Source: Robiginitomaculum sp. | GTDB lineage: Bacteria; Pseudomonadota; Alphaproteobacteria; Caulobacterales; Maricaulaceae | DNA length: 64,000 bases | Reading direction: 5' to 3' | NCBI GenBank assembly: GCA_016765135.1 | Contig: JAESQN010000016.1 | Coordinates: forward strand, 1-64,000 | Part shown: positions 1-64,000 of the stretch, piece after piece | Layout: the number at the start of each line of letters is the position of its first letter | Position numbering within the stretch: the first letter of the stretch is position 1 | The notes under the pieces: generated by a model | What the model was told of the DNA's origin: nothing | Database searches by the model: none | The model's input: the letters and a program-made list of their open reading frames with translations, nothing else | Made by a program: the position numbers and the translations under genes

Positions 1-36
1 GGCTGTCAAAAGAGTGGGAAATTTCGCCACCTTGTC

Positions 37-58
37 ATTGCGGCCTACGAGCCGCAAT
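37..58. repeat. short palindromic REP-like sequence
   Basis: An 8-bp perfect inverted repeat, ATTGCGGC (37-44) and GCCGCAAT (51-58), encloses a 6-base loop. It lies in noncoding sequence at the window edge, in a context (CATTGCGG...GCAATCCAG) that resembles dispersed palindromes common in Alphaproteobacteria. Only one copy is visible here, so dispersal is an inference. Confidence 0.4.
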
Positions 59-208
59 CCAGCTTGTAGGTGGTGCAAGGTAAATGGTGAAAATTACCAA
101 CCTACACTTACCGAAAGAGAGTTGGAGAACATGATTGATAAACCCTATATTGAGTAGAGTTAGAATTATGGTCATTGTCATCGTAATTCAAGAATAAAGG
201 AGTGATTT

Positions 209-838
209 ATGAAGAAAAGAGTAACAAAAAATTTTCCTGAATGGGTACGCAAGCCTATTCCTGATTCAATCCAGCATTTGGAAGAAGATCAACTGCAATC
301 AGTTTTGAGCCGATTTGAAGAACTCGCAGAATTTAGAAATGCTCCATCAAATGCAAATGAACGTGACAAACTAAGAGCTATTGATTGGCCAAAGCCACCA
401 CTAATTGCTAGAGTTTTGCCTGGCGGCATCTTACTGATGGAAGATGAGGGTTATTATGATTCAAGTCAGCAGGTTGAGGAGCTTTTTACTAAATTTTCGA
501 GCCAAGGCGTTGTGTTTTGGGGTATTGGCGCGGAAAAATACGGTGTTTTCCAAGCGCCATTTGATGCAGTAACTCGAAGATGGATCAAGGCAGAGTTAAT
601 ATTTAGTCCGACGTGCATACTTTCTTTAGAAAGTGATTTAATTATGATTTCAGATGAACAACTTGATTTCTCGGTGATAGGGGGTAGCCCCTTGATCATT
701 AATGAGATGGAAAAACTATTTGGTGGTGCAAAAGAATTAAAAAAACGGCTACTTAAGGCAATAGATGATCGTATGATTGGCTTTGGTAAAGATGATCAAA
801 TATGGGCTAAAGAATATTTACTGCCATGGTCAGAATAG
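209..838 (+). CDS. hypothetical protein, 209 aa
   Basis: I do not recognise this protein. It has a convincing ribosome-binding site (AAAGGAG at 196-202, 6 bases before the ATG) and an uninterrupted reading frame. There is no signal peptide or membrane segment, so it is probably cytoplasmic. The sequence is acidic in its N-terminal third (EELAEF, EEDQ), with several tryptophans in a mixed alpha/beta pattern, and has a lysine-rich stretch near residue 175 (KELKKRLLKA). Its codons are more AT-rich than those of the housekeeping genes downstream, which together with the unknown family suggests an accessory gene. It stands alone: the next gene is 240 bp away and the intervening DNA is rich in inverted repeats. 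An immunity or orphan toxin-neighbour role is possible but nothing in the sequence shows it. Confidence 0.7.
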   Translation: MKKRVTKNFPEWVRKPIPDSIQHLEEDQLQSVLSRFEELAEFRNAPSNANERDKLRAIDWPKPPLIARVLPGGILLMEDEGYYDSSQQVEELFTKFSSQGVVFWGIGAEKYGVFQAPFDAVTRRWIKAELIFSPTCILSLESDLIMISDEQLDFSVIGGSPLIINEMEKLFGGAKELKKRLLKAIDDRMIGFGKDDQIWAKEYLLPWSE

Positions 839-848
839 TTATGGCAAT

Positions 849-930
849 GGACGGGATAGATATAAACCGCAGTGATGAGCCTTGGCATTGCCGCAAAACA
901 AAATCATTAAAGCCAATTCTGATCCCGTCC
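849..930. repeat. inverted repeat pair enclosing 64 bp
   Basis: A 9-bp perfect inverted repeat (GGACGGGAT at 849-857, ATCCCGTCC at 922-930) brackets 64 bp of noncoding DNA directly downstream of the 209-codon gene. It could be the stem of a structured RNA or a small mobile palindrome. There is no T-run, so it is not a typical intrinsic terminator. Confidence 0.4.
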
Positions 931-976
931 TCACCTTAAGGTGCTGCGTAGCAGTTATGATGGACAAGCACTGGAC

Positions 977-1030
977 AAAACCGGTACCCACTTTTGCTAG
1001 CTATGCTCCGAATTAGACAAAGCCGGTTTT
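977..1030. repeat. imperfect inverted repeat, REP-like
   Basis: AAAACCGG (977-984) and CCGGTTTT (1023-1030) form an 8-bp inverted repeat around 38 bases. The left arm belongs to a sequence (AAAACCGGTACCCACTTTTG) resembling intergenic palindromes frequent in Alphaproteobacteria. It sits 50 bp upstream of the superinfection-immunity-like gene and may be a repeat or part of its leader. Confidence 0.35.
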
Positions 1031-1077
1031 AATGTCTATATTAATCTTGCTGTGGGGCAATAGATTTTGAAAGAACG

Positions 1078-1263
1078 ATGATGGAAATCATTTTATTGCC
1101 TAGTATATTTTACTTTTTGCCTTGGATCATTGCTCTGGTGCGCGGGCATCAAGACACAATGGCTATCTTCTTTTTGACTTTGTTGCTTGGCTGGACGGGA
1201 TTGTTTTGGATCATCGCCTTTGTCTGGTCATTAACCCATGTCAGACGACGGTATAGATATTGA
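1078..1263 (+). CDS. superinfection-immunity-like membrane protein, 61 aa
   Basis: A tiny inner-membrane protein with two predicted transmembrane helices (about residues 4-21 and 28-50) joined by a short polar turn (RGHQD), ending in a basic tail (HVRRRYRY). Size, topology and the GWTGLFWIIAFVWSL segment match the superinfection immunity family, whose phage T4 member Imm blocks DNA entry of a second phage. Chromosomal members are common and their role is not established. A second ATG follows at 1081, so the start is uncertain by one codon. The stop overlaps the TTG start of the next gene by 4 bases, so the two are probably co-translated. Confidence 0.75.
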   Translation: MMEIILLPSIFYFLPWIIALVRGHQDTMAIFFLTLLLGWTGLFWIIAFVWSLTHVRRRYRY

Positions 1264-1646
1264 TCCGATTATTGGTTTTTATAATTCTGTTGGGCGTTGG
1301 TGCCAATCAGGTTTCTGCACAGCAACAGATGCAAGTTGATCGTCCGCCAGAAACCTCTGTGATTTTAGGCGACCTTGCTTGGGTGTTGGGTGCAAGTCAT
1401 TATTTAAGCGTTTTGTGTGAAGGTAAAAACACCCAGACTTGGCGTGATGCCATGGTCGAATTGCTAGAGCTGGAAAGCCCGCATTATCGGTTGCGTAGAA
1501 ATTTAGTATCTGAGTTCAATTCGGGATACCAAAATCAACAGCGGAGATTTTATAGTTGCGATACTGTTAGCAAACAGCAATTACAAACCATTTCAAAACA
1601 AGGTAGAATTTTATCGGATAGTTTAGCTGATCCTTATCTCAAGTGA
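1260..1646 (+). CDS. TIGR02301 family secreted protein
   Basis: A 128-residue protein with an N-terminal hydrophobic signal segment (residues 2-20, ending VSAQQ) and a mature domain with the features of the alphaproteobacterial TIGR02301 family: LGDLAWVLGASHYL followed by CEGK, a WRDAM motif, RR near residue 80 and a second cysteine (YSC). The two cysteines may form a periplasmic disulfide. Function is unknown. The start is TTG, overlapping the upstream stop (TTGA), the usual signature of coupled translation. I chose it because the signal peptide begins immediately there. Confidence 0.75.
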   Translation: MIRLLVFIILLGVGANQVSAQQQMQVDRPPETSVILGDLAWVLGASHYLSVLCEGKNTQTWRDAMVELLELESPHYRLRRNLVSEFNSGYQNQQRRFYSCDTVSKQQLQTISKQGRILSDSLADPYLK

Positions 1647-1711
1647 GCTATAAGATTACCCAGAGGCGGGGACAACCTGCCCATTGGAATGGTTTTTCGT
1701 GAGAAGTGGTG

Positions 1712-1972
1712 ATGACAACCGACGTAACGATATCTGAACGTCTTAATAAGGACGAACAAAAATCTACAGCTCTGGACATGATCCTGATAGCTTGGGATCA
1801 GGCCTTGAGCAAAGGTTGTTCGCCAGAAACCATTGCTACTTCTGCTATTTTTGCAGCATTGGCTGATCTTATTGATGTCTATGGTGAAGAACTGGTCGCG
1901 GAAATGTCTCGGCGTTTACCGGATCGTATTAGTCGAGGTGAATTTTCCATGCGCGAAGGCTTGGTAAACTAA
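1712..1972 (+). CDS. conserved hypothetical protein, 86 aa
   Basis: A small acidic cytoplasmic protein with no signal or membrane segment. It looks all-helical: an amphipathic helix (MILIAWDQALSKG), then a second (TIATSAIFAALADLIDVYGEELVAEMSRRLPDRI), then a glycine turn. The frame also has two in-frame GTG codons at 1706 and 1709. I place the start at ATG 1712 because GAGAAG at 1701-1706 is then correctly spaced. The composition resembles small alphaproteobacterial proteins of unknown function. It is followed by a hairpin that probably ends the transcript. Confidence 0.65.
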   Translation: MTTDVTISERLNKDEQKSTALDMILIAWDQALSKGCSPETIATSAIFAALADLIDVYGEELVAEMSRRLPDRISRGEFSMREGLVN

Positions 1973-2013
1973 GTCATGCGCCAAAAACAACAATAAAATT
2001 ACAAAACTAGTTC

Positions 2014-2044
2014 AAGGTCGGGGGTAATCCCTCCGGCCTTTTTA
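2014..2044 (+). terminator. intrinsic terminator
   Basis: An imperfect hairpin (AAGGTCGGGGG / CCCTCCGGCCTT) followed by TTTTT lies 40 bp after the 86-residue gene. It separates that rightward cluster from the convergent CoA transferase. Confidence 0.6.
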
Positions 2045-2063
2045 TGTGCCTTAAAATAGCATC

Positions 2064-3419
2064 CTAAAATTCTGCCTCTGAAGACCCCAACTCGCAACTT
2101 GGCTGCAACCAGTTCATATGCGTACCTTTTATTTTGATAGGCGCGCGCAATCGCAATGCTTGTCCCCACGTAGTTTGCTCAATTTCACTGCAAAAGTCGT
2201 CTGCTTGTGGCTGCAAACTCAAATTTCCAGGCTCGGATTGCGGATGTTCCATCAATAATTTCGCGGTTCTGGCTAATGAAAGCCTGCTATTTGTTATGCC
2301 TTTACCGTCAATGGCATCGGTTAGCGCCGTAATAACAGCCGCCGCCATCAAATATCCAGTGGCATGATCAAGTGCTTGTACTGGTAGTGGTGTTGGCTTG
2401 TTCTTGTGCGCCCAACTCATACCTGCTTCAGCAATTCCGCAACTCATTTGCACCAAGCTGTCAAATCCACGGCGTTTTGCCCATGGCCCGCTCCAGCCAT
2501 AAGCGTTTAACGAGACCTCAATAAGGTTTGGTGCAATATTTGATCTGACTTTCTGATCATAACCAAGTAGGTCTAGTGCATCGGGGCGAAATCCATGCAC
2601 CAGCACATCGGCTTGGTTAAGTAATTGCTCAAAAATTATGCGGTGTTGTTTGTTGTGTAAATCCAAGCGGCAGCATTTTTTACCCAGCGTAATGTCGGGT
2701 ACAATGTTTGCTTCGCACCAATTTGGTGGATCAATTCGCAATACATTTGCGCCAAAGCCGGCAAGGGTTCTGGTTGCCACTGGCCCTGCAAGAACCCGGG
2801 TTAAATCCAAAACTTGTAAGCCAGATAATGGTTGTTCAATGGTGGCTTGCCAGTTGTTAATCGTGGCTTTTCTGGTTTGCTTTTTGATGATCAAAGGCTC
2901 GGCTGCAACGGCTTTTCCTTGTGGGTGGGTTTGCCAATCCTCATGGCTGCGCATCCTTGCGGCAACACCATTTTCTTGAACTATTGCGGCCTCCAAATCG
3001 TCGGCATTCCAGCTTTTGACTGCCTCGGTTACATCGGCTCTATCTGCCTTACAGGATAATACTTGCAATGCTGCTTGGCGATGGTGTGGTAAATTGGTGT
3101 GCAATTTAATCCAGCCATCGCGACATTTATAATCACCGGCGATTGCATCCCAAAGTGGCGGCATTTGCCAGTTAATCGGCTGGATCGATTGCCCAAACCA
3201 TAATGAAGCAAGCCGGCTATTTACTTCCACGGACGGCCTGTGGTTTTTAAGTCCGGTTTTTTCTATCAAGTTCGAGATCGAAATGCCAACTGCGGCAAGG
3301 CAATAGCTGGCTAATTGGCTGACAGAATATCGTGAGGGAAGTGTTTTTGTACCCGAAACCGTATAATTGTTATGAATATTTAGCGCGGTGAATATCTCTT
3401 TCATGCCGCATAGTATCAT
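2064..3419 (-). CDS. CaiB/BaiF (family III) CoA transferase
   Basis: A full-length family III acyl-CoA transferase of 451 aa, which moves CoA between carboxylic acids through enzyme-bound anhydride intermediates. The diagnostic block is LQVLDLTRVLAGPVATRTLA followed by GANVLRIDPP, then HGFRPDALDLLGY and a GWSGPWAKRRGFDSLVQ segment typical of the family. An additional about 190-residue N-terminal part precedes this core, so the protein has the long two-part form rather than a minimal subunit. The start is uncertain: ATG at 3419 or ATG at 3404, neither with a strong ribosome-binding site. It is a single gene, and its substrate cannot be deduced from context. It is cytoplasmic. Confidence 0.85.
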   Translation of the reverse strand: MILCGMKEIFTALNIHNNYTVSGTKTLPSRYSVSQLASYCLAAVGISISNLIEKTGLKNHRPSVEVNSRLASLWFGQSIQPINWQMPPLWDAIAGDYKCRDGWIKLHTNLPHHRQAALQVLSCKADRADVTEAVKSWNADDLEAAIVQENGVAARMRSHEDWQTHPQGKAVAAEPLIIKKQTRKATINNWQATIEQPLSGLQVLDLTRVLAGPVATRTLAGFGANVLRIDPPNWCEANIVPDITLGKKCCRLDLHNKQHRIIFEQLLNQADVLVHGFRPDALDLLGYDQKVRSNIAPNLIEVSLNAYGWSGPWAKRRGFDSLVQMSCGIAEAGMSWAHKNKPTPLPVQALDHATGYLMAAAVITALTDAIDGKGITNSRLSLARTAKLLMEHPQSEPGNLSLQPQADDFCSEIEQTTWGQALRLRAPIKIKGTHMNWLQPSCELGSSEAEF

Positions 3420-3528
3420 TGGCTATAGAGCCTGTCATTAACGTTGGTAGAAGATTGTTTTTTCTGCTTGATCGTGCCCGTCACAAATTGTTCAAGCGAG
3501 CAAATGTGCGATTGCAGGCCAATGGGAA

Positions 3529-3556
3529 TAATACCGCGAAGATTTTCGCGGTATTA
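3529..3556 (-). terminator. perfect 12-bp hairpin, probable end of the four-gene operon
   Basis: TAATACCGCGAA (3529-3540) and its exact complement (3545-3556) are separated by GATT. It lies 17 bp past the last gene of the four-paralogue operon and before the CoA transferase, all on the minus strand. It lacks a clear U-run, so it may act as a weak or factor-assisted terminator. Confidence 0.5.
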
Positions 3557-3572
3557 TGGCCGCACCGGGTAA

Positions 3573-4331
3573 TTAAGGCACCGCCGCTGCCCCGTCGTGT
3601 TTTATGTCTAAAGCTTGATCGAGGGTTTCGTGTAATTTGGCCAGCTCACGGCTAACGGGAAGCACCGCGCGGTCAGTGTAGACTTTATATTGGTAGGCAT
3701 TCAGGCCAAGTCCGTTCAAGAAAGCTATATCTTTGCTCATGGCAAGGGTGTCGCAAACCGGATTGATCCAAACGCGATCCGTGCGGTCAGGATCTGGCCC
3801 ATAATGAACCTTGATCAAGGCCGGGAAGTGTCTTGATAAATCCTCCGCATGATCTGATATGGCGGCGATTAAATCTCTCGCCCGCGCCACATGTTGGGTA
3901 TAGACTAAAATCGCCGCGCGGACATCTATGGACTGAATTTGGTCTAACCGTCCCGATGATAAAAGCTCCCTGATGGTCGGTAAATCCGCAGGCGGTGTCG
4001 TCATATGTGACGAACCGGCGATTGCATCGCAATGGGCCTGCGTAAGTTTAATGTCATCTGAACCGCTCGCGAGGATATCTACCGCTTCCCCCAAGAGCCC
4101 CGAAAATCTTGGCCGTGTTTCGTCATAACTCGCCCGGCTTGCAATCAACAGCTCGACCTCGCCGTGCAAGCGCATCAGATATTGCCCCTCACTGTTTTGC
4201 CGCTGGCGCTCAAGCGCCCATTGCTGCACCTGCAAACCCACAAATACACCAAACACAACAATAAAAAAATCAAGCCCCACGGCAAACCAGTTTTGGTCTT
4301 TTACGTGTTTTGTTATACGGCGCAGGATCAT
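3573..4331 (-). CDS. membrane-anchored tandem paralogue, copy 4 (subtype I)
   Basis: The last of four tandem homologous genes, 252 aa. It begins with the array's shared N-terminus: a polar/basic start (ILRRITKHVKDQNW), then one transmembrane helix (about residues 17-36) reading FFIVVFGVFVGLQV. The remainder is helical and polar, presumably on the far side of the membrane. Downstream is the shared motif with a leucine-serine-glycine core (RELLSSGRLDQI) seen at the same place in all copies. The overall shape resembles DUF6090-type proteins, which is a resemblance only. The start overlaps the stop of copy 3 by four bases (ATGA). Function is unknown. Confidence 0.75.
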   Translation of the reverse strand: MILRRITKHVKDQNWFAVGLDFFIVVFGVFVGLQVQQWALERQRQNSEGQYLMRLHGEVELLIASRASYDETRPRFSGLLGEAVDILASGSDDIKLTQAHCDAIAGSSHMTTPPADLPTIRELLSSGRLDQIQSIDVRAAILVYTQHVARARDLIAAISDHAEDLSRHFPALIKVHYGPDPDRTDRVWINPVCDTLAMSKDIAFLNGLGLNAYQYKVYTDRAVLPVSRELAKLHETLDQALDIKHDGAAAVP

Positions 4332-5041
4332 TGCTTGACCCTTTTTAGCTCTGCAAGAATGTTTCTTACCGCCTTTAAATCATCGCTATGGAAAAGAAAT
4401 TGATTCCACTGATATTGTTCAATGGTAGAAACAGAAACTTCCGCTTGTTTCAGTTTCTCCCAATCATAAGAGCGAATAATAGTGGTCGCATCAACTGGTT
4501 CCTCCGATGGGGGCGGCACGACAATATGAAGATATTTGCGAAACTGCGAATGTTCGTTGGTTATGGCGTATGCCGTCCTGTCTCCACGTTCCCATTTCGC
4601 GTTGACACGCCCATAATTATATAGGGCGGATCGAAGTTGAGCATCAGATAATTCGGACAATTTACCGGACGCCACTAGTTCTGAATACGTAATAGGCGGC
4701 GCCTCGCCAAAAGTTGTGCTTATGCTCGCCCAAATCAGCCCTTTAACATAATCTTCGTTATCCGGCTCTTGCCCTGCGCGGATGAGTGCAGATAATTTCC
4801 CTGAGCGTATCGCTAGGTCTCTGGCGCGCTCCACACGGATAGCCAGGAGTTTTTCATGGGCGATAAACTCCGTTTCCAATCGCTGGATGAGCTTTCCCTC
4901 ATTAATCTTGTTAACGCGCCCCTCATTCCAATTGGTAATCTGAAACGCGATCAAAATCCCCACAACAACAATGAAAAAATCAAGCGCAACCGCGAACCAG
5001 TTTTGGTCTTTTACGTGTTTTGTTATCCGGCGCAGGATCAT
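4328..5041 (-). CDS. membrane-anchored tandem paralogue, copy 3 (subtype II)
   Basis: The third gene of the array, 237 aa. The N-terminus is nearly identical to its neighbours, but the membrane helix has the subtype II form (VVVGILIAFQITNWNE), like copy 1 and unlike copies 2 and 4. The body is helical and charged with the array's SGKLSELSDAQLRSAL motif around residue 110, and the C-terminus is lysine/arginine-rich (AELKRVKQ). It overlaps copies 2 and 4 by four bases on each side (ATGA), so all are probably made from one message by coupled translation. No enzymatic motif is visible. I infer a membrane-bound scaffold or sensor role only from topology. Confidence 0.75.
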   Translation of the reverse strand: MILRRITKHVKDQNWFAVALDFFIVVVGILIAFQITNWNEGRVNKINEGKLIQRLETEFIAHEKLLAIRVERARDLAIRSGKLSALIRAGQEPDNEDYVKGLIWASISTTFGEAPPITYSELVASGKLSELSDAQLRSALYNYGRVNAKWERGDRTAYAITNEHSQFRKYLHIVVPPPSEEPVDATTIIRSYDWEKLKQAEVSVSTIEQYQWNQFLFHSDDLKAVRNILAELKRVKQ

Positions 5042-5790
5042 GGCGCACGTCCCTCGTTATGTGTAATGCCAAGCGCGGCATCCACTTTTTTGTGAACGCC
5101 GACAATCTGATTTTTCCACACTCCCAATCCATCCCGAATGAACGCATCTTGTGCGTCAATATTCACGCTCATGGCATTGAGAAACGCGCGATTTGAGCGC
5201 ATCGCTTCCTCGTTACACCGAATATGGGCTTGAACTTCACCAAGCGCCTCATCGAAATAGGCGTCGTTTTCAATTGCCTCAGGGAATACCTGTTCCAAAG
5301 GGGCGGCCATTAATGAATAGGTCTCGATCGCCTCTCTTGTCGTAATTGCTATCTGCCGAAGCGCCAACAAATCGGTGCGTAACGACGCATCGCTGATAAT
5401 CGCGACCCGTCCCGAGGCCACAAGTTCATCGAAAGATCCCAATGCTGCTATGGGAATGTCGAATATTGAAGATGCAAATATTGCTTTGCATTGCGCTTGG
5501 GTTAGCGCCGTCGCCTGAACCCTTCCAAAAAGGACGTCAGCGGCGTCGACCATATTAACAGCGCGTTGCAATCGCCGATCTAGTACCCGGCTACTCATAT
5601 CTTTGGCGAGAACAATATCATCATGAAGCTGGACTAGGAACTGGCCGCCGTCCTCACGAGCCTGGCGCGCGTCATTCCAATTGGAAACCTGCAAACCAAC
5701 AAACACACCAAAAACAACAATAAAAAAATCAAGCCCGAACGCGAACCAGTTTTGGTCTTTGACGTGTTTTGTGATGCGGCGGAGGAGCAT
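5038..5790 (-). CDS. membrane-anchored tandem paralogue, copy 2 (subtype I)
   Basis: The second gene, 250 aa. The frame is open further upstream, but I place the start at 5790, where the shared LLRRITKHVKDQNW begins and where the ATG shares one base with the upstream stop (TAATG). The membrane helix is subtype I (FFIVVFGVFVGLQVSNWN). The body matches copy 4 along its length, including an alanine/cysteine region (QCKAIFASS) and FDELVASGRVAIISD. The four-base overlap with copy 3 indicates coupled expression. Function is unknown. The pairing of one subtype II and one subtype I gene repeats in copies 3-4. Confidence 0.78.
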   Translation of the reverse strand: MLLRRITKHVKDQNWFAFGLDFFIVVFGVFVGLQVSNWNDARQAREDGGQFLVQLHDDIVLAKDMSSRVLDRRLQRAVNMVDAADVLFGRVQATALTQAQCKAIFASSIFDIPIAALGSFDELVASGRVAIISDASLRTDLLALRQIAITTREAIETYSLMAAPLEQVFPEAIENDAYFDEALGEVQAHIRCNEEAMRSNRAFLNAMSVNIDAQDAFIRDGLGVWKNQIVGVHKKVDAALGITHNEGRAP

Positions 5791-6557
5791 TATTGGATCC
5801 CCTCCAAATAAGTATCGATATTGCCTTCGAGCTGATTGGCTAAGTTCATTACACGGGTCGCCTGAAGATGATTTGCTCCAGCAATAGCGGCGCGATATCC
5901 AATTTGCTGAACAATCCGGTCCCATATTTCCTGCGATGAAGGTTCCATCAAAAAATCACCACCCCGACTGGAAAGCCGTTGATCAGAGAATGGTGCATCT
6001 GCCGCCTGATTTACTTCCCGATAAATTGGCATTCCGACTTCATCTCGTATGAATGCTGTAAACCCGCCATCGACAAATGTTTCATTGTTCTTTTCAATGA
6101 CAAATTCGTGACGTTTCATTTCAGCGTAAGTGTTTATAATCTCAGTTCGCAAATATTTGTCTGTGATCAAAGAGAGATTGCCTGAGTTCTGCAATTCCTC
6201 AAACGTCGGGCTATGGATTATAAATGATTGCCGCCCGACGAGCGCAGACAGGCCCTTCTGCAAGTTTTCCTTACGATCCTGCGAGGGCGGTGCGTCTATA
6301 AAGTCAATTAATTCACTTACAGTCGTGTTTAGGCCATTGGCAAAGTCGATTTGTTTTTGAGCTTTAATTTGTATGGCTTGAAGGTCGTTTCGCAACTGGG
6401 TTAAATATTCGATCTCTGTTGTTCGCGCTCCACGTGCCTCATTCCAATTCGTAATCTGAAACGCGATTAAAATCCCCGCCACCACAATAAAAAAATCAAG
6501 CGCAACTGCGAACCAATTTTGGTCTTTTACGTGTTTTGTTATGCTTCTGAGTAACAT
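5790..6557 (-). CDS. membrane-anchored tandem paralogue, copy 1 (subtype II)
   Basis: The first gene of the four-gene leftward operon, 255 aa. A strong purine-rich ribosome-binding site (GGGGGAGA) precedes the ATG. It carries the shared N-terminal polar segment, a single membrane helix of subtype II (FFIVVAGILIAFQITNWNE), a charged helical body with FEELQNSGNLSLITDKYLRTEI, and a C-terminal half not obviously related to known enzymes. The NWNEAR end of the membrane helix resembles DUF6090-like proteins. Its promoter should lie in the 210-bp gap that also holds the thioredoxin promoter, though none is clear by eye. Confidence 0.78.
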   Translation of the reverse strand: MLLRSITKHVKDQNWFAVALDFFIVVAGILIAFQITNWNEARGARTTEIEYLTQLRNDLQAIQIKAQKQIDFANGLNTTVSELIDFIDAPPSQDRKENLQKGLSALVGRQSFIIHSPTFEELQNSGNLSLITDKYLRTEIINTYAEMKRHEFVIEKNNETFVDGGFTAFIRDEVGMPIYREVNQAADAPFSDQRLSSRGGDFLMEPSSQEIWDRIVQQIGYRAAIAGANHLQATRVMNLANQLEGNIDTYLEGIQ

Positions 6558-6767
6558 TGTGTCTCCCCCTTGCCCCTTATGTTGACACTTTCCCTGTCAT
6601 TGACGCTGAACATAATCATGCTGGCGGGCTATGCAAGCTAGGAGTGGTGAATTTTGGGGATGCATTGGCGCCGTGCAGATTTTAATAAATGTTATGGGAA
6701 ATTCGCTTGTATTTTTTTGCGCAAAGACCATGTATAGTTTTGTTAAACAGGATTAGAACAAGGATTT

Positions 6768-7121
6768 ATGATGAGCGATGACAAACACATAACCGAAGGT
6801 ACCGACGCCAATTTTGTTGCTGACGTTATCGACCCGTCCAGCGACGTGCCGGTATTGGTGGATTTTTGGGCGCCTTGGTGTGGGCCTTGTAAAACGCTTA
6901 TGCCGATTTTGGAACGGCTGGTGGCTGCGCAAGGCGGCAAGATTAAGTTGGTCAAGGTCAACACTGAAGACCATCCCGGTATCGCCGGGCAACTTAGGGT
7001 GATGTCCATTCCTATGGTGTTTGCGTTTAAAGACGGCAAGCCCGTGGATGCGTTCAAGGGTGCCATTCCCGAGAGCAAGGTTACGGAATTTATTGAAACA
7101 CAAATCGAGCGTTTTGCGTAA
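6768..7121 (+). CDS. thioredoxin
   Basis: A 117-residue stand-alone thioredoxin, a general cytoplasmic disulfide reductase. It has the classical active site WAPWCGPCK at residues 35-43 and the conserved cis-proline context (SIPMVFAFKDG). Length is normal for the family apart from a roughly 12-residue N-terminal extension that resembles the one in the next gene. It lies 5 bp upstream of the CnoX/YbbN-like gene and is similar to that protein's N-terminal domain throughout (GxxGGKIKLVKVNxxxxxxIAGQLRVxSxP), so the two probably arose by duplication. The tandem ATG pair leaves the start uncertain by one codon. Confidence 0.9.
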   Translation: MMSDDKHITEGTDANFVADVIDPSSDVPVLVDFWAPWCGPCKTLMPILERLVAAQGGKIKLVKVNTEDHPGIAGQLRVMSIPMVFAFKDGKPVDAFKGAIPESKVTEFIETQIERFA

Positions 7122-7126
7122 GGGGT

Positions 7127-8044
7127 ATGGCTATGGATACGGATACAGAAAACACAGTTGATTATATTGTCCATTCTGGTGATGCGAATTTTATTGAGGA
7201 TGTGATCGAGGCCTCCAAGACCATGCCAGTGATCGTCGATTTCTGGGCGCCTTGGTGCGGGCCGTGCCGGCAATTAACCCCGGCGTTGGAAAAAGCGGTT
7301 AAAGCCGAGGGCGGCAAAGTTAAATTGGTTTTGGTCAATATTGACGAAAATCAGGCCGTGGCCGGGCAATTACGCGTGCAATCCGTACCGACGGTTTATG
7401 CGTTCGTGGACGGACAACCCGTGGACGGGTTTATGGGTGCGCAGCCGGAAAGCGAGATTAAGAAATTTATCGGCAAGCTGACCGGCGACACGGACGTTGA
7501 AGCAGAAGCCATCATTTTGGTTGAGCGGGCACAGGCGTCTCTGGAAGCCGGAGATACGGGCGGCGCGGCGCAAGATTTTGCAGCAGCCCTACAGATGAAT
7601 TCCGAAAATCCGCAAGCCCTGGCCGGATTGGCGCGGGTATCTCTGGACAGCGGCGACAGCGATACGGCCCAAGCCATGATCGACAGTGCGCCCGAGAGCA
7701 TAAAAGACCATGCCGATATCGCCAGCGTGCGGGCGGCCTTGTCATTGATCGACGCAGCGCCGGACGAAAATGACGTGGTGGATAGCGGGCACGGAGAATT
7801 GCTGGCCAAGCTTGACGCCAACCCGGACGATTTGGACACACGGCTTGAACTGGCCAAAGCATTGGCAGCGAGCGGTGATAACGGCGGCGCGGTTGAGCAT
7901 TTGCTTTCTTCTATCGCCAAAAACCGGGCCCACGACGACGAAGCGGCCCGCAAATTTCTGCTAACTATATTTGAAGCCGAAGGCATCGAGTCGGAAATTG
8001 CCGTTCAAGGACGCAAGCAATTGGCGTCTATTTTGTTTGCATAG
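7127..8044 (+). CDS. thioredoxin-TPR co-chaperone, CnoX/YbbN-like
   Basis: A 305-residue two-domain protein: an N-terminal thioredoxin domain (about 12-120) with an intact WAPWCGPCRQL site, then a helical tetratricopeptide-like region (about 125-305) with repeated ALAGLARVSL and LELAKALAASGDNGGAVEHLL helices. This is the architecture of CnoX/YbbN, which protects proteins from oxidative damage and passes them to GroEL or DnaK. Unlike E. coli YbbN (SxxC), the CxxC here is complete, so redox activity is expected. It is adjacent to the free thioredoxin and the LON-domain gene, a protein quality-control neighbourhood. Confidence 0.9.
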   Translation: MAMDTDTENTVDYIVHSGDANFIEDVIEASKTMPVIVDFWAPWCGPCRQLTPALEKAVKAEGGKVKLVLVNIDENQAVAGQLRVQSVPTVYAFVDGQPVDGFMGAQPESEIKKFIGKLTGDTDVEAEAIILVERAQASLEAGDTGGAAQDFAAALQMNSENPQALAGLARVSLDSGDSDTAQAMIDSAPESIKDHADIASVRAALSLIDAAPDENDVVDSGHGELLAKLDANPDDLDTRLELAKALAASGDNGGAVEHLLSSIAKNRAHDDEAARKFLLTIFEAEGIESEIAVQGRKQLASILFA

Positions 8045-8058
8045 GTTAATAGGCGAAT

Positions 8059-8730
8059 ATGGGTACACATTTAAAAGCTCTGGCCGCCCGCACTAATCCC
8101 AAAACCGTGGCTTTGTTTCCACTTACCGGAACCGTGCTTCTGCCTGGCTGTGATTTACCGCTCAACATTTTCGAGCCGCGCTATCTCAACATGGTTGATG
8201 ATGCGCTTAAAGCCGAGCGCCTGATTGGCATGGTGCAAACATTGGAAGACGGTACGCAAACCAAAATAGGTGGGTTGGGCCGAATTATCCAATTTGCCGA
8301 AATGGATGATGGGCAGTATATGTTAGTCTTGCGCGGCCTAAAACGTTTTCATGTTCTTGAGGAGATCAAAACGGCCACGCCTTACGCTCAGGCTAAAATC
8401 AGTTTTGCAAGCTTTGAAGCTGATGTGGATATTCACGAAACCGACACTACGCCCGAAGCCATGTCCACCAATAAAGGCGAGCGCGGCGCATTAACTATGG
8501 CCATGAAAGCCTACGCTAAAACTTTGGGTGTACAGCTTGACTGGGACAGCCTCAAACAAATCCCCTTGGACAGATTGGTTGATCAGGCCGCTATGATCAG
8601 CCCGTTTGGGCCGGAAGACAAACAATCGCTTTTGGAAACCAAAACCCATGAAGACCGCAGACGGTTATTGATCGGCCTGATGCATTTGTATTCCGACAGC
8701 CTTGACGGCGATAGCGACACACTCCAGTAA
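8059..8730 (+). CDS. LON substrate-binding-domain protein
   Basis: A 223-residue protein corresponding to the N-terminal (substrate-binding) domain of Lon protease without the ATPase or protease domains. The family hallmarks are [20 protein letters not shown] followed by [17 protein letters not shown] and GGLGRI. The C-terminal helices ([21 protein letters not shown]) also match. Stand-alone members are widespread in Alphaproteobacteria and their function is unknown. A role in presenting substrates or binding partners is inferred from the domain. It follows the co-chaperone gene by 14 bp in an apparent operon. Confidence 0.88.
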
Positions 8731-8738
8731 TAGGAAAC

Positions 8739-8951
8739 ATGATGAGTAAAAATGATAAGATAAAAACCGCGGCAGATATAAATACAATCGACCCGCGTCT
8801 TCTGGAAATCCTGATCTGCCCTGTCACTGGTGGCCCGCTGGATTATGATAAAAAAGCGGGCGAGCTGATCTCCATAAAAGCAGGACTAGCCTACCAAATC
8901 CGCGAAGGCGTCCCAATCATGCTGGCGGACGAAGCACGAGAGATAGATTAA
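8739..8951 (+). CDS. Trm112-like protein
   Basis: A 70-residue protein of the Trm112 (YcaR/UPF0434) family. In eukaryotes and archaea Trm112 activates methyltransferases, and the bacterial role is unclear. The segment [26 protein letters not shown], then [18 protein letters not shown], is diagnostic. The N-terminal metal-binding cysteine is present (ICP), but the other zinc-binding cysteines found in many relatives are absent. It lies 8 bp behind the LON-domain gene and is last in this rightward operon. Confidence 0.9.
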
Positions 8952-8961
8952 GGCCACTTGC

Positions 8962-9585
8962 TTAGGATTTAGCCGCCCAATCAAGTGCGTCCTCCAGCCT
9001 GTCATCGCCCCAGAATAATTCATCGCCAACGGTAAAGCTCGGCGCGCCAAAAATTTTTAATTTGGTGGCACGTTCGGTTTGGTGGCGGAGTTTTAATTTG
9101 GCGTCCGGATGGCTGGCTAGCTTCATGATATTTGTGGGTGCGCCAGCTTGAACAGCAAGCTTTGCCAAGAGCGCTTTGTCGGCAATATTTGCGCTGTCAA
9201 CCCATTCAGCGCGGCAGACATTGCGGCAGAAATCTTTGCCCCAATCTGCGTCTAACCCGATGATAGCAATGCGCGCGGCGGTGACTGTGAATTGTGGGAA
9301 AGTGTCCATTTTATCAGGCGGTGGGCGGTTGAATTCTATGCCGAGCGCGGCACTGCGCCTTTCCATATCGCGCCACATATATTTGGCTTTCAACGGATAG
9401 ACCCGAAACGGCGATGTATCCCAACCATGGGCTTTGAAAGCGGGGCCAAGTAAGAATGGCCGCCATATCACCGACACGCCGCGCTGGGCTGCTTCGGTTT
9501 CAACGCGCATGACGCTGAGATAAGAATAGCTTGACGCAAATTCGAACCAAAATTCTACAGGCCAAAATTCCACAGGTAAGGGCAC
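8962..9585 (-). CDS. 2-hydroxychromene-2-carboxylate isomerase (DsbA/kappa-GST fold)
   Basis: A 207-residue kappa-class glutathione-transferase-like protein. In naphthalene catabolism such enzymes isomerise 2-hydroxychromene-2-carboxylate using glutathione, but most chromosomal homologues have unknown substrates. Motifs: FEFASSYSYLSVMRVE (active serine region), RPFLLGPAFKAHGWDTSPF, and C-terminal GAPSFTVGDELFWGDDRL, all typical. The N-terminus carries an in-frame 15-bp duplication giving PVEFW twice. It is transcribed leftward 2 bp behind the ArsC-like gene, at the end of a run starting at parA. Confidence 0.88.
   Translation of the reverse strand: MPLPVEFWPVEFWFEFASSYSYLSVMRVETEAAQRGVSVIWRPFLLGPAFKAHGWDTSPFRVYPLKAKYMWRDMERRSAALGIEFNRPPPDKMDTFPQFTVTAARIAIIGLDADWGKDFCRNVCRAEWVDSANIADKALLAKLAVQAGAPTNIMKLASHPDAKLKLRHQTERATKLKIFGAPSFTVGDELFWGDDRLEDALDWAAKS
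9547..9576. repeat. 15-bp tandem duplication inside a coding region
   Basis: Two adjacent 15-bp units, 9547-9561 and 9562-9576 (CCAAAATTCTACAGG, then the same with one change), encode the pentapeptide PVEFW twice at the N-terminus of the isomerase. The duplication preserves the frame. Confidence 0.8.
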
Positions 9586-9587
9586 GG

Positions 9588-9929
9588 TTATAGTCCTAAT
9601 TTAGTTTTTATCTCAGCCGTCCACCCCACCAATACATCCTCGTCCACTTCAATAACGGGTCGTTTAATCAAGGTTGGGTTTGCCGCCATGAGCCTTATTG
9701 CTGTGGTTGCGTCTATATTGTCTTTGTCTTTTGCATCCAAATTACGCCAAGTGGTGGATCTGGTATTGAGTAGTTTTTTCCAGTCGATCGCCTGCGTCCA
9801 TTCGCGTAGTTTATCAGCGCTAACACCATCGGCGCGCACATCTATTGCAGTAAATTCCCGGCCTGCCGCCCGTAATTCTTTTTGTGCTTTGCGACATGTG
9901 TCGCATGTTTTAAGTCCGTAAAAATTCAT
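9588..9929 (-). CDS. ArsC/Spx-family reductase (YffB-like)
   Basis: A 113-residue thioredoxin-fold protein of the ArsC/Spx superfamily. It opens with MNFYGLKTCDTCRKAQ, with a CxxC motif at residues 10-13, and contains the family's LLNTRSTTWRNL and PTLIKRPVIEVDEDVLVGW blocks. Length and motifs match the YffB-like subgroup rather than true arsenate reductases or Spx. Known members may act as glutathione-dependent reductases, and arsenate reduction should not be assumed. The ATG overlaps the stop of the upstream UbiH-like gene (ATGA), so expression is coupled. Confidence 0.88.
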   Translation of the reverse strand: MNFYGLKTCDTCRKAQKELRAAGREFTAIDVRADGVSADKLREWTQAIDWKKLLNTRSTTWRNLDAKDKDNIDATTAIRLMAANPTLIKRPVIEVDEDVLVGWTAEIKTKLGL

Positions 9930-11179
9930 ATATACGCCTCCCCGCGCAATAATGGCGGTAAGTCGCCAATTTGGCCGCTCGCTTCTTTCATAAAAAATGC
10001 GCGCACGGGCGGAAGCTTGTCTACAATGTCTAACCCCATGCGCCTTGCGTGTTTTATGGGTGCGATATTATTGGAAAACAGACGGTTGAACATATCGCAA
10101 GCAAGCGTAAGCGCGGTGTTGTCGAATTTGCGCCAGCTTTCGAACTGCGCCAAAACAAATGCATCACCCAGGTCACGGCCTTCGGCGCGGGCTTGCACCA
10201 AAATTTCCGCAAGCGCCGCCGCGTCCCTCAGCCCCATATTAAACCCCTGCCCGGCGATGGGGTGGATAGCATGGGCCGCGTCCCCGACCAGCACCAGCCG
10301 TTCACCGACATAGGTATTGGCGTGTTGAAACGACAGCGGGTAACACCAGCGCGGGGCCACAGGTTTGACCCATCCAAGAAAATCTCCGAACCGCCGCGCT
10401 AACTCTGCTGCAAACTTCTCGGTGTCCAGCGCCATGGCCGCATCTGCGGCGCGGGGCCGCTCCGTCCAGACAATGCTGGCCCGGTTCCCGGTTAGCGGCA
10501 AGATCGCGAACGGCCCAGCGGGCAGGAATAACTCATGAGCAATGCCTTCGTGTGGCAGTTCGTGCTCAACCGTAGTGACAATGGCTTTTTGGTGACAAGG
10601 CCAGGACGTTACCCCAATACCGGCTTTGCGGCGCACGAAAGAATTGCGCCCATCCGCCGCGACCAACAAGGACGCACTCAAACTTTTACCGTCTTCAAAC
10701 GTGATTGTGGTTTTAGCGCCGCTTGTTTCAATATCGCTGACCCGCGCCGGGGCGATCCATGTGATGTTGTCCTGTTTTTTAGTCTGACCGTGCAGAGCAT
10801 GCCGCATCCGGCGGTTCTCGACCATATAGCCGAGTGGCTCGCCGTCATTTGCCTCGGCAATTTGCGCGCTGTCAAAAAATAGAGTGAGCGGAGAGGGGGC
10901 CGCGCCCGCCTGCCCGTCGCTGACCAGGATTTTATTGATCGGCCCTGCATGGGTGTCATCACCCTCAACAAGCGCATCCGCCACCCCCAAAGCCCGCATC
11001 ATGCGAAAGCTGGCCGTGGCAATGGCCGAGGCCCGCCCGTCATGGCTCTCGGCCAATTGCTCGGACGGTTTTTCTATATCAACCACACCGATGCGAAACC
11101 CGGCTTGACCGCACGCCAGCGCCACCGTCAAGCCGACCAGACCGCCGCCTACAATCAAAATGTCAAAATCGGTTTTCAT
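9926..11179 (-). CDS. UbiH/UbiF/COQ6-family FAD-dependent hydroxylase
   Basis: A flavin monooxygenase, probably of ubiquinone biosynthesis. The N-terminal dinucleotide-binding motif is DILIVGGGLVGLTVALACG. LVLVGDAAHAIHPIAGQGFNMG, the second FAD motif, lies around residue 285, and the family's GRxS-type segment (AADGRNSFVRRKAGI) lies between. Its length, about 417 aa, is standard. I prefer the second ATG (11179) because AGAAG lies six bases upstream; an ATG at 11185 is also possible. The hydroxylated ring position (C5, C6 or C1) cannot be assigned from sequence. It follows parB by a few bases in the same leftward run. Confidence 0.88.
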   Translation of the reverse strand: MKTDFDILIVGGGLVGLTVALACGQAGFRIGVVDIEKPSEQLAESHDGRASAIATASFRMMRALGVADALVEGDDTHAGPINKILVSDGQAGAAPSPLTLFFDSAQIAEANDGEPLGYMVENRRMRHALHGQTKKQDNITWIAPARVSDIETSGAKTTITFEDGKSLSASLLVAADGRNSFVRRKAGIGVTSWPCHQKAIVTTVEHELPHEGIAHELFLPAGPFAILPLTGNRASIVWTERPRAADAAMALDTEKFAAELARRFGDFLGWVKPVAPRWCYPLSFQHANTYVGERLVLVGDAAHAIHPIAGQGFNMGLRDAAALAEILVQARAEGRDLGDAFVLAQFESWRKFDNTALTLACDMFNRLFSNNIAPIKHARRMGLDIVDKLPPVRAFFMKEASGQIGDLPPLLRGEAYI

Positions 11180-11188
11180 ACACATCTT

Positions 11189-12160
11189 CTATTTTTTATT
11201 GAGCTGTTTTATCAGCGCGTCAAACTGCTCCAGGGTTTTGTATCTTATGCTCAATGTCCCGCCAGGGTTTTTATGGGTTATGGTCACATTCATGCCGAGG
11301 TTTTGCGACATTTTGCGTTCTATAGCATGCAGGTTTGCATCACGAACATCGTCGCCCGGACGCGAGTTTCTCAAGGCCTTGCGGGCCGTATTGGCCCATC
11401 TTTCGGCGGCCCGCACCGATAGCCCGTCTTGGACAATAGCGTCGGCGAGAGCTTGAGGGTCAGGCGCGGACAATATTGCGCGGGCGTGACCGGCTGTGAT
11501 TTTCCCGTCCTCAAGATATTCTTGGGCCAATTCCGGTAGCTTCAACAACCGCAAACAATTGGCCACATGGGGGCGGCTTTTGCCGATAGCTTCGGCGATT
11601 TCGGCTTGCTTGCGGCCAAATTGCCGGATCAAAGCTCCGTAAGCTTTGGCCTCCTCCATGGGATTTAAATCGGCCCGCTGCACATTTTCTATGACGCCGA
11701 TTTCCAGTATTTCCAGATCTGACAAATCCCGGATAAGCGCAGGTATGGTCTCCAGCCCGGCTGCTTGGGCCGCGTGCCAGCGCCGTTCCCCGGCCACGAT
11801 CTGGTAGCGGTCGGATATTTTTTTGCCCTTGGCACCATATGTTGTCGGCAAAGGCCGCACCAATATTGGCTGTAATACGCCTTTTGATTTGATGGAGCTG
11901 GCTAGCTCTGCCAGTTTTTCTTTGTCGAAATGTTTGCGCGGCTGTGCGTGGTTACGCCCCAATTTATCAATGGGAATTTCGTGAATACCGCCGCGCACCA
12001 AAGCTTGCTTCCTGTCAAGGCCGCGCTTGTTATCGCGCACGGGCGGGCGGCCTTCGTCTTTTGTCGGTGGCTCTGGCGTTTTTTCAGGTGTCGCAATATC
12101 CGTCATCAAAGCCGACAACCCGCGCCCCAATTTTGAAGCTGTCTGTTTTTTCCTAGACAT
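11189..12160 (-). CDS. parB: chromosome-partitioning protein ParB
   Basis: A ParB/Spo0J CTPase clamp of 323 aa that loads at parS and spreads on DNA. It has the N-terminal GRGLSALM motif, IPIDKLGRNHAQPRKHFD, the CTP-binding box GERRWHA (usual form GERRxRA), the HTH segment IGKSRPHVANCLRLLKLP, and a C-terminal dimerisation tail ending LIKQLNKK. It overlaps the parA stop by 8 bases. Three perfect parS sites lie 5-8 kb away in rsmG, upstream of mnmG and in mnmE, consistent with an origin-proximal ParABS system. Confidence 0.96.
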   Translation of the reverse strand: MSRKKQTASKLGRGLSALMTDIATPEKTPEPPTKDEGRPPVRDNKRGLDRKQALVRGGIHEIPIDKLGRNHAQPRKHFDKEKLAELASSIKSKGVLQPILVRPLPTTYGAKGKKISDRYQIVAGERRWHAAQAAGLETIPALIRDLSDLEILEIGVIENVQRADLNPMEEAKAYGALIRQFGRKQAEIAEAIGKSRPHVANCLRLLKLPELAQEYLEDGKITAGHARAILSAPDPQALADAIVQDGLSVRAAERWANTARKALRNSRPGDDVRDANLHAIERKMSQNLGMNVTITHKNPGGTLSIRYKTLEQFDALIKQLNKK

Positions 12161-12968
12161 ATTTGTCTCCTTTTAATTTGCCATTTTTCTTGCCGTGGCG
12201 GCGCAATAATTCATTAGCCAGCGCCATATAAGCCAGCGCGCCTTTACAGTTCGGGTCATATTCTGTCACTGGCTTGCCAAATGACGGCGCTTCGGCGATG
12301 CGCACATTTCGCGGGATTATCGTGTCCAGCACGGCACGGCCTAGATGTTTGCGCACATCTGCCGCCACTTGGTCAGACAACCTGTTGCGCTTGTCATACA
12401 TGGTCAGCATCACCCCGTCGATCACCAGATCAGGATTAACCGACGCCTTGGCGACCTCGATGGTTTTCAGGAGTTGCGACAACCCCTCCAAAGCATAAAA
12501 CTCGCACTGCAAAGGCACCAAAACAGACCGCGCTGCCGACAAAGCATTAACGGTCAACAGCCCAAGGGCGGGCGGGCAATCGATCAACACATAATCCGGC
12601 GGGCTATCGAGCCCCGCCAAATAATCCGCCAGCGCAGATTTAAGCCGCGTCGTCCGCCCCGCCGCATTACCAATAGCCAGCTCGGCCCCGGTCATATCCA
12701 TATCGGACGCGACCAATGTCAACCCGTCAACATCCGTATCTATCACCGCACCCGCCAACGCCGCTTCGTCAACAATCACATCATAAAGGGTCACATCCGT
12801 CGTGCCGCGAACCCGGCCAAGCCCGGTGGTCGCATTGCCCTGGGGATCCAAATCCACCAGCAAAACCCTCTGCCCCAAAGCCGCCAAAGCCGCAGCCAAA
12901 TTGATAGACGTAGTGGTTTTCCCCACCCCGCCCTTTTGGTTGACGATAGCAATTGTGCGTGTGGTCAT
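12153..12968 (-). CDS. parA: chromosome-partitioning ATPase ParA (Soj)
   Basis: A MinD/ParA-type ATPase of 271 aa that drives ParB-parS complexes apart. The deviant Walker A motif KGGVGKTTT is at residues 12-20, with LLVDLDPQGNATTGLG (Walker A') and DYVLIDCPPALGLLT (Walker B) following. Start ATG 12968. Normally parA directly follows rsmG. Here a restriction-modification gene, a small HTH gene and palindromic repeats intervene. Its first codons occur again twice upstream as short noncoding copies (13091-13120 and, diverged, 16731-16767). Confidence 0.97.
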   Translation of the reverse strand: MTTRTIAIVNQKGGVGKTTTSINLAAALAALGQRVLLVDLDPQGNATTGLGRVRGTTDVTLYDVIVDEAALAGAVIDTDVDGLTLVASDMDMTGAELAIGNAAGRTTRLKSALADYLAGLDSPPDYVLIDCPPALGLLTVNALSAARSVLVPLQCEFYALEGLSQLLKTIEVAKASVNPDLVIDGVMLTMYDKRNRLSDQVAADVRKHLGRAVLDTIIPRNVRIAEAPSFGKPVTEYDPNCKGALAYMALANELLRRHGKKNGKLKGDKYV

Positions 12969-12993
12969 AATACCGTTTCCTAAAAATTTTGTG

Positions 12994-13088
12994 ATCTGTA
13001 GGGTGGATTAGCGCCCTTGCGCGTAATCCACCGTGCGGTGTGTACCAATGGTGGATTACGGCAAAAAAGCCTAATCCACCCTACAGAT
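12994..13088. repeat. 95-bp nested palindromic element, left copy
   Basis: The ends are perfect 18-bp inverted repeats: ATCTGTAGGGTGGATTAG (12994-13011) and its complement (13071-13088). An inner inverted pair (GTAATCCACC / GGTGGATTAC) lies inside. The core (TAGGGTGGATTA...TAATCCACCCTA) belongs to a palindrome type seen in many proteobacterial intergenic regions. The copy at 16639-16725 is related but inverted in its core. Confidence 0.85.
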
Positions 13089-13090
13089 GA

Positions 13091-13120
13091 TATAGCAATT
13101 GTGCGTGTGTGTTTGGTCAT
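13091..13120 (-). repeat. duplicate of the parA 5' end
   Basis: The 18 bases ATAGCAATTGTGCGTGTG are identical to the complement of the first parA codons at 12947-12964. Both are followed by GGTCAT, with a 5-base insertion here. The copy sits immediately outside the left palindromic element, so parA's 5' end flanks the element on both sides, as a target-site duplication would. Confidence 0.7.
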
Positions 13121-13348
13121 TATATTTCCCGGTCGTTCATTACATTCTCTCCTCGCCTCATGTTTTATACTCTAATTGATATTTGGGGAACGGGGAGAGG
13201 TTTTTCCTTCCTCCGTTTTTCACGGGGGAAGTACCCCGAAGGGGGGATGGGGGTCGACGCCCTTGCGTCGATACGGTGCTAAAGAGTTTACCGAAAGTCC
13301 GTTGCGCGCAAGAGGCGCGCCCCCCATCGCCTCCACAAGAGTTCATCA
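13121..13348. other. noncoding tract between parA and the RM gene
   Basis: About 230 bp with no supportable gene. It contains a G/C-rich run (ACGGGGGAAGTACCCCGAAG), typical of dispersed intergenic repeats, and a small hairpin with 7-bp arms TCGACGC (13254-13260) and GCGTCGA (13265-13271). The hairpin could help end transcription from the RM gene, but no T-run follows it on the minus strand. Confidence 0.4.
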
Positions 13349-16300
13349 TCACGTACCACCCCCCAAATCCATTTTTATGCTCTGCATAATCCGGTCTGTC
13401 TCGGACAGGATTTTTATAATTTTTTGGTAGTGGCGGATATCGTCGAAAGAAAGGGTGCGGCCCTTGCGGTCTTTTAGCCATTTTTGGGCCGGTTGATAAC
13501 CGCCGATGTAAAACTCCCATGCGGCCAATGGCACGTCTTCGAAATACTGGGTTTTGTTAATGTGGACTGTGCCCATATCATTGGTGCCGGGCGTGAATTT
13601 TGGCTTGTCCACCACACTGTCACCCATTTTGTTTTCTTCGCCCTCAAAGCGGTAGGGCGTATCGCCAATGGCGGACGCCTCCATTAAATGTAGCTTGCGC
13701 AATAATGTACCCTTGGCACTGATGTCCCAAAAGCCAGCGGGCGAAGCCGGATAGGGCACACGGGGGAAATCTATTTTCAGGAATTCCTTATAGGTGTCCC
13801 GGTAGCCAGGACAGTGCAACACCCCGTAAATATAATCAAATATTTGAACCTCGTCTGGCACACCATGTTTTTTACCGCTAGCGGCCTTTTCTATTTTGCC
13901 CCGGATTTTAGCGTCCATATTAACAGTACGCTCAGTAGGCGCAAAAGCATCGGATTGTTCAGTGGTGGTGTCGGGGTAGAGGTAGAGGGGGATACCATAT
14001 CCAATTTCTGATGTTTTATTTGACACAAAACTAGATTCCACAATGTTTTCAAAAACTAAAGCGTGTTGAAAGTAAGAGGCTTTTTGCTGCTTAGAAACCA
14101 TTAGCCCTAAGTTTTCTCCAGCAAGGAAATGGCGCATGACTTCATTTCGTGGATAGCAAAGAAAGCCTCGCGATTTGCCTGTATAAAAAGTCCACCTTGT
14201 ATCAAATGGTCGATAAGAAATTTTAGTTAATTGTTTTTGGTTGAAATGATTTTGTACATCTTCAATAGCCCATTTTACTTTCCAGTCACGAACATCTTTC
14301 CCTAAATTATATTTGTTTCTAAGAACTTCGGAATCCAGTGTGGTAAAGTCCTGCACACGTTGCCACAAATCGTTTTTGTTTTTATCAACGGTCAAGCTGT
14401 CGCGTGCCGTCACAATACCAACCGAATTTACAGGCATGAGTTCATTCACGGAAAACCCGTGATTATATTGTTCTTCCAAAGCAAAGTCCCGCACGACAAA
14501 TGGGTATTGCGGTTTTTGGTTTTTTAGAAGCTTGGCGCTGGCTTTTTTACGTTGCTGTTTCCAAAGCGCGTCGTATTTATCCTGCCGTGCGCCCCATAAA
14601 TCCCCGTGATAGACTTTCGCGAGCTTGTCGGATTTCTTCTTGGTTTTAACCGCAACAATAATGCTGACGCCCTGCATAATATCAAACACATTTTTGTCTG
14701 GCGAGCCATCAGGTGCGACTTCCTTTTTCTTGGCATTGCCGTGCAAATCCAGCACATGGATTTTGTCAAATGTCTTGAGCAAATGCCAACGCATGCCGCG
14801 AAATGTCGGGTTATCGAGATAGCCGTGATTGGTAATATAGGCGAGAATACCTTCACCGTTTTTTTCAATCAAATGCTCCCCGAAGCGAATGAACTTTACA
14901 TAATCGTCGTTAATCCATTTCGGGTTGCGCTCTTTAAGTTTTTCCTTACCGCCCGGTTCTTTTTTATAGGCCTGCATCAAACCTTCAATCCATTCAAAGC
15001 CCTTGCCTTTATTGCCGCTCTCGCCCGAATAGGGCGGGTTGCCTATAATACACATTATTGGCTTGTCGCGTTTTACTTCGTTGGCGCCTTTGGCTTCGTC
15101 GGACAGCCATCTTGCCATGAACAAATCGCGGACTTCGCGCTCGCCTTCTTCCAGTGAATTGGTCAGAAAAACATTCAGGCGCGGCGGCTCGGCTTTGGTT
15201 GGCTTGTAGCCCATATCGGTCAGCATCATATCCAATTTCATATGGCACATGGCATAGCTGGCCATCAAAAGCTCAAACCCGTGCAAGCGCGGGATCAAAT
15301 CGTCCTCCACATATTTTGACCAATGGGCCGGAGCGATGTCTTGGATTTTAGGTGCGATCTGCTTGATAACTTCGGCCAAAAATGTGCCGGTTCCCGTCGC
15401 CGGGTCGAGGATTTGCACCCGGTGCATTTCGCGCATTTCGGTTTTGGCTTTACCGCTTTTGTCGCTTTGTCCCGTATCAATTTTGACTGATATTTTGGAG
15501 GTATCGGCTAAGCCATCGCTCAGGCCAAATTCGGATTTCAAGACATCATCCACGGCCCGGACGATAAAATTAACCACGGGTTCGGGCGTGTACCACACAC
15601 CTCTGGCTTTGCGTTTTTTGGGATTATACTCGGCCAGAAAAGTTTCGTAAAAATGGATGAACGGGTCTTTGCGTTGGTTTTCATTTCCGGAAATTTCAAA
15701 CAGTTTTTGCAAATTGACCGCCTGAAATATTTCCGCCAACTCGTCCACATCGCGGCGCAAACGCTCGTCCAAATTTGGCCCGGCCACATAGGAAAATAGC
15801 TTGCGCAAAAACGGGTTGGATTTGGGCAGTAAGTCCAAAGCTTCCTCGCGGGAAAAGTCCTCCGGCGTTTCGTCGTGCAAACGGGCCGCAAACAGGCCGT
15901 AAGCAATGGTTTCGGCGTATATATCGGCGAAGCTTTCTATGGTCAAATCATGGATAAGCTGATCTTTGAACGCTTTGTATTGTCCAGCCAGTTCGCTCTC
16001 TAGATCAATGTCCGCCAGCAAAGTATTAGCCAATACGGTTTTGATCAACACCGCCTTGCCCGCCATCATCTGGGCCAATGCTTTGGCGGATGTGATGGTT
16101 TGTAAACGCTGGCGGGTGAAGTCTTTCAGGGCCGCATAGAGCGCACCGTAGTTTTCGGGTTTTGGTGCAATACCCATAAGGAAATCCGCAACACTAACCT
16201 CACGCACCAATTCGCCTTTGACATAAAAGCGAAAGTCCAGACCATTGGTATAAACAAGGTTTGGCAGACCTTTGACATAGCGGTCAAACTGCGCCTTGTT

Positions 16301-16588
16301 GCCGCCTTGCATGGCACGCGGATTGATGTCTTTATCAATGTCCTTGGCCTCGCAATGCCCGACGGTGATTTGCTGGCTATCTTTGTTTTTGCCAATAGTG
16401 CGCTTAAAGACAAAATCCGGGCGGCCAACATCTGTGACCATTTTCGGCTCATTGATACAGCGCACATCATCAGCAACACCGTCAAACAAAAACCCCAGCG
16501 CCGCACGAAACGAATGCTCAGTAGTAACCCCCGTAGCATAAACGGATTGCACCTTGGCCAGATAATCAGCGATGTGTTGTTCGTTCAT
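13349..16588 (-). CDS. single-chain restriction-modification enzyme (type ISP/IIG-like, no helicase)
   Basis: A 1079-residue fusion of nuclease, adenine methyltransferase and specificity regions. The N-terminus has a PD-(D/E)xK nuclease signature: E24, P57-D58, and E80-A-K82. The methylase core has GVWYTP (330-335, motif X), DPATGTGTF (395-403, SAM motif I) and NPPY (517-520, catalytic motif IV of N6-adenine methyltransferases). The roughly 500-residue C-terminus resembles the target-recognition part of type ISP enzymes. It lacks the helicase domain of LlaGI-type enzymes, which places it nearer type IIG. AAGGGGAG precedes the ATG. It is an accessory module inserted in the rsmG-parA interval. 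Confidence 0.88.
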   Translation of the reverse strand: MNEQHIADYLAKVQSVYATGVTTEHSFRAALGFLFDGVADDVRCINEPKMVTDVGRPDFVFKRTIGKNKDSQQITVGHCEAKDIDKDINPRAMQGGNKAQFDRYVKGLPNLVYTNGLDFRFYVKGELVREVSVADFLMGIAPKPENYGALYAALKDFTRQRLQTITSAKALAQMMAGKAVLIKTVLANTLLADIDLESELAGQYKAFKDQLIHDLTIESFADIYAETIAYGLFAARLHDETPEDFSREEALDLLPKSNPFLRKLFSYVAGPNLDERLRRDVDELAEIFQAVNLQKLFEISGNENQRKDPFIHFYETFLAEYNPKKRKARGVWYTPEPVVNFIVRAVDDVLKSEFGLSDGLADTSKISVKIDTGQSDKSGKAKTEMREMHRVQILDPATGTGTFLAEVIKQIAPKIQDIAPAHWSKYVEDDLIPRLHGFELLMASYAMCHMKLDMMLTDMGYKPTKAEPPRLNVFLTNSLEEGEREVRDLFMARWLSDEAKGANEVKRDKPIMCIIGNPPYSGESGNKGKGFEWIEGLMQAYKKEPGGKEKLKERNPKWINDDYVKFIRFGEHLIEKNGEGILAYITNHGYLDNPTFRGMRWHLLKTFDKIHVLDLHGNAKKKEVAPDGSPDKNVFDIMQGVSIIVAVKTKKKSDKLAKVYHGDLWGARQDKYDALWKQQRKKASAKLLKNQKPQYPFVVRDFALEEQYNHGFSVNELMPVNSVGIVTARDSLTVDKNKNDLWQRVQDFTTLDSEVLRNKYNLGKDVRDWKVKWAIEDVQNHFNQKQLTKISYRPFDTRWTFYTGKSRGFLCYPRNEVMRHFLAGENLGLMVSKQQKASYFQHALVFENIVESSFVSNKTSEIGYGIPLYLYPDTTTEQSDAFAPTERTVNMDAKIRGKIEKAASGKKHGVPDEVQIFDYIYGVLHCPGYRDTYKEFLKIDFPRVPYPASPAGFWDISAKGTLLRKLHLMEASAIGDTPYRFEGEENKMGDSVVDKPKFTPGTNDMGTVHINKTQYFEDVPLAAWEFYIGGYQPAQKWLKDRKGRTLSFDDIRHYQKIIKILSETDRIMQSIKMDLGGGT

Positions 16589-16638
16589 GCTGCTCCCCTT
16601 GGTGCTGGTTTTGCGTACTTTGCGTTTTGAACGGTCTC

Positions 16639-16725
16639 GTAGGGTGGATTAGGCGTTTTTGCCGTAATCCACCTTGCGGCGCACACCAAAGATGGATTAC
16701 GCGCAAGAGCGCTAATCCACCCTAC
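16639..16725. repeat. 87-bp nested palindromic element, right copy
   Basis: Terminal 14-bp inverted repeats GTAGGGTGGATTAG (16639-16652) and its complement (16712-16725) enclose an inner imperfect pair (GTAATCCACC / GATGGATTAC). The core aligns better to the reverse complement of the left copy (12994-13088) than to its forward strand, so the RM gene is bracketed by inverted copies. Confidence 0.85.
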
Positions 16726-16730
16726 AGATA

Positions 16731-16767
16731 ATATGGCAATTATACAGGTGTTTTGTGTCCGGGTCAT
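16731..16767 (-). repeat. diverged copy of the parA 5' end
   Basis: ATATGGCAATTATACAGGTG followed, after a gap, by GGGTCAT resembles the duplicated parA-start segment beside the left element (TATAGCAATTGTGCGTGTG ... GGTCAT), in the same orientation and at the same distance from its palindrome. The match is partial, so this is a weaker call than the left copy. Confidence 0.5.
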
Positions 16768-16798
16768 TCCCCCCCTCCGCCTGCGCAAAAGCTCCGGC

Positions 16799-16824
16799 AC
16801 CTCCCCCTTGAAAGGGGGAGGGAA
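16799..16824. repeat. G/C-rich dispersed-repeat-like hairpin
   Basis: The palindrome CCTCCCCCTTGAAAGGGGGAGG lies in the noncoding gap between the HTH gene and the RM gene. Such stretches are common as dispersed intergenic repeats. Here it could also terminate the rsmG-HTH transcript. Confidence 0.45.
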
Positions 16825-16844
16825 AGATCGGGTACACCTTACCA

Positions 16845-17063
16845 TCACTTGCCACCCGCCCTAAGTTCCGTCAATATCTTGATAAACAGCTCCCGTTTTG
16901 CGGGCCATAGTTCTGCTTTGCCGCGCTCTAGCTGGATGATTTCTTTGTCTACGGTTCGTTTGCTACCCTTGAAACCAAGCTCGCGGGCAAATTCAAGGCG
17001 CGACATGCCGAGCTTGTTACGGGTTCGTTTGATCAGGTTGGGTGTTATATGGATTTCGGTCAT
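16845..17063 (-). CDS. small helix-turn-helix protein
   Basis: A 72-residue XRE-like DNA-binding protein. The HTH lies around residues 7-45 (LIKRTRNKLGMSRLEFARELGF then KRTVDKEIIQLERG). I place the start at ATG 17063: an AAGGGG ribosome-binding site lies nine bases upstream, inside the last codons of rsmG, whose stop is only 4 bp before this ATG. A longer frame begins at 17117 within rsmG but has no reason to be used. Its position before the RM gene suggests a controller role, like the C proteins of RM systems. That is inference from context. Confidence 0.75.
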   Translation of the reverse strand: MTEIHITPNLIKRTRNKLGMSRLEFARELGFKGSKRTVDKEIIQLERGKAELWPAKRELFIKILTELRAGGK

Positions 17064-17067
17064 AGCG

Positions 17068-17724
17068 TTACGCCCCTTTGCGCAAATTGGTGATACACAA
17101 TATTTTTGCGGCTTCACTGGTCTGGCTGTCTTTTGTGGTCAGGTCAAAGTTGTGGGTTTTGCGGGCGGCATCTACCTCACTTTGCCAGTTTTCACCTTTG
17201 GGGAAAATAGCTTGCGAACTGGCCCCCCAAAACGGCAAGCTATAGTCCAGCAATTTGGGCAAAGGCGCAAAGGCGCGGGCGGTGATTATATCATACATTT
17301 GTGGCTCCAGGTTTTCCGCCCGCGCCTGTACGGCTTTGGCGGGCAGGGTCAGGTCTCGGATAACCGTGCGCAGGAAATTGCATTTTTTGCCGTTGGATTC
17401 GACCAATGTTATTTGCACCTCCGGTTTGTTTTTCAGCTCATTTTTTAGGCCATTTTTGAGCCCGTTTTTCACTCCAATGGCCAAAGCCAAGCCCGGAAAT
17501 CCGGCACCCGCACCCATATCAAGTACGGTTTTTGTACCCTCTGGCAACAGGTTTATGAGCTGCCAACTATCCATAGCATGACGCAACCAGAAATCGTGTA
17601 ATGTTGCCGAGGAAACTAGATTTATCTTTTTATTCCAACGGGTTAGCAGGTTGTACCACGCCTCTAAGTCTTCCAATGTTTCACGTGAAACATTGGTTTT
17701 GTGTTGAAATTGTTCCGCATTCAT
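17068..17724 (-). CDS. rsmG: 16S rRNA (guanine-N7) methyltransferase RsmG (GidB)
   Basis: Methylates G527 of 16S rRNA. 218 aa, with the SAM-binding motif VLDMGAGAGFPGLALAIG and the family's WNKKINLVSS segment near the N-terminus. The residues NVSRET near position 11 are encoded by a perfect parS site, a combination seen in other Alphaproteobacteria. I start it at ATG 17724, one base after the mnmG stop (TAATATG), rather than at the longer frame to 17772. A lysine/asparagine-rich insertion (KNGLKNGLKNELKN), built of short repeats, sits in the middle. It is followed directly by the small HTH gene. Confidence 0.94.
   Translation of the reverse strand: MNAEQFQHKTNVSRETLEDLEAWYNLLTRWNKKINLVSSATLHDFWLRHAMDSWQLINLLPEGTKTVLDMGAGAGFPGLALAIGVKNGLKNGLKNELKNKPEVQITLVESNGKKCNFLRTVIRDLTLPAKAVQARAENLEPQMYDIITARAFAPLPKLLDYSLPFWGASSQAIFPKGENWQSEVDAARKTHNFDLTTKDSQTSEAAKILCITNLRKGA
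17677..17692. promoter_or_regulatory. parS site 1 (perfect)
   Basis: The 16-bp palindrome TGTTTCACGTGAAACA is the canonical ParB/Spo0J binding site. It lies in the rsmG coding region, where it encodes part of NVSRET. Confidence 0.95.
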
Positions 17725-17725
17725 A

Positions 17726-19603
17726 TTATGCACTCCGCCGTTTGAGATGAGCCAGAACTGCCGACAAAGCACCAGGCGTCACACCCTCCATGCGGGCGGC
17801 TTGGCCCAATGTCGCCGGGCGAGTGGCTATCAATTTCTCACGCACTTCATTAGATATACCCCCGATTTTTGTATAATCCAAATGCTCCGGTAAACGCAGC
17901 CCTTCATCGCGTTTAAACGCCGCTATATCACGGGCTTGGCGCTCGATATATCCCGCATAAAGCGCATCTGCTTCCAGTGCGGTTTTTGCGCTTTCTGGCA
18001 GATCCGCCAACTCCGGCCAGACCGGAAGCAGGGTGTCTATAGTGATGTTGGGATAGGCCAACAGATCTGTCAGCGTGCGGCGCACCCCGTCTTCATTGAC
18101 TTTGATATTGTGGGCTTTGAGCTCGTTCGGGGTTTTGGATAAATTGGCCGCGAGAATGCGGGCCTTTTCCAATACGTGCATTTTGTCCTTAAAGGTTTGC
18201 GCCCTCTCTTTGCTGATAATACCCAGATTTTGCGCTAAAGGAGTTAAGCGCTGGTCAGCATTATCAGCGCGCAGACTGAGCCTGTATTCGGCACGGCTTG
18301 TGAACATACGGTATGGCTCTGAGACACCTTTGGTAATCAGATCGTCGATCATAACCCCAATATAGGCCTGGGAGCGGTCAAGGATAAATGGCTCGCCTCC
18401 GCTCGCCGCTAAAGCCGCATTTAGACCCGCCATCAAACCCTGGGCCGCAGCTTCTTCATAACCCGTCGTGCCGTTGATTTGACCAGCCAAATACAGACCT
18501 GGAATGCGGCGGGTTTCCAATGTGGCGCGTAATTCTCGCGGATCTACATAATCATATTCTATGGCATAACCATACCGCGCTACTTTCACGTTTTCCAAGC
18601 CTTTGATGGTCTTTAAAAACGCCAATTGCACGTCTTCTGGCAAGGAGGTGGAAATACCGTTTGGGTAGACTATTTTTCCGTCCGGGGTGCCCGGCAAACC
18701 CTCCGGCTCCAGGAAAACCTGGTGCTTGTCCCGATCCGCAAAACGCTGGATTTTGTCCTCAATAGACGGGCAATATCGCGGCCCGCGCCCAGAAATATGA
18801 CCCGCGTTAATAGCTGATTTTTGCAGATTATCTGCAATGATTTTGTGGGTGGCGGCGTTGGTGTGTGTGATACCGCAAGCGATTTGCGGCACCTTAATCG
18901 ACGCCGTCATAAAGGAAAACGGCACCGGGTTTTCATCCGCCTGTTGCATCTCCAATATGTCCCAATTGATGCTGTCGGTGGCAATACGGGCCGGAGTTCC
19001 GGTTTTCAGGCGGCCCATTTTTAGGTCGGCTGAATATAACCGCTCTGATAATCCAATTGAAGGCTTTTCGCCGTACCGACCCGCCGCAATGCGTTTGTCG
19101 CCTATATGGATCATACCTTTAAGAAAAGTCCCCGTGGTCAGAACCACTTTCGGAGCAAAATATTTCCGGTCGTCTTCGGTAACAATACCGCGCAAACCAT
19201 TGTCTTTAATAATTATGTCTCGAACCGCAGCTGCTTCAATGCATAGGTTTTCACGTGAAATCAGCGCGCCCTGCATAGCTTTTTTGTACAAAGCCCGATC
19301 AGATTGAGTGCGCGGGCCACGAACCGCCGGGCCTTTTGATCGGTTTAGCAGACGAAACTGGATGCCCGATACATCCGTTACCAAAGCCATTTCACCGCCA
19401 AGTGCATCTATTTCCCGTACCAAATGCCCCTTGCCCAACCCGCCAATTGCCGGGTTGCAGGACATTTCCCCAATAGTGTCAAGCTTATGGGTCAATAATA
19501 AAGTTCGTGCACCCGTCCGCGCCGCCGCACTGGCAGCCTCGCAACCAGCATGGCCGCCACCAATGACGATGACATCATATTCCGTATTTTGGTTTTTCGA
19601 CAT
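17726..19603 (-). CDS. mnmG: tRNA uridine 5-carboxymethylaminomethyl modification enzyme MnmG (GidA)
   Basis: The FAD-binding subunit of the MnmE-MnmG complex, which modifies the wobble uridine (cmnm5U34) of several tRNAs. 625 aa, the usual length. It begins with [15 protein letters not shown] (FAD motif), then [38 protein letters not shown] and [18 protein letters not shown], all highly conserved in the family. The gene also contains a degenerate parS-like sequence at 19247-19262. It lies one base before rsmG and about 110 bp after mnmE, with a perfect parS in that gap. Confidence 0.97.
19247..19262. promoter_or_regulatory. degenerate parS-like site
   Basis: GTTTTCACGTGAAATC keeps the central TTCACGTGAA core of parS and differs from TGTTTCACGTGAAACA at the two outermost bases on each side. 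It is inside mnmG. ParB affinity is probably reduced. Confidence 0.45.
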
Positions 19604-19679
19604 GAACTTACTTTATCTTTAGGTTTTAGCTTTCCTATCGCTATTTCAACACTATGTCATGGGTTTATAGACATCTAAA

Positions 19680-19695
19680 TGTTTCACGTGAAACA
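19680..19695. promoter_or_regulatory. parS site 2 (perfect)
   Basis: TGTTTCACGTGAAACA in the gap between mnmE and mnmG, where no coding constraint explains it. Confidence 0.95.
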
Positions 19696-19712
19696 ATTTC
19701 AGCAATATTGCA

Positions 19713-21056
19713 CTATTTTCCAATGCAAAACTGCGAAAAAACCCTGTCTAAAACCGCTTCTATGTCGGATTCTCCCGCCAACTCTTTGATGGCGCCCAAG
19801 GCATGACGTAGATCGGCCCCAGCTAATTCAGGTGCGATACTTAGGTTTTTATTTGCGTTTTCTACCGCCTTCAAGGCACTCCGTACGCAATCCACATGCC
19901 GTGTTCTGGTTAAGCCGGCTTGTTCGGTAAGCGAAAATCGGGATATTATCTCCCGCTCAAGGGCGGATTCTAGTTCATCAAAGCCTTCTCCGGATACAGT
20001 GCTGATCGCAAATGTTTCACGTGAAACATTTTCAAGATCTGACCCATTTGACAGGTCTGCTTTATTGTACAAAACAAAATCTCCAGCAGTTAAAGTAGTG
20101 AGTACCTCATTGTTTTTATTGGACAAATCAATCACACCGAGCCGTAGATCAGCATCACGGGCGCGGCGTTTAGCCCGCCTCACCCCCTCTGCCTCAACTA
20201 CATTATCGGTCTCGCGTAGACCCGCGGTGTCGGAAATACACACTGGCAGCCCGGCAATGTGCGTGTGTACCTCGACTATATCGCGGGTTGTTCCAGCTTC
20301 AGGTGTAACAATAGCCGCATCTCGCCGAGCCAGGCGGTTTAAAATACTTGATTTTCCGGCGTTTGGCGCACCGATAATAGCAATATCCAATCCAGAACGA
20401 ACACGCTCACCACGTTTGCTGTCCGCAATTTGCCCCTTTAGCTCTTTAGCCAGGGCTTTTAAGCCCGGCCCAGCTTTTTGAGCTAGGGCGTCCGGTACAT
20501 CACCTTCATCTGGAAAATCTATTTCTCCCTCAACAAGGGCAAATGCATCAAGAATTTGGGTGCGCCAACCCTCATATATATCTCGCAAACCACCACGCAT
20601 TTGTCGCAGCGCTTGTCGTCGTTGACCGTCGCTTTGCGCGTCGATTAAATCTGCCAGCCCTTCAGCTTCAGTTAAATCTAGCTTGCCGTTTTCAAAGGCC
20701 CGGCGCGTAAATTCGCCCGCGTCAGCCTGGCGCAAACCAAGGTCATATAACGCGGTACTCACAGCCTCGATCACAGCCACACTACCGTGGATGTGAAACT
20801 CCACCACATCCTCACCTGTAAAGCTGGCTGGGGCAGGAAACCATAACACCAAAGCTTCGTCGATGCGGTCTTTGTTGGTATCCTGCAATACCCGCAATCT
20901 GGCCATGCGCGGCGGCGGTAATTTACGGCCACTTAGCTTGCACAAAACCTCACCGGCTTTGGGACCACTTATGCGCATAACCGCTACCCCGGCCCTACCC
21001 TGCGCCGTCGCTAAAGCGAATATTGTGTCAGCAAATATAGTTTCGCGGGTTTTCAT
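19713..21056 (-). CDS. mnmE: tRNA uridine-5-carboxymethylaminomethyl(34) synthesis GTPase MnmE (TrmE)
   Basis: The GTPase partner of MnmG in wobble-uridine modification. About 447 aa from the chosen ATG. It has the N-terminal folate-binding domain (TIFALATAQGRAGVAVMRISGP), a helical region, a G domain with GAPNAGKSSILNRL (P-loop), TPEAGTTRD and DTAGLRET, and the invariant C-terminal CIGK. The frame is open to 21095, but I start at ATG 21056 because family homology begins there. No strong ribosome-binding site is visible. A perfect parS (20013-20028) encodes the NVSRET segment of its G domain. Confidence 0.95.
   Translation of the reverse strand: MKTRETIFADTIFALATAQGRAGVAVMRISGPKAGEVLCKLSGRKLPPPRMARLRVLQDTNKDRIDEALVLWFPAPASFTGEDVVEFHIHGSVAVIEAVSTALYDLGLRQADAGEFTRRAFENGKLDLTEAEGLADLIDAQSDGQRRQALRQMRGGLRDIYEGWRTQILDAFALVEGEIDFPDEGDVPDALAQKAGPGLKALAKELKGQIADSKRGERVRSGLDIAIIGAPNAGKSSILNRLARRDAAIVTPEAGTTRDIVEVHTHIAGLPVCISDTAGLRETDNVVEAEGVRRAKRRARDADLRLGVIDLSNKNNEVLTTLTAGDFVLYNKADLSNGSDLENVSRETFAISTVSGEGFDELESALEREIISRFSLTEQAGLTRTRHVDCVRSALKAVENANKNLSIAPELAGADLRHALGAIKELAGESDIEAVLDRVFSQFCIGK
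20013..20028. promoter_or_regulatory. parS site 3 (perfect)
   Basis: TGTTTCACGTGAAACA inside mnmE, encoding NVSRET as in rsmG. With sites 1 and 2 it forms a cluster spread over 2.4 kb. Confidence 0.95.
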
Positions 21057-21161
21057 TTTGCTTTGGTGCTTTCTCAATCTATAAGGGAATGACATATAGA
21101 CGGGTTACAGATTAGTATAAAGCCCTTCACATCATCAAGGACAAGTTTTTAGGAGATATTT

Positions 21162-22160
21162 GTGTTCACTCATAACGGCAAAAAAAATGGTTATATAGTA
21201 ACAACGGTGGCGGTTTCAACGCTGTTTCTTGGCGCTCTCTCGTCGTGCCAGAAGACCAACACCCCAACTGAAAAGCTTAACATCGACGAGAGAGGCCGTA
21301 ATATAGCGACAAATAACGGTGATATTACGCCATACCCTTCCGTTTTAGAGCTATTTACCTGCAAACCAAGTGATGTAGCCTTTGTGGCCGCCCATCGCGG
21401 TACCCATGAAAGTTCAAAATATCCAGAAAATACCGTAGAGAGCTTACAGGCATTACATGAAAATGGTGTGCAGTTTGCTGAAATTGATGTTGCCCGCCTT
21501 AAAGATGGTACCCAGTTTCTTTTTCATGACGGCACCTGGGATCTCAGATCAACCGGCACAGGCCCAATCACTATGACGACATGGGAGCAGTCTCAACAAA
21601 TATTTCTCAAGGATACCAACGGCAAAATAACGTCAATTCGCCCTAGCTCTTTTGCAGATATACTTGCCTTCGCCAAAGACAAAATCTATCTTGAAATAGA
21701 TTTCCAACCTTCCGTAGATGAAGCGAAAGTTTTAAACAGTATTCGAGACGCTGATATGACGGATCAGGTTATTTTAATCTCCCATAACGCAGAACAAGCT
21801 TTACGCCTGTACAAACTTGCGCCGAAAATGGCTTTATCTGTAGGCATTTTCACTCCCGGCGATATTAAAAAAATGGAAGACCTCGGCATACCGACCAATA
21901 TTATGACCGTCTGGACAGGAGAAAAGCAGGTTCCAGACGATCTAGCCAAAGCTCTACGAGATAAAAAAATCCCAATTATAGTCGGGTCATTCGATCTTGA
22001 TGATATACTTCAGGCAAGTGGTGATTTTACCCCCTATACAAATTTCGCCATCCACCCCGATTTGGTTGTCAGTGATTTTGCATTCGACGCCCAAGAAACA
22101 CTGCAAATTAAAGGCGAAGACAAGTCCAGATTGGATGCGTGTTTAAAGGCAAACAAATAA
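21162..22160 (+). CDS. glycerophosphodiester phosphodiesterase-family lipoprotein, copy 1
   Basis: A 332-residue exported lipoprotein. The signal peptide ends in the lipobox LSSC (Cys about residue 29). The mature part is a GDPD TIM barrel: AAHRGTHE (catalytic His-Arg), EIDVARLKDG (metal-binding Glu/Asp), FHDGTWDLRSTGTG (second catalytic His), then YLEIDFQ. These enzymes release glycerol-3-phosphate from phospholipid-derived diesters. The start is GTG with AGGAGA five bases upstream. It is divergent from mnmE and followed by a tandem paralogue with the same layout. Confidence 0.9.
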   Translation: MFTHNGKKNGYIVTTVAVSTLFLGALSSCQKTNTPTEKLNIDERGRNIATNNGDITPYPSVLELFTCKPSDVAFVAAHRGTHESSKYPENTVESLQALHENGVQFAEIDVARLKDGTQFLFHDGTWDLRSTGTGPITMTTWEQSQQIFLKDTNGKITSIRPSSFADILAFAKDKIYLEIDFQPSVDEAKVLNSIRDADMTDQVILISHNAEQALRLYKLAPKMALSVGIFTPGDIKKMEDLGIPTNIMTVWTGEKQVPDDLAKALRDKKIPIIVGSFDLDDILQASGDFTPYTNFAIHPDLVVSDFAFDAQETLQIKGEDKSRLDACLKANK

Positions 22161-22166
22161 ATATAC

Positions 22167-22182
22167 TGTGACAATTTGCACA
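22167..22182. promoter_or_regulatory. CRP/FNR-like dyad after GDPD copy 1
   Basis: TGTGACAATTTGCACA is a TGTGA-N6-(T)CACA-type dyad with one mismatch, 7 bp after the first GDPD gene and 65 bp before the second. A related perfect dyad follows the second gene. It may regulate copy 2 or be a piece of the duplicated unit. Confidence 0.4.
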
Positions 22183-22246
22183 TAGTTATAGCAATAATGC
22201 TAACCTTGCATTGCGAGCAAGGGTATATATTTACAGGAGAAATAAA

Positions 22247-23248
22247 TTGTCTTCAAAAACGTTCAGGCTTAGTAATACTATAGCTTTATTGGTGCTATCC
22301 ACAGTTTTAGCTAGCACTCTCTCGTCGTGCCAGAAACATAGTATCCCAACTGAAAATCTTAAGGTCAACGAGAAAAGCCGTAATATTACGTCAACAAACG
22401 ATAATATTACGCCATATCCATCCGTGCTTAGTCTTTTTGCCTGCAAGCCTGCCCATAGGGCTTTCGTAGCTGCGCACCGGGGCACGCACGAAGGGTCAAC
22501 ATTTCCCGAAAATACTCTCGAAAGCTTACAAGAGTTACATGCGAAAGGTGTGCCTTTTGCAGAAATTGATATTGCCCGGCTAAAAGACGGCACCCAGTTT
22601 CTATTCCACGACGGTACATGGGACCGTGGCACGACAGGAACCGGGCCTATTGCCGTATCGTCCTGGCAGCAATCCCAACTATTATTGCTCAAGGACACCA
22701 ATGGAGATCTGACATCCTATCGCCCGAGCGCATTTTCAAATGTCCTTGCTTTTGCAAAAGATAAAATCTATTTGGAGATCGACTTCAAATCGTCTGTAGA
22801 CGAAGCAAAGGTTGTAGACAGTATTCGCGCCGCTGATATGTTGGATCAAGTTATCCTGATCGCCTACGACAATGATCAAGCCTTGCGTCTACATAAACTG
22901 GCACCAACAGCCGCATTGTCAGTCGGTATTTTCAAGCCAGCCGACATAGAGATGTTCGAAAACCTGGGCATTCCCGCAAGCGTTATGACTGCATGGACAG
23001 GTAGAGGCCCGATCACAGACGAGCTAGCCAAAGCCTTACGCGCCCGCAAAATTCCGATTTTAGCTGGATCATTTTTCGACCTTGATGACAAATTACAAGC
23101 ATCGGGCAATTTCACACCCTACACCCAATATGCCGTGCACCCTGATTTGGTGGTAAGCGACTTTGCCTTCGACACCCAACCCGTGCTAGAAATTACCGGA
23201 GACGATAAAATAAAAATGGAAGCGTGTCTGAAGAAAACCCCTAGATAA
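22247..23248 (+). CDS. glycerophosphodiester phosphodiesterase-family lipoprotein, copy 2
   Basis: A tandem paralogue of the preceding gene, about 333 aa. It has the lipobox LSSC followed by QKHSIPTENL (copy 1: QKTNTPTEKL), then AAHRGTHEGS, EIDIARLKDG, FHDGTWDRGTTGTG and YLEIDF, so all catalytic motifs are kept. I place the start at TTG 22247 because AGGAGA (22235-22240) is six bases upstream. The frame extends to a TTG at 22211 without such support. Copies are clearly similar at DNA level around the signal peptide, so the duplication is not ancient. It is convergent with coaE. Confidence 0.88.
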   Translation: MSSKTFRLSNTIALLVLSTVLASTLSSCQKHSIPTENLKVNEKSRNITSTNDNITPYPSVLSLFACKPAHRAFVAAHRGTHEGSTFPENTLESLQELHAKGVPFAEIDIARLKDGTQFLFHDGTWDRGTTGTGPIAVSSWQQSQLLLLKDTNGDLTSYRPSAFSNVLAFAKDKIYLEIDFKSSVDEAKVVDSIRAADMLDQVILIAYDNDQALRLHKLAPTAALSVGIFKPADIEMFENLGIPASVMTAWTGRGPITDELAKALRARKIPILAGSFFDLDDKLQASGNFTPYTQYAVHPDLVVSDFAFDTQPVLEITGDDKIKMEACLKKTPR

Positions 23249-23252
23249 TATA

Positions 23253-23268
23253 TGTGACGTTTGTCACA
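23253..23268. promoter_or_regulatory. perfect CRP-type palindrome after GDPD copy 2
   Basis: TGTGACGTTTGTCACA has both half-sites of the CRP consensus (TGTGA-N6-TCACA). It sits between convergent gene ends, where a CRP operator would be unusual. It parallels the dyad behind copy 1. Confidence 0.45.
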
Positions 23269-23292
23269 AATTAGTGTGTATATTCCGACTGT

Positions 23293-23883
23293 TTATTTTC
23301 CCAGTATTTCTTGCATGATGCTTTGAACCCGCTTGCGGGCGTGGGATAGGCCTTTATCTGTGTGTATTATATAGTCCGCTTTGGCACGTTTTTGTGCATC
23401 GGGGTATTGGCGGGATTTGATAAGTGCGAATTTTTCCTCCGTCATTCCGGGCCGGGCCAAAACGCGCTCCCGCTGTACGGCGGCATTGGCCGTGACGACA
23501 ACTATTTTATCTACATGGGCATCACTACCCGTTTCGAATAACAGCGGAATATCAGCAACAAAAACCTCATGACCTTCGACTTTCGCTAGCGCTATAGCGT
23601 CTTGGCGTAAAGCCAACACCATTGGATGGATAAAGCTTTCCAGCACCTCAATGTTTAAAGTGTCTTTTTTTAAATGTACGAGCAATTTTCCTCGATCAAC
23701 CGCACCTGCGACAATCACATCTGGAAACACGGCCCGTAACAAAGGCACGGCCGCACCATTTTTAGCATATAATGCATGCACGGCGGCATCTGCGTCAAAC
23801 ACAAATGCCCCGGCGTCTTCGAACATTTTTGCAGTTGCGGTTTTCCCCATACCGATAGAACCTGTCAAACCAACAATTATCAT
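23293..23883 (-). CDS. coaE: dephospho-CoA kinase CoaE
   Basis: Catalyses the last step of coenzyme A synthesis, ATP-dependent 3'-phosphorylation of dephospho-CoA. 196 aa, normal length. P-loop GLTGSIGMGKT at residues 5-15, then FDADAAVHALY (substrate contact), PLLFETGSD and SRQYPDAQKRAKADYII. The ATG overlaps the aroE stop by four bases (ATGA), so translation is coupled. It is last in the ppsR-maf-aroE-coaE operon, the order seen beside the Caulobacter origin. Confidence 0.95.
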   Translation of the reverse strand: MIIVGLTGSIGMGKTATAKMFEDAGAFVFDADAAVHALYAKNGAAVPLLRAVFPDVIVAGAVDRGKLLVHLKKDTLNIEVLESFIHPMVLALRQDAIALAKVEGHEVFVADIPLLFETGSDAHVDKIVVVTANAAVQRERVLARPGMTEEKFALIKSRQYPDAQKRAKADYIIHTDKGLSHARKRVQSIMQEILGK

Positions 23884-24755
23884 TTGTCTGCTTTCAAGTG
23901 GTTGAGCAATATGGTTTTTATGTTGTCGTCAGCTGGTGCGTCCACGCCGTAAAACAATTTAAAAGATGGGCGCGCCTGGGCGATGAGCATATCAAGGCCG
24001 CCGATCGTTCGTAGTCCGTACGCTTTGGCTTGTTTAAGTAAGCCCGTGTTTAGGGGTGTGTATACCAGATCATATACCCATGCATCGCCCGGCATGTATT
24101 TCAAATTTAAATCCAAATCCTCATGTCCGGACATGCCAGCGGCGCTGGCATTGATCAATAAGCCAGCACCTGAAATAGCTTCTTGTCGCTTTGCCCAATC
24201 ACAAGCATATAGGCTAGGAATATTGACAGTAGCTGCCAGTTTTTTCGCCCGCGCATCTGTACGGTTAAGCAAACGAATTTCCGGAGCACCTAAGGCCAAT
24301 AAAGACCCCAAGACCGCCCGCGCAGCGCCGCCCGCACCAATTATAGTCACCGCGTTGTTCAAAATAAAATTATGCCCAACGTGCTGCAAAAGCGGCCCCG
24401 CGAAACCCTCCATATCCGTATTGTGCCCTATGAGTTTACCATTTTTTTTATAAAGCACATTACACACACCTAATTTCATTGCGTCTGAGCTAAGTTCGTC
24501 TGCAGCTTCAAAGGCTAAACCTTTCAAAGGAATGGTTACATTCAGCCCGGATATGGTCGTTTTTTTGAGGCTCTGAAACGCATATTTAGCTTCGCCCGGA
24601 TGCACAGCAAACATAGTATAAGCCCCGCGTATAGCGCCTTGACGTAGCCAGTAATTATGCAAAACCGGGGATAGAGAGTGGTGAATAGGCCAACCTGCCA
24701 CTCCGGCAAGTTTTAATATATTGCTCTTTTGATTTTGGCTTGCGTTCATACTCAT
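23880..24755 (-). CDS. aroE: shikimate dehydrogenase AroE
   Basis: NADPH-dependent reduction of 3-dehydroshikimate to shikimate in aromatic amino-acid synthesis. 291 aa. GWPIHHSLSPVLHNYWL (substrate-binding), NVTIPLKGLAFE (catalytic lysine), GHNTDMEGF, the NADP motif TIIGAGGAARAVLGSLLALG and C-terminal GGLDMLIAQARPSFKLFYG are all present. ATGs at 24755 and 24749 are both possible starts. It lies 3 bp after the maf stop and overlaps coaE. Confidence 0.95.
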   Translation of the reverse strand: MSMNASQNQKSNILKLAGVAGWPIHHSLSPVLHNYWLRQGAIRGAYTMFAVHPGEAKYAFQSLKKTTISGLNVTIPLKGLAFEAADELSSDAMKLGVCNVLYKKNGKLIGHNTDMEGFAGPLLQHVGHNFILNNAVTIIGAGGAARAVLGSLLALGAPEIRLLNRTDARAKKLAATVNIPSLYACDWAKRQEAISGAGLLINASAAGMSGHEDLDLNLKYMPGDAWVYDLVYTPLNTGLLKQAKAYGLRTIGGLDMLIAQARPSFKLFYGVDAPADDNIKTILLNHLKADK

Positions 24756-24758
24756 ACC

Positions 24759-25361
24759 CTAACTCAAAATGGCGCCACGACGACGCAATTCTGCAAGTAA
24801 AGGTAAAAGCGACAACCCAAGAATTGAGAAGTAATCTCCCTCTACTTTTTCAAACAATTGTGCGCCGTATGTTTCAAATTTATATCCTCCGACACAAGCT
24901 AACACGCTCCGGCCCTCTTTTTTCATGTAGTCGTCTAAAAACGCATCGCTAAATTTCCGCATGGTGAGCTTGGCAACACTCGTGTAATGCCAATTCGCGG
25001 TGTTTTTTTGTACGACACATACGGCCCCAACAAGCCTATGTTCCTGGCCACGCAACATCAATAAACGCTCTATGGTTTCTTGACGGGTTTTAGGTTTATC
25101 AAAAACTTTCCCGTCAAACTCCAGCACCTGGTCTGCGCCAATAACAACCGTGTCGTCGCTGGTTTTAACCGCTAAGGCTTTGTCCAACGCCAAACGTTCA
25201 ACCAGTTGTGACGCCGGGCAACCTTCATTTAAAAACCTGTCCTTTACAATCGCCTCATTTATATTTGTAGGTTTGCATGTAAATTTAATGCCCGCATTTG
25301 TCATTATATCAAAGCGTATAGAGCTGGCTGATGCCAATATTATAGTGTTATGGGTTTCCAT
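24759..25361 (-). CDS. maf: Maf-family nucleotide pyrophosphatase
   Basis: A house-cleaning nucleoside triphosphate pyrophosphatase that removes modified or non-canonical nucleotides. 200 aa. The N-terminal signature is IILASASSIRFDIMTNAGI (usually SxSPRR; here SSIR, a departure in the phosphate-binding loop). VVIGADQVLEFDGKVFDKPKTR and the C-terminal VEGDYFSILGLSLLPLL follow. Second in the operon, six bases after ppsR. Confidence 0.92.
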   Translation of the reverse strand: METHNTIILASASSIRFDIMTNAGIKFTCKPTNINEAIVKDRFLNEGCPASQLVERLALDKALAVKTSDDTVVIGADQVLEFDGKVFDKPKTRQETIERLLMLRGQEHRLVGAVCVVQKNTANWHYTSVAKLTMRKFSDAFLDDYMKKEGRSVLACVGGYKFETYGAQLFEKVEGDYFSILGLSLLPLLAELRRRGAILS

Positions 25362-25367
25362 TTTGGC

Positions 25368-26216
25368 CTACTGTCTGTCTTTATATAGGTTAATAATCCG
25401 TGCGGATGTTTCTTCTATAGACCGCCGCGATACATCGACTATAGGCCAGTTGTTTTTCGCGAAAAACCGTTTGGCTGCCATCATCTCTGAGCGGACTTTT
25501 TGCTTGTCCACATAATCAGAATTTGGATTATCGCCCAAGGAAGAAAGTCGGTGGCGACGGATTTGTACTATTCTATCGGGGCTGGACACCAGACCGACAA
25601 TCAATGGTTTTGTCATTGCTGTGATTTGTGCAGGAATTTTGGCACCAGGAACAAGGGGTATATTTCCTGCTTTGAAACCCCGGTTGGCCAAATAAATACA
25701 AGTTGGTGTTTTTGATGTACGGCTCACACCGAGCAAGATTATATCTGCCTGCGCTAATCCCTCAATATTTTGTCCATCATCATGATTCATAGCAAAATCT
25801 AGCGCCCCCATACGAGAAAAATATTCTTCGTCCATTGTTCTTTGCGCACCTACTTCAGAACTCATTGGCGCCCCGAGATAACGTCCTAGCGTTGCTAATG
25901 AAGGATCCAAAATAGAGACCGCAGGTATGTTTAATTCAGCACACCGTTGTTCCAAACGACGACGGCGGTTTTGATTGACCAGAGTATAAAACACCACGCC
26001 GGGAAATCCCTCTACAAGCCCAAGCGCTTTCTCCAATTGTTGTTCAGACCGCACCAAAGCATGCAGGTGTTCAACAGCTAATCCGTTCTGGTATTGTGCG
26101 CAGCTGGCTCTAGACATCCCAACCAATGTTTCACCAGTAGAATCCGAAACCAAATGAATATGAAAATATATAGACCTTATACTGTTTTCCCGATTTGTCT
26201 CAAATGTCGTACTCAT
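25368..26216 (-). CDS. ppsR: pyruvate, phosphate dikinase/PEP synthase regulatory protein (DUF299)
   Basis: A bifunctional kinase/pyrophosphorylase that switches PEP synthase or pyruvate phosphate dikinase by ADP-dependent phosphorylation. 282 aa from ATG 26216, chosen because AGGAA lies six bases upstream. Motifs: HLVSDSTGETLVGMSRA near the N-terminus, the P-loop-like ILLGVSRTSKTPTCIYLANRG, and YVDKQKVRSEMMAAKRFF. It is first in its operon and borders the candidate origin. In Caulobacter the gene of this family likewise flanks the origin. Confidence 0.93.
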   Translation of the reverse strand: MSTTFETNRENSIRSIYFHIHLVSDSTGETLVGMSRASCAQYQNGLAVEHLHALVRSEQQLEKALGLVEGFPGVVFYTLVNQNRRRRLEQRCAELNIPAVSILDPSLATLGRYLGAPMSSEVGAQRTMDEEYFSRMGALDFAMNHDDGQNIEGLAQADIILLGVSRTSKTPTCIYLANRGFKAGNIPLVPGAKIPAQITAMTKPLIVGLVSSPDRIVQIRRHRLSSLGDNPNSDYVDKQKVRSEMMAAKRFFAKNNWPIVDVSRRSIEETSARIINLYKDRQ

Positions 26217-26240
26217 ACAAAATTCCTGTCTCTGCCACAA

Positions 26241-26803
26241 TTCCTGTCTCTGGTCCTGAATTTGGGGATTATCAAGGTTTTATCCACCGGGCTTAGTCAT
26301 TATATGAGTTGTTTAGGCCTTACGGGGATAGAATCCAAGGTTTTGCACAAATTATCCTCATGTAGATATTTATAACAATGAGAATGTGCAAAACTGTTGA
26401 TAAAAAGTTATCCAGAAACATATCCCCTATAAAACACCCTAAATAATTGTTTTATTTAGCAAATTTACTTGGATGCTAATTTATCCCAAATATCAACAGA
26501 TCTTAGAATGTGTGCATATTAACAGATTATTAGTATATCTTACCAAAACCTTAATTTTTAACACAAATTCACACCCCCTATTACAATCACAATTTATATA
26601 TATAAAAAAGAGGAGGATAACATATGTGTAAATATCAGGGATATATCTAAACAAACAGATTTTAGGTAATTTTTTCTTGACGGTCAAAATGACTATAGGA
26701 TATATAGAAGCATCCCCGGATTTTGGATATATGTATTTCCTAAATCCCAAAAGTGCGTTGTCCTAACGCCATGTTTTTCAAACACCTAACAAAAAGCAGT
26801 ATT
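26241..26803. other. candidate chromosome origin of replication (oriC)
   Basis: About 560 bp of AT-rich noncoding DNA between ppsR and rho, with both genes transcribed away from it. It holds four near-consensus DnaA boxes within 137 bp (see separate entry), two weaker ones near 26481-26499, a 9-bp inverted repeat TTTTGCACA (26341-26349) / TGTGCAAAA (26385-26393), and a long A/T-rich stretch (about 26430-26720) suitable for unwinding. TTAA-N7-TTAG at 26519-26533 resembles a CtrA site. ParABS genes and parS sites are within 14 kb. hemE, which borders this region in Caulobacter, is not here. The identification is inference from site clustering and gene order. Confidence 0.72.
26280..26416. promoter_or_regulatory. 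cluster of DnaA-box-like sites
   Basis: Four 9-mers each match TTATCCACA at 8 of 9 positions: TTATCCACC (26280-26288), TTATCCTCA (26352-26360), TTATCAACA on the minus strand (26395-26403) and TTATCCAGA (26408-26416). Two weaker ones follow (TTATCCCAA at 26481, ATATCAACA at 26489-26498). Confidence 0.7.
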
Positions 26804-28117
26804 ATGAACATAGCTAAAAAGCTTGACCCGGCTGAAATTGATATTGATTCGATAACAAAGATTGGTCTCGATGATCTTAAAAAGAAGAAACCGGCTGAAT
26901 TGGTGCAATTTGCAGAGGCTGTTGGCCTTGAAAATGCGGGCGCTATGCGAAAGCAAGAAATTTTTGTAGCCGTGCTAAAAGAACTGGCCGACGACGGTGT
27001 TGAAATATCCGGTACTGGTGTTTTGGAAATGTTACAAGACGGGTTTGGTTTTTTACGCTCCCCAGAAGCTAATTATTTAGCTGGCCCAGATGATATTTAT
27101 GTGAGCCCAAAATTGATCCAAAAAATGGGTTTGCGTACAGGTGATACACTGTCAGGTGAAATTCGTAGTCCTCGTGACGGCGAACGGTATTTTGCTCTTA
27201 CCAAAGTACATTCTGTAAACTTTGAAACCCCGGAAGAAGCGCGCAATAAAGTCCATTTTGACAATCTGACGCCGCTCTATCCAGATGACCGACTAACAAT
27301 GGAAATTGAGGACCCAACCTTGAAGGATATTTCTGGTCGGGTGATAGACATAGTTTCGCCGATCGGGAAAGGTCAACGTTGCTTAATCGTTGCCCCACCA
27401 CGAACAGGTAAAACCGTAATTCTGCAAAACATTGCCCATTCAATAGAAGCCAATCATCCGGAAGTTTATGTCATAGTTTTGTTAATAGACGAACGACCCG
27501 AAGAAGTGACAGATATGCAAAGATCGGTCAAAGGTGAAGTGGTAAGTTCCACCTTTGACGAGCCGGCAACCCGCCATGTTCAAGTGGCGGAAATGGTGAT
27601 CCAAAAAGCAAAACGCCTAACCGAACACGGCAAAGACGTGATTATTTTGCTGGATTCCATCACCCGCCTGGGCCGTGCTTATAACACGGTTGTACCAAGC
27701 TCCGGCAAGGTTTTAACCGGCGGTGTAGATGCCAATGCCCTACAACGTCCAAAACGGTTTTTTGGTGCTGCTAGAAATATTGAAGAAGGTGGATCGCTGA
27801 CAATCATTGCCACAGCCTTGATCGAAACAGGTTCGCGAATGGACGAGGTTATTTTCGAAGAGTTTAAAGGTACGGGTAATTCAGAAATTGTGCTTGACCG
27901 TAAGGTCGCAGATAAACGGGTTTTCCCGGCAATTGACGTGACCAAATCCGGTACTCGTAAGGAAGAGTTGTTATTAAGCGCGGCTGAATTACAAAAAACC
28001 TATGTCTTGAGACGCATCCTCAATCCCATGGGAACTATGGATGCTATCGAGTTTTTGCTGGGTAAATTAAAAGACACCAAAAGCAACGCCGAGTTCTTTG
28101 AAAGCATGAATACGTAA
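26804..28117 (+). CDS. rho: transcription termination factor Rho
   Basis: Hexameric RNA-dependent ATPase that releases RNA polymerase. 437 aa from the chosen ATG at 26804, where family homology starts ([15 protein letters not shown]). An upstream ATG at 26753 is in frame but probably noncoding. An N-terminal helical domain ([20 protein letters not shown]), an RNA-binding domain with [13 protein letters not shown], Walker A APPRTGKT, Walker [12 protein letters not shown] and the Q/R-loop region [11 protein letters not shown] are all intact. The first gene to the right of the candidate origin, with dnaQ 5 bp downstream. Confidence 0.96.
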
Positions 28118-28122
28118 AGCCC

Positions 28123-28818
28123 ATGTCCGGTGTGCGCGAAATAGCTTTTGATACAGAGACCACAGGCTTTGATGCACGTGGGGATGACCGGGTCACCGAA
28201 ATCGGGTGTGTGGAGCTGATAGATTTTTTACCAACGGGTAAAACCTGGCATGCCCACATCAACCCCCAACGGGAAATATCAGCTCGTGTTACGGAAATCA
28301 CAGGCCTAACGACCGAGTTTTTAAAAGACAAACCATTGTTCAAAGATGTGGCGGACGGGTTTTGTGAATTTGTTGGGAACAGCCCGTTAGTCGCACACAA
28401 TGCGGATTTTGACCGAGGGTTTATCAACGCGGAGCTGGAGCGGTCGGACTTTGAGCCTTATCCGCGAAACCGGTTTATTGATACATTGGTATTAGCCCGG
28501 CAAAAATTTCCCGGCGCCAGTAACTCCCTTGACGCGCTTTGTAAGCGTTTTGATATTTCTTTAGCCTCTCGGACAACCCACGGTGCGCTCATAGATGCAG
28601 AATTATTGGCAAAGGTATATCTTGAACTTAAAGGGGGCCGGGTGAGGTCTTTTGATCTGCAAAACGAGAAAAAAGATGCGGTAATAATTAGTGCCGTAGT
28701 TCGGTCTCGACCCAGCCCCTTACCGTCCTTTATTACAGAAGAAGAACAGGCCAAACACAAAGCTTTTGTTGACAATGCTTTGGGCGAAACCGCTATCTGG
28801 AACCGGGGTAAAGCCTAG
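28123..28818 (+). CDS. dnaQ: DNA polymerase III epsilon subunit (proofreading exonuclease)
   Basis: 3'-5' exonuclease of the replicative polymerase, 231 aa. DEDDh motifs: EIAFDTETTGF (Exo I), AHNADFDRGFINAEL (Exo II) and THGALIDAELLAKVYLEL (Exo III with the histidine). The C-terminal part is short, ending before a clear alpha-subunit-binding tail, as in many Alphaproteobacteria. It is 5 bp after rho, and its stop overlaps the convergent hemY stop by four bases. Confidence 0.94.
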   Translation: MSGVREIAFDTETTGFDARGDDRVTEIGCVELIDFLPTGKTWHAHINPQREISARVTEITGLTTEFLKDKPLFKDVADGFCEFVGNSPLVAHNADFDRGFINAELERSDFEPYPRNRFIDTLVLARQKFPGASNSLDALCKRFDISLASRTTHGALIDAELLAKVYLELKGGRVRSFDLQNEKKDAVIISAVVRSRPSPLPSFITEEEQAKHKAFVDNALGETAIWNRGKA

Positions 28819-30320
28819 GATTTCGTTTTATCATCCAGCAAGTTTTCCAACCGGTCTGCCAGGTTTCCAGATGTAGTCACATCATTATCAATACCCGGAT
28901 CGTCTGTCCTTGGTGCTAAAAAGGGCGTCGCAGACTTTTCTTCTTGTGGTGGAGAGCTGCCATCTACCAAATCGTTACGAATAGGGCGATGGTGTTTATA
29001 AGCTTCGTAGCGCGGATGGATCAAGGTGCCACTAGCTCCGAAAGAAGTTACCAACCGCTGCCAATCTTCATTTGTATAGTTGAACGCCGGGCTGTTTGGG
29101 TCAAGATCAGACCAATTTTCCTCAATGGGTGCGCACGCGGCGCGGTTTTGCCATGTGCGGGCGTCAATCGTGTTTTGCAACAAATCTTCCGCCCTTGCGC
29201 TCAATAGACAAAGCCGGGCAGACGGTTCTGCGGATTGGAGCAATGGATCAAGAATTGATATTGCGGCCACACCATCATTGCTGTCCAAAGCTTGTTCCGC
29301 CGACAAAACTATGCTTTCTCGGTGTGTAGGGTTGGTTTTAATCAAAGCTTTGATTTTTTTGATCTGGGTTTTTTCCTCTTCATCTTGCCACAGATTTTTA
29401 TAGGCCTGGGCAAGTGCGGGGTGGGGAGCTTTGGCCCAGGATTTTTCAATCAATTGCCCTGCTTTTTTTGTCTGTCCGTCTTGCGCAAGCAATCTTGCAG
29501 CCAAAGAGGTAGCTGGCGCAAACTCCGGAGCCATGCCTGCCGCCCGCTTTGATGTCTCGCATGCATTTTCTTGATCGCCACTGGCTTCTAACTCTGCCGC
29601 TCGCGCTGATAGTAATACTGCACGGCGGCGACGAATTTCATTTTTTTCCAAAATTTTTCGTTTTTCCGCTATGTCTAAAGTCTCCAAGGCTCCAACCCAG
29701 TCATAAATGTTTATTTGTGATTTGAACAATGTATCAAAAGCCCAGGATGTGTTTTTTCCAGAGGTTTGTTCGAATGCAGTCTTGGCCATATCTATAGTGG
29801 TTTTATGATCGCCCTGGCTTTCAGAAATTCTGGCAAGCCCATGCAGACCGGCGGTTTGGGTTTCCGAATTGTCAGCCAGTGTTTTATAATGGATTTCTGC
29901 GTCTAAATGTTCGCCGGCTAACTCCGCAGCTTTTGCAGATATCAATGCGGTCAAGGCCGGGCGGCTCAACAAACCTTGCGCTTGCTTCGCTTTTTTTCTG
30001 GCTCCCGCAACATCACCCGCCTCTACGGCCAGTAAAGCCTGTTCGACGGCATCAAGCCCCCGGTCTTCCCGTTTGCGTCCAATACCGGACTTCATGCGCT
30101 TGGGTAGTTTCCACAGCCAAACAATGAGCGACCATACTAGCACAATTGCCAACACGCCAAGTGCGCTCATAATGATGGCGGCTTGCATAGAGATGAACTT
30201 ACCTTGCTCTGGTGGTTCAGGTAAAATTTCAAACCGGATGGTTTGTTCGCTACCCACATAAACCAAAACGGCCGTTAGAGCTAAAAGTAAAATAAGCGGT
30301 AAAATAAGACGGCGGGCCAT
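28815..30320 (-). CDS. hemY: HemY-like TPR inner-membrane protein
   Basis: A 501-residue protein of the proteobacterial HemY family (not the protoporphyrinogen oxidase of the same name). It has two N-terminal membrane helices (about 5-22 and 45-68) and then tetratricopeptide repeats (AEQALLAVEAGDVAGARKKA, HLDAEIHYKTLADN, SESQGDHKTTIDMAKTAF). It is usually found with haem-biosynthesis genes and its molecular role is unclear. The C-terminal 60 residues are low-complexity and charged. AGGAAACCAAT precedes the ATG, and a short tandem repeat separates it from the Mic60 gene. Confidence 0.88.
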   Translation of the reverse strand: MARRLILPLILLLALTAVLVYVGSEQTIRFEILPEPPEQGKFISMQAAIIMSALGVLAIVLVWSLIVWLWKLPKRMKSGIGRKREDRGLDAVEQALLAVEAGDVAGARKKAKQAQGLLSRPALTALISAKAAELAGEHLDAEIHYKTLADNSETQTAGLHGLARISESQGDHKTTIDMAKTAFEQTSGKNTSWAFDTLFKSQINIYDWVGALETLDIAEKRKILEKNEIRRRRAVLLSARAAELEASGDQENACETSKRAAGMAPEFAPATSLAARLLAQDGQTKKAGQLIEKSWAKAPHPALAQAYKNLWQDEEEKTQIKKIKALIKTNPTHRESIVLSAEQALDSNDGVAAISILDPLLQSAEPSARLCLLSARAEDLLQNTIDARTWQNRAACAPIEENWSDLDPNSPAFNYTNEDWQRLVTSFGASGTLIHPRYEAYKHHRPIRNDLVDGSSPPQEEKSATPFLAPRTDDPGIDNDVTTSGNLADRLENLLDDKTKS

Positions 30321-30340
30321 ATTGGTTTCCTGTTTTGTTA

Positions 30341-30390
30341 TTGTCCGGTTTTCTATTGTCCAGTTTTTCTATTGTCCAGTTTTTCTATTG
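30341..30390. repeat. three-copy 15/16-bp tandem repeat between Mic60 and hemY
   Basis: Units TTGTCCGGTTTTCTA (30341-30355) and TTGTCCAGTTTTTCTA (30356-30371 and 30372-30387), followed by a partial unit. The last full unit contains the Mic60 stop codon, so the array forms the 3' end of Mic60 and the leader of hemY. Confidence 0.85.
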
Positions 30391-31215
30391 TAACGTCTTG
30401 TTTGCAGCTCGAACCCACTCGGCCGCTGCGGCGCGAACGGTAGGATTGAGCCGTGCAATAATATCAAGGGCGTCTTGTATCCGCCCTTCGTTCACAGCCG
30501 TTTCAGCGGCGCTAATGGCAGAATGGGGATCTGGACCCCCGTCCTCACGAACTTTGATGTGTTTGCGCAAAGTGCGTCTTAACCACCCCGGTTTTTTTCC
30601 GGCCAATTTCTCTTGTGCCAAAACGGCGGCCAGCATTTTTTCGCGTGGGAAAGTATCCATGAGAATATTCAGATATTTTGGTGTTACATCCGTGCTTTTA
30701 TTTTTGTCAACAGGTTTAGGAATATCAGGCGCAGCCATTGCAACAGCTTCATCCGTCTTATCGCGGATAGGTTTGTCGTTTATTTCTTCATTTCCAGGCG
30801 GTCTGGGGGCGGCGCTTTTTTCAAAATAATCCGCAATGCTATTTTGTTGGTTTTGTTGTGTGCTCAATAATTTTTCGTCCGCTTTTTTCAGGCTGGTGAG
30901 AGTGTTTTGCTGTCTTTGCAGTTGCGCCGTGAGGTTTTTGATCAATTTGTCTTGTGTATCCGCATTTTGTGTCAGGGTATCAAGTTTGGCAATTAGAGCT
31001 TCCCGCTGTTGTTGCTCTTGACCCGGATGTTGAAAAACCTTTGGAGCGACAATGCCGATAAACCCGCCAAGTAAGCTGGCCACAACGAAACCAGCCAGTA
31101 CAAACCCGACCCCGACCCCTTTATTACTTAAATCAGGATTAACATCGTCTGCGTCCAGTAGCGTACCCATAGAGGGTTCATCCTCATGTTCATCAGATAT
31201 AGTGTCGTCGGTCAT
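30385..31215 (-). CDS. alphaproteobacterial Mic60/mitofilin homologue
   Basis: A 276-residue inner-membrane protein. An acidic N-terminal cytoplasmic segment is followed by one membrane helix (about 35-57, VGFVLAGFVVASLLGGFIGIVA), a coiled coil (QEQQQREALIAKLDTLTQ ... QLQRQQNTLTSLKKADEKLL), a proline-rich linker and a C-terminal helical domain (SAAETAVNEGRIQDALDIIARLN, then AAAEWVRAANKTL) like the mitofilin domain. Mic60 homologues bend inner membranes. The protein is short for the family, mainly in the coiled coil. A GAGGAG site precedes the ATG. It lies upstream of hemY as expected, but hemC and hemD, its usual upstream partners, are absent. Confidence 0.82.
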   Translation of the reverse strand: MTDDTISDEHEDEPSMGTLLDADDVNPDLSNKGVGVGFVLAGFVVASLLGGFIGIVAPKVFQHPGQEQQQREALIAKLDTLTQNADTQDKLIKNLTAQLQRQQNTLTSLKKADEKLLSTQQNQQNSIADYFEKSAAPRPPGNEEINDKPIRDKTDEAVAMAAPDIPKPVDKNKSTDVTPKYLNILMDTFPREKMLAAVLAQEKLAGKKPGWLRRTLRKHIKVREDGGPDPHSAISAAETAVNEGRIQDALDIIARLNPTVRAAAAEWVRAANKTLQ

Positions 31216-31353
31216 GCCAAACTCCTCTTTTTGAGTTTAGGCGGCAAAGGAACAAGCTTCAAGGTTCAAATTACCGTACTTGTTACCGCACTTGGTCATC
31301 TGTGACACCAGTGGGGATTGCCAGGTTGGCCTATGCCATGTATGGGCAAGACT

Positions 31354-32469
31354 ATGTTAGCGGATAAATATAAAAATAAAAAACACGTGCTGGTTCTGGG
31401 CTTGGAAAGCTCCTGCGACGAGACCGCAACTTCGGTTGTGCGCCGTTTTAAAGACGGGCAAATAGAAGTTCTGTCGTCTATCGTCGCATCGCAAGATGAA
31501 ATTCATGCCCCTTATGGGGGGGTCGTACCCGAGATAGCAGCGCGGGCCCATATGCAAAAAATAGAAGGATTGATAGGAAAGGCCGTTGATAAAGCAGGTG
31601 TCGGGTGGGCCGATTTACACGCTGTCGCCGCAACTTCAGGCCCAGGGTTAATCGGCGGTGTTATCACTGGCTTGATGGCCGCCAAGGGTTTAGCGGTATC
31701 GTTAGATATTCCGCTAATAGGCGTTAATCATTTGGAGGGTCACGCTTTGTCGCCCCGCCTGACCAGCGACTGCCCATTTCCTTATTTACTGCTGTTGGTG
31801 TCGGGGGGACATACCCAACTTCTTAGCGTCAAGGGCGTTGGCGATTTTACCCGGCTTGGCTCTACGGTCGATGATGCGGCGGGCGAAACATTTGATAAAA
31901 CTGCCAAAGTTATGGGGCTGGGCTTCCCCGGTGGGCCAGCCGTAGAACGTATGGCCAGCACCGGAAACCCCAAAGCCGTGAAATTACCTCGTCCATTTTT
32001 CGGTAAACCTCACGCGGACTTTTCTTTCTCAGGCTTGAAGACGGCTACAATGCGGGCCTATGACAAGCTGGATAGTAATAGCAAACAGGATAAAGCTGAC
32101 CTGGCTGCCAGCTTCCAACAGGCGGTCTGTGATGTTTTGTGTGACCGCACCAAATATGCTATGGACAAGTTTAACCACGGAAATAACGGGTCTCGCAGGT
32201 TTGTAGTCGCTGGTGGTGTAGCGGCCAATGCCTGTATTCGCAGCGCTCTGGAAGCCCTATGCGCAGACAAAAACTTTATCTTGATCGCACCACCTCTTAA
32301 ATATTGTGGTGATAATGGTGCCATGATTGCGCTTGCCGGCGCGGAAAGACTGGTACTTGGTTTAGTGGACGGCTTGGATGTCAGCGCTAGACCGCGTTGG
32401 CCTTTAGACCAGGACAGCGCAGATAAAAACCCGGCCAGCGGCTTTGGCAAAAAAGGACCGAAATCATGA
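31354..32469 (+). CDS. tsaD: tRNA N6-adenosine threonylcarbamoyltransferase TsaD (Kae1/Gcp)
   Basis: Transfers threonylcarbamoyl to A37 of ANN-decoding tRNAs with TsaB and TsaE. The frame is open from TTG 31318, but the family N-terminus ([16 protein letters not shown]) begins just after ATG 31354, giving 371 aa. The metal-binding motif HLEGH (in [11 protein letters not shown]), the nucleotide-binding [34 protein letters not shown] and the C-terminal [16 protein letters not shown] are intact. The tail of about 20 residues ([15 protein letters not shown]) is extra. Divergent from Mic60; overlaps gpsA by four bases. Confidence 0.95.
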
Positions 32470-33470
32470 GTAAGAAAAAATTTCAAAAGTTTGGGGTCAT
32501 AGGCGGCGGCGCTTGGGGCACGGCAATGGCCCAAACATTGGCAAGCAGTGGCCGGGATGTGACCTTGTGGGCGTTTGAACAAGAGGTTTCTGACGCCATC
32601 AATACGCGCCATGAAAACGACGTATATTTACCCGGCGTAAAATTACACTCATCTTTGCGGGCTAGCTCCGATTTTACTGCGCTGGAGGGTGTGGACGCGG
32701 TGCTTGCCGTGGCTCCAGCCCAGCATATGCGGGCGACACTGGAAAAATTTGCACCCCATGCGGCTGATGGTTTGCCTGTGGTTTTGTGTTCAAAAGGGAT
32801 TGAGATTTCCAGTTTAAAATTCATGGCCGAGGTTCTGGGCGATGTTTTACCCGGTGCCATACCCGCCGTTCTCTCCGGGCCAAGCTTTGCTATAGATGTG
32901 GCCAAAGGTTTGCCGACCGCCGTTACTTTAGCGGTGGAGGATCGGGCGTTAGGCGAAAATCTGGCAAGTGCCATTGCCGCACCAACATTCCGGCCTTATC
33001 TCAGCACAGATGTTTTGGGCGCGGAGATCGGTGGCGCCGTGAAAAATGTATTGGCCATAGCGTGCGGCATGGTGCTGGGAAAAGGTTTGGGCCGCTCCGC
33101 CCACGCCGCCTTGATTGCACGGGGTTTTGCCGAAATGACACGGCTCGGTTTGGCGCTGGGGGCGCGGCCCGAAACCCTGACCGGTATGTGCGGGCTGGGG
33201 GATTTGGTGTTGACCTGCTCAAGTGAACAATCGCGCAATATGTCGGCGGGTATGGCGCTGGGGCGTGGTCAAAGCCTGATTGAAATTATGGCATCCCGTA
33301 GTGCCGTCACCGAGGGTGTAGCCACCGCCCCGGCTCTAAAACGCTTGGCCGCCAAAGCCGGCGTAGAAATGCCAATCAGTGAAGCGGTAGCTGCAATCCT
33401 GGACGGTAGTGCCGACGTAGACACCGCCATAGAGGTGTTACTAAACCGGGCGCATAAGGTTGAGGTTTAA
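32466..33470 (+). CDS. gpsA: glycerol-3-phosphate dehydrogenase [NAD(P)+] GpsA
   Basis: Reduces dihydroxyacetone phosphate to sn-glycerol-3-phosphate for phospholipid synthesis. 334 aa. [18 protein letters not shown] (NAD-binding), [30 protein letters not shown], the catalytic lysine region [21 protein letters not shown] and the C-terminal [10 protein letters not shown] segment all match. ATG overlaps the tsaD stop (ATGA). The stop overlaps the convergent VWA gene by four bases. Confidence 0.96.
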
Positions 33471-34642
33471 TACTCAAACCCTCGCTCGGCGGCTTGTTTG
33501 CGCACGGCTGTGACCATGATATTGTCCAGGGTTTTTGTGGCGGTCATCTCGGCGTGTTTTTCGGTGACATAGGTTTTTTGTTTAGCGCCCAGTTCGCTTA
33601 TTTGTTTTTGGATTTTACTGCGTTCGGTTTGTTTTTCTTCAATAAAAACTTTGCGCTCTTCGGCGGTTTTGCCTTTTAGTTCTTCAGGCATTTTCTCCTC
33701 GCCCATGCTCAACACTCCGTCCGCATCTTTTTTGTAAGCGTCAACAATATCCCAACTTTCATTACTATAACCAGATTTGGATTTTGCGTAAAGGCGGGTA
33801 ATTTCAGCGCCTTTGTTCATGGAGGCGGCATTGCTGTCTTGTACAGATTGTCTGGTTTTAAGCGCACGGCCACGGCTTCCGTACCCAATATAAGTATCGT
33901 TGAGCCGTTTGTTAAGGTCAAGCAATGTATCGTCCCAGGGCGAGGGTACATGCACATATTTTTCGTCCTGATTGATGGTCATATATATGTCGCCCGTGCA
34001 TTCAGCCGCATCTTTCCAACCTGTGCGCATACCGGTTTGCTCGTCGCCGCAATGGATTGTATCAATAATGATACCGCCCGCCTTGGCGCGCTCGCAAGCG
34101 CTTTGCCAACTGACCGGGCCTTGAGTGAAAGGTTCGTTGCCAGCAATAATGATCAATTTCATATCACCCTTGCGGCCAGACCATTCAAGTTCGTCCAGGG
34201 ATTTCATGATCACCTGTCCGGCATATTCCTGACCACCATTGGTATCCAGCTCGAACAGTTTTTCCGAGACATCATCAAGGTCAGTGGTCAAAGACAAGAC
34301 TTGGCGGATATAACCCTTGCCCACCGACAAACTGCTATTGCCGTATTCATATAGTGCCAGCTCGATGATTGGGGTCTGCCCGTATTTCTTGCCTTCGCCC
34401 AGCTCGTTGACCAATGTCCAAAGCTGGGATTTGGTTTGGTTGATGAGCCCGTCCATAGAATTGGAGGTATCAAGCAAAAGCGCGATCTGGATGCGAGGTT
34501 GATAGCGAATTTTATGAAACGTTTCGCTCACATTGTTTATTTGTGCCTGTGCGGGGTTTATTTGTGCTTGTGCTGGAACAGTTATTATACCGAGCGCAGA
34601 AAATGCAAATACGGAAGCCAGAAGAATACGGGATAAAGTCAT
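33467..34642 (-). CDS. secreted von Willebrand factor A-domain protein
   Basis: A 391-residue exported protein with a signal peptide ending AQAQ (about residues 1-27). A VWA domain spans about 50-250, with a MIDAS metal site DTSNS (in [12 protein letters not shown]), and [12 protein letters not shown] and [17 protein letters not shown] on neighbouring strands. The C-terminal 120 residues are charged and coiled-coil-like ([21 protein letters not shown]). VWA proteins usually mediate adhesion or assist complex assembly; the partner is unknown. The signal cleavage region carries a 21-bp in-frame duplication (PAQAQIN twice). A palindrome overlaps its promoter region. Confidence 0.85.
34535..34576. 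repeat. 21-bp in-frame tandem duplication in the VWA gene
   Basis: Two adjacent 21-bp units (34535-34555 and 34556-34576) differ at two positions. On the minus strand they encode PAQAQIN twice just after the signal peptide. Confidence 0.8.
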
Positions 34643-34667
34643 AATGTGCCCTTTATGATTGGAGTGT

Positions 34668-34691
34668 ATGATATGTTATAATATATCATAT
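34668..34691 (-). promoter_or_regulatory. palindrome upstream of the VWA gene
   Basis: TATGATAT (34668-34675) and ATATCATA (34684-34691) are perfect inverted arms around GTTATAAT, 25 bp before the VWA ATG. It contains a TATAAT-like hexamer, so it may be an operator over the promoter. Confidence 0.45.
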
Positions 34692-34751
34692 ACACCGCAA
34701 ACAATGGCGAAACTATGACGCACGGGTTAAATTGCTGATAGGTTGGGTTTA

Positions 34752-35573
34752 TTATACAGCTGGTACAGCTATGGGGGCCGGCGGCAATTTGATGCCTTCG
34801 CGGCGCAAGGCTTCGTGTAGGGACAGGCGCAGCTTTGATGCGTCGGTGCGTAGGTTGTCGGCCTTGAGCCAGCACCGGGCTTGTAACTGTACGGATGTTG
34901 GGGTGAAGCCGGATATTACGGTTTGTGCGCTATCCGCCGCAACCACCAGGTCGTGGGCGATCAAGGTTTTTTGTAAAACTTCCAGTGCCAACCCAACATC
35001 ATTGTCGCGGGAAATTTCCAAAATAATATCCATGCGCCTGGTTTTAAACCGTGAGAAATTTTTGACCTGCTTGGCCCAAACTTGCGCATTTGGCACCGAG
35101 ATGAAAACGCCGTCAGGAGATTTTATCTCAGTGGTGAAAAGACCGATTTCCAGTACCGTGCCCTCAACGTCCGGAGTTTGAATATATTCCCCGACCTTGA
35201 TCGTGCGCAAGAAAATCAACATCAGGCCGGCTGCAACATTGGACAGTGTGCCTTGTACGGCCAAAGCTATGGCAAGGCCTGCGGCACCAAATACCGCCAG
35301 CAACGATGCTGCGCCAATACCGGCTATGTCCAAAGCCGCATAGAGAGCTGCCAGGACAATGGCATAACGCACGATGATTGCGATTAAAGGCCTGAACGTA
35401 TCGTCGGCCTGCAAACCTTTATTATTGCCAAGCCTTTTGCGGACAACCCGGTCGGCCCAACGGGCTAATATCCAGCCAAGAATAAAAATGCCAAGGGCAG
35501 TAAATATATTGCTTACGACGGGCGCATAAGCTGAGCCGGCCACCTGATTATAAAATTCGCGTATAGTTTCCAT
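34752..35573 (-). CDS. MscS-family mechanosensitive ion channel
   Basis: A 273-residue small-conductance mechanosensitive channel. Three membrane helices (about 22-40, 62-82, 90-110) are followed by the pore helix and the soluble beta domain with the family's GLAIALAVQGTLSNVAAGLMLIFLR, VGEYIQ and GTVLEIGLFTTEI. The C-terminal alpha/beta domain reads WAKQVKNFSRFKTRRMDIILEI. It relieves hypo-osmotic stress by opening under membrane tension. It lies 5 bp downstream of the small XRE gene. Confidence 0.93.
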   Translation of the reverse strand: METIREFYNQVAGSAYAPVVSNIFTALGIFILGWILARWADRVVRKRLGNNKGLQADDTFRPLIAIIVRYAIVLAALYAALDIAGIGAASLLAVFGAAGLAIALAVQGTLSNVAAGLMLIFLRTIKVGEYIQTPDVEGTVLEIGLFTTEIKSPDGVFISVPNAQVWAKQVKNFSRFKTRRMDIILEISRDNDVGLALEVLQKTLIAHDLVVAADSAQTVISGFTPTSVQLQARCWLKADNLRTDASKLRLSLHEALRREGIKLPPAPIAVPAV

Positions 35574-35578
35574 TAGGT

Positions 35579-35812
35579 CTATTGCGCCGCCTTGCTGTGT
35601 TCGTCTTCTTCAGGTTCATAGACCAGTAAATCAGCGGGTTGACAATTAAGCTCACGGCACAAAGCGCTCAAGGTCGAAAACCGTACGGCGCGGGCTTTCC
35701 CGGTTTTCAGGATAGACAGATTAGCCAAAGTAATGCCAATGCGGTCTGATAGTTCGGTCAAAGACATGCGGCGATCTAAAAGCACCCGGTCAAGATTTAC
35801 ACGAATACCCAT
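35579..35812 (-). CDS. XRE/Cro-type transcriptional regulator, YozG-like
   Basis: A 77-residue single-domain HTH protein: VNLDRVLLDRRMSLTELSDRIGITLANLSILKTGKARAV, then FSTLSALCRELNCQPADLLVYEPEED. This is the short regulator usually paired with a DUF2975 membrane protein, as here, one base downstream of it. The pair is thought to form a membrane-linked regulatory unit, with targets unknown. Confidence 0.9.
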   Translation of the reverse strand: MGIRVNLDRVLLDRRMSLTELSDRIGITLANLSILKTGKARAVRFSTLSALCRELNCQPADLLVYEPEEDEHSKAAQ

Positions 35813-35813
35813 A

Positions 35814-36371
35814 TTACACCGTCAATTTCTGTTCTTGGCGCATACGTGCGCCTTCGCGGAACACTTCCGCAAGAATGATCAAAGCCAGCACCATAAACCA
35901 GACATATACCCGTAAATCCGGTGCCTGTACGGCGTTATCTGTGGTTTTACTGACCAATGAAATAATTATTGTTGATGCCAGTCGGATAACTTCCCCGGAT
36001 GCTACTGCGATCCAGATGATGCGCAAACGGTTTGCATTTTCAGGCACAAATGGATCGCCAGTGACTAAAGTTTGGCAAATTTTACGCAATTGCTTGACGA
36101 TGATTAAAAACACCAATGCCACGACGATGACGCTGGCCGAGGAAACAAGAGCCATAAGGGGTGTGGTTACTTCGAAGGATCTTTTCAAAGACTCGACGCC
36201 CAGAAAGGATAAGCCCGCATATAAAAACACCAAGACGAACAAGATCAAAAACACCCAACCTGCCCACCAGATAATGGTGAGCAAAACATTTAAAAACGCA
36301 ATAGCCGGGCTGGCCTTTGAGGTTGCGCTCCCGCTCTCATCTTCATCAGGATAAAGTGTTTCTACGCCCAT
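35814..36371 (-). CDS. DUF2975 membrane protein
   Basis: A 185-residue protein with four predicted membrane helices (about 25-55, 75-100, 118-140, 150-172) separated by short loops, including the FEVTTPLMALVSSASVIVVALVFLI region and QLRKICQTLVTGDPFVPENANRLRIIW, characteristic of DUF2975. Function unknown. Translationally adjacent to the XRE gene (1-bp gap), with which it almost always co-occurs. Confidence 0.9.
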   Translation of the reverse strand: MGVETLYPDEDESGSATSKASPAIAFLNVLLTIIWWAGWVFLILFVLVFLYAGLSFLGVESLKRSFEVTTPLMALVSSASVIVVALVFLIIVKQLRKICQTLVTGDPFVPENANRLRIIWIAVASGEVIRLASTIIISLVSKTTDNAVQAPDLRVYVWFMVLALIILAEVFREGARMRQEQKLTV

Positions 36372-36518
36372 AAAATACCTTGTGACCTTTCTTATTTAAA
36401 CATATCGTTATTCAATAATTACTTCCAAGGCAAGATAAAATTGCGGAAACAAGTGTGCAGACTTTACCATGAGCGCAAAACACGTTAGGCAGAAGCCCCA
36501 ACAAAACAAGGAAATTCT

Positions 36519-37139
36519 GTGCGCCCCACTATCACAAAACTGGTCGTTGCCTCTCATAATGAAGGCAAGGTTCGAGAAATCCGCATTTTGCTCAAGCCTT
36601 ACGGTATAGACACATTCAGCGCGGCGGAACTAAACCTTCCAGACCCGGAGGAGACCGGAACGACATTCGCCGCCAATGCAGAGCTAAAGGCAATATTGGC
36701 AGCAGACGCAGCAGACATGGTAGCCTTATCAGATGATAGCGGTCTGGCGGTGGATGCATTGGGGGGCGCACCCGGTATTTATTCGGCCCGTTGGGGCGAA
36801 CTGCCCGATGGTAGCCGGGACTTTGCGGTGGCCATGAAAAAAGTACACGACAAAATGCAAGCGGCAGGTGGGCCAGATACGGCGCGGTTTATCTGTGCGC
36901 TCTCGCTGGCCTTTCCTGGTGGTGAGGTTCACACCTATGAGGGCAAGGTTGAGGGGCGCATTATTTGGCCACCACGCGGCGACAAAGGTTTTGGTTATGA
37001 TCCGGTCTTTGTAGCACGCGGCGATACACAGACATTCGCGCAAATTGACCCGCAGGAAAAACACGCTAAAAGCCACCGCGCCGATGCGTTCGCCAAACTT
37101 ATCAAAGCCTGGTTTTCCCAAAACGACCCCGCCCCGTAA
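36519..37139 (+). CDS. rdgB: XTP/dITP pyrophosphatase RdgB (HAM1)
   Basis: Hydrolyses dITP, XTP and related deaminated purine nucleotides to monophosphates, keeping them out of DNA. 206 aa. VVASHNEGKVREIRILL (nucleotide-binding), ALSDDSGLAVDALGGAPGIYSARWG and GDKGFGYDPVFV are diagnostic. The start is GTG 36519, with AAGGAA five bases upstream. The stop shares one base with the hemW ATG (TAATG). Confidence 0.95.
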   Translation: MRPTITKLVVASHNEGKVREIRILLKPYGIDTFSAAELNLPDPEETGTTFAANAELKAILAADAADMVALSDDSGLAVDALGGAPGIYSARWGELPDGSRDFAVAMKKVHDKMQAAGGPDTARFICALSLAFPGGEVHTYEGKVEGRIIWPPRGDKGFGYDPVFVARGDTQTFAQIDPQEKHAKSHRADAFAKLIKAWFSQNDPAP

Positions 37140-38278
37140 TGGACGAAATTGCCCTCTATATCCACTGGCCCTATTGTGCGCGTATCTGTCCCTATTGTGA
37201 TTTTAATGTTTACAAAAACAAGCCAGACACGACCAGAAATTTGGTGGCCGCGATTTTAGCGGACATGCAATATTGGCGACAATTAAGCGGGCCGCGCAGG
37301 CTTGTCAGCATTCATTTCGGTGGCGGCACGCCGTCTTTATTGCCGGCGAAAAACCTGCGGCAAATCATTTCACAGGCTCGGCAATTGTGGAATGCGGCTG
37401 AAAGCCTGGAAATTGGATTGGAGGCCAACCCTAAAGATATAAACAAGCAAGTTTTAAGAGATTGGAAATTGGCAGGCATAGAGCGCTTGTCCATTGGCGT
37501 GCAAAGCTTTGATGACTATGCGCTGAAATTTCTAGGTCGAGACCATGATGCGGCCGCAGCACGAAAGGCGCTGGAGGCGGCGCAAACAGAAATACCGCGT
37601 GTTTCGGCAGACTTAATTTATGGTTGGGCTGGCCAAACTTTGGATATGTTACACAAGGATTTGCGCATAGCGGTGCAAAGCGGTGTCTCGCACATCTCCG
37701 CCTATCAATTGACCATTGAGCCAGGCACCGCCTTTGGTAGAGCCGGGATACGCGGCATAAACAAAGCCGTCAATTCGGACCATAGCGCAGATTTCTTTGA
37801 ACTGGCTACGGACACATTGTCGGCGGCGGGATTTGAAAAATATGAAGTGTCAAACTTTGCCAAAAACAACGCCAACCGCTCGCGCCATAATCTGGTGTAT
37901 TGGCAGGGCGGAGACTATGCTGGTGTTGGGCCGGGGGCTCATGGCCGCTTGACCGCTCGTGGTGTGCGCACAGCGACCATAGCAACACTAAAACCCAAAG
38001 ACTATATTTCCGCCGTAGACGAAACGGGTTACGCCATTAAGGAGCGAGAAACACTCGATGCCAAAGCTTGGGCCGAGGAATATGTGTTGATGGGGCTACG
38101 CATAAGTTCAGGTATCAGCTTGTCACGTTATAAACAAATATCCGGTCACGGGCTTGCACCCGAAAGAATTGCCGAATTTGAAAGGGCGGGACTGCTGGTA
38201 ACATCAAAAGATAAGTTGTCGGCTACCGTCCAGGGTAGCTTGGTGCTTGATACAGTGTGCCGGGAGCTTCTGTCTTAA
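37139..38278 (+). CDS. hemW: radical SAM haem chaperone HemW
   Basis: A 379-residue radical SAM protein related to coproporphyrinogen III dehydrogenase. HemW proteins bind haem and deliver it to apoproteins; they generally lack HemN activity. The cluster motif CARICPYCDFNVY (CxxxCxxC) sits at residues 14-20, preceded by YIHWPYC. FGGGTPSLL, LEANPKDI and GVQSFDDYALKFLGRDHD follow. The short N-terminus before the cluster fits HemW rather than HemN. It directly follows rdgB and converges on the LpoA-like gene with a four-base overlap. Confidence 0.9.
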   Translation: MDEIALYIHWPYCARICPYCDFNVYKNKPDTTRNLVAAILADMQYWRQLSGPRRLVSIHFGGGTPSLLPAKNLRQIISQARQLWNAAESLEIGLEANPKDINKQVLRDWKLAGIERLSIGVQSFDDYALKFLGRDHDAAAARKALEAAQTEIPRVSADLIYGWAGQTLDMLHKDLRIAVQSGVSHISAYQLTIEPGTAFGRAGIRGINKAVNSDHSADFFELATDTLSAAGFEKYEVSNFAKNNANRSRHNLVYWQGGDYAGVGPGAHGRLTARGVRTATIATLKPKDYISAVDETGYAIKERETLDAKAWAEEYVLMGLRISSGISLSRYKQISGHGLAPERIAEFERAGLLVTSKDKLSATVQGSLVLDTVCRELLS

Positions 38279-39642
38279 AACGCGCCGTCGGTTGATTTTG
38301 GTGCGGGGCTAATAACAACGAAACGCCCGCCTTTGATTTGGTAAACCGCAAGGCCGCGCTCGGGGATGCCTTGGGGGGTGAACCGCACCAGGCCATCAAC
38401 GCCAAAGAAACCCGCAGGGTCTATGAGGCGTTGTTGGCGTTCGCCCGCGTCCCCATCGGCGACAAAAGCGGCGATATTGACGGCATCATAAGCCAGCGAC
38501 GCAAGCCGAGATGGTTCTTCGCCGTAGGTTGCGTCATAATTTGCATTAAAAACCAGCTTGCCGTCTAAATCGGGGCCAGCAAAAATACCGCCTGCCAGAG
38601 CAGGTTCCCGCGCCGCTTCATCGCGGTTCCATAGGCCCGTGCCCATGATTTGCACATGGCGGGTGTTTTCATTATAAAATGTTAATAGAGGTGCCAAGGA
38701 GCGCAAAGCCGTGCCGCCCTCGGGAAGCAGAATGACGTGGTAAGGGTCTTCAAACTCAGGGTTTTTGGCTGTTTCTTCTGGTGATGGAAACATATTGGCC
38801 AGTTTTGCGGCGGGCTCTTGCATAACCGCAATATCTTTCCCGGCATATGTTTCTACCCCGCTTAGAACAGCACCCAAATGGCGGACTTCGCTCGTGTAGG
38901 CACTGAGCACCCGTTTTCCGTACGTAGATTCTGGCCCGAGAAATGCGAATTTTGTGGCCCCCGCTTCGGCAGCGAATTGTGTAATGCGTTTAACTTCTGC
39001 TTCAGGCGGAAAGCTTAACAAATATACACCCGCTCCGGCGACACTCGTATCGGTGGAAAACCCGACAACTGGAATATTGGCCTCAAGGGCTATATTACCG
39101 ACTGCCCGGACGGATCTGGCAAGAACTGGCCCCAATATAATATCTGCACCTTGGCCCAGCGCGGTTTTTGCGGCTTGCTCCGCACCTTGTACGGTGCCAG
39201 CACTGTCTAGGGCTATAAGCAAGGCACTATCGTCGTTGAGACTAAATATCGCCAGCTCGGCGGCCAAAAGCATTGAATTTGCTTCATTGCGCAAAGCTTT
39301 GGATTTGGCGGAAAATGGCAAAAGTATCGCAATGCGTTTGATGTCATCCCCCGACATGAAAACGGGAGTTAGGCCTTGGTTCTCGCGAACAAGATGAGGT
39401 TCCTTTATAGGGGTTTCGGGGGCCTCTGTTGGTTCTGGTTCTTGTGTTATGGGGGGTTGAGTAGAGCCAGGATTGCCAGGATCGTATGGTCCCGGTGTTG
39501 GGGTTGTCGTTGCGCAAGCACCAAGTATCATGACGCTTATGACTATGGAAGCGACCATGGTGGCGGCCTTCTGCCATGATTGTGCGACAAAGCCTCTCGC
39601 TTTTATGTTCACCGTGGCGTAAGCCTTACTACAAGCTGTCAT
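38275..39642 (-). CDS. LpoA-like penicillin-binding protein activator (periplasmic-binding-fold lipoprotein)
   Basis: A 455-residue exported lipoprotein. A long N-terminal region leads to the lipobox LGAC (about residue 43); a proline/threonine/glutamate-rich linker (PGPYDPGNPGSTQPP) follows, then a periplasmic-binding-protein fold (IAILLPFSAKSKALRN, ADIILGPVLARSVRAV, FAFLGPESTYGKRVLSAY, SLAYDAVNIAAFVADGD). In enterobacteria LpoA activates PBP1A. The alphaproteobacterial homologue usually sits divergent to rsmI, as here; its exact role is inferred. The start may be a later ATG (at MVASIVISVMILGAC). Confidence 0.82.
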   Translation of the reverse strand: MTACSKAYATVNIKARGFVAQSWQKAATMVASIVISVMILGACATTTPTPGPYDPGNPGSTQPPITQEPEPTEAPETPIKEPHLVRENQGLTPVFMSGDDIKRIAILLPFSAKSKALRNEANSMLLAAELAIFSLNDDSALLIALDSAGTVQGAEQAAKTALGQGADIILGPVLARSVRAVGNIALEANIPVVGFSTDTSVAGAGVYLLSFPPEAEVKRITQFAAEAGATKFAFLGPESTYGKRVLSAYTSEVRHLGAVLSGVETYAGKDIAVMQEPAAKLANMFPSPEETAKNPEFEDPYHVILLPEGGTALRSLAPLLTFYNENTRHVQIMGTGLWNRDEAAREPALAGGIFAGPDLDGKLVFNANYDATYGEEPSRLASLAYDAVNIAAFVADGDAGERQQRLIDPAGFFGVDGLVRFTPQGIPERGLAVYQIKGGRFVVISPAPKSTDGAF

Positions 39643-39686
39643 ATTTACTTCCTAACCGCTTTATTTTCTAACCTCAAAGGACAAAT

Positions 39687-40628
39687 GTGCCCGACACCAA
39701 TTCACCAGACCTTATAAGCGCAACTTCCTCTACGCAATCCCAAAAGCTGTTATCCACCGTTCCAACTGATATTCGCCCGGGCGTTCTCGGTGCCGGGTTA
39801 TACCTTGTCGCTACACCCATTGGTAATTTGCGCGATATCACATTGCGGGCCCTTGATATACTCTCCAGTGCCGACCTGGTTTTGGTAGAAGACACGCGCC
39901 GGGCCCGTATATTGTTAAGTGCTTACGGGATCAAAGCCCCCCTATCGGCCTATCATGACCATAATGTGGCAAAGAAATTGCCGGGGGTGATAAAAAACAT
40001 CCTGGCGGGCAAATCCGTTGCCTTGATCAGTGATGCTGGCACCCCTCTCGTCAACGACCCAGGTTTTAAGCTGGTGAGGGCTTGCATAGATGAAGAATTG
40101 CCGGTGTTTGCAATACCAGGTGCAAGCGCCGTACTGGCCGGACTGGTCAGCTCTGGCCTGCCGCCCGATAAATTTATGTTCGCAGGTTTTTTACCGCCGA
40201 AATCCGCCGCACGGCAGACGGCGCTCAGGCAGGCACAAGATGTGCCAGCCAGCTTGATTTATTTTGAAACGGCAAAACGTATAGAGGCTTGTTTGGCGGA
40301 CATACAGGCTATTTTTGGGGACAGGCAAATTTCCATCGCCAGAGAGCTGACCAAAAAATATGAAGAAATTCTACGTGGCACCGCTAGCGAACTGCTTGAG
40401 ATGGCCAGAGAAACACCGCTACGCGGAGAAATCGTTCTCATTATTGCCCCGCCGGATGCGCCAAAACAATGGGATGAGAACAAGATACGAGCGGCACTTC
40501 ACCCGCTCATAAAAACCGAGGGCGTCAAACGCGCTGCCGCACAAATCGCTATACAAAGCGGCCATAAAAAACGTGATGTATATGCTCTTGCCCTTCAACT
40601 AAAAGAAAGCCCTCCAGCTAAAAAATGA
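39687..40628 (+). CDS. rsmI: 16S rRNA 2'-O-ribose methyltransferase RsmI
   Basis: Methylates the ribose of C1402 of 16S rRNA. 313 aa with a roughly 35-residue N-terminal extension. The SAM-dependent tetrapyrrole-methylase fold is clear: GLYLVATPIGNLRDITLRAL, VLVEDTRRARILLSAYGI, ISDAGTPLVNDPGFKLV, FAGFLPPKSAARQ and LIYFETAKRIEACL. GTG start with AAAGGAC upstream. The stop overlaps yraN by four bases. Confidence 0.94.
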   Translation: MPDTNSPDLISATSSTQSQKLLSTVPTDIRPGVLGAGLYLVATPIGNLRDITLRALDILSSADLVLVEDTRRARILLSAYGIKAPLSAYHDHNVAKKLPGVIKNILAGKSVALISDAGTPLVNDPGFKLVRACIDEELPVFAIPGASAVLAGLVSSGLPPDKFMFAGFLPPKSAARQTALRQAQDVPASLIYFETAKRIEACLADIQAIFGDRQISIARELTKKYEEILRGTASELLEMARETPLRGEIVLIIAPPDAPKQWDENKIRAALHPLIKTEGVKRAAAQIAIQSGHKKRDVYALALQLKESPPAKK

Positions 40629-40990
40629 ATAAAAGTTCTCGCAAACAAGCTGAAACCAAAGGCCGCCGGGCCGAAAACATGGCCGCTTGGTTACTGCGGT
40701 TAAAGGGATATAAAATCTTGGATATGCGCCATAAAACACCCCACGGCGAAATCGACTTAATTGCCAAAAAGGGCAATGTCTTGGCCATAATAGAAGTCAA
40801 AAGACGCCCAAGTCTGGACCAGGCAATAGAGGCGCTCCACAGTGCAAACTTGTCCCGCATAGAAGAGGCCGCTTATTACTATCAGGCTAAGCGCAAAAAT
40901 TTAGCAGATCTAACCATCCGGTTTGATGCGGTTTATGTGGCAGACGGTCTGCGAGTGAAACATGTAAAAGATGCTTGGCGCGGGTATTAA
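40625..40990 (+). CDS. YraN/UPF0102 nuclease-fold protein
   Basis: A 121-residue member of the YraN family, an Endonuclease VII/Holliday-resolvase-like fold of unknown function. KGRRAENMAAWLLRLKGYKIL is followed by the putative active site GEIDLIAKKGNVLAIIEVKRR (E...D...ExK) and LTIRFDAVYV. Coupled to rsmI by ATGA overlap, as in most proteobacteria. The next 170 bp hold no gene. Confidence 0.93.
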   Translation: MNKSSRKQAETKGRRAENMAAWLLRLKGYKILDMRHKTPHGEIDLIAKKGNVLAIIEVKRRPSLDQAIEALHSANLSRIEEAAYYYQAKRKNLADLTIRFDAVYVADGLRVKHVKDAWRGY

Positions 40991-41164
40991 AACCCAGGCC
41001 CAAATGGTTTGTTTTGGAAATAGTTTGTGCAGACCCTACGCCTTGAAAGGCGCTAAACTCATGGTTGGCGCCCCTAACAGTTCAACGTCTCCACGAAAGA
41101 CAATCATGACCATTCAATCAAGACACAATAATAGAGGCCGTAAAGCTTGCGGTATACTATAAAC

Positions 41165-42919
41165 CTATTCGCTTTTCGCAATACCTTCACGTCTTGGGTC
41201 GGCGCCGCCTTCATATGTACCGTCCGGATTTTTGCGAATAATATGAATACCTGAAATCTCGCCTTTGGAGCGGATGACCTTGTGACCCAGAGCTTCCAGT
41301 CCTGTGATAGTTTCAGGATCCAATCCTGCTTCTTCGAGGCGGATTGAACCGTTGCGCGATATTACATTGGCCAGGTCTGCTGCTTCTTGTGGCGACATGC
41401 CCCAATCGATCATGGCGACCATGGTTTTGGCCGTATAGGCGATGATAGACGAGCCGCCGGGCGAGCCGGTGGCAAATGCGAAGCCGCCGTCTTGGTCAAA
41501 CACGACATGCGGGGCCATAGACGAGCGGGGGCGTTTGCCTGGCCCTGGACGGTTGGCAATAAGAACGCCGGCCTCGTCTCTCGGCGCAAAGGAAAAATCT
41601 GTAAGCTGGTTATTGAGCATAAAGCCGCCTGCCATGCGTTGGGAACCAAACAGGCTTTCAACCGTGGTGGTCATGGAGACTACATTGCCCCATTTATCGA
41701 CAATAGAAAAATGCGAGGTGCCGGGCACATCCGGCGTAGCGTCTTTGCCTGGTTTAAAATCCACAGGATTACCGGCTTTCACGTTTTTTAAATTTGTCGC
41801 CATAGAGATCAGGCCTGCACGAGATTTTAGATAATCAGTGTTTAGTAATGCTTTGGTCGGCACATCAACAAAATCCGGATCCGCTACATATAAATCCCGA
41901 TCCGCATAGGCCATGGCGCTAGCTTCGGCGAACACATGCCAACCTTTAAGTGTCGGCCCTAAATCCTTCATATCAAAATTCGCCAACTGCCCCATAATGC
42001 TTTGCACGGCGACACCGCCAGAGGACGGCGGCATAGCTCCGCACAATACATAACCCCGGTAAGGTGAACACAGGGCGTTCGTTTTTTGTGGTTGGTAGTT
42101 TTTCATGTCTTCAAGTGTCAGCAGGCCGGGACGCGGCTCTTCTTGAACGGCGGCAATAATAGCTTCGGCCAGCGACCCTTCATACATGGCCCGGTAATCC
42201 TGGGCGATAGCGCGCAGGGAGGCCGCGTAAGGTTTGTTGTCACGCAAAAACCCGGCTTCTATGGGACTACCGTCTTCAGTAAAGAAATATTCCCGTGCCG
42301 CCTTTTGGTTTTTCAAAGCATAATTCGCTGCGATTTTAACCAACATGGCCATGCGCGGACTGACCACAAACCCGCCTTCGGCAAGCTGAATGCCGGACGA
42401 AAAATTATCACTCCAGGGCCGCTTTCCGTGATCTTCATGGACCATATTCAGCATGGCTATAACGCCCGGCACACCGGTTGAGCGTCCAGACACTATGCCG
42501 TCAAAATAGCGCAAGGGTTTGCCGTCCTCGCCCAAAAACAGGCTCTCATCTATGGTTGCAGGGGCTTTCTCGCGGCCATTATAAGCGGTGACTTTTCCAG
42601 TTTTCGCATCGTAAAACACCAAAAATGCGCCGCCAGCAATGCCGGAACTTTGCGGCTCTACCAATCCGAGCACCACTTGAACGGCAATGGCCGCATCAAT
42701 TGCGGAACCGCCTGCACGCAAAGCTTCAATGCCTGCCTCAACCGCAAGAGAATTGGCGGCAACCACCATGCCTTTGCCGTGGGGGTTATCCGCCGCCGCC
42801 ATTTGGGCCGTCTCGGCAGAAACTTTTGTAGTGGATGTTTCGGTGGCCGCACATCCGGTCAACGCCAAACTCATTGTTGTTAAGCCGAATAGAGCCAAAA
42901 AAATAAAGTTGCGTCTCAT
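41165..42919 (-). CDS. ggt: gamma-glutamyltransferase (lipoprotein form)
   Basis: A glutathione hydrolase/gamma-glutamyl transferase, made as a precursor that cleaves itself into two subunits. About 584 aa from ATG 42919, chosen because GGAGAC lies just upstream and the signal peptide starts there; the frame extends to 43015. Signal peptide with lipobox LTGC, then MVVAANSLAVEAGIEALRAGGSAIDAAIA and NGREKAP. The catalytic nucleophile is the Thr of GTSHFSIVDKWGN, followed by the GSSIIAYTAKT segment. Exported to the periplasm and probably lipid-anchored. Confidence 0.93.
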   Translation of the reverse strand: MRRNFIFLALFGLTTMSLALTGCAATETSTTKVSAETAQMAAADNPHGKGMVVAANSLAVEAGIEALRAGGSAIDAAIAVQVVLGLVEPQSSGIAGGAFLVFYDAKTGKVTAYNGREKAPATIDESLFLGEDGKPLRYFDGIVSGRSTGVPGVIAMLNMVHEDHGKRPWSDNFSSGIQLAEGGFVVSPRMAMLVKIAANYALKNQKAAREYFFTEDGSPIEAGFLRDNKPYAASLRAIAQDYRAMYEGSLAEAIIAAVQEEPRPGLLTLEDMKNYQPQKTNALCSPYRGYVLCGAMPPSSGGVAVQSIMGQLANFDMKDLGPTLKGWHVFAEASAMAYADRDLYVADPDFVDVPTKALLNTDYLKSRAGLISMATNLKNVKAGNPVDFKPGKDATPDVPGTSHFSIVDKWGNVVSMTTTVESLFGSQRMAGGFMLNNQLTDFSFAPRDEAGVLIANRPGPGKRPRSSMAPHVVFDQDGGFAFATGSPGGSSIIAYTAKTMVAMIDWGMSPQEAADLANVISRNGSIRLEEAGLDPETITGLEALGHKVIRSKGEISGIHIIRKNPDGTYEGGADPRREGIAKSE

Positions 42920-42995
42920 ACTATGTCTCCAATTTACAAACCGTACCAAGTTATTCCCGTGGTCTATGCCAATTATGTATGTGTGTCCACAGGCC

Positions 42996-44048
42996 CTAGC
43001 GCCGCCTTGCCGCATAGCTTGACAAAGCTATCAACAACCGACCCAACAATGCCTCCGCCGGGGCACCTGTAGACTTCATGTTTTTTTCGGTGTCGAGGCT
43101 TTGGCTGATAGCGCGGGATAATGCGGTTTGGGGCCAGATGCGCAGGGCGGCACCGAAAGCGTTTTTACGCATAACGAAGACGGGCGGGCGCAGGCTTCTC
43201 ATGGCTTCATCGGAGCTGTTACCAGATGCCATCAACGAAGACGCTTGATGCAGACGCACGACATGCCTTTGCAACGCGGCGAGTACGGAATGGGGGTTGA
43301 TCTTTCCCGCCAAGGCTCGCTGTAGGGCCGCGTCCATAGATTTGGCATTTCCGGCCATGGCGTCAAATACAATATCATCAAGCCCGGCGGCTCCGGCTCC
43401 GGCGGCGAGGGCTTTTATATCGGCCAGCGAAACCTTTGCTCCCTCCTCCTTGCCGTAACCCTTATACAGGGCCAGTTTTTCAATCTCGGAGCGAGCCATG
43501 CGGCGGTCACCCTCCAATAGTGGCACAAAGGCATCCAGAGCATCGCCGTCTATGCTGATGTTCAAATCCCCCAAGCTTGAGCGCACCATATTTGATATGT
43601 CTGCCTGACTGTCAGCGTAACACGCGATTGCGACAAAATGTTTGGCGCTCTCAAAAGCTTTGCGAATGGCCGAGCGGGGGGTCATGTCGCCAGCCTCTAT
43701 GATGAGTTTAGCGGCACAGGTTTCCGGGCGGGCATCCAGCGCTTTGATGGTTTTGGCGATGGAGGCCGCGCCCCGCTCGTGGGATAGGCGCAAGCGGATG
43801 AGCCGTGTATCCCCGAGCAGGCTTTGGGCAACCATCTCGTCTGCCAACCTTGCCGGGTCGCCGGTCAAATCGTCGGCGCTTAGCACGGTGGTGGAAAAAG
43901 GATCGTCTGGGTTTGGCGAAAACTTTTTGGCAATCATGCCCGCTCGTTCCGCACAAAGCCCAGCATCAGGGCCAAATAACAAGACGCCGGGGCAATCGGC
44001 GGGCGGTGCGGTTAACCAGCTCCTGGCGCGGGCACCTGCGAGCTTCAT
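42996..44048 (-). CDS. holA: DNA polymerase III delta subunit HolA
   Basis: The clamp-loader delta subunit, 350 aa, which opens the beta clamp. VLLFGPDAGLCAERAGMIAKKF at the N-terminus, LIEAGDMTPRSAIRKAFE, IACYADSQADISNMV and LEGDRRMARSEIEKLALYKG are typical. Its ATG overlaps the lptE stop (ATGA), the conserved leuS-lptE-holA order. Confidence 0.93.
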   Translation of the reverse strand: MKLAGARARSWLTAPPADCPGVLLFGPDAGLCAERAGMIAKKFSPNPDDPFSTTVLSADDLTGDPARLADEMVAQSLLGDTRLIRLRLSHERGAASIAKTIKALDARPETCAAKLIIEAGDMTPRSAIRKAFESAKHFVAIACYADSQADISNMVRSSLGDLNISIDGDALDAFVPLLEGDRRMARSEIEKLALYKGYGKEEGAKVSLADIKALAAGAGAAGLDDIVFDAMAGNAKSMDAALQRALAGKINPHSVLAALQRHVVRLHQASSLMASGNSSDEAMRSLRPPVFVMRKNAFGAALRIWPQTALSRAISQSLDTEKNMKSTGAPAEALLGRLLIALSSYAARRR

Positions 44049-44557
44049 TTGTCCGCTGTTTGTTTTTCCGTGCTGGCTTGGTATCTAGCCAACCGGGCAA
44101 TGATACGGTCCGTCGCTTCGGCGGCCACTTGTTCCTCGGCATTGTTTTGTGCTGCAACTGTACCGTAAGGATCGCGGGGTGCACCAAATGTAGAGACCGT
44201 ATGCACATCGTCTCTATACACCACATTCCCGGTTTTAGCATCTACCAACTCAAACTCGCTTTCCAAAACCAAGTCATAGCGCGACGCCACGTCATCAGCG
44301 CCGATACCGAGGTTATGGCGCTTAAGCTCTGGCTTGATTTTTAAAATATAGGACGTGCCCGTATTGTCACCCATGCGGGCACGTAAAGCCTGAGCCAACA
44401 AAAAATCAATTTTTCCATTGGCTTGCATTTCGACCCGAATATTTTTCATTGCAACGGTTTTGCCGCCAAAGGCCGTGGGAGCGTGCATGGGTTTGAACCC
44501 GCATGCGGTTAGAACAAGCGTCGTTGCTAAAATTAGCCCTGTGCGTATCAATTTCAT
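44045..44557 (-). CDS. lptE: LPS-assembly lipoprotein LptE
   Basis: An outer-membrane lipoprotein that plugs the LptD barrel and helps place lipopolysaccharide. About 170 aa. Signal with lipobox LTACGF, then FKPMHAP. The mature domain is short and alpha/beta with GTSYILKIKPELKRHNLGIGADD and a late ATDRIIARLARY helix. I prefer ATG 44557: AGGAG is six bases upstream, whereas the ATG at 44563 abuts it. A few bases behind leuS and overlapping holA. Confidence 0.88.
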   Translation of the reverse strand: MKLIRTGLILATTLVLTACGFKPMHAPTAFGGKTVAMKNIRVEMQANGKIDFLLAQALRARMGDNTGTSYILKIKPELKRHNLGIGADDVASRYDLVLESEFELVDAKTGNVVYRDDVHTVSTFGAPRDPYGTVAAQNNAEEQVAAEATDRIIARLARYQASTEKQTADK

Positions 44558-44566
44558 AACCATCTC

Positions 44567-47269
44567 CTAATTTGCCACTATATTGATTATTCGCCCTGGG
44601 ACAACGATGATTTTTCTTACGGTTTTGTCAGATAGGTATTCGGCAATACGCGGATGGGCCAAAGCCAGTTTTTCAACCTCGTCTTTAGATGCGGTTTTGG
44701 CCACGTTGATTTCGGCGCGGCGTTTACCGTTGACTTGAATGGGCATGGTGATTTTGTCTTCGACAAGCATGGCCGGGTCAGGCATTGGCCAAGGCGCATT
44801 ACATACCAAACCATTCCCGCCAAGATGCGCCCAGCATTCCTCAGCCAGATGGGGCATGAACGGCGCGATGATGCGTACCAATATGCTCATTGCTTCGGTC
44901 TTAGCGGTATCTTCATGGGGATGTTTTTTCAGGGCATTGACCATTTCATAGATTTGCGCAACCGATGTGTTGAAACGGAAATTGTCAATGCCGTCAGTGA
45001 CTTTTGCCAATGCTTTATGGACGACCTGGCGTAAGTTGAGTGCATCTCCGGATATGCCATCAAGCGAGCCATTGTTTTGCAAGCTGTTTTTGGGCGTTTC
45101 GGAAATCGTGTCCCAGACCTTGTTGGCAAAGCGCCATGCGCCTATCACCCCGGCTTCCGTCCACTCTACATCTCGGGCAGGCGGGCTGTCGGACAGTACA
45201 AACCAACGCGCTACATCAGCGCCGTAACCCTCTATAATATCGTGGGGGTCAACGACATTTTTCTTGGACTTGGACATTTTTATAACATCACCCATTATAA
45301 CAGGATGAGGCCGCCAACCAGCTTTGGTTTTTTCTGACCAAATGTAATAATTACCCGTTTTTTGAGTTTGTTTTTTATAGCGCGTACCAAATTCTAAATT
45401 GTTGTTTATTTGTTCTTCTATGGCAGCACGGTACTCATTGCCATATGCCTCAATTTGGTCTGCAACAACATCTGCGGGGAAAATGTAATTTCCGTCTACA
45501 TCGTAAAATACAGCATGGGTCAGCATGCCCTGGGTGAACAGGCCTGCAAACGGTTCACCGGACGGCAAATCCAAAAGCCCGCAATCGCGCAAGGCGCGGG
45601 CAAAAAACCGCGAATACAGCAAATGCAATATGGCATGCTCGACACCGCCGATATATTGGTCAACGGGGAGCCATTGTCCGGCTATGGTTCTATCGAATGG
45701 CTGGTCGTCCGTGCCGCTGCTTTTTTTGTTTCCGGCAAAACGGGCGAAGTACCAAGAGCTGTCAACGAATGTATCCAGCGTATCGGTTTCGCGCACTGCG
45801 GGTTTTTTGCATTTCGGGCAGTCCACATGCCTCCATGTGGCGTGGCGGTCAAGGGGGTTGCCGGGAATATCAAAGCTGACATCTTCGGGCAGCTCTACGG
45901 GCAGATCAGCCACGGGGACAGGTACAGCACCACAAGCCTCGCAGTGAATGATCGGAATCGGGCATCCCCAATAGCGTTGCCGCGACACGCCCCAGTCTCG
46001 CAGTCTGTATGTGACTTGTTTGCTGCCAAGGCCGAGTTTTTCCAACTTAGCAATGGCCGCAGAAATTCCGTCCTCCACACCCAAACCGTCGAGGAAGCCT
46101 GAATTGAACAATTTACCCGGCCCGACATAAGCCTCATCATCTATTTTATATGTATCCGGGTTTTCGCTGTCCGGTAGAACAACGGCGGGTACGGGCAACT
46201 TATATTTACGAGCGAAATCCAAATCCCGCTGGTCATGGGCTGGACAGCCAAATACGGCTCCGGTGCCGTAACCCATCAACACGAAATTGGCGGCATAGAC
46301 GGGTAAGGCTTTGTTGTCATCAAATGGATGTTTGACCTTTAGTCCGGTGTCCACACCGAGCTTTTCAGCCTTGTCAATGGCTTCCGCTGTACTGCCCATA
46401 AGTTGGCATTTTTTCGCCAATTCTTTGAGTGCGGGATTATCCGGTGTTAATTGTTGAATCAACGGGTGGTCATAGGCCAAGGCTACAAAACTCGCACCGA
46501 ACAAAGTGTCAGGACGAGTAGTGTAAACCTCTACCCCGTCAAAACCTTCCGGAGCATTCCCCGCAAAGCCAAATTTAAACTGCGCACCCTCTGAACGCCC
46601 AATCCAATTTTTCTGCATGGTGCGGACTTTTTCGGGCCAATTTTCCAGATCGTCCAGGCCGTAATATAAATCTTCGGCGTAATTGGTGATTTTGAAAAAC
46701 CACTGGTTCAGCTCGCGGGTTTCGACCTCGGCGCCAGAGCGCCAGCCCTTGCCGTCGATCACTTGTTCATTGGCCAGCACGGTCATATCGACTGGGTCCC
46801 AATTGACCTTGGCGGTCTTTCTATAAACTAAGTCGTTTTCCATAAATTTCAGGAAAATCGCCTGTTGCTGTTTGTAATACTCCACATCGCATGTGGCAAA
46901 TTCCCGGCTCCAGTCCAGGGCAAAACCGAGACGCTTTAAGGGTGTGCGCATGGCGTCAATATTAGCGTATGTCCAGTCTTTCGGATGCCCACTATTTTGC
47001 ATAGCCGCATTTTCGGCAGGCATGCCGAACGCATCCCAACCCATGGGGTGTAGGACTTCAAAACCGCAAGCCCGCTTATATCGCGCAATCACATCGCCCA
47101 TAGCGTAATTACGCACATGGCCCATATGAATACGCCCGGACGGGTAAGGAAACATTTCCAACGCATAATATTTGGGCTTGGGGGAATTATCATCCGCCTC
47201 AAAGGCCTTGGCATCGTCCCATGCGGCTTGCCACCTCGGCTCTACTTCTGCCGCATTGTATCTGGACAT
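44567..47269 (-). CDS. leuS: leucine--tRNA ligase LeuS
   Basis: Class I aminoacyl-tRNA synthetase charging tRNA-Leu, 900 aa. The HIGH motif is HMGH (in [15 protein letters not shown]), the editing domain CP1 has [20 protein letters not shown], and [12 protein letters not shown] is the KMSKS loop. CP1 zinc-ligand cysteines are visible (CEACGAVPV and CPKC). Length is normal, with intact C-terminal domain. First gene of the leuS-lptE-holA operon. Confidence 0.97.
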
Positions 47270-47290
47270 GAGTTTATCCTATTTGGGCAG

Positions 47291-47794
47291 TTATTCGTCA
47301 ACGGTTGCGATATATAGCTGTCTGGCGCGGGTCAGGATTGAGTTTTCTATGGTACGGGCCGTGTCGGCGTCAACCGACGCATCATTCCAGCCACCATCAC
47401 TGCGCACTTGCTTGAAAATCGAGACCTTGAGGGCATCAGCGCGTAAATTGGTGTCGAGGATATAAACATTGGCTTTGAAGCGTTCATTTGGAGCCTGCGG
47501 AGACGCATACCAGTCCGTGATAATGACGCCGCCAAACGGGTCGATTTCAGATAATGGCATGAAGTTCAGCGTCTCCAGCGAGGCCCGCCATAAAAACTCG
47601 TTTACACCCATACGCGGCGCGGCGCGCCTGGAACGGGTGTTGCCTTTATAGGTATTGCCGCCCTCAGCACTTGCAGATTTTACCCCCGGTAGCTTACTGG
47701 TGACACGGCTTACAGTCTGGCAACCGGTTAAGGCAACCACAACGACTGTGCTCAAGGCTATTTTGGTCATTGTTTTGGTCAAGAAAGACGGCAT
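47291..47794 (-). CDS. DUF3576 lipoprotein
   Basis: An exported lipoprotein of 167 aa. Signal peptide with lipobox LTGC (residues about 20-23). The mature domain begins with a disordered stretch, then NEFLWRASLETLNFMPLSEIDPFGGVIITDWYASPQAPNER, the hallmark of DUF3576, and a FKQVRSDGGWNDASVDADTARTIENSILTRARQLYI tail. Function unknown. I start at ATG 47794 because GGAGAATATAT precedes it and the signal begins there. Sits just upstream of leuS, its usual alphaproteobacterial position. Confidence 0.9.
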   Translation of the reverse strand: MPSFLTKTMTKIALSTVVVVALTGCQTVSRVTSKLPGVKSASAEGGNTYKGNTRSRRAAPRMGVNEFLWRASLETLNFMPLSEIDPFGGVIITDWYASPQAPNERFKANVYILDTNLRADALKVSIFKQVRSDGGWNDASVDADTARTIENSILTRARQLYIATVDE

Positions 47795-47947
47795 ATATAT
47801 TCTCCAAATGATGCAGGCAACCCCATGCACCTAAAATTCAAGCCTGTATATAACAGATAAGTTTCACACTTCTAGTCTCTTTTCCACTGTCTTTGCCAGC
47901 ATTTTTCGCCTTTGAGTTATAAATTATCGTAATGTCGCAAAGGTGGC

Positions 47948-48940
47948 TTATTTTTTCAGGCCGTGCTTACGCAAAAGTCCGCGAAATTGGTGATAGCTTA
48001 GACCCAGATATTTGGCCGCCTTGCCCTGATGATTTTTCCCGAATGCTAAGGCCTCCTGGATTAAGGACAGCTCAAAAGCATCGGTACGCTTTGTAAAGCC
48101 TTGTTCTTGTGTCTCGGGTAATGGATCTTGTGTTTGCTGTGAAGGCGTTTGTTCGCCCTCATCCTTAAACCCCGCACCCAGTCCATCCCTTATCCGCCAA
48201 GGGGCGGCAAATGGGTCTATGCTGATTTGAGAAATGGGTGCAGTCAGGCCGCCGTCTTCATTCCAGGCCCGGCCTACGGCCCGCTCAATAACGGTTTTTA
48301 ACTCCCGGATATTACCTGGCCAAGCATAGTCTTTTAAAAATTCACACACTTCGGCGCTAAACCCGGAAAAACCGTCTTCACCCAAATCTGCCACCATCTT
48401 GGCGGCAAAATGTTCGGCCAATGTTAAAATATCTGCCCCGCGCACCCGTAGCGGCGGCATGGTAATGACATCAAAGGCCAATACATCTAACAGGTCGGCA
48501 CAAAAATGCCCGGCCTTAACCCGCGAAGGCAAGTCCGTCGCACTGGCAGCCACAATACGCACATCAATGTCTGAGCCGCCCACACCCGTCTCGATCACAT
48601 CCAACAGTTTTTCCTGTATGACCAATGGCATGGCTTCTATATTATCCAAAAACAGCGTGCCACCATTTGCGGCTTCCAACAGGCTTTCTTGATTGTAGCT
48701 TGCACCGCCAAACAATTGCGCGTCAAGGCTATCACCAAGCGCCGCGCAATTCACCGCTTGCCAACTTTGTTCCCAGCGCGGCGAGAGAAAATGCAGGCGA
48801 CCCGCAACCAATGTTTTGCCCGTACCGCGCTCGCCAACCACCAAAACCGGCTTTTCAATGGCGGCAAGACCTGAAATACCGTCCAGGGTTGCCAGCCAAG
48901 CCGGGCTTTGTCCTAGCAGGTTTTGTGCAAGCTGTGTCAT
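47948..48940 (-). CDS. pspF: PspF-like AAA+ regulator with degenerate catalytic motifs
   Basis: A 330-residue bacterial enhancer-binding-protein homologue, divergent from the psp genes. The Walker A motif GERGTGKT is intact, and the C-terminal FIS-type HTH is intact (GKAAKYLGLSYHQFRGLLRKHGL). Several catalytic parts are not: the GAFTGA loop that contacts sigma-54 is missing (LFGGASYNQESLLE where E. coli PspF has LFGHEAGAFTGA and beyond, about 7 residues shorter), Walker B is FLDN instead of FLDE, and the two arginine-finger positions read Cys and Val (FCADLLDVLAF instead of FRADLLDRLAF). It therefore probably does not drive sigma-54 open-complex formation, and no canonical -24/-12 promoter is visible nearby. 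Confidence 0.85.
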   Translation of the reverse strand: MTQLAQNLLGQSPAWLATLDGISGLAAIEKPVLVVGERGTGKTLVAGRLHFLSPRWEQSWQAVNCAALGDSLDAQLFGGASYNQESLLEAANGGTLFLDNIEAMPLVIQEKLLDVIETGVGGSDIDVRIVAASATDLPSRVKAGHFCADLLDVLAFDVITMPPLRVRGADILTLAEHFAAKMVADLGEDGFSGFSAEVCEFLKDYAWPGNIRELKTVIERAVGRAWNEDGGLTAPISQISIDPFAAPWRIRDGLGAGFKDEGEQTPSQQTQDPLPETQEQGFTKRTDAFELSLIQEALAFGKNHQGKAAKYLGLSYHQFRGLLRKHGLKK

Positions 48941-49132
48941 AATTAGCGTATATAGCTAAAATATAATGGTGTAAAGACCTATATATTAGTAGAAATAACT
49001 AAATAATAATTTGCAAAATTTTCACTTTTTAAAACCCCTTTATTTTTCAACGCTTTAAAAGGTCGTGACATTTTAGCCTGGATGTCCATTCTATTGATGA
49101 CGGCCACACACAATCGGGTGGCAAGTTCAATC

Positions 49133-49168
49133 GGCCCTGACGCACCCCCCCTTCAATGCGTCAGGGCC
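49133..49168 (+). promoter_or_regulatory. 12-bp perfect hairpin in the psp leader
   Basis: GGCCCTGACGCA (49133-49144) and its exact complement (49157-49168) flank a C-rich 12-base loop. It sits 18 bp before the first psp small ORF, immediately before its AAGGAG ribosome-binding site (49174-49179). No T-run follows, so it is probably a leader regulatory structure or protein-binding site rather than a terminator. Confidence 0.6.
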
Positions 49169-49186
49169 ACAACAAGGAGAGAGACT

Positions 49187-49336
49187 ATGACATATCGTAC
49201 ACTTGATACTGACACCACATTTGGCACAAGACGCGCAGACGTATCTGCGCCCGTCCGCCACCTTAGAGCGCGCCGCAGGGCGTCTGCCATGCGCCACCGC
49301 ATTGGTGGTGTGACTTTCACCGGCCTCGGAATATAG
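49187..49336 (+). CDS. small basic protein at the head of the psp operon, 49 aa
   Basis: A short ORF with a good ribosome-binding site (AAGGAG, 7 bases before ATG). The product begins MTYRTLDTDTTFGTRR and contains a dense arginine/histidine segment (HLRARRRASAMRHR) ending in a glycine-rich tail (GGVTFTGLGI). No relation recognised. A longer frame to 49082 exists but has no ribosome-binding site and would run through the hairpin. Its reading frame ends 8 bp before the next small ORF, so the two look like the first genes of the psp message. Confidence 0.6.
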   Translation: MTYRTLDTDTTFGTRRADVSAPVRHLRARRRASAMRHRIGGVTFTGLGI

Positions 49337-49344
49337 AGGTCAGC

Positions 49345-49497
49345 ATGTCAAACAATGAATTTGATTTCGAGAGCCGCATTAATAGTCGTCAGGACTTTAA
49401 AGCAAAGTTCTGGCACTTCATAAAATATCTCAGCACCCGCAAATTGGAGTGCTGGGGGTTTTTCGCCGCAGGCTTTCTAATTGCCACAATATTTTAG
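49345..49497 (+). CDS. small putative membrane protein in the psp operon, 50 aa
   Basis: A 50-residue ORF starting MSNNEFDFESRINSRQDFK. After an aromatic/basic middle (FWHFIKYLSTRKLE) it ends in one hydrophobic helix (CWGFFAAGFLIATIF) that looks like a C-terminal membrane anchor. AGAGGT precedes the ATG. Located between the 49-residue ORF and pspA. A role as a Psp accessory peptide is inferred only from position. Confidence 0.6.
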   Translation: MSNNEFDFESRINSRQDFKAKFWHFIKYLSTRKLECWGFFAAGFLIATIF

Positions 49498-49561
49498 GGT
49501 CTTAGACCCCCACTTTAACCCCTAACCCCAACACAATACCAACCAACCACAGGAGACTACA

Positions 49562-50260
49562 ATGGGAATTTTTTCAAGAATGGGTGACATCATCAATTCC
49601 AACCTCAATTCAATGATCGAAAAAGCAGAAAACCCTGAAAAGATCACCCGCCTGATCATTCAGGAAATGGAAGACACACTGGTCGAGGTTCGCACCTCCG
49701 CCGCCCGCAATATCGCGGAAACCAAAGAGCTGAGCCGCAAGGCAGATCAATATGAAATCCGTGCCAAAGAGTGGGCTACCAAAGCCGAACTGGCTTTGAC
49801 TAAAGGCCGTGAAGACTTGGCCCGTGGTGCCGTAGCTGCCAAACAGCAGTCCGAGCAAATGGCCGAAGTGGTGCGTAAGGAAATTGAAATCCTCAACGAG
49901 TCTGTGAGCAAAGCCGATTCTGATTTGGAAAAACTGCAGGCCAAGCTTAACGAGGCCAAAGCCAAGCACAAAGCTCTGATGATGCGCGGAACCACCGCGA
50001 CAAACCAGATCAAGATGCGTAAGGTGATGACCTCTAACAAGGTCGACGACGCTTTGGCCCGCTACGAACGTATGGAACGCAAGGTTGACGAGTTGGAAGC
50101 CCATGTGGAAGCTTTCGACCTAGGTGCTGGAATGGGTAATGGCCAGAGCTTAGAAAGCCAGTTTGCCGCTTTGGAAGCTGACGACGCCGTAGAAGCCGAG
50201 CTGGCCGCCCTGAAAAAGAGCATCCGCAAACCTGCGAAAAAAGTTGCGGCGAATAAATAG
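49562..50260 (+). CDS. pspA: phage shock protein A (PspA/IM30)
   Basis: A membrane-binding coiled-coil protein of 232 aa that repairs the inner membrane under stress and, in E. coli, inhibits PspF. MGIFSRMGDIINSNLNSMIEKAENPEKITRLIIQEMEDTLVEVRTSAARNIAE is the amphipathic-helix-plus-coil signature; a long coiled coil follows. The C-terminus ends with the typical acidic/alanine-rich segment and a basic tail. AGGAGACTACA precedes the ATG. Confidence 0.96.
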   Translation: MGIFSRMGDIINSNLNSMIEKAENPEKITRLIIQEMEDTLVEVRTSAARNIAETKELSRKADQYEIRAKEWATKAELALTKGREDLARGAVAAKQQSEQMAEVVRKEIEILNESVSKADSDLEKLQAKLNEAKAKHKALMMRGTTATNQIKMRKVMTSNKVDDALARYERMERKVDELEAHVEAFDLGAGMGNGQSLESQFAALEADDAVEAELAALKKSIRKPAKKVAANK

Positions 50261-50312
50261 TTGCGGCCAAAACACTGGCTCATAACGTCTAACTTAGAGA
50301 GAGAGAAATAAA

Positions 50313-50600
50313 ATGGATTTAAGAGTATTAGTCTTAATGATCCCGATCGTGGCCATCGTCGGCGGCATCGGAGCCGGGATGTTGAAATCCTACTACAGGC
50401 ACAAAGAGAAAATGATGGGCCATATGAGTGTCGACCAGATGGCGGAGTTGGAACAAATGTCCAAAATCGCCGATATCCTAGATCAGCGCGTCAATGTGCT
50501 GGAGCGGATTTTGGACGACGAAGTGCCAAATTGGCGCGACAACCCTAATGCAAGCTCGAGTATGAGAGAGAGCGGAGGAAACCATGACCAAACGATATAA
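50313..50600 (+). CDS. pspB: phage shock protein B (PspB)
   Basis: A 95-residue inner-membrane sensor component. One N-terminal membrane helix (about 2-22, VLVLMIPIVAIVGGIGAGML), then YYRHKEKMMGHMSVDQMAELEQMSKIADILDQRVNVLERILDDEVPNW, the conserved leucine-zipper-like coil. The C-terminal 20 residues are extra. Its end overlaps pspC by 17 bases, in a different frame. Confidence 0.92.
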   Translation: MDLRVLVLMIPIVAIVGGIGAGMLKSYYRHKEKMMGHMSVDQMAELEQMSKIADILDQRVNVLERILDDEVPNWRDNPNASSSMRESGGNHDQTI

Positions 50601-51066
50601 AAATAAATTCCACCGCGCCATGAATGATGTCAATTGGGACGGCGATGATGACGGATATGAATATTCCGAACCCCACAAACGCTTTCGCCGCAACAAAATC
50701 GACGGTGTGTTCGGCGGCGTTTGCGCCGGGATTGGTGATTATATTGGTATAGATCCGATTATAGTTCGGATTTTAACGGTGATTTCATTCTTTATGACCG
50801 GCTTCATTACGTTTTGGGTCTATATCGGGTTTTGGATGTTCACCCCGTCCGACAAACGCGCACCCTACCGCCGGGAATATCGCCAGGCACGTAAAGCCCG
50901 GCGCAAACACCGCGCCAGCCCCGAGGAGCCGCTTCGCCAAACAAGTAGCTTTCGCGACGTTAAAGGCAAGTTCCGTTCATTGGAAACCCGCCTACAGGAC
51001 TTGGAGAAATCCATCACATCCAGCGAATGGCAATTGCGCCGAGATTTTCGCGACCTTGAGAAATAA
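50584..51066 (+). CDS. pspC: phage shock protein C (PspC)
   Basis: A 160-residue membrane protein that, with PspB, senses envelope stress. The PspC domain spans residues about 36-95: RNKIDGVFGGVCAGIGDYIGIDPIIVRILTVI and a second hydrophobic segment (ITFWVYIGFWMF). A charged C-terminal extension (RKARRKHRAS..., then a coiled coil LETRLQDLEKSITSSEWQLRRDFRDLEK) is longer than in E. coli and could contact PspA. Starts within pspB. Confidence 0.92.
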   Translation: MTKRYKNKFHRAMNDVNWDGDDDGYEYSEPHKRFRRNKIDGVFGGVCAGIGDYIGIDPIIVRILTVISFFMTGFITFWVYIGFWMFTPSDKRAPYRREYRQARKARRKHRASPEEPLRQTSSFRDVKGKFRSLETRLQDLEKSITSSEWQLRRDFRDLEK

Positions 51067-51152
51067 AACTAAGAGAAATAAAACTAATACTACCCAATTC
51101 TGGGCGGACTTTAAATCCGCTCAGGCCCCAAACAAAAAACCAGGAGGACGAA

Positions 51153-51386
51153 ATGTTAAGCAAACTAATACTGATCAGCGCAATTGGAACTGGTGCGGTA
51201 GGCACAGGCGTAGTTGGATCCGGTTCGGCCAGCGGGATTGCGCCCACCGGCTTCGAATTTGCGGCAGGCCCCGTGCGCCTGGAAAGCGGCAGCGGCAAGT
51301 TTTTGCAGGCACATATGGCTGATCACGCACCCATGTCATTAAAGGTAAAGCTGCGGAGCGGCGGACAGATACAGGTTAAATTTTAA
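51153..51386 (+). CDS. small exported or membrane-associated protein, 77 aa
   Basis: Preceded by a strong AGGAGGACGAA ribosome-binding site. The N-terminal third is a glycine-rich hydrophobic segment (ISAIGTGAVGTGVVGSGSASG), either a signal peptide or a single membrane helix. The rest is short and beta-rich (GFEFAAGPVRLESGSGKFLQA ... LKVKLRSGGQIQVKF). Not recognised. It follows pspC by 86 bp and precedes the DUF2807 gene, so it may belong to the same stress operon. Confidence 0.65.
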   Translation: MLSKLILISAIGTGAVGTGVVGSGSASGIAPTGFEFAAGPVRLESGSGKFLQAHMADHAPMSLKVKLRSGGQIQVKF

Positions 51387-51457
51387 ACAGATAGCGATCA
51401 ACTTGACATTACGGCACTTGTCGTTATTATGTGGTCTCATATACAAAAGGTAACATC

Positions 51458-52432
51458 ATGGGTAAAATAACTTCATATAGCATCGTGGCCATTACAGCGT
51501 CTTGTTTGACATTGCTGGCGGGAACAGCAAACGCCAAAGACGCGTCCACCCTGAAAATAGAACATTTTATTGGCACCATTGATATCCGCACAGGTGATTA
51601 TGACGAAATAACCGTGACAGACGCTGATGGGGCAAATTATATTACAGGCAGCAAGGGTCTTACGGTCAACGATGACAAGAATATCCGTGACTATAATTGC
51701 AGATACAAGAAAGACAAAGCTTATATTGGTAAGGGCAAGTGGCACAGGAAGTCTGGAGGCAAAGGATTTACTACAATTGATGCATTCCCATTGGTAAAAA
51801 TCACAGCTCCCGAGAATGTGCATGTTGTGGTTAAAAACACCATACTGTTTGGCGATATAGAATCCATCGGTTCGGGGGATATTCATGTGTCTTCGTGCGG
51901 CGATTTAAAATTAGGTGATGTAAACGGCGCATTTAATTTGCGCGTGTCCGGGAGCGGTGATGTTAAAATGGGAGACGCGGGGGACAGTATTATCACAATA
52001 TCTGGTTCCGGCGACCTTGTTGCCGGGGATTTTGCCAGTGGAAATATCGTAGTTTCAGGTTCGGGTGATCTGGAGGCTGGAGATGTTATCAGACACGCAA
52101 AGATACAGACCAGCGGTTCAGGCGACATTGTTTTGGCGCGCATTAAAGGCGGTTTGGAATATTCAGGCTCAGGCTCCAGTGATTTTGAGGCTGACTATGT
52201 TGGCGGCGGCGACTTGTCTATACGGGTCAGCGGTAGCAGTGACATTACAATTAAAGACGGCGAGGTTGGCAATCTCTATATTAGAGCCAGCGGTGCAAGT
52301 GATGTGAATTATAGTGGTAGCTCTGTTGATGCGGAGGCTCGTGCTAGCGGTGCCAGCGACATTTATATCCGCCGCCCGTCGGGCAATTTACGCACCAGCG
52401 ATAGCGGGGCGGCGGACGTCAATATAAGATAA
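51458..52432 (+). CDS. secreted head-GIN/DUF2807 beta-helix protein
   Basis: An exported protein of 324 aa. ATG 51458 is chosen for its AAAAGG ribosome-binding site and because the signal peptide (ending ANAKD) begins there. The mature part is a long beta-helical domain with repeated SGSGD/SGSSD/SGASD motifs spaced about 18-22 residues apart (for example VSGSGDVKMGDAGDSI, SGSGDLVAGDFASG, SGSSDITIKDG, ASGASDVNYSG). Such domains are found in secreted or surface auto-assembling proteins of unknown function. Confidence 0.85.
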   Translation: MGKITSYSIVAITASCLTLLAGTANAKDASTLKIEHFIGTIDIRTGDYDEITVTDADGANYITGSKGLTVNDDKNIRDYNCRYKKDKAYIGKGKWHRKSGGKGFTTIDAFPLVKITAPENVHVVVKNTILFGDIESIGSGDIHVSSCGDLKLGDVNGAFNLRVSGSGDVKMGDAGDSIITISGSGDLVAGDFASGNIVVSGSGDLEAGDVIRHAKIQTSGSGDIVLARIKGGLEYSGSGSSDFEADYVGGGDLSIRVSGSSDITIKDGEVGNLYIRASGASDVNYSGSSVDAEARASGASDIYIRRPSGNLRTSDSGAADVNIR

Positions 52433-52441
52433 CGGCCCCCG

Positions 52442-52461
52442 AAAACCCCCATTCGGGGTTT
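52442..52461 (+). terminator. hairpin after the DUF2807 gene
   Basis: AAACCCC (52443-52449) / GGGGTTT (52455-52461) with a 5-base loop, 10 bp past the stop codon. No clear T-run, so probably weak alone; a second hairpin follows. Confidence 0.5.
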
Positions 52462-52518
52462 GGGAAGCCGACATCCTGATAACGGTACGCTACTCCCCCA
52501 TTAGATTAGCGCCGTTAG

Positions 52519-52565
52519 GTGCGCTTCGGATCCAGATCTCTCTCGCTTCGAAGCGCACTTTTATT
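52519..52565. terminator. bidirectional intrinsic terminator
   Basis: GTGCGCTTCG (52519-52528) and CGAAGCGCAC (52549-52558) form a perfect 10-bp stem followed by TTTTATTT. It separates the DUF2807 gene from the convergent YbjQ pair. Confidence 0.75.
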
Positions 52566-52570
52566 TCCAG

Positions 52571-53005
52571 TTATTTTAGGGCCGTGCCGTAGGCAAAAAC
52601 CTCTATAGAGCCGATTTGGGACTGGGCGTTTGTAAAAACACTGGCGCTCACCAGGCGGACATTCGCAACATGGGTCATGCCGCCTGCTTGTGCTTCGGCC
52701 TTCATGCGCAAGACGGCCTCACGCCGGGCCCGCTCTAGTAATGTTGTATAAGTTTCCATCCGCCCGCCGACCAGCCCGCGCAGAGCGGCCCCGATGCGTT
52801 TGAAATAGTCGATAGAGACCACCACATTGCCGTGGACAAATGCTGATCCTGTCATACCGTCCGGTATTTGTTTGGTGTTGGACATCGTAATATGTGCCAG
52901 TTCGTCTTCGCGGGCATTTAGGCTGCGAAAATGCTTGGCTTCATTCATGCGGCCAAAGAAAAACCCAAGCCCGACCAAAACCAAAAATGTAAACAGGCCA
53001 GCCAT
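52571..53005 (-). CDS. YbjQ-family protein with N-terminal membrane helix
   Basis: A 144-residue member of the YbjQ/UPF0145 (heavy-metal-binding) family. Unlike its upstream neighbour it begins with a membrane helix (about 3-20, FTFLVLVGLGFFFGRM). The domain reads VHGNVVVSIDYFKRIGAALRGLVGGRMETYTTLLERARREAVLRMKAEAQAGG, then VANVRLVSASV. Likely forms ring-shaped pentamers, function unknown. Its ATG shares one base with the upstream YbjQ stop (TAATG), so the two are coupled. Confidence 0.88.
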   Translation of the reverse strand: MAGLFTFLVLVGLGFFFGRMNEAKHFRSLNAREDELAHITMSNTKQIPDGMTGSAFVHGNVVVSIDYFKRIGAALRGLVGGRMETYTTLLERARREAVLRMKAEAQAGGMTHVANVRLVSASVFTNAQSQIGSIEVFAYGTALK

Positions 53006-53328
53006 TAGCTCACAACTACGGCAGTACCGTAAACATAAAGCTCCGACGCTCCGGCGCTGACCGACGAGGTAGAAAAACGGACATTGAGAATGGCGTTGGC
53101 ACCCAAGGCGCGGGCTTCCTCGATCATGCGGCTGACGCTTTCCTCGCGGGATTCCGTTAGCAGTTCGGTATAACCCGTCAACTCGCCGCCGACGATATTT
53201 TTAAGCCCGGCCATAATATCGCGCCCTACATGTTTGGCCCTGACCGTGTTGCCTTGCACCATACCAAGATGCTTGACGATAGTACGTCCCGGCAAAGTTT
53301 CCAAATTGGTAATCTCAATATTGCGCAT
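53005..53328 (-). CDS. YbjQ-family protein
   Basis: A 107-residue YbjQ/UPF0145 protein without membrane segment: LPGRTIVKHLGMVQGNTVRAKHVGRDIMAGLKNIVGGELTGYTELLTESREESVSRMIEEARALGANAILNVRF. It is the compact form of its downstream partner. No enzymatic activity known. Transcribed leftward from the gap shared with fabI. Confidence 0.92.
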   Translation of the reverse strand: MRNIEITNLETLPGRTIVKHLGMVQGNTVRAKHVGRDIMAGLKNIVGGELTGYTELLTESREESVSRMIEEARALGANAILNVRFSTSSVSAGASELYVYGTAVVVS

Positions 53329-53461
53329 ATTCTACTCCTGTTTGAAGTTAAGGTAAGCGCGAAATGGCCTCAATTCAAGGACGAGTTCAAGAGAGATTGT
53401 TCTGGCTTATATTGGGCGCTATAGGTAATATGGTGCAAATAAACAAACACAGGAGCATGAC

Positions 53462-54295
53462 ATGGCGAAACGGGAATATCCATCTGGTGATTTGATGAAG
53501 GGTAAGCGCGGGCTGATTATGGGAGTTGCCAATAAAAACTCCATCGCGTGGGCCATCGCCGAGCAATTGGCGGCGCAGGGTGCTGAAATTGCCTTTACTT
53601 TTCAGGGCGAAGCATTGGAGCGGCGGGTGCGACCTTTGGCAGAAAGTTTGAACTCGCCGATTATTATGCCCTGTGATGTCACGGACGATACGAGCATGGA
53701 TGCGCTGTTTGCGGCCATAAAAGATGAGTGGGGCGAGATGGATTTCCTTGTTCATTCTGTTGCATTTGCCGGGCGCGAACAATTGGCAGGCTCGTTTATT
53801 GAGCAAACCACCCGCGAAGGCTTTGCCACCGCTATGGATATTTCCGCCTATAGTTTTGTTGATGCGGCCCGGCGGGCTTCCGCCCTGATGAGCGAGGGCG
53901 GGTCTATGATTACTATGACCTATCTGGGTTCCGAACGTGTGGTGCCCAATTACAATGTTATGGGTGTAGCCAAGGCGGCGCTGGAGGCTTGTACCCGCTA
54001 CCTGGCCGCAGACCTCGGGCCGCGCGGCATCCGTGTTAACGCTATATCCGCAGGCCCGATCAAGACTTTGGCTGCGGCCGGGATTGGTTCGGGACGCCAT
54101 ATGTTCAGGTTCAACAAGGCCACTGCCGCTATGCAGGAAAACACCGAACTTGAAGGTGTAGCAGGTGCAGCGCTTTATATGTTGTCTTCGCTCGGCACGT
54201 CATGTACGGGCGAGACCCACCATGTAGACGGCGGTTTCCACGCCATAGCAATGCCCCAAGAGGGGCCTCTGAAAGCAAGCCTCGGTATAGACTAG
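53462..54295 (+). CDS. fabI: enoyl-[acyl-carrier-protein] reductase FabI
   Basis: NADH-dependent reductase of fatty-acid elongation, 277 aa. GLIMGVANKNSIAWAIAEQLAAQGAEIAFTFQG is the dinucleotide-binding start, with SVAFAGREQLAGSFI and the catalytic Tyr-Lys pair in YNVMGVAKAALEACTRYLA. C-terminal VDGGFHAIAM also typical. AGGAGC is spaced well before the ATG. Followed by 338 bp without an identified gene. Confidence 0.96.
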   Translation: MAKREYPSGDLMKGKRGLIMGVANKNSIAWAIAEQLAAQGAEIAFTFQGEALERRVRPLAESLNSPIIMPCDVTDDTSMDALFAAIKDEWGEMDFLVHSVAFAGREQLAGSFIEQTTREGFATAMDISAYSFVDAARRASALMSEGGSMITMTYLGSERVVPNYNVMGVAKAALEACTRYLAADLGPRGIRVNAISAGPIKTLAAAGIGSGRHMFRFNKATAAMQENTELEGVAGAALYMLSSLGTSCTGETHHVDGGFHAIAMPQEGPLKASLGID

Positions 54296-54633
54296 AGGTC
54301 GGGGGTCGGGGGTCAAAACCTAAGACGCCTTTGCGGTCGCTTTCACGCGCTTTTTTGCGGCTCGCAGGTTTACTTTGGTGGCAGTTTTGCCAGGCAACAA
54401 CACCGTCGGTTTTAGAGTAAATGGAGGTGGTGGGTACGGACGAGGCCTGGGATAACCTGCTTTGTAGGGGTGGTTCTGGGCGGGTTCTGGGCAGAATGCC
54501 CCGAAACATATTCGTAAAACCGTGTGGCGTGGGCGGCTTTCGGATTGCCCGAGCGGATTAAATACCCGTAATCTGCCCTTGCTCTTATTGATCTTATAAG
54601 CTTTTATGTGGCGAACACCATTAGGGGATAGAT
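54296..54633. other. 338-bp intergenic region without an identified gene
   Basis: No supportable protein gene on either strand; frames here have no ribosome-binding site. The left end has a tandem GGTCGGG run just after fabI. From about 54420 to 54590 the plus strand could form small stems: GGGCA-GAA-TGCCC, GGGCGG...TTGCCC and GATTA...TAATC. A leader or small structured RNA for the following peptidase gene is possible. The minus strand has a long open frame ending in a lysine/alanine-rich tail, but without a start codon. Confidence 0.4.
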
Positions 54634-56838
54634 ATGAAGAAGTTTTTACTTTTAGGGCTTTGTGCGGCGGCGCTTACGGCTTGCCAGCCCACAAATACAT
54701 CAACTGAAAAATCGGAAAAACAAGGGTCAAGTGTAATCACTGCCTATCAGCTTAATAAGGATAACCCAATGGAGTACGCCGTAGCGGGGCAAACCGACGA
54801 CGATCATTTATATTTGGAAGAAGTTTTGGGCGAACAGGCTTTGGCCAAGGTCAAGGGCTGGAATGAGCGTTCCGAACCATTGATGCAGAGCGATGTTTAC
54901 AAGGCCATGAAGAAGGAGCTTTTGGAAGTTTATAACTCCCCCGAGAAAATCCCTTATGTTAGCTACCGTGCTGGTAAGGCCTATAATTTCTGGCAGGACG
55001 ATAAACATGTTAAAGGCATATGGCGGCGCACCAGCCTGGACAGCTACCGCACAGATGCTCCGGTCTGGGAAACCATTCTTGATATTGATGCCCTGGCCAA
55101 GGCGGAAGACAAAAATTGGGTCTATAAGGGCACGAGCTGTCTGGCACCAGATTACAATCTTTGTATGGTGTCGCTGTCGGACGGCGGCAAAGATGCCATA
55201 GAGCGGCGGGAATTTAATGTGGCCGAGCAAGCGTTTGTGGACGGGGGTTTCTTCTTACCAGAAAGCAAAGGCGGCACAGCCTGGATCGATGAGGACAATC
55301 TTTTGATCGGGGTTGATTTTGGAAAAAATACAATGACCGACAGCGGTTATCCGTTCATCGCTAAACTATGGACACGGGGCACACCCTTGACCGCCGCCCG
55401 CGAATTGATGCGCGGCGAAAAAACCGATGTTGGTGTTTGGCCCGGTACATTTGAAAATGCCGACGGCAAAGATGAAATTATGATCGTGCGCGCCGTGACG
55501 TTTTATACCAGTGAGTATTTTTGGGTGCCGCAAAACGGTGATAAAGCTTTCGTGCCGGTGAAATTGCCAGTTCCTCTAAAATCCAATTTGGGTAGCCAGT
55601 TTAAAGGCCAGCAATTGGTAACTTTGCAAGAAGATTGGCCGCAAGCAAATGGCAAAACATTTAAATCCGGTACATTGGTGTCTTTCTCCATTGCTGATTT
55701 TATGGCGAGCGGGAAAATTGATGTGGTTAATGAAGTGATTTCTCCCAATGCACGACAATCCATAGGCGGGTTCGGTGCGACCAAAAACGCACTTCTACTT
55801 AGCTTGTACGAAAACGTTTCTGGCTCCGCTTACGCCTTTGATTTTAAGGACGGGCAATGGACAAAAACCAAACTGGATTTCCCGGCAAATGGCAATGTCT
55901 CCATCGGTGGCACCAATTCCAAAGAAGATATTGCTTTCGTCAATACGGAAAGCTTTTTGACCCCCGACACATTGTGGACGTTCGATACAAAAACCATGCA
56001 GAGCGAAAAGGCCAAATCCTTACCCAGCTGGTTTGACAGCTCGTCAATGGCGGCGGAACAGTTTTTCACCGCGTCTTCGGACGGCACCAAAATTCCGTAT
56101 TATGTGGTGCGGGACAAAAACATGAAGCTGGACGGCACAAACCCGACTTTGCTGTACGGCTATGGCGGGTTTCAAATTTCGCTTAACCCTTCATACTCAG
56201 CCACAATCGGGCGGGCTTGGTTAGCACGGGGCGGGGTTTATGTGGTTGCCAATATCAGGGGTGGCGGCGAATTTGGCCCAGATTGGCACCAGGCCGGTCT
56301 CAAGGCCAAACGCCAAATCATTTTTGATGATTTTATCGCCGTGGCCGAAGACCTGATTGCCAAAAAAATCACCAGCCCGAAACACTTAGGCATTCATGGC
56401 CGCTCTAACGGCGGGCTTTTGATGGGCGTGATGTTCACCCAGCGCCCTGATTTGTTTGGTGCCATTGCCATAGGTGTGCCGCTGCTCGATATGCGCCGCT
56501 TTGACAAATTGCTGGCGGGCGCATCATGGGTCGGTGAGTACGGCGACCCGGACGACGACAATGCGGACGGGGCTTATATCCGTGCCTTGTCGCCCTATCA
56601 CAATATTCGCAGCGGTGTGAAATACCCCGAAAGCTATATCTATACCTCCACCAAGGACGACCGCGTTCACCCCGCCCACGCCCGCAAATTCGCCCAGCGG
56701 CTGGAAGATATGGGTATCCCGTTCGTCTATTATGAAAACATAGACGGCGGCCATGCAGGCGCGGCAAACCTGGAGGAAACCGCCCACTCGCAAGCATTGA
56801 TCTATTCGCATTTCGCCGGGAAATTATCGGGGGGGTAA
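54634..56838 (+). CDS. prolyl oligopeptidase-family serine peptidase (S9A), lipoprotein
   Basis: A 734-residue exported lipoprotein: signal peptide with lipobox LTAC (Cys 17). An N-terminal beta-propeller (about 70-440) is followed by the alpha/beta-hydrolase domain: GYGGFQISLNPSYSA, VVANIRGGGEFGPDWHQAGL and the nucleophile elbow GRSNGG (Ser), the Asp in TKDDRVHPAHA and the His in GGHAGAANLEE. It cleaves short proline-containing or similar peptides in the periplasm; specificity cannot be read from sequence. A DoxX gene follows after 6 bp. Confidence 0.93.
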   Translation: MKKFLLLGLCAAALTACQPTNTSTEKSEKQGSSVITAYQLNKDNPMEYAVAGQTDDDHLYLEEVLGEQALAKVKGWNERSEPLMQSDVYKAMKKELLEVYNSPEKIPYVSYRAGKAYNFWQDDKHVKGIWRRTSLDSYRTDAPVWETILDIDALAKAEDKNWVYKGTSCLAPDYNLCMVSLSDGGKDAIERREFNVAEQAFVDGGFFLPESKGGTAWIDEDNLLIGVDFGKNTMTDSGYPFIAKLWTRGTPLTAARELMRGEKTDVGVWPGTFENADGKDEIMIVRAVTFYTSEYFWVPQNGDKAFVPVKLPVPLKSNLGSQFKGQQLVTLQEDWPQANGKTFKSGTLVSFSIADFMASGKIDVVNEVISPNARQSIGGFGATKNALLLSLYENVSGSAYAFDFKDGQWTKTKLDFPANGNVSIGGTNSKEDIAFVNTESFLTPDTLWTFDTKTMQSEKAKSLPSWFDSSSMAAEQFFTASSDGTKIPYYVVRDKNMKLDGTNPTLLYGYGGFQISLNPSYSATIGRAWLARGGVYVVANIRGGGEFGPDWHQAGLKAKRQIIFDDFIAVAEDLIAKKITSPKHLGIHGRSNGGLLMGVMFTQRPDLFGAIAIGVPLLDMRRFDKLLAGASWVGEYGDPDDDNADGAYIRALSPYHNIRSGVKYPESYIYTSTKDDRVHPAHARKFAQRLEDMGIPFVYYENIDGGHAGAANLEETAHSQALIYSHFAGKLSGG

Positions 56839-56844
56839 TCTGGC

Positions 56845-57270
56845 ATGAGGGGTGCGTCTGCAATAATTTACATCACCATTGGACGGGCCTTGCTGGCGCT
56901 ATATTTTTTCGTGCCGGGCATCGCCAAATTGTTGGCACCAACTAGCCAGGTAGAAATGATGCAACACCATAATATCCCTTATGCTTTGCCGCTACTGTAT
57001 ATTGCGGGCGCGGCGCAGGTAAGCGGTGCAGTGCTTTTGGCCACCAACCGGTATGTGCGTCTAACGGCCCTTGGTTTTGTGCTGTATATTTTGGTCATCA
57101 ATGTGACCATGCATGATTTTTGGAATTTTGCCGGAGTGGAAGCCGTTCACGAACTGCAAAACCACATCAAAAATTTGGGCATATTGGCCGGGTTGCTGGT
57201 ACTTGCAGGCGTAAGCCCTAAGCGAAAGATATCCGTAAAGGCGGTGTTGCGACCTGATAGTGGATCCTAA
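56845..57270 (+). CDS. DoxX family membrane protein
   Basis: A 141-residue membrane protein with four predicted helices. YITIGRALLALYFFVPGIAKLLAP at the start and IAGAAQVSGAVLLATNRYVRLTALGF and LVINVTMHDFWNFAG after it are the DoxX signature. DoxX-like proteins have been linked to redox or thiol homeostasis in other bacteria; a specific role here is not shown. Ends before a bidirectional hairpin terminator. Confidence 0.88.
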   Translation: MRGASAIIYITIGRALLALYFFVPGIAKLLAPTSQVEMMQHHNIPYALPLLYIAGAAQVSGAVLLATNRYVRLTALGFVLYILVINVTMHDFWNFAGVEAVHELQNHIKNLGILAGLLVLAGVSPKRKISVKAVLRPDSGS

Positions 57271-57293
57271 TTAAAGGGTGATTTCACGGCAAT

Positions 57294-57323
57294 AAAAAAC
57301 CCCACACGAGGCGGGGTTTCTTT
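57294..57323. terminator. bidirectional terminator between doxX and etfA
   Basis: AAACCCC (57297-57303) and GGGGTTT (57313-57319) form a 7-bp stem, with T-rich sequence (TTTCTTT) on the right and an A-run (57294-57299) on the left that becomes a U-run for the leftward etf transcript. Confidence 0.75.
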
Positions 57324-57340
57324 AATACATGTAAGTCGGC

Positions 57341-58282
57341 TTAAAAACCAGCCTTACTCAATTCTGCTTCCAGTTCTGGAACTGCATTAAACAAATCTGC
57401 GACCCAGCCGTAATCGGCGATTTGAAATATTGGGGCGTCTTCGTCTTTGTTGATTGCGACTATGACTTTGCTGTCCTTCATACCGGCCAAATGCTGGATG
57501 GCGCCGCTGATACCAACGGCTATATATAGCTCCGGTGCCACGACTTTGCCGGTTTGGCCGACCTGGTAATCATTGGGCACATAGCCTGCGTCCACGGCGG
57601 CGCGTGATGCACCGACTGCGGCTCCGAGTTGGTCTGCGACCTTTTCGATAATGGCGAAGTTTTCGCCAGACCCCATACCGCGCCCGCCAGAGATAACGAT
57701 TTTTGCGGCGGTTAGTTCCGGACGGTCGGATTTGGACAGTTCTTCGCTGACAAATTCCGATGTTGTTGGCATGGCCGGGTCTGCGATGGTTTCGACGGAC
57801 GCGGAACCACCTTCAGCCGCAGGGGCAAAGGCGGTGGGGCGTACCGTTATAACTTTTTTGGCATCAGATGACTTTACCGTTGCCATGGCATTGCCCGCAT
57901 AGATTGGCCGGACAAATGTGTCGGCAGATTCGACACCGCTGATGGAACTGATTTGCATCACGTCTAGGGCGGCGGCAATCCGCGGCATAAAGTTTTTGCC
58001 AGTTGTCGTATCAGGTGCCAGAACGGCGTCATACCCGTCCATGAGCGGCACGACGACCTCTTGCATGGCTTCGGCCAGTTGGCGTTTGAGCGAGACATGA
58101 TCACAAGTCAGCACTTTGCGCACGCCAGAAATTTTTGCGGCTTGGGCAGCAACGTCTTTGACACCTTTTCCGGCCACAAGGATATCGACATCTCCGCCCA
58201 TGGCCAATGCAGCCGTGACGGTTTTATGGGTGGCGTCTTTGAGGTTTTCATTGTCGTGTTCTGCAATAACTAAAATGGCCAT
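57341..58282 (-). CDS. etfA: electron transfer flavoprotein subunit alpha EtfA
   Basis: The FAD-bearing alpha subunit, 313 aa, which carries electrons from acyl-CoA dehydrogenases to ETF:quinone oxidoreductase. The C-terminal domain has [77 protein letters not shown], the classical FAD-binding set. Shares one base with the etfB stop. Confidence 0.96.
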
Positions 58283-59028
58283 TAGATCACTCCTTCTTCT
58301 TTAAGCTTGGCAACCAGTTCGGCGGCGTCCGCAACTTTCACACCCGCAGTCCGGCCCGCAGGTTCCGCAACTTTAAGCGTGGTCAGGCGCGGCGAAATAT
58401 CTACGCCGTAATCGTCGGGCGTTTTGGCGTCTATGGGTTTGCGTTTGGCTTTCATAATATTGGGCAGGCTTGCATAGCGCGGTTCGTTCAAGCGCAGATC
58501 AACCGTGATCACGGCAGGCAGGGAGACTTTGATAGTCTGGATGCCGCCGTCAACTTCACGGCCAACGGTTAAGCTGTCCCCGTCTTTGGTGATCTCGTTA
58601 GCGAATGTAGCTTGCGGCCAGCCCAGTAGCGCGGCCAGCATTTGGCCGGTCTGGTTGCTGTCATCATCAATGGCTTGCTTGCCCAACAAAACCAGCTCAG
58701 GCTTTTCTTCGTCCACTATGGCTTTCAGAATTTTGGCCACGGCCAGAGGCTCGACCTCGGCATCGGTTTTGACATGAATACCCCGGTCAATACCCATAGC
58801 CAATGAGGTGCGGATGGTCTCGGCGCACTTTTCCGGCCCGATGGACACAGCGATGGTCTCGGTAGCCGTGTCAGCTTCTTGCATGCGCACGGCCTCCTCG
58901 ACGGAAATTTCGTCGAACGGGTTCATGGACATTTTCACATTGGCCAGATCAACACCCGATTGGTCGGATTTGACCCGCACTTTAACATTAAAATCAAGCA
59001 CACGCTTGACAGGAACAAGGACTTTCAT
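58282..59028 (-). CDS. etfB: electron transfer flavoprotein subunit beta EtfB
   Basis: The AMP-binding beta subunit, 248 aa. [66 protein letters not shown] and [23 protein letters not shown] are diagnostic. First gene of the etfBA pair. Its promoter region abuts the BlaI-type operators to the right. Confidence 0.97.
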
Positions 59029-59176
59029 TTTAGGGCCTCCAGCTTGAGTTATTCAATTTGTTGCGTATGGAATAAAATTGCTAAAGACGCAAGCGGTGTT
59101 AGAAATTGGTGCCTAAATTATTGGAGCGACAATATTTCGCCTTTCCAATTTGTAATATGGCTTCAGAAACTTTCTA

Positions 59177-59204
59177 TTGACTACGTTCGTAATCATAGTA
59201 TGAC
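59177..59204 (+). promoter_or_regulatory. promoter of the blaI-like gene
   Basis: TTGACT (59177-59182) and TATGAC (59199-59204) have a 16-base spacing. Both hexamers fall within the two operator dyads, as expected for a repressor-controlled promoter. The -10 match is only moderate. Confidence 0.5.
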
Positions 59205-59217
59205 TACGTTTGTAATC
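59179..59217. promoter_or_regulatory. two BlaI/MecI-type operator dyads
   Basis: GACTACGTTCGTAATC (59179-59194) and GACTACGTTTGTAATC (59202-59217) are near-identical palindromes with TAC-N4-GTA cores, the arrangement bound by BlaI-family repressors. Their starts are 23 bp apart, about two helical turns, and both overlap the promoter 14-52 bp before the repressor gene. Confidence 0.75.
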
Positions 59218-59230
59218 TAAAGGTGAGACC

Positions 59231-59617
59231 ATGAAAAAAATTACCCAGGCTGAGTTGAACGTTATGGAAGTGTTATGGGAAAACAGCCCACAGCCAGCCA
59301 GTGACATTGCCAGGAGCCTGGCGACGCAAAAACAGTGGAATATCAAGACCGTCAAAACCTTGCTATCACGACTGGTGGATAAAAACGCCCTCTCCACCAC
59401 CAAAGACGGGCGGCGCTTTTTATATGCGCCTCTGATAAGCCGCGATATTTATGCCCGCAAGGCGGCGCGGACATTGTCTGACCGTTTGTTTGGCGGGCGA
59501 GCCACGCCTTTGGTGGCGCATCTGGCGGAGGGACGCGGGTTAAGCGACGAAGACATAGCCGATTTGGAAAAACTGTTGTCTGATCTGAAGAGAGAGGGGC
59601 TTAAAAATGAGCGTTGA
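59231..59617 (+). CDS. BlaI/MecI/CopY-family transcriptional repressor
   Basis: A 128-residue winged-helix repressor that normally dimerises on TAC-N-GTA operators and is cleaved when its cognate sensor is activated. ITQAELNVMEVLWENSPQPASDIARSLA, NIKTVKTLLSRLVDKNALSTTKDGRRFLYAPLISRDIYARKAARTL is the family HTH and dimer core. It almost certainly binds the two dyads just upstream. It overlaps the M56 peptidase gene by 11 bases. Confidence 0.92.
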   Translation: MKKITQAELNVMEVLWENSPQPASDIARSLATQKQWNIKTVKTLLSRLVDKNALSTTKDGRRFLYAPLISRDIYARKAARTLSDRLFGGRATPLVAHLAEGRGLSDEDIADLEKLLSDLKREGLKNER

Positions 59618-61211
59618 TGCAGTTTTAAACTGGGCCTTGCACACGGGCATTTCCGTGAGCTTGCTTATCATGCTGGTACTGGTCGTGCGGCGACCATTTA
59701 CCAGAAAATTTGGGGCGCGGACCGCCTATTGGTTGTGGGCTTTGCCGCTAATCCGGCTCGTACTGCCCGCAATACCACTCACGATAAATCTACCGAACTG
59801 GTTGGCATCTGCGCCTGAACCATCTAATGCAGTCGTGGTGCCGATACAGTTTGAAGCCGTTGTTTCCAGCCCCGCCGCCGCACAAATAAACTGGCAAACC
59901 CCGGTGCTAATGGCCTGGCTGGCCGTGGCCGCAATATGGCTCGCGGTACAGATCATGCGTCAACGCAAATTTCTTAAATCCATAGGTGAGACTAGCATCA
60001 CGGCTCCGAAACCCGTACAAATACAGGCCGCTGAAATTTGCAAGACGCTTAATATGTCTGTGCCAGATGTGCGGCTTGCGTCGACTAATGTCGGGCCGCT
60101 TGTTACGGGCATGTTCAGGCCCGTTATTGTCTTGCCGTACAATTTTGAAGAAGGTTTCAGCGGAGACCAACAACACTTTGCGCTTATCCACGAACTGGCC
60201 CATATCAAGCGCCGTGATTTGTGGGCGGCGTTCGGGGCGTTGGTATTTCGCGCCCTCAACTGGCCCAACCCGCTCGTGCATTGGGCGGCGGCCAAATTCC
60301 GGATTGATCAAGAAGCCGCCTGCGATGCCTATGTGTTGAATGTGATAGGCGAGAGCAAGCAAACCAGACAAAATTACGCAGCCACCCTGATCCACTGCGC
60401 GAAACTAACCAAAACCCCAACCGTTCAGGCACAGCAAACAAGCCCGCTTAACCTGACCATTTACCATCCCTTGAAGGAGAGACTAATGACCTTAAAAACA
60501 TCCAAAACCAATTCGACAATCCTGTCGCGTATCGGCGCGGCCAGCATGCTGGTAGCGGCATTGGCTTTAACCGCCCCGGTGACAATCGCATCGGACAGCC
60601 CCGAAACGCAAACCAACCCCAGAAAGGTTATGAAGTGGACCAAAAAGATTGACGGCGTAGAAACCAGCAAACATATAGAGGTTATCACGGAAAACGGCGT
60701 GACAACCGCCTATAGCATTGACGAACACGGTAATAAAACCGTAATCGATGCGTCTGAAATACAAATCTTGGAGGGCGCGGGCATACAAGTGATGGCCGAT
60801 AGAATGCTCATGATGGACGGTTCAAAAACCCCCAATGCCATGAAAGTCTTTGTTACGGACGGCGAGTTTGGAAAAAAACGCATAAAATTTATGATGGGTG
60901 TCGATACGGAAGGCATGACGGGCGATGATATGTTGCAAATGAAAGACGGCGCCCTGTCAAAAATCATCCTCAAGGCTATTATAGCAGATGCGGGCGGTAA
61001 TATTGCCGGGGTGGACAATGCTGTCATCCACATGGCCGGGGGCGTGAACGAGATGCAAGCTTCTGCCATGGTCAGTGCCGCCCAGAGCCTGCTCAATCAG
61101 GCCGATATCTTGTCAGACGCTCAAGATCTAAGCCCAAAAACCCGCAGAAAGCTGGACAAAGCCCGCAAGGCATTGAAGGAAGCTCAAGAAGCGCTTGCGG
61201 CTGAAGAGTAG
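59607..61211 (+). CDS. M56-family (BlaR1/MecR1-like) membrane metallopeptidase
   Basis: A 534-residue membrane peptidase, the presumed sensor partner of the BlaI-like repressor. N-terminal helices (about 8-26, 37-55, 95-112), then the zinc site HELAH with RIDQEAACDAYVL downstream. After a further membrane helix (about 308-325, MLVAALALTAP) comes an extracytoplasmic region of 200 residues that is not a penicillin-binding domain: it has repeated MK/Met-rich segments and ends in a charged helix (RRKLDKARKALKEAQEALAAEE). The signal sensed is therefore unknown and probably not a beta-lactam. Intrinsic terminator follows. Confidence 0.9.
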   Translation: MSVDAVLNWALHTGISVSLLIMLVLVVRRPFTRKFGARTAYWLWALPLIRLVLPAIPLTINLPNWLASAPEPSNAVVVPIQFEAVVSSPAAAQINWQTPVLMAWLAVAAIWLAVQIMRQRKFLKSIGETSITAPKPVQIQAAEICKTLNMSVPDVRLASTNVGPLVTGMFRPVIVLPYNFEEGFSGDQQHFALIHELAHIKRRDLWAAFGALVFRALNWPNPLVHWAAAKFRIDQEAACDAYVLNVIGESKQTRQNYAATLIHCAKLTKTPTVQAQQTSPLNLTIYHPLKERLMTLKTSKTNSTILSRIGAASMLVAALALTAPVTIASDSPETQTNPRKVMKWTKKIDGVETSKHIEVITENGVTTAYSIDEHGNKTVIDASEIQILEGAGIQVMADRMLMMDGSKTPNAMKVFVTDGEFGKKRIKFMMGVDTEGMTGDDMLQMKDGALSKIILKAIIADAGGNIAGVDNAVIHMAGGVNEMQASAMVSAAQSLLNQADILSDAQDLSPKTRRKLDKARKALKEAQEALAAEE

Positions 61212-61251
61212 GCACATAGACCCAAAGGCACTAAAGCCATACCAAACCGGG

Positions 61252-61284
61252 CGGGCGTTCATAGGAATATGTACGCCCGTTTTT
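61252..61284 (+). terminator. intrinsic terminator after the M56 gene
   Basis: CGGGCGT (61252-61258) pairs with ACGCCCG (61273-61279), with extra pairing CATA/TATG inside, followed by TTTTT (61280-61284). Confidence 0.85.
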
Positions 61285-61378
61285 GTGTTTTCTTTCATCT
61301 CCTTGCTGATAATAAGGGTAGAAAGTTCTATACAACATCTCTAGCATTAGAGACATAACCTGTCGTATGGAGACAAAC

Positions 61379-62134
61379 ATGAAGTTAGCATTACAAGCCA
61401 TTACTCTATTCATTTTCATGTGTTGTATTTCAACTAACTCCGCTATTGCGCAACAAAATGTAGCGCTCGAAAATTTATCACCAGTTCCAATTAAGAAAAG
61501 CGTGCGACTGAAGCAAGGCAGTGAAAGAGCAGTTATTGCTTTAAAAATTGAAAACCCAACGCGGTTTATGCGGGATGCAAAGAAGCGGATTGTAAACGAA
61601 GAGCAATACAGCTTTTCCATGACTTTCGTGAATGTGAACCTTGAAAAAGGAAAGTTCAAATCCTCTGGGGGTGTTTTCCACCTAACCAATGTCGACCAAG
61701 GTTATGTTTTTATGTTGGTAAAAGCCAAGCCGTTAGCACTTAAAACAATTGGTGGCGACAGACTTGAAAACATAAAATCAAGAAAAGGTGCGCCGCGACT
61801 ATGTTTTCATGATGACACATTTTATTTTGACGTTGTGGCTGGGTCGGTCAATTTTTTGGGAACTGTAGACCAGAACGATATAATTGAAAACTTAAGCTAT
61901 GCTATGGACAATGTAGAAGCACCGTCTAAATGGGTGACGAGTGCTATTGTAGGAGAGTATATTAGGCGCCCAAAAATTATAGCGCCATCAGCAACTGATA
62001 TTGAGCGGCTGGTAGAGTATTTATCCAATCACCAGCCCAAAATTAAAGGCCCAGTTATACCTGTCAGTATAACAACCCCATTTGTTGCCAAGCGGAAAAA
62101 AGCTACAGTTACAGGTGAGTTCACTTGTATGTAA
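61379..62134 (+). CDS. secreted hypothetical protein, 251 aa
   Basis: An unrecognised exported protein. I start it at ATG 61379, because GGAGAC lies five bases upstream and the signal peptide (LALQAITLFIFMCCISTNSAIAQQ) begins there; an in-frame ATG at 61367 overlaps that site. The mature domain is soluble, with alternating beta-like stretches (GVFHLTNVDQGYVFMLVKAKPL, RLCFHDDTFYFDVVAGSVNFLGTV). No catalytic motif is visible. Its codon use is more AT-rich than its neighbours. It is isolated by terminators and by the opposite-strand adenosyltransferase, so it looks like an accessory gene. Confidence 0.75.
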   Translation: MKLALQAITLFIFMCCISTNSAIAQQNVALENLSPVPIKKSVRLKQGSERAVIALKIENPTRFMRDAKKRIVNEEQYSFSMTFVNVNLEKGKFKSSGGVFHLTNVDQGYVFMLVKAKPLALKTIGGDRLENIKSRKGAPRLCFHDDTFYFDVVAGSVNFLGTVDQNDIIENLSYAMDNVEAPSKWVTSAIVGEYIRRPKIIAPSATDIERLVEYLSNHQPKIKGPVIPVSITTPFVAKRKKATVTGEFTCM

Positions 62135-62153
62135 CCCCCTAACGCTCCCCGGC

Positions 62154-62717
62154 TTATCTTTCTTTTCCCGGCACCCATTTAACATCCGTTTTGCCCTGTG
62201 CGTTACACCATCTGGCGGCCACGAATAGGTAATCGGACAAGCGGTTGGCGTATTTCAAAGCTAAAGGATTTATCTCCTCTTCGCGGATCATGGCGACGAT
62301 TTCGCGTTCGGCGCGTCTGGTTATGGCGCGGGCCAGGTGCAGGTATGCGGCTGGCTTTGAGCCTCCGGGCAGGACGAATGTTTTTAGGGGCGCGATGTCG
62401 GCATTGAGGGCGTCCAGTTCGGTCTCCAGCCTGTTGATTTGCGTTTGTACTACGCGCAAAGCCTTGTCGTTGTCCCCTGCGGCAGGCGTAGACAAATCCG
62501 CGCCCAGATCAAACATGTCGTTTTGAATGCGCGCCAAACTGCGGTCCAGCTCAATATTGTCCACATATAAACGCGCCACACCGATGGCTGAATTGGCTTC
62601 GTCGACTTCGCCGTAAGCCTTTACCCGAAAGCAATCCTTATTGGTGCGTGAGCCGTCCGCCAGCCCGGTGGAACCATCATCGCCCGTACGGGTATAGATT
62701 TTGTTGAGCTTGACCAC
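62154..62717 (-). CDS. cob(I)alamin adenosyltransferase, PduO type
   Basis: Transfers the adenosyl group of ATP to cobalamin to make coenzyme B12. 187 aa. The ATP-binding N-terminus KIYTRTGDDGSTGLADGSR, AYGEVDEANSAIGVARLY, FVLPGGSKPAAYLHLARAITRRAEREIV and LKYANRLSDYLFVAARW are characteristic of the PduO/MMAB family. Abuts the HIG1-like gene (next base). No cobalamin riboswitch is visible. Confidence 0.94.
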   Translation of the reverse strand: MVKLNKIYTRTGDDGSTGLADGSRTNKDCFRVKAYGEVDEANSAIGVARLYVDNIELDRSLARIQNDMFDLGADLSTPAAGDNDKALRVVQTQINRLETELDALNADIAPLKTFVLPGGSKPAAYLHLARAITRRAEREIVAMIREEEINPLALKYANRLSDYLFVAARWCNAQGKTDVKWVPGKER

Positions 62718-62921
62718 CTATTCGCCGCGTGATTTGGATTTTAAATAAATCATGGCAAACAACAAGATCACCGCCACAAACTGCGATGCCACCCTGATGC
62801 GCATCAATTTGTTAGAGCGTAGCCGCGCTTCCTTATCGGTCTTGCGCATATTAAGCGCCCCTAAAATCAACGTCACAAACACGGTCAGCAATGCCAACGC
62901 AATCAAAATATTGATAATCAT
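62718..62921 (-). CDS. HIG1-like twin-transmembrane protein
   Basis: A 67-residue protein with two membrane helices (about 2-22 and 44-62) linked by a charged loop (NMRKTDKEARLRSNKLMRIRVASQ). The loop-to-helix motif RxRxxxQ resembles the HIG1 (hypoxia-induced gene 1) signature; bacterial and mitochondrial members associate with respiratory complexes. The match is by motif and topology only. Ends one base before the adenosyltransferase start. Confidence 0.75.
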   Translation of the reverse strand: MIINILIALALLTVFVTLILGALNMRKTDKEARLRSNKLMRIRVASQFVAVILLFAMIYLKSKSRGE

Positions 62922-63042
62922 AGTCTTGTCCTTTTAAGCCCAAGGTTTGGCCTACCTATAGCGGGCCAAAGACGCGGGGTCTATAATAAGTGTGGAAAAA
63001 GCGTGTGGACGCGGAAGGTTTAGCCGGGCTTTATTCGGGCAA

Positions 63043-63702
63043 TTATAAGGCTTTGCCTACGGCGCTTTCTTTCAGGCGCTCGACTCGCTCTTTGATTTGC
63101 TTGTGTTCGGGGTAGATTTTGTGCGCTTGCTCATAAACTTGATAAGCATCATCACTGCGCTCAAGAGTTTCCAGGACATTCCCCAGTGTCCACAAGGCGT
63201 AAAAATGCCGGGGTTCCAGAATCAAGGCCTGGGTGGTATCGGAAACGGCGCGGCTCAGGTCTTGTTCTTCCGCCGCCAAACGGCCCGAACGTGACCACCC
63301 TTCGGCGTAATTTGGCTGTAACCGCAATACATGGTCATACATACGCCGGGCCAATTTGTTGTCGCCCCGGTTTTGCGCGGCGATACCCCGGTGCAAGAGA
63401 AAGTCCACGGACGCGCTGCCCGATTGTAAAAACACCGCCCAAACCTCTTCGGCGACCAGCTTGGCTTCTTCCTCGTCTACTTCATATCTTAATTTGAGAA
63501 ACAGGCTGTCCAACATTTGCACCCGGTCTTCTTCCGAGCGCACAGTCAGGTCTTTGCTGCCTTTGGGGGCTTGTTTTTCTGGCTCCACTTTAGGCGCAGG
63601 GGCTACTGGTGGTAAATCTGTTTGCATATCTGTCTCCTGGGCAGAGACAATGCTTGCGTTAAAAGCAAGTGCGAAAACAACGAGGAAAAACGTCCGTATC
63701 AT
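63043..63702 (-). CDS. exported tetratricopeptide repeat protein
   Basis: A 219-residue secreted protein with a cleavable signal peptide (ending VSAQE, about residue 22), then a proline-rich linker and three or more TPR units: GIAAQNRGDNKLARRMYDHVLRLQPNYAEGWSRSGRLAAEEQDLSRAVSDTTQALILEPRHFYALWTLGNVLETLERSDDAYQVYEQAHKIYP. Probably a periplasmic scaffold; partner unknown. It lies 75 bp downstream of rpmJ on the same strand. Confidence 0.85.
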   Translation of the reverse strand: MIRTFFLVVFALAFNASIVSAQETDMQTDLPPVAPAPKVEPEKQAPKGSKDLTVRSEEDRVQMLDSLFLKLRYEVDEEEAKLVAEEVWAVFLQSGSASVDFLLHRGIAAQNRGDNKLARRMYDHVLRLQPNYAEGWSRSGRLAAEEQDLSRAVSDTTQALILEPRHFYALWTLGNVLETLERSDDAYQVYEQAHKIYPEHKQIKERVERLKESAVGKAL

Positions 63703-63777
63703 AGATACACACTTACGCGCCTTGGAGAATTTCGCAAGGGGGAGGGTGATATTATGGATGGATTGTCAGATACGGGC

Positions 63778-63903
63778 TTAGCCTTGACGCGCCTTAAAGC
63801 GTGGGTCTGTTTTATTGATGACGTAAAGACGGCCTTTGCGACGGACAATTTTACAGTCGCGGTGGCGGTTTTTCAAGGATTTCAAAGAAGAACGGACTTT
63901 CAT
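63778..63903 (-). CDS. rpmJ: 50S ribosomal protein bL36
   Basis: A 41-residue ribosomal protein read on the minus strand: it starts [18 protein letters not shown], continues [23 protein letters not shown] and stops at TAA 63778. It is the alphaproteobacterial form with a single cysteine, which lacks the zinc ribbon of the CxxC type. It is very basic, as expected. AGGTCAAGATC precedes the ATG. A plus-strand frame over the same bases is spurious. A short tandem repeat begins 36 bp upstream. Confidence 0.93.
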
Positions 63904-63938
63904 GATCTTGACCTGTTGGTTTGGGCATTATGTGCACA

Positions 63939-64000
63939 TGAGCCCATTATGAGCTCGGAATGAGCTCGGAATGAGCCCATTATGAGCCTGAATGAGCCCG
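63939..64000. repeat. 11-bp tandem repeat at the window edge
   Basis: Five or more units beginning TGAGC: two forms, TGAGCCCATTA and TGAGCTCGGAA, in the order A B B A, followed by a shortened unit and continuing past the end of the window. It lies just upstream of rpmJ. Confidence 0.8.

Follow-up and report, generated by a model that had tools for sequence, protein, structure and literature searches.

A candidate chromosome origin between ppsR and rho in Robiginitomaculum and its conserved core

The ppsR-rho gap and its neighbors

The window analyzed here is a stretch of 64,000 nucleotides that forms the first part of contig C8 of a Robiginitomaculum draft genome (G000). The genome contained 2.87 Mb in 52 contigs and was 99.56% complete. 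The gap under study is the entire intergenic region between ppsR and rho (Table 1). It has a GC content of 31.8%, against 50.2% across 184 kb of the contig. The lowest GC content among 64 1-kb bins was 0.368, at positions 26001 to 27000. An AT-rich gap between outward-pointing neighbors had been noted in the first-pass annotation, and both points hold: ppsR lies on the minus strand and rho on the plus strand, each with a strong match. The genes maf, aroE, and coaE follow in series beyond ppsR, as that annotation had also stated.

Searches of the window for Rfam families and for tRNAs returned no match, and a promoter scan of the gap gave matches only at shuffle level. A tandem pair of glycerophosphodiester phosphodiesterase-like genes (21162-23248) adjoins mnmE. 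At least one copy of such a gene is present in the stretches of 8/10 relatives; those of G011 and G013 have none.

Table 1. Features of the ppsR-rho gap and its surroundings (positions in the window)
Feature	Position	Strand	Remarks
Probable oriC (whole ppsR-rho gap)	26241-26803		Low GC, DnaA-box density, skew minimum, class motif rank 1
parB	11189-12160	-	
parA	12153-12968	-	
parS	17677-17692		Exact pattern
parS	19680-19695		Exact pattern
parS, within mnmE	20013-20028		Exact pattern
Inverted segment coaE-aroE-maf-ppsR-ori-rho	23293-28117		Between mnmE and dnaQ; compared with G004, G005, G006
coaE	23293-23883	-	
aroE	23880-24755	-	
maf	24759-25361	-	
ppsR (DUF299/COG1806), left flank	25368-26240	-	E 1.5e-92; real start possibly further inside
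Weak DnaA box TAATCCCCA, 2 mismatches	26263-26271	-	One-mismatch box at this alignment column in five relatives
IHF-like site TATCAAGGTTTTA	26270-26282	+	Consensus match only
DnaA box TTATCCACC, 1 mismatch	26280-26288	+	Column within one mismatch in 5/11 genus gaps
Inverted repeat, predicted hairpin	26333-26401		Arms 26333-26349/26385-26401; DNA fold z = -3.26
DnaA box TTATCCTCA, 1 mismatch	26352-26360	+	
DnaA box TTATCAACA, 1 mismatch	26395-26403	-	Column within one mismatch in 8/11 genus gaps
DnaA box TTATCCAGA, 1 mismatch	26408-26416	+	
Conserved core, basis of profile R1	26498-26632	+	78% mean column identity, 10 genus members
Genus-conserved block TGTGTGCATATTAA	26509-26522	+	
CtrA-like box 1, TTAA-N7-TTAG, 1 mismatch	26519-26533	+	Within 1 mismatch in 28/44 family cores
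CtrA-like box 2, TTAC-N7-TTAA, 1 mismatch	26540-26554	+	21 nt from box 1; 32/44 family cores
Core DnaA-box-like site 1, TTTAACACA, 3 mismatches	26557-26565	+	1-2 mismatches in 25/44 family members
Core DnaA-box-like site 2, AAATTCACA, 3 mismatches	26565-26573	+	
Spacer, C-rich end	26574-26577	+	Sequence; 12 nt separate site 1 from array
Trio-like array CTA TTA CAA TCA CAA TTT	26578-26595	+	
A/T-rich tract, proposed DNA unwinding element	26593-26609	+	A/T-rich tract here across family alignment
Purine tract GAGGAGG, conserved	26610-26616	+	
rho, right flank	26804-28117	+	E 5.5e-206
dnaQ, immediately beyond inverted segment	28123-28818	+	

DnaA boxes in the left half of the gap

Four boxes in the gap, each one mismatch from TTATCCACA, fall within 137 bp overall (26280-26416). 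The first-pass annotation had reported this cluster, and it stands: four boxes within 137 bp occurred in 0 of 5,000 dinucleotide shuffles of the gap, and four anywhere in the gap occurred in 0.04%. The gap thus has the above-chance DnaA-box cluster looked for in an oriC. It also contains the densest 300-bp cluster of DnaA boxes across 184 kb of the contig. An internal inverted repeat had been claimed as well and was found among the boxes. The earlier emphasis on this half of the gap was only partly right. The boxes are real, but they lie in the more variable half, and the conserved core to their right had been missed.

GC skew and parS sites

The first-pass annotation had proposed cumulative GC skew as a check. 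Over 184 kb of C8, one contig of the 52-contig draft, the minimum is at 26590, inside the gap. There are lesser dips near 52 kb and 100 kb. The minimum thus lies at the candidate site here, and it lies 35 to 66 kb off in three relatives. Within contiguous stretches, it was 35 kb from the core in G018, 66 kb in G059, and 61 kb in G004 (180 kb), each time toward the hemE/rho side. Skew therefore places the origin region and not the exact site. Two single-contig relatives were sampled at 20 stretches each. Their skew stops falling and begins to rise near the core, and it turns the opposite way about half a chromosome from it.

The exact parS pattern TGTTNCACGTGNAACA occurs without mismatch at only three sites genome-wide. 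Each reads TGTTTCACGTGAAACA, and all three are 6 to 9 kb from the gap. Their neighbors are mnmG (gidA), gidB, parA, and parB. A gene for a Type ISP restriction-modification protein (1079 aa; 13349-16588, minus strand) lies between gidB and parA, close to parS. In G004, G018, G059, and this genome, parS is 3 to 20 kb from the core. In G004 it lies toward rho from the core and in the other three toward ppsR, so the family has seen a change in how the core is oriented with respect to parS.

In G018, dnaA is at the start of the record, which, if circular, would put it about 0.3 Mb from the core. A second match to DnaA domain IV in the Robiginitomaculum genome under study (L002, G000:C22:29395-29592) lies in a 135-residue frame separate from dnaA.

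A conserved core in the right half of the gap

The gap and its core were described by their sequence, conservation, position, copy number, and neighbors, all of which are direct observations. Information content across 44 family members (10 from the genus and 34 others) was 0.83 bits per column in the core, 0.24 upstream, and 0.44 downstream. A sequence-only profile (R1) was built from ten genus members. It matches those ten by construction, with a single match per genome and no second match. The core is kept in all ten beside right-hand neighbors as different as rho, hemE, a GST gene, and the tail of ctrA. G013 was excluded from A1 and R1, as its contig ends inside the gap. Neither ppsR nor the core was found in G001, G002, and G012, which are 74 to 87% complete.

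Elsewhere in the family, R1 has matches in another 40 genomes, for 50/137 overall. Each of those 40 has one match except G069, where two contigs each carry one near the start. Loci were examined from 34 of the 40 genomes outside the genus, and all 34 lie between ppsR and hemE. Across 398 genomes of the order, R1 matched 29, all from the same family.

Published criteria for a hemE/ppsR-type origin accept either flank (PMC1914354, as far as its available text goes). The gap has the ppsR flank and is homologous to hemE/ppsR gaps; the hemE flank is missing, and hemE was not found in the genome. By gap homology and one flank, the gap is classed from sequence as a hemE/ppsR-type alphaproteobacterial origin whose hemE flank is gone.

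Elements of the core

The order of elements in the family is two CtrA-like boxes, two CCACA-type box-like sites, a spacer, a triplet array, an A/T tract, and a purine tract. The box-like sites are typically 8 nt apart among the 44 family members. The family triplets are near CTA CTA CTA TCA CTT CTT, with 12 nt from the first box-like site to the array. The polarity of box and trio strand follows the B. subtilis and E. coli origins and, in part, the papers cited here. The A/T-rich tract named in the first-pass annotation is present in this genome. No start codon consistently placed after the purine tract was seen in the genus. A purine tract, AGGGATA or similar, also follows the A/T tract in several of the class loci L236 to L265.

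The CtrA-like TTAA-N7-TTAG of the first-pass annotation is there too, but the count of such sites is not above chance (2 versus a shuffle mean of 1.8). The number of sites was rejected as evidence, and only their conservation speaks for them. The gene ctrA was found in 14/14 genus genomes. With two conserved boxes, a count at chance level, and ctrA present, we lean toward CtrA control of the origin.

The published rule for a basal unwinding system (BUS) is a DnaA box within 2 mismatches, a spacer of 0 to 16, and at least three NAN trios (PMC8287927, in part). The BUS order of boxes, spacer, triplets, and A/T tract given in the same source is that of the family core. The pattern of the rule occurs in 27/44 family core segments, against a mean of 9.4 in mononucleotide shuffles. 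It does not occur in the core of this genome, which has three mismatches in each site and two leading NTN triplets only. The spacing from the better box to the array is 12 nt, inside the 10-to-13 range used as a BUS criterion. Looser BUS matches at other places in the gap carry little weight, as the DNA is A/T-rich. By these measures, this genome's copy of the module is degenerate. BUS-like opening at the core appears reasonably likely.

Probable loss of hemE and changes of the right-hand neighbor

As the first-pass annotation had observed, rho takes the place of hemE beside the gap. A hemE (URO-D) protein was not found anywhere in this genome, despite its 99.56% completeness, and the search for ferrochelatase gave no match. 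The likeliest account is that hemE was lost from beside the origin, and this loss together with a local inversion explains rho in its place. URO-D and ferrochelatase are both missing in 5/14 genus genomes, this one included, which suggests that heme synthesis was lost inside the genus.

Of ten genus members, six have rho as the right-hand neighbor, two a GST-like gene (G008 and G009), one hemE (G006), and one ctrA (G003). The ctrA gene of G003 (L028:5336-6028) adjoins the origin core with its 3' end facing it. The ten other genus genomes with ppsR all have ctrA and ppsR on different contigs. G004, G005, G007, and G011 have rho next to the gap and oriented as in the old gene order. This genome and G010 carry an inversion between the mnmE side and dnaQ that spans the block rho-ori-ppsR-maf-aroE-coaE. 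Both outer flanks of the old order are visible in G004, G005, and G006; the stretches of G007 and G011 lack mnmE, and that of G007 also lacks dnaQ. The genus thus offers natural experiments. Core sequences survived the loss or replacement of the right-hand neighbor, and in one case an inversion turned the core around with respect to its outer neighbors.

A motif shared across the class

Origins of uncultured Alphaproteobacteria are usually inferred from neighbors and skew. A ppsR gene was found in 80/115 class genomes, this one included. Its upstream side was examined in 78 of the other 79, as sets of 29 and 49; G485 is outside these sets, its ppsR match being split in two. A hemE gene lies within 1.7 kb upstream of ppsR in 28/29 of the first set and 40/49 of the second. 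The array tests excluded L162 and nine of the 49 second-set loci, whose stretches contain no hemE. L195, with a gap of 1,629 bases, was excluded from the second array test.

A position matrix trained on the family was mostly not significant on the gaps of other families. For this reason, a statistic was developed on 28 gaps to test the array and then used without alteration on another 39. This 3-nt periodic C..A statistic was 6.71 on the forward strand of the first set, where it was devised, against 5.86 on the reverse strand and 6.06 for the null. In the 39 further gaps, it was 6.99 forward, 5.53 reverse, and 5.90 for the null, and 0/100 null sets reached the forward mean. The best arrays lie at 0.6 to 0.95 of the gap in 32/39 cases on the forward strand versus 18/39 on the other.

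Expectation-maximization over 66 gaps from outside the family of the window gave one motif, roughly AATCCCCGTTTTCCACAGG...CAACTACCACCACCACCTTTTTTTT. L171 (a near copy of L170) and L195 were excluded from it. Its log-likelihood ratio was 826 from a chosen seed and 671 from the best of six random seeds, and one Markov-simulated set reached 148 with the best of five seeds. The motif centers at 0.6 to 0.95 of the gap in 63/66; the three sites outside this range were excluded from A2 and R2. Scored over both strands of 184 kb, it ranks position 26557 first of 367,890, a position inside the core and with the register unchanged. Its score at the gap was reached by 0/5,000 Markov versions of the gap. 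The motif also ranks first in the G004 and G059 stretches. For G018, the top-scoring site (16.1) falls within the gap on the opposite strand, and the second (14.6) is at the core, tied with a site outside.

We calibrated a 56-position profile of the class motif (R2). Its best match in the 64-kb window is at 26567-26609 with an E-value of 0.0057, and the next has 0.15. A genome-wide R2 scan under stricter filters reported no match in this genome. Of 389 class genomes, 238 had an R2 match with an E-value of at most 0.05, almost always a single one, and 151 had none; about 20 of the 389 are expected by chance at this threshold, and the E-values are rough. The 30 best loci were examined, 23 of them from genomes not used to build R2. 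Among these 23 unseen loci, 22 lie beside maf, ppsR, hemE, or rho. Fifteen are between ppsR and hemE, five are in loci without ppsR and lie between maf and hemE, one is beside hemE only, and one has maf and rho but no hemE. Many of the 23 genomes share a genus or family with the R2 training genomes; in the 11 loci from families absent from R2, 10 are in the origin neighborhood. R2 alone thus locates matches in 238/389 class genomes, and its best unseen matches sit where origins are expected from their neighbors. The unseen locus L254 (G802) has a strong match and none of the searched neighbors. It is perhaps an origin with wholly replaced flanks.

Among seven named records, the class motif is clear in Sphingomonas (22.6) and Sphingopyxis (24.8), both Sphingomonadales. 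It is weak in two Sinorhizobium, Shinella, and Rhizobium (10.6 to 11.8) and very low in Methylobacterium (4.2), all Hyphomicrobiales. The motif is not universal in the class. Three records of 3.5 to 4.6 Mb labeled as plasmids (CP090106.1, NZ_CP104131.1, and NZ_CP069303.1) carry dnaA and ppsR, and CP090106.1 additionally carries hemE, hemJ, and rho. All three look like chromosomes.

The triplet array and DnaA

Across 63 arrays, the middle base on the box strand was A in 126, T in 104, C in 83, and G in 2 of 315 triplets. The array frame was chosen on a first C and a third A, and the middle base was unselected. G makes up 1.9% of the array. C recurs at lags of 3, 6, and 9 with values of 0.55, 0.51, and 0.47, against a lag-3 null of 0.37, and windows picked by a periodic motif favor such recurrence. 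The strand complementary to a CNA array reads 3'-GNT-5'.

According to published work, the middle base of a DnaA-trio must be A (PMC6727663, in the part available). In B. subtilis DnaA, Asn187 contacts this A and Arg202 and Glu228 contact the G, and C is tolerated for A in the B. subtilis trio (PMC10721633, likewise in part). Alignment of the DnaA of this genome to 8btg pairs Ala254 with Asn187, Lys272 with Arg202, Glu298 with Glu228, and Glu250 with Glu183. The residue at 187 is Tyr in Paracoccus, Trp in Sinorhizobium and Shinella, Phe in Sphingomonas, Ala in G059, Asn in G018, and Gln in E. coli. Ala, Tyr, Trp, or Phe is thus found in 6/7 alphaproteobacterial DnaA proteins, and Asn is found in the seventh. 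The middle base of the array is T in 5/6 triplets of G018 (Asn at 187; L092), 4/6 of G059 (Ala; L072), and 3/6 of this genome (Ala; L001).

A link between the array and residue 187 is a lead from sequence comparison, as a correlation would need more than the seven alphaproteobacterial proteins compared. It is not supported in Hyphomicrobiales, since the two Trp-bearing DnaA proteins come from that group, which is without a clear array. Many alphaproteobacterial origins may share an opening module of approximately AATCCCCGTTATCCACAGG-n3-(CNA)4-6-CCTTTT-A/T-rich, in which the trio would be relaxed to 3'-GNT-5', keeping its outer G and T but not its middle adenine, and the adenine-reading residue of DnaA replaced. 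Such a module would mark the origin by itself, also where hemE or ppsR is lacking. We regard this proposal, the relaxed trio included, as evenly balanced. Were the array to act as a DnaA-trio, it would break with the published middle-A requirement and be paired with a change in DnaA. The titles and abstract openings of the limited literature covered describe no CNA array for alphaproteobacterial DnaA-trios; the predicted trios in the supplements of PMC8287927 are outside that scope.

Proposed function and alternatives

The replication origin claimed in the first-pass annotation is supported by the skew minimum, the nearby parS sites and parAB, the DnaA boxes, the conserved core, and the first rank of the class motif. 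The gap is very probably the chromosome origin (oriC). From the arrangement of its elements, we infer how it may work. The box cluster at 26263-26416 would gather DnaA. DnaA would load from the weak co-oriented box-like sites at 26557-26573 and, across the 12-nt spacer, would be laid onto one strand of the 3-nt periodic array at 26578-26595. The A/T tract would then open to let the helicase load. Repression would come from CtrA, which would keep the origin closed when bound to the two boxes immediately upstream (26519-26554). An oriC with DnaA loading from the core, opening at the array, and repression by CtrA is the best explanation of the gap, and we consider it likely.

The core could instead be the promoter or leader of a neighbor (ancestrally hemE, now rho, or else ppsR). 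It is just upstream of hemE in the family loci examined, and it contains CtrA-like boxes and a purine tract resembling a ribosome-binding site. Against this, the core is kept with rho, hemE, GST, or a core-facing ctrA on its right, and promoter-like matches in the gap do not exceed those in shuffles. The module also persists in the five unseen maf and hemE loci without ppsR and in the maf and rho locus without hemE, which argues against a promoter of either gene. The parS sites and the skew fit an origin. We consider a promoter or leader highly improbable. It is also very unlikely that the true origin is elsewhere, at dnaA or tens of kilobases away at the skew turn of the relatives, with the gap serving as a DnaA-titration site. 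The displaced minima of G004, G018, and G059 speak for such a reading. In this genome, however, the minimum is inside the gap, parS is close to the core in all four genomes examined, and the dnaA gene of G018 is far from the core if its record is circular. Skew also failed in Hyphomonas, yet the measured origin there is close to hemE (PMC6650430, available in part).

A further alternative accepts the gap as the origin but takes the CNA array for something other than a DnaA-trio analogue, such as a G-poor melting aid, a site for another protein, or a sequence read on the opposite strand. This is possible, if rather unlikely. Its middle base is not conserved, G is scarce throughout, and the published rule requires A in the middle of the trio strand. 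The recurrence of C every three bases speaks for the trio-like reading, as does the position of the array after tandem DnaA-like boxes and before the A/T tract, which is the BUS order.

Comparison with known origins

The core resembles the BUS of Bacillus subtilis in the order and polarity of box, spacer (12 nt here; published peak 10 to 13), trinucleotide array, and A/T tract. It differs in that the middle base of the array is not conserved, the sites of this genome are weak, and Ala254 is aligned with Asn187. A further close system is the Hyphomonas neptunium origin, which is near hemE, with parAB about 7 kb away and unclear bioinformatic markers; that origin was measured by experiment, from marker frequency (PMC6650430).

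Cori of Caulobacter crescentus shares with the gap a ppsR (COG1806/DUF299) flank, DnaA, CtrA-like, and IHF-like sites, and A/T richness. Unlike at Cori, hemE was not found here and rho is adjacent. There is one close pair of CtrA-like sites beside the core here, and there are five along Cori (PMC1914354 and PMC4468827, both in part). The available text of PMC4468827 (2015) reports that CtrA sites were not seen in origins beyond Caulobacter and possibly Rickettsia, and that of PMC1914354 reports some predicted in Wolbachia and relatives. Should CtrA prove to bind there, the conserved CtrA-like pair described here would add to these CtrA-site origins.
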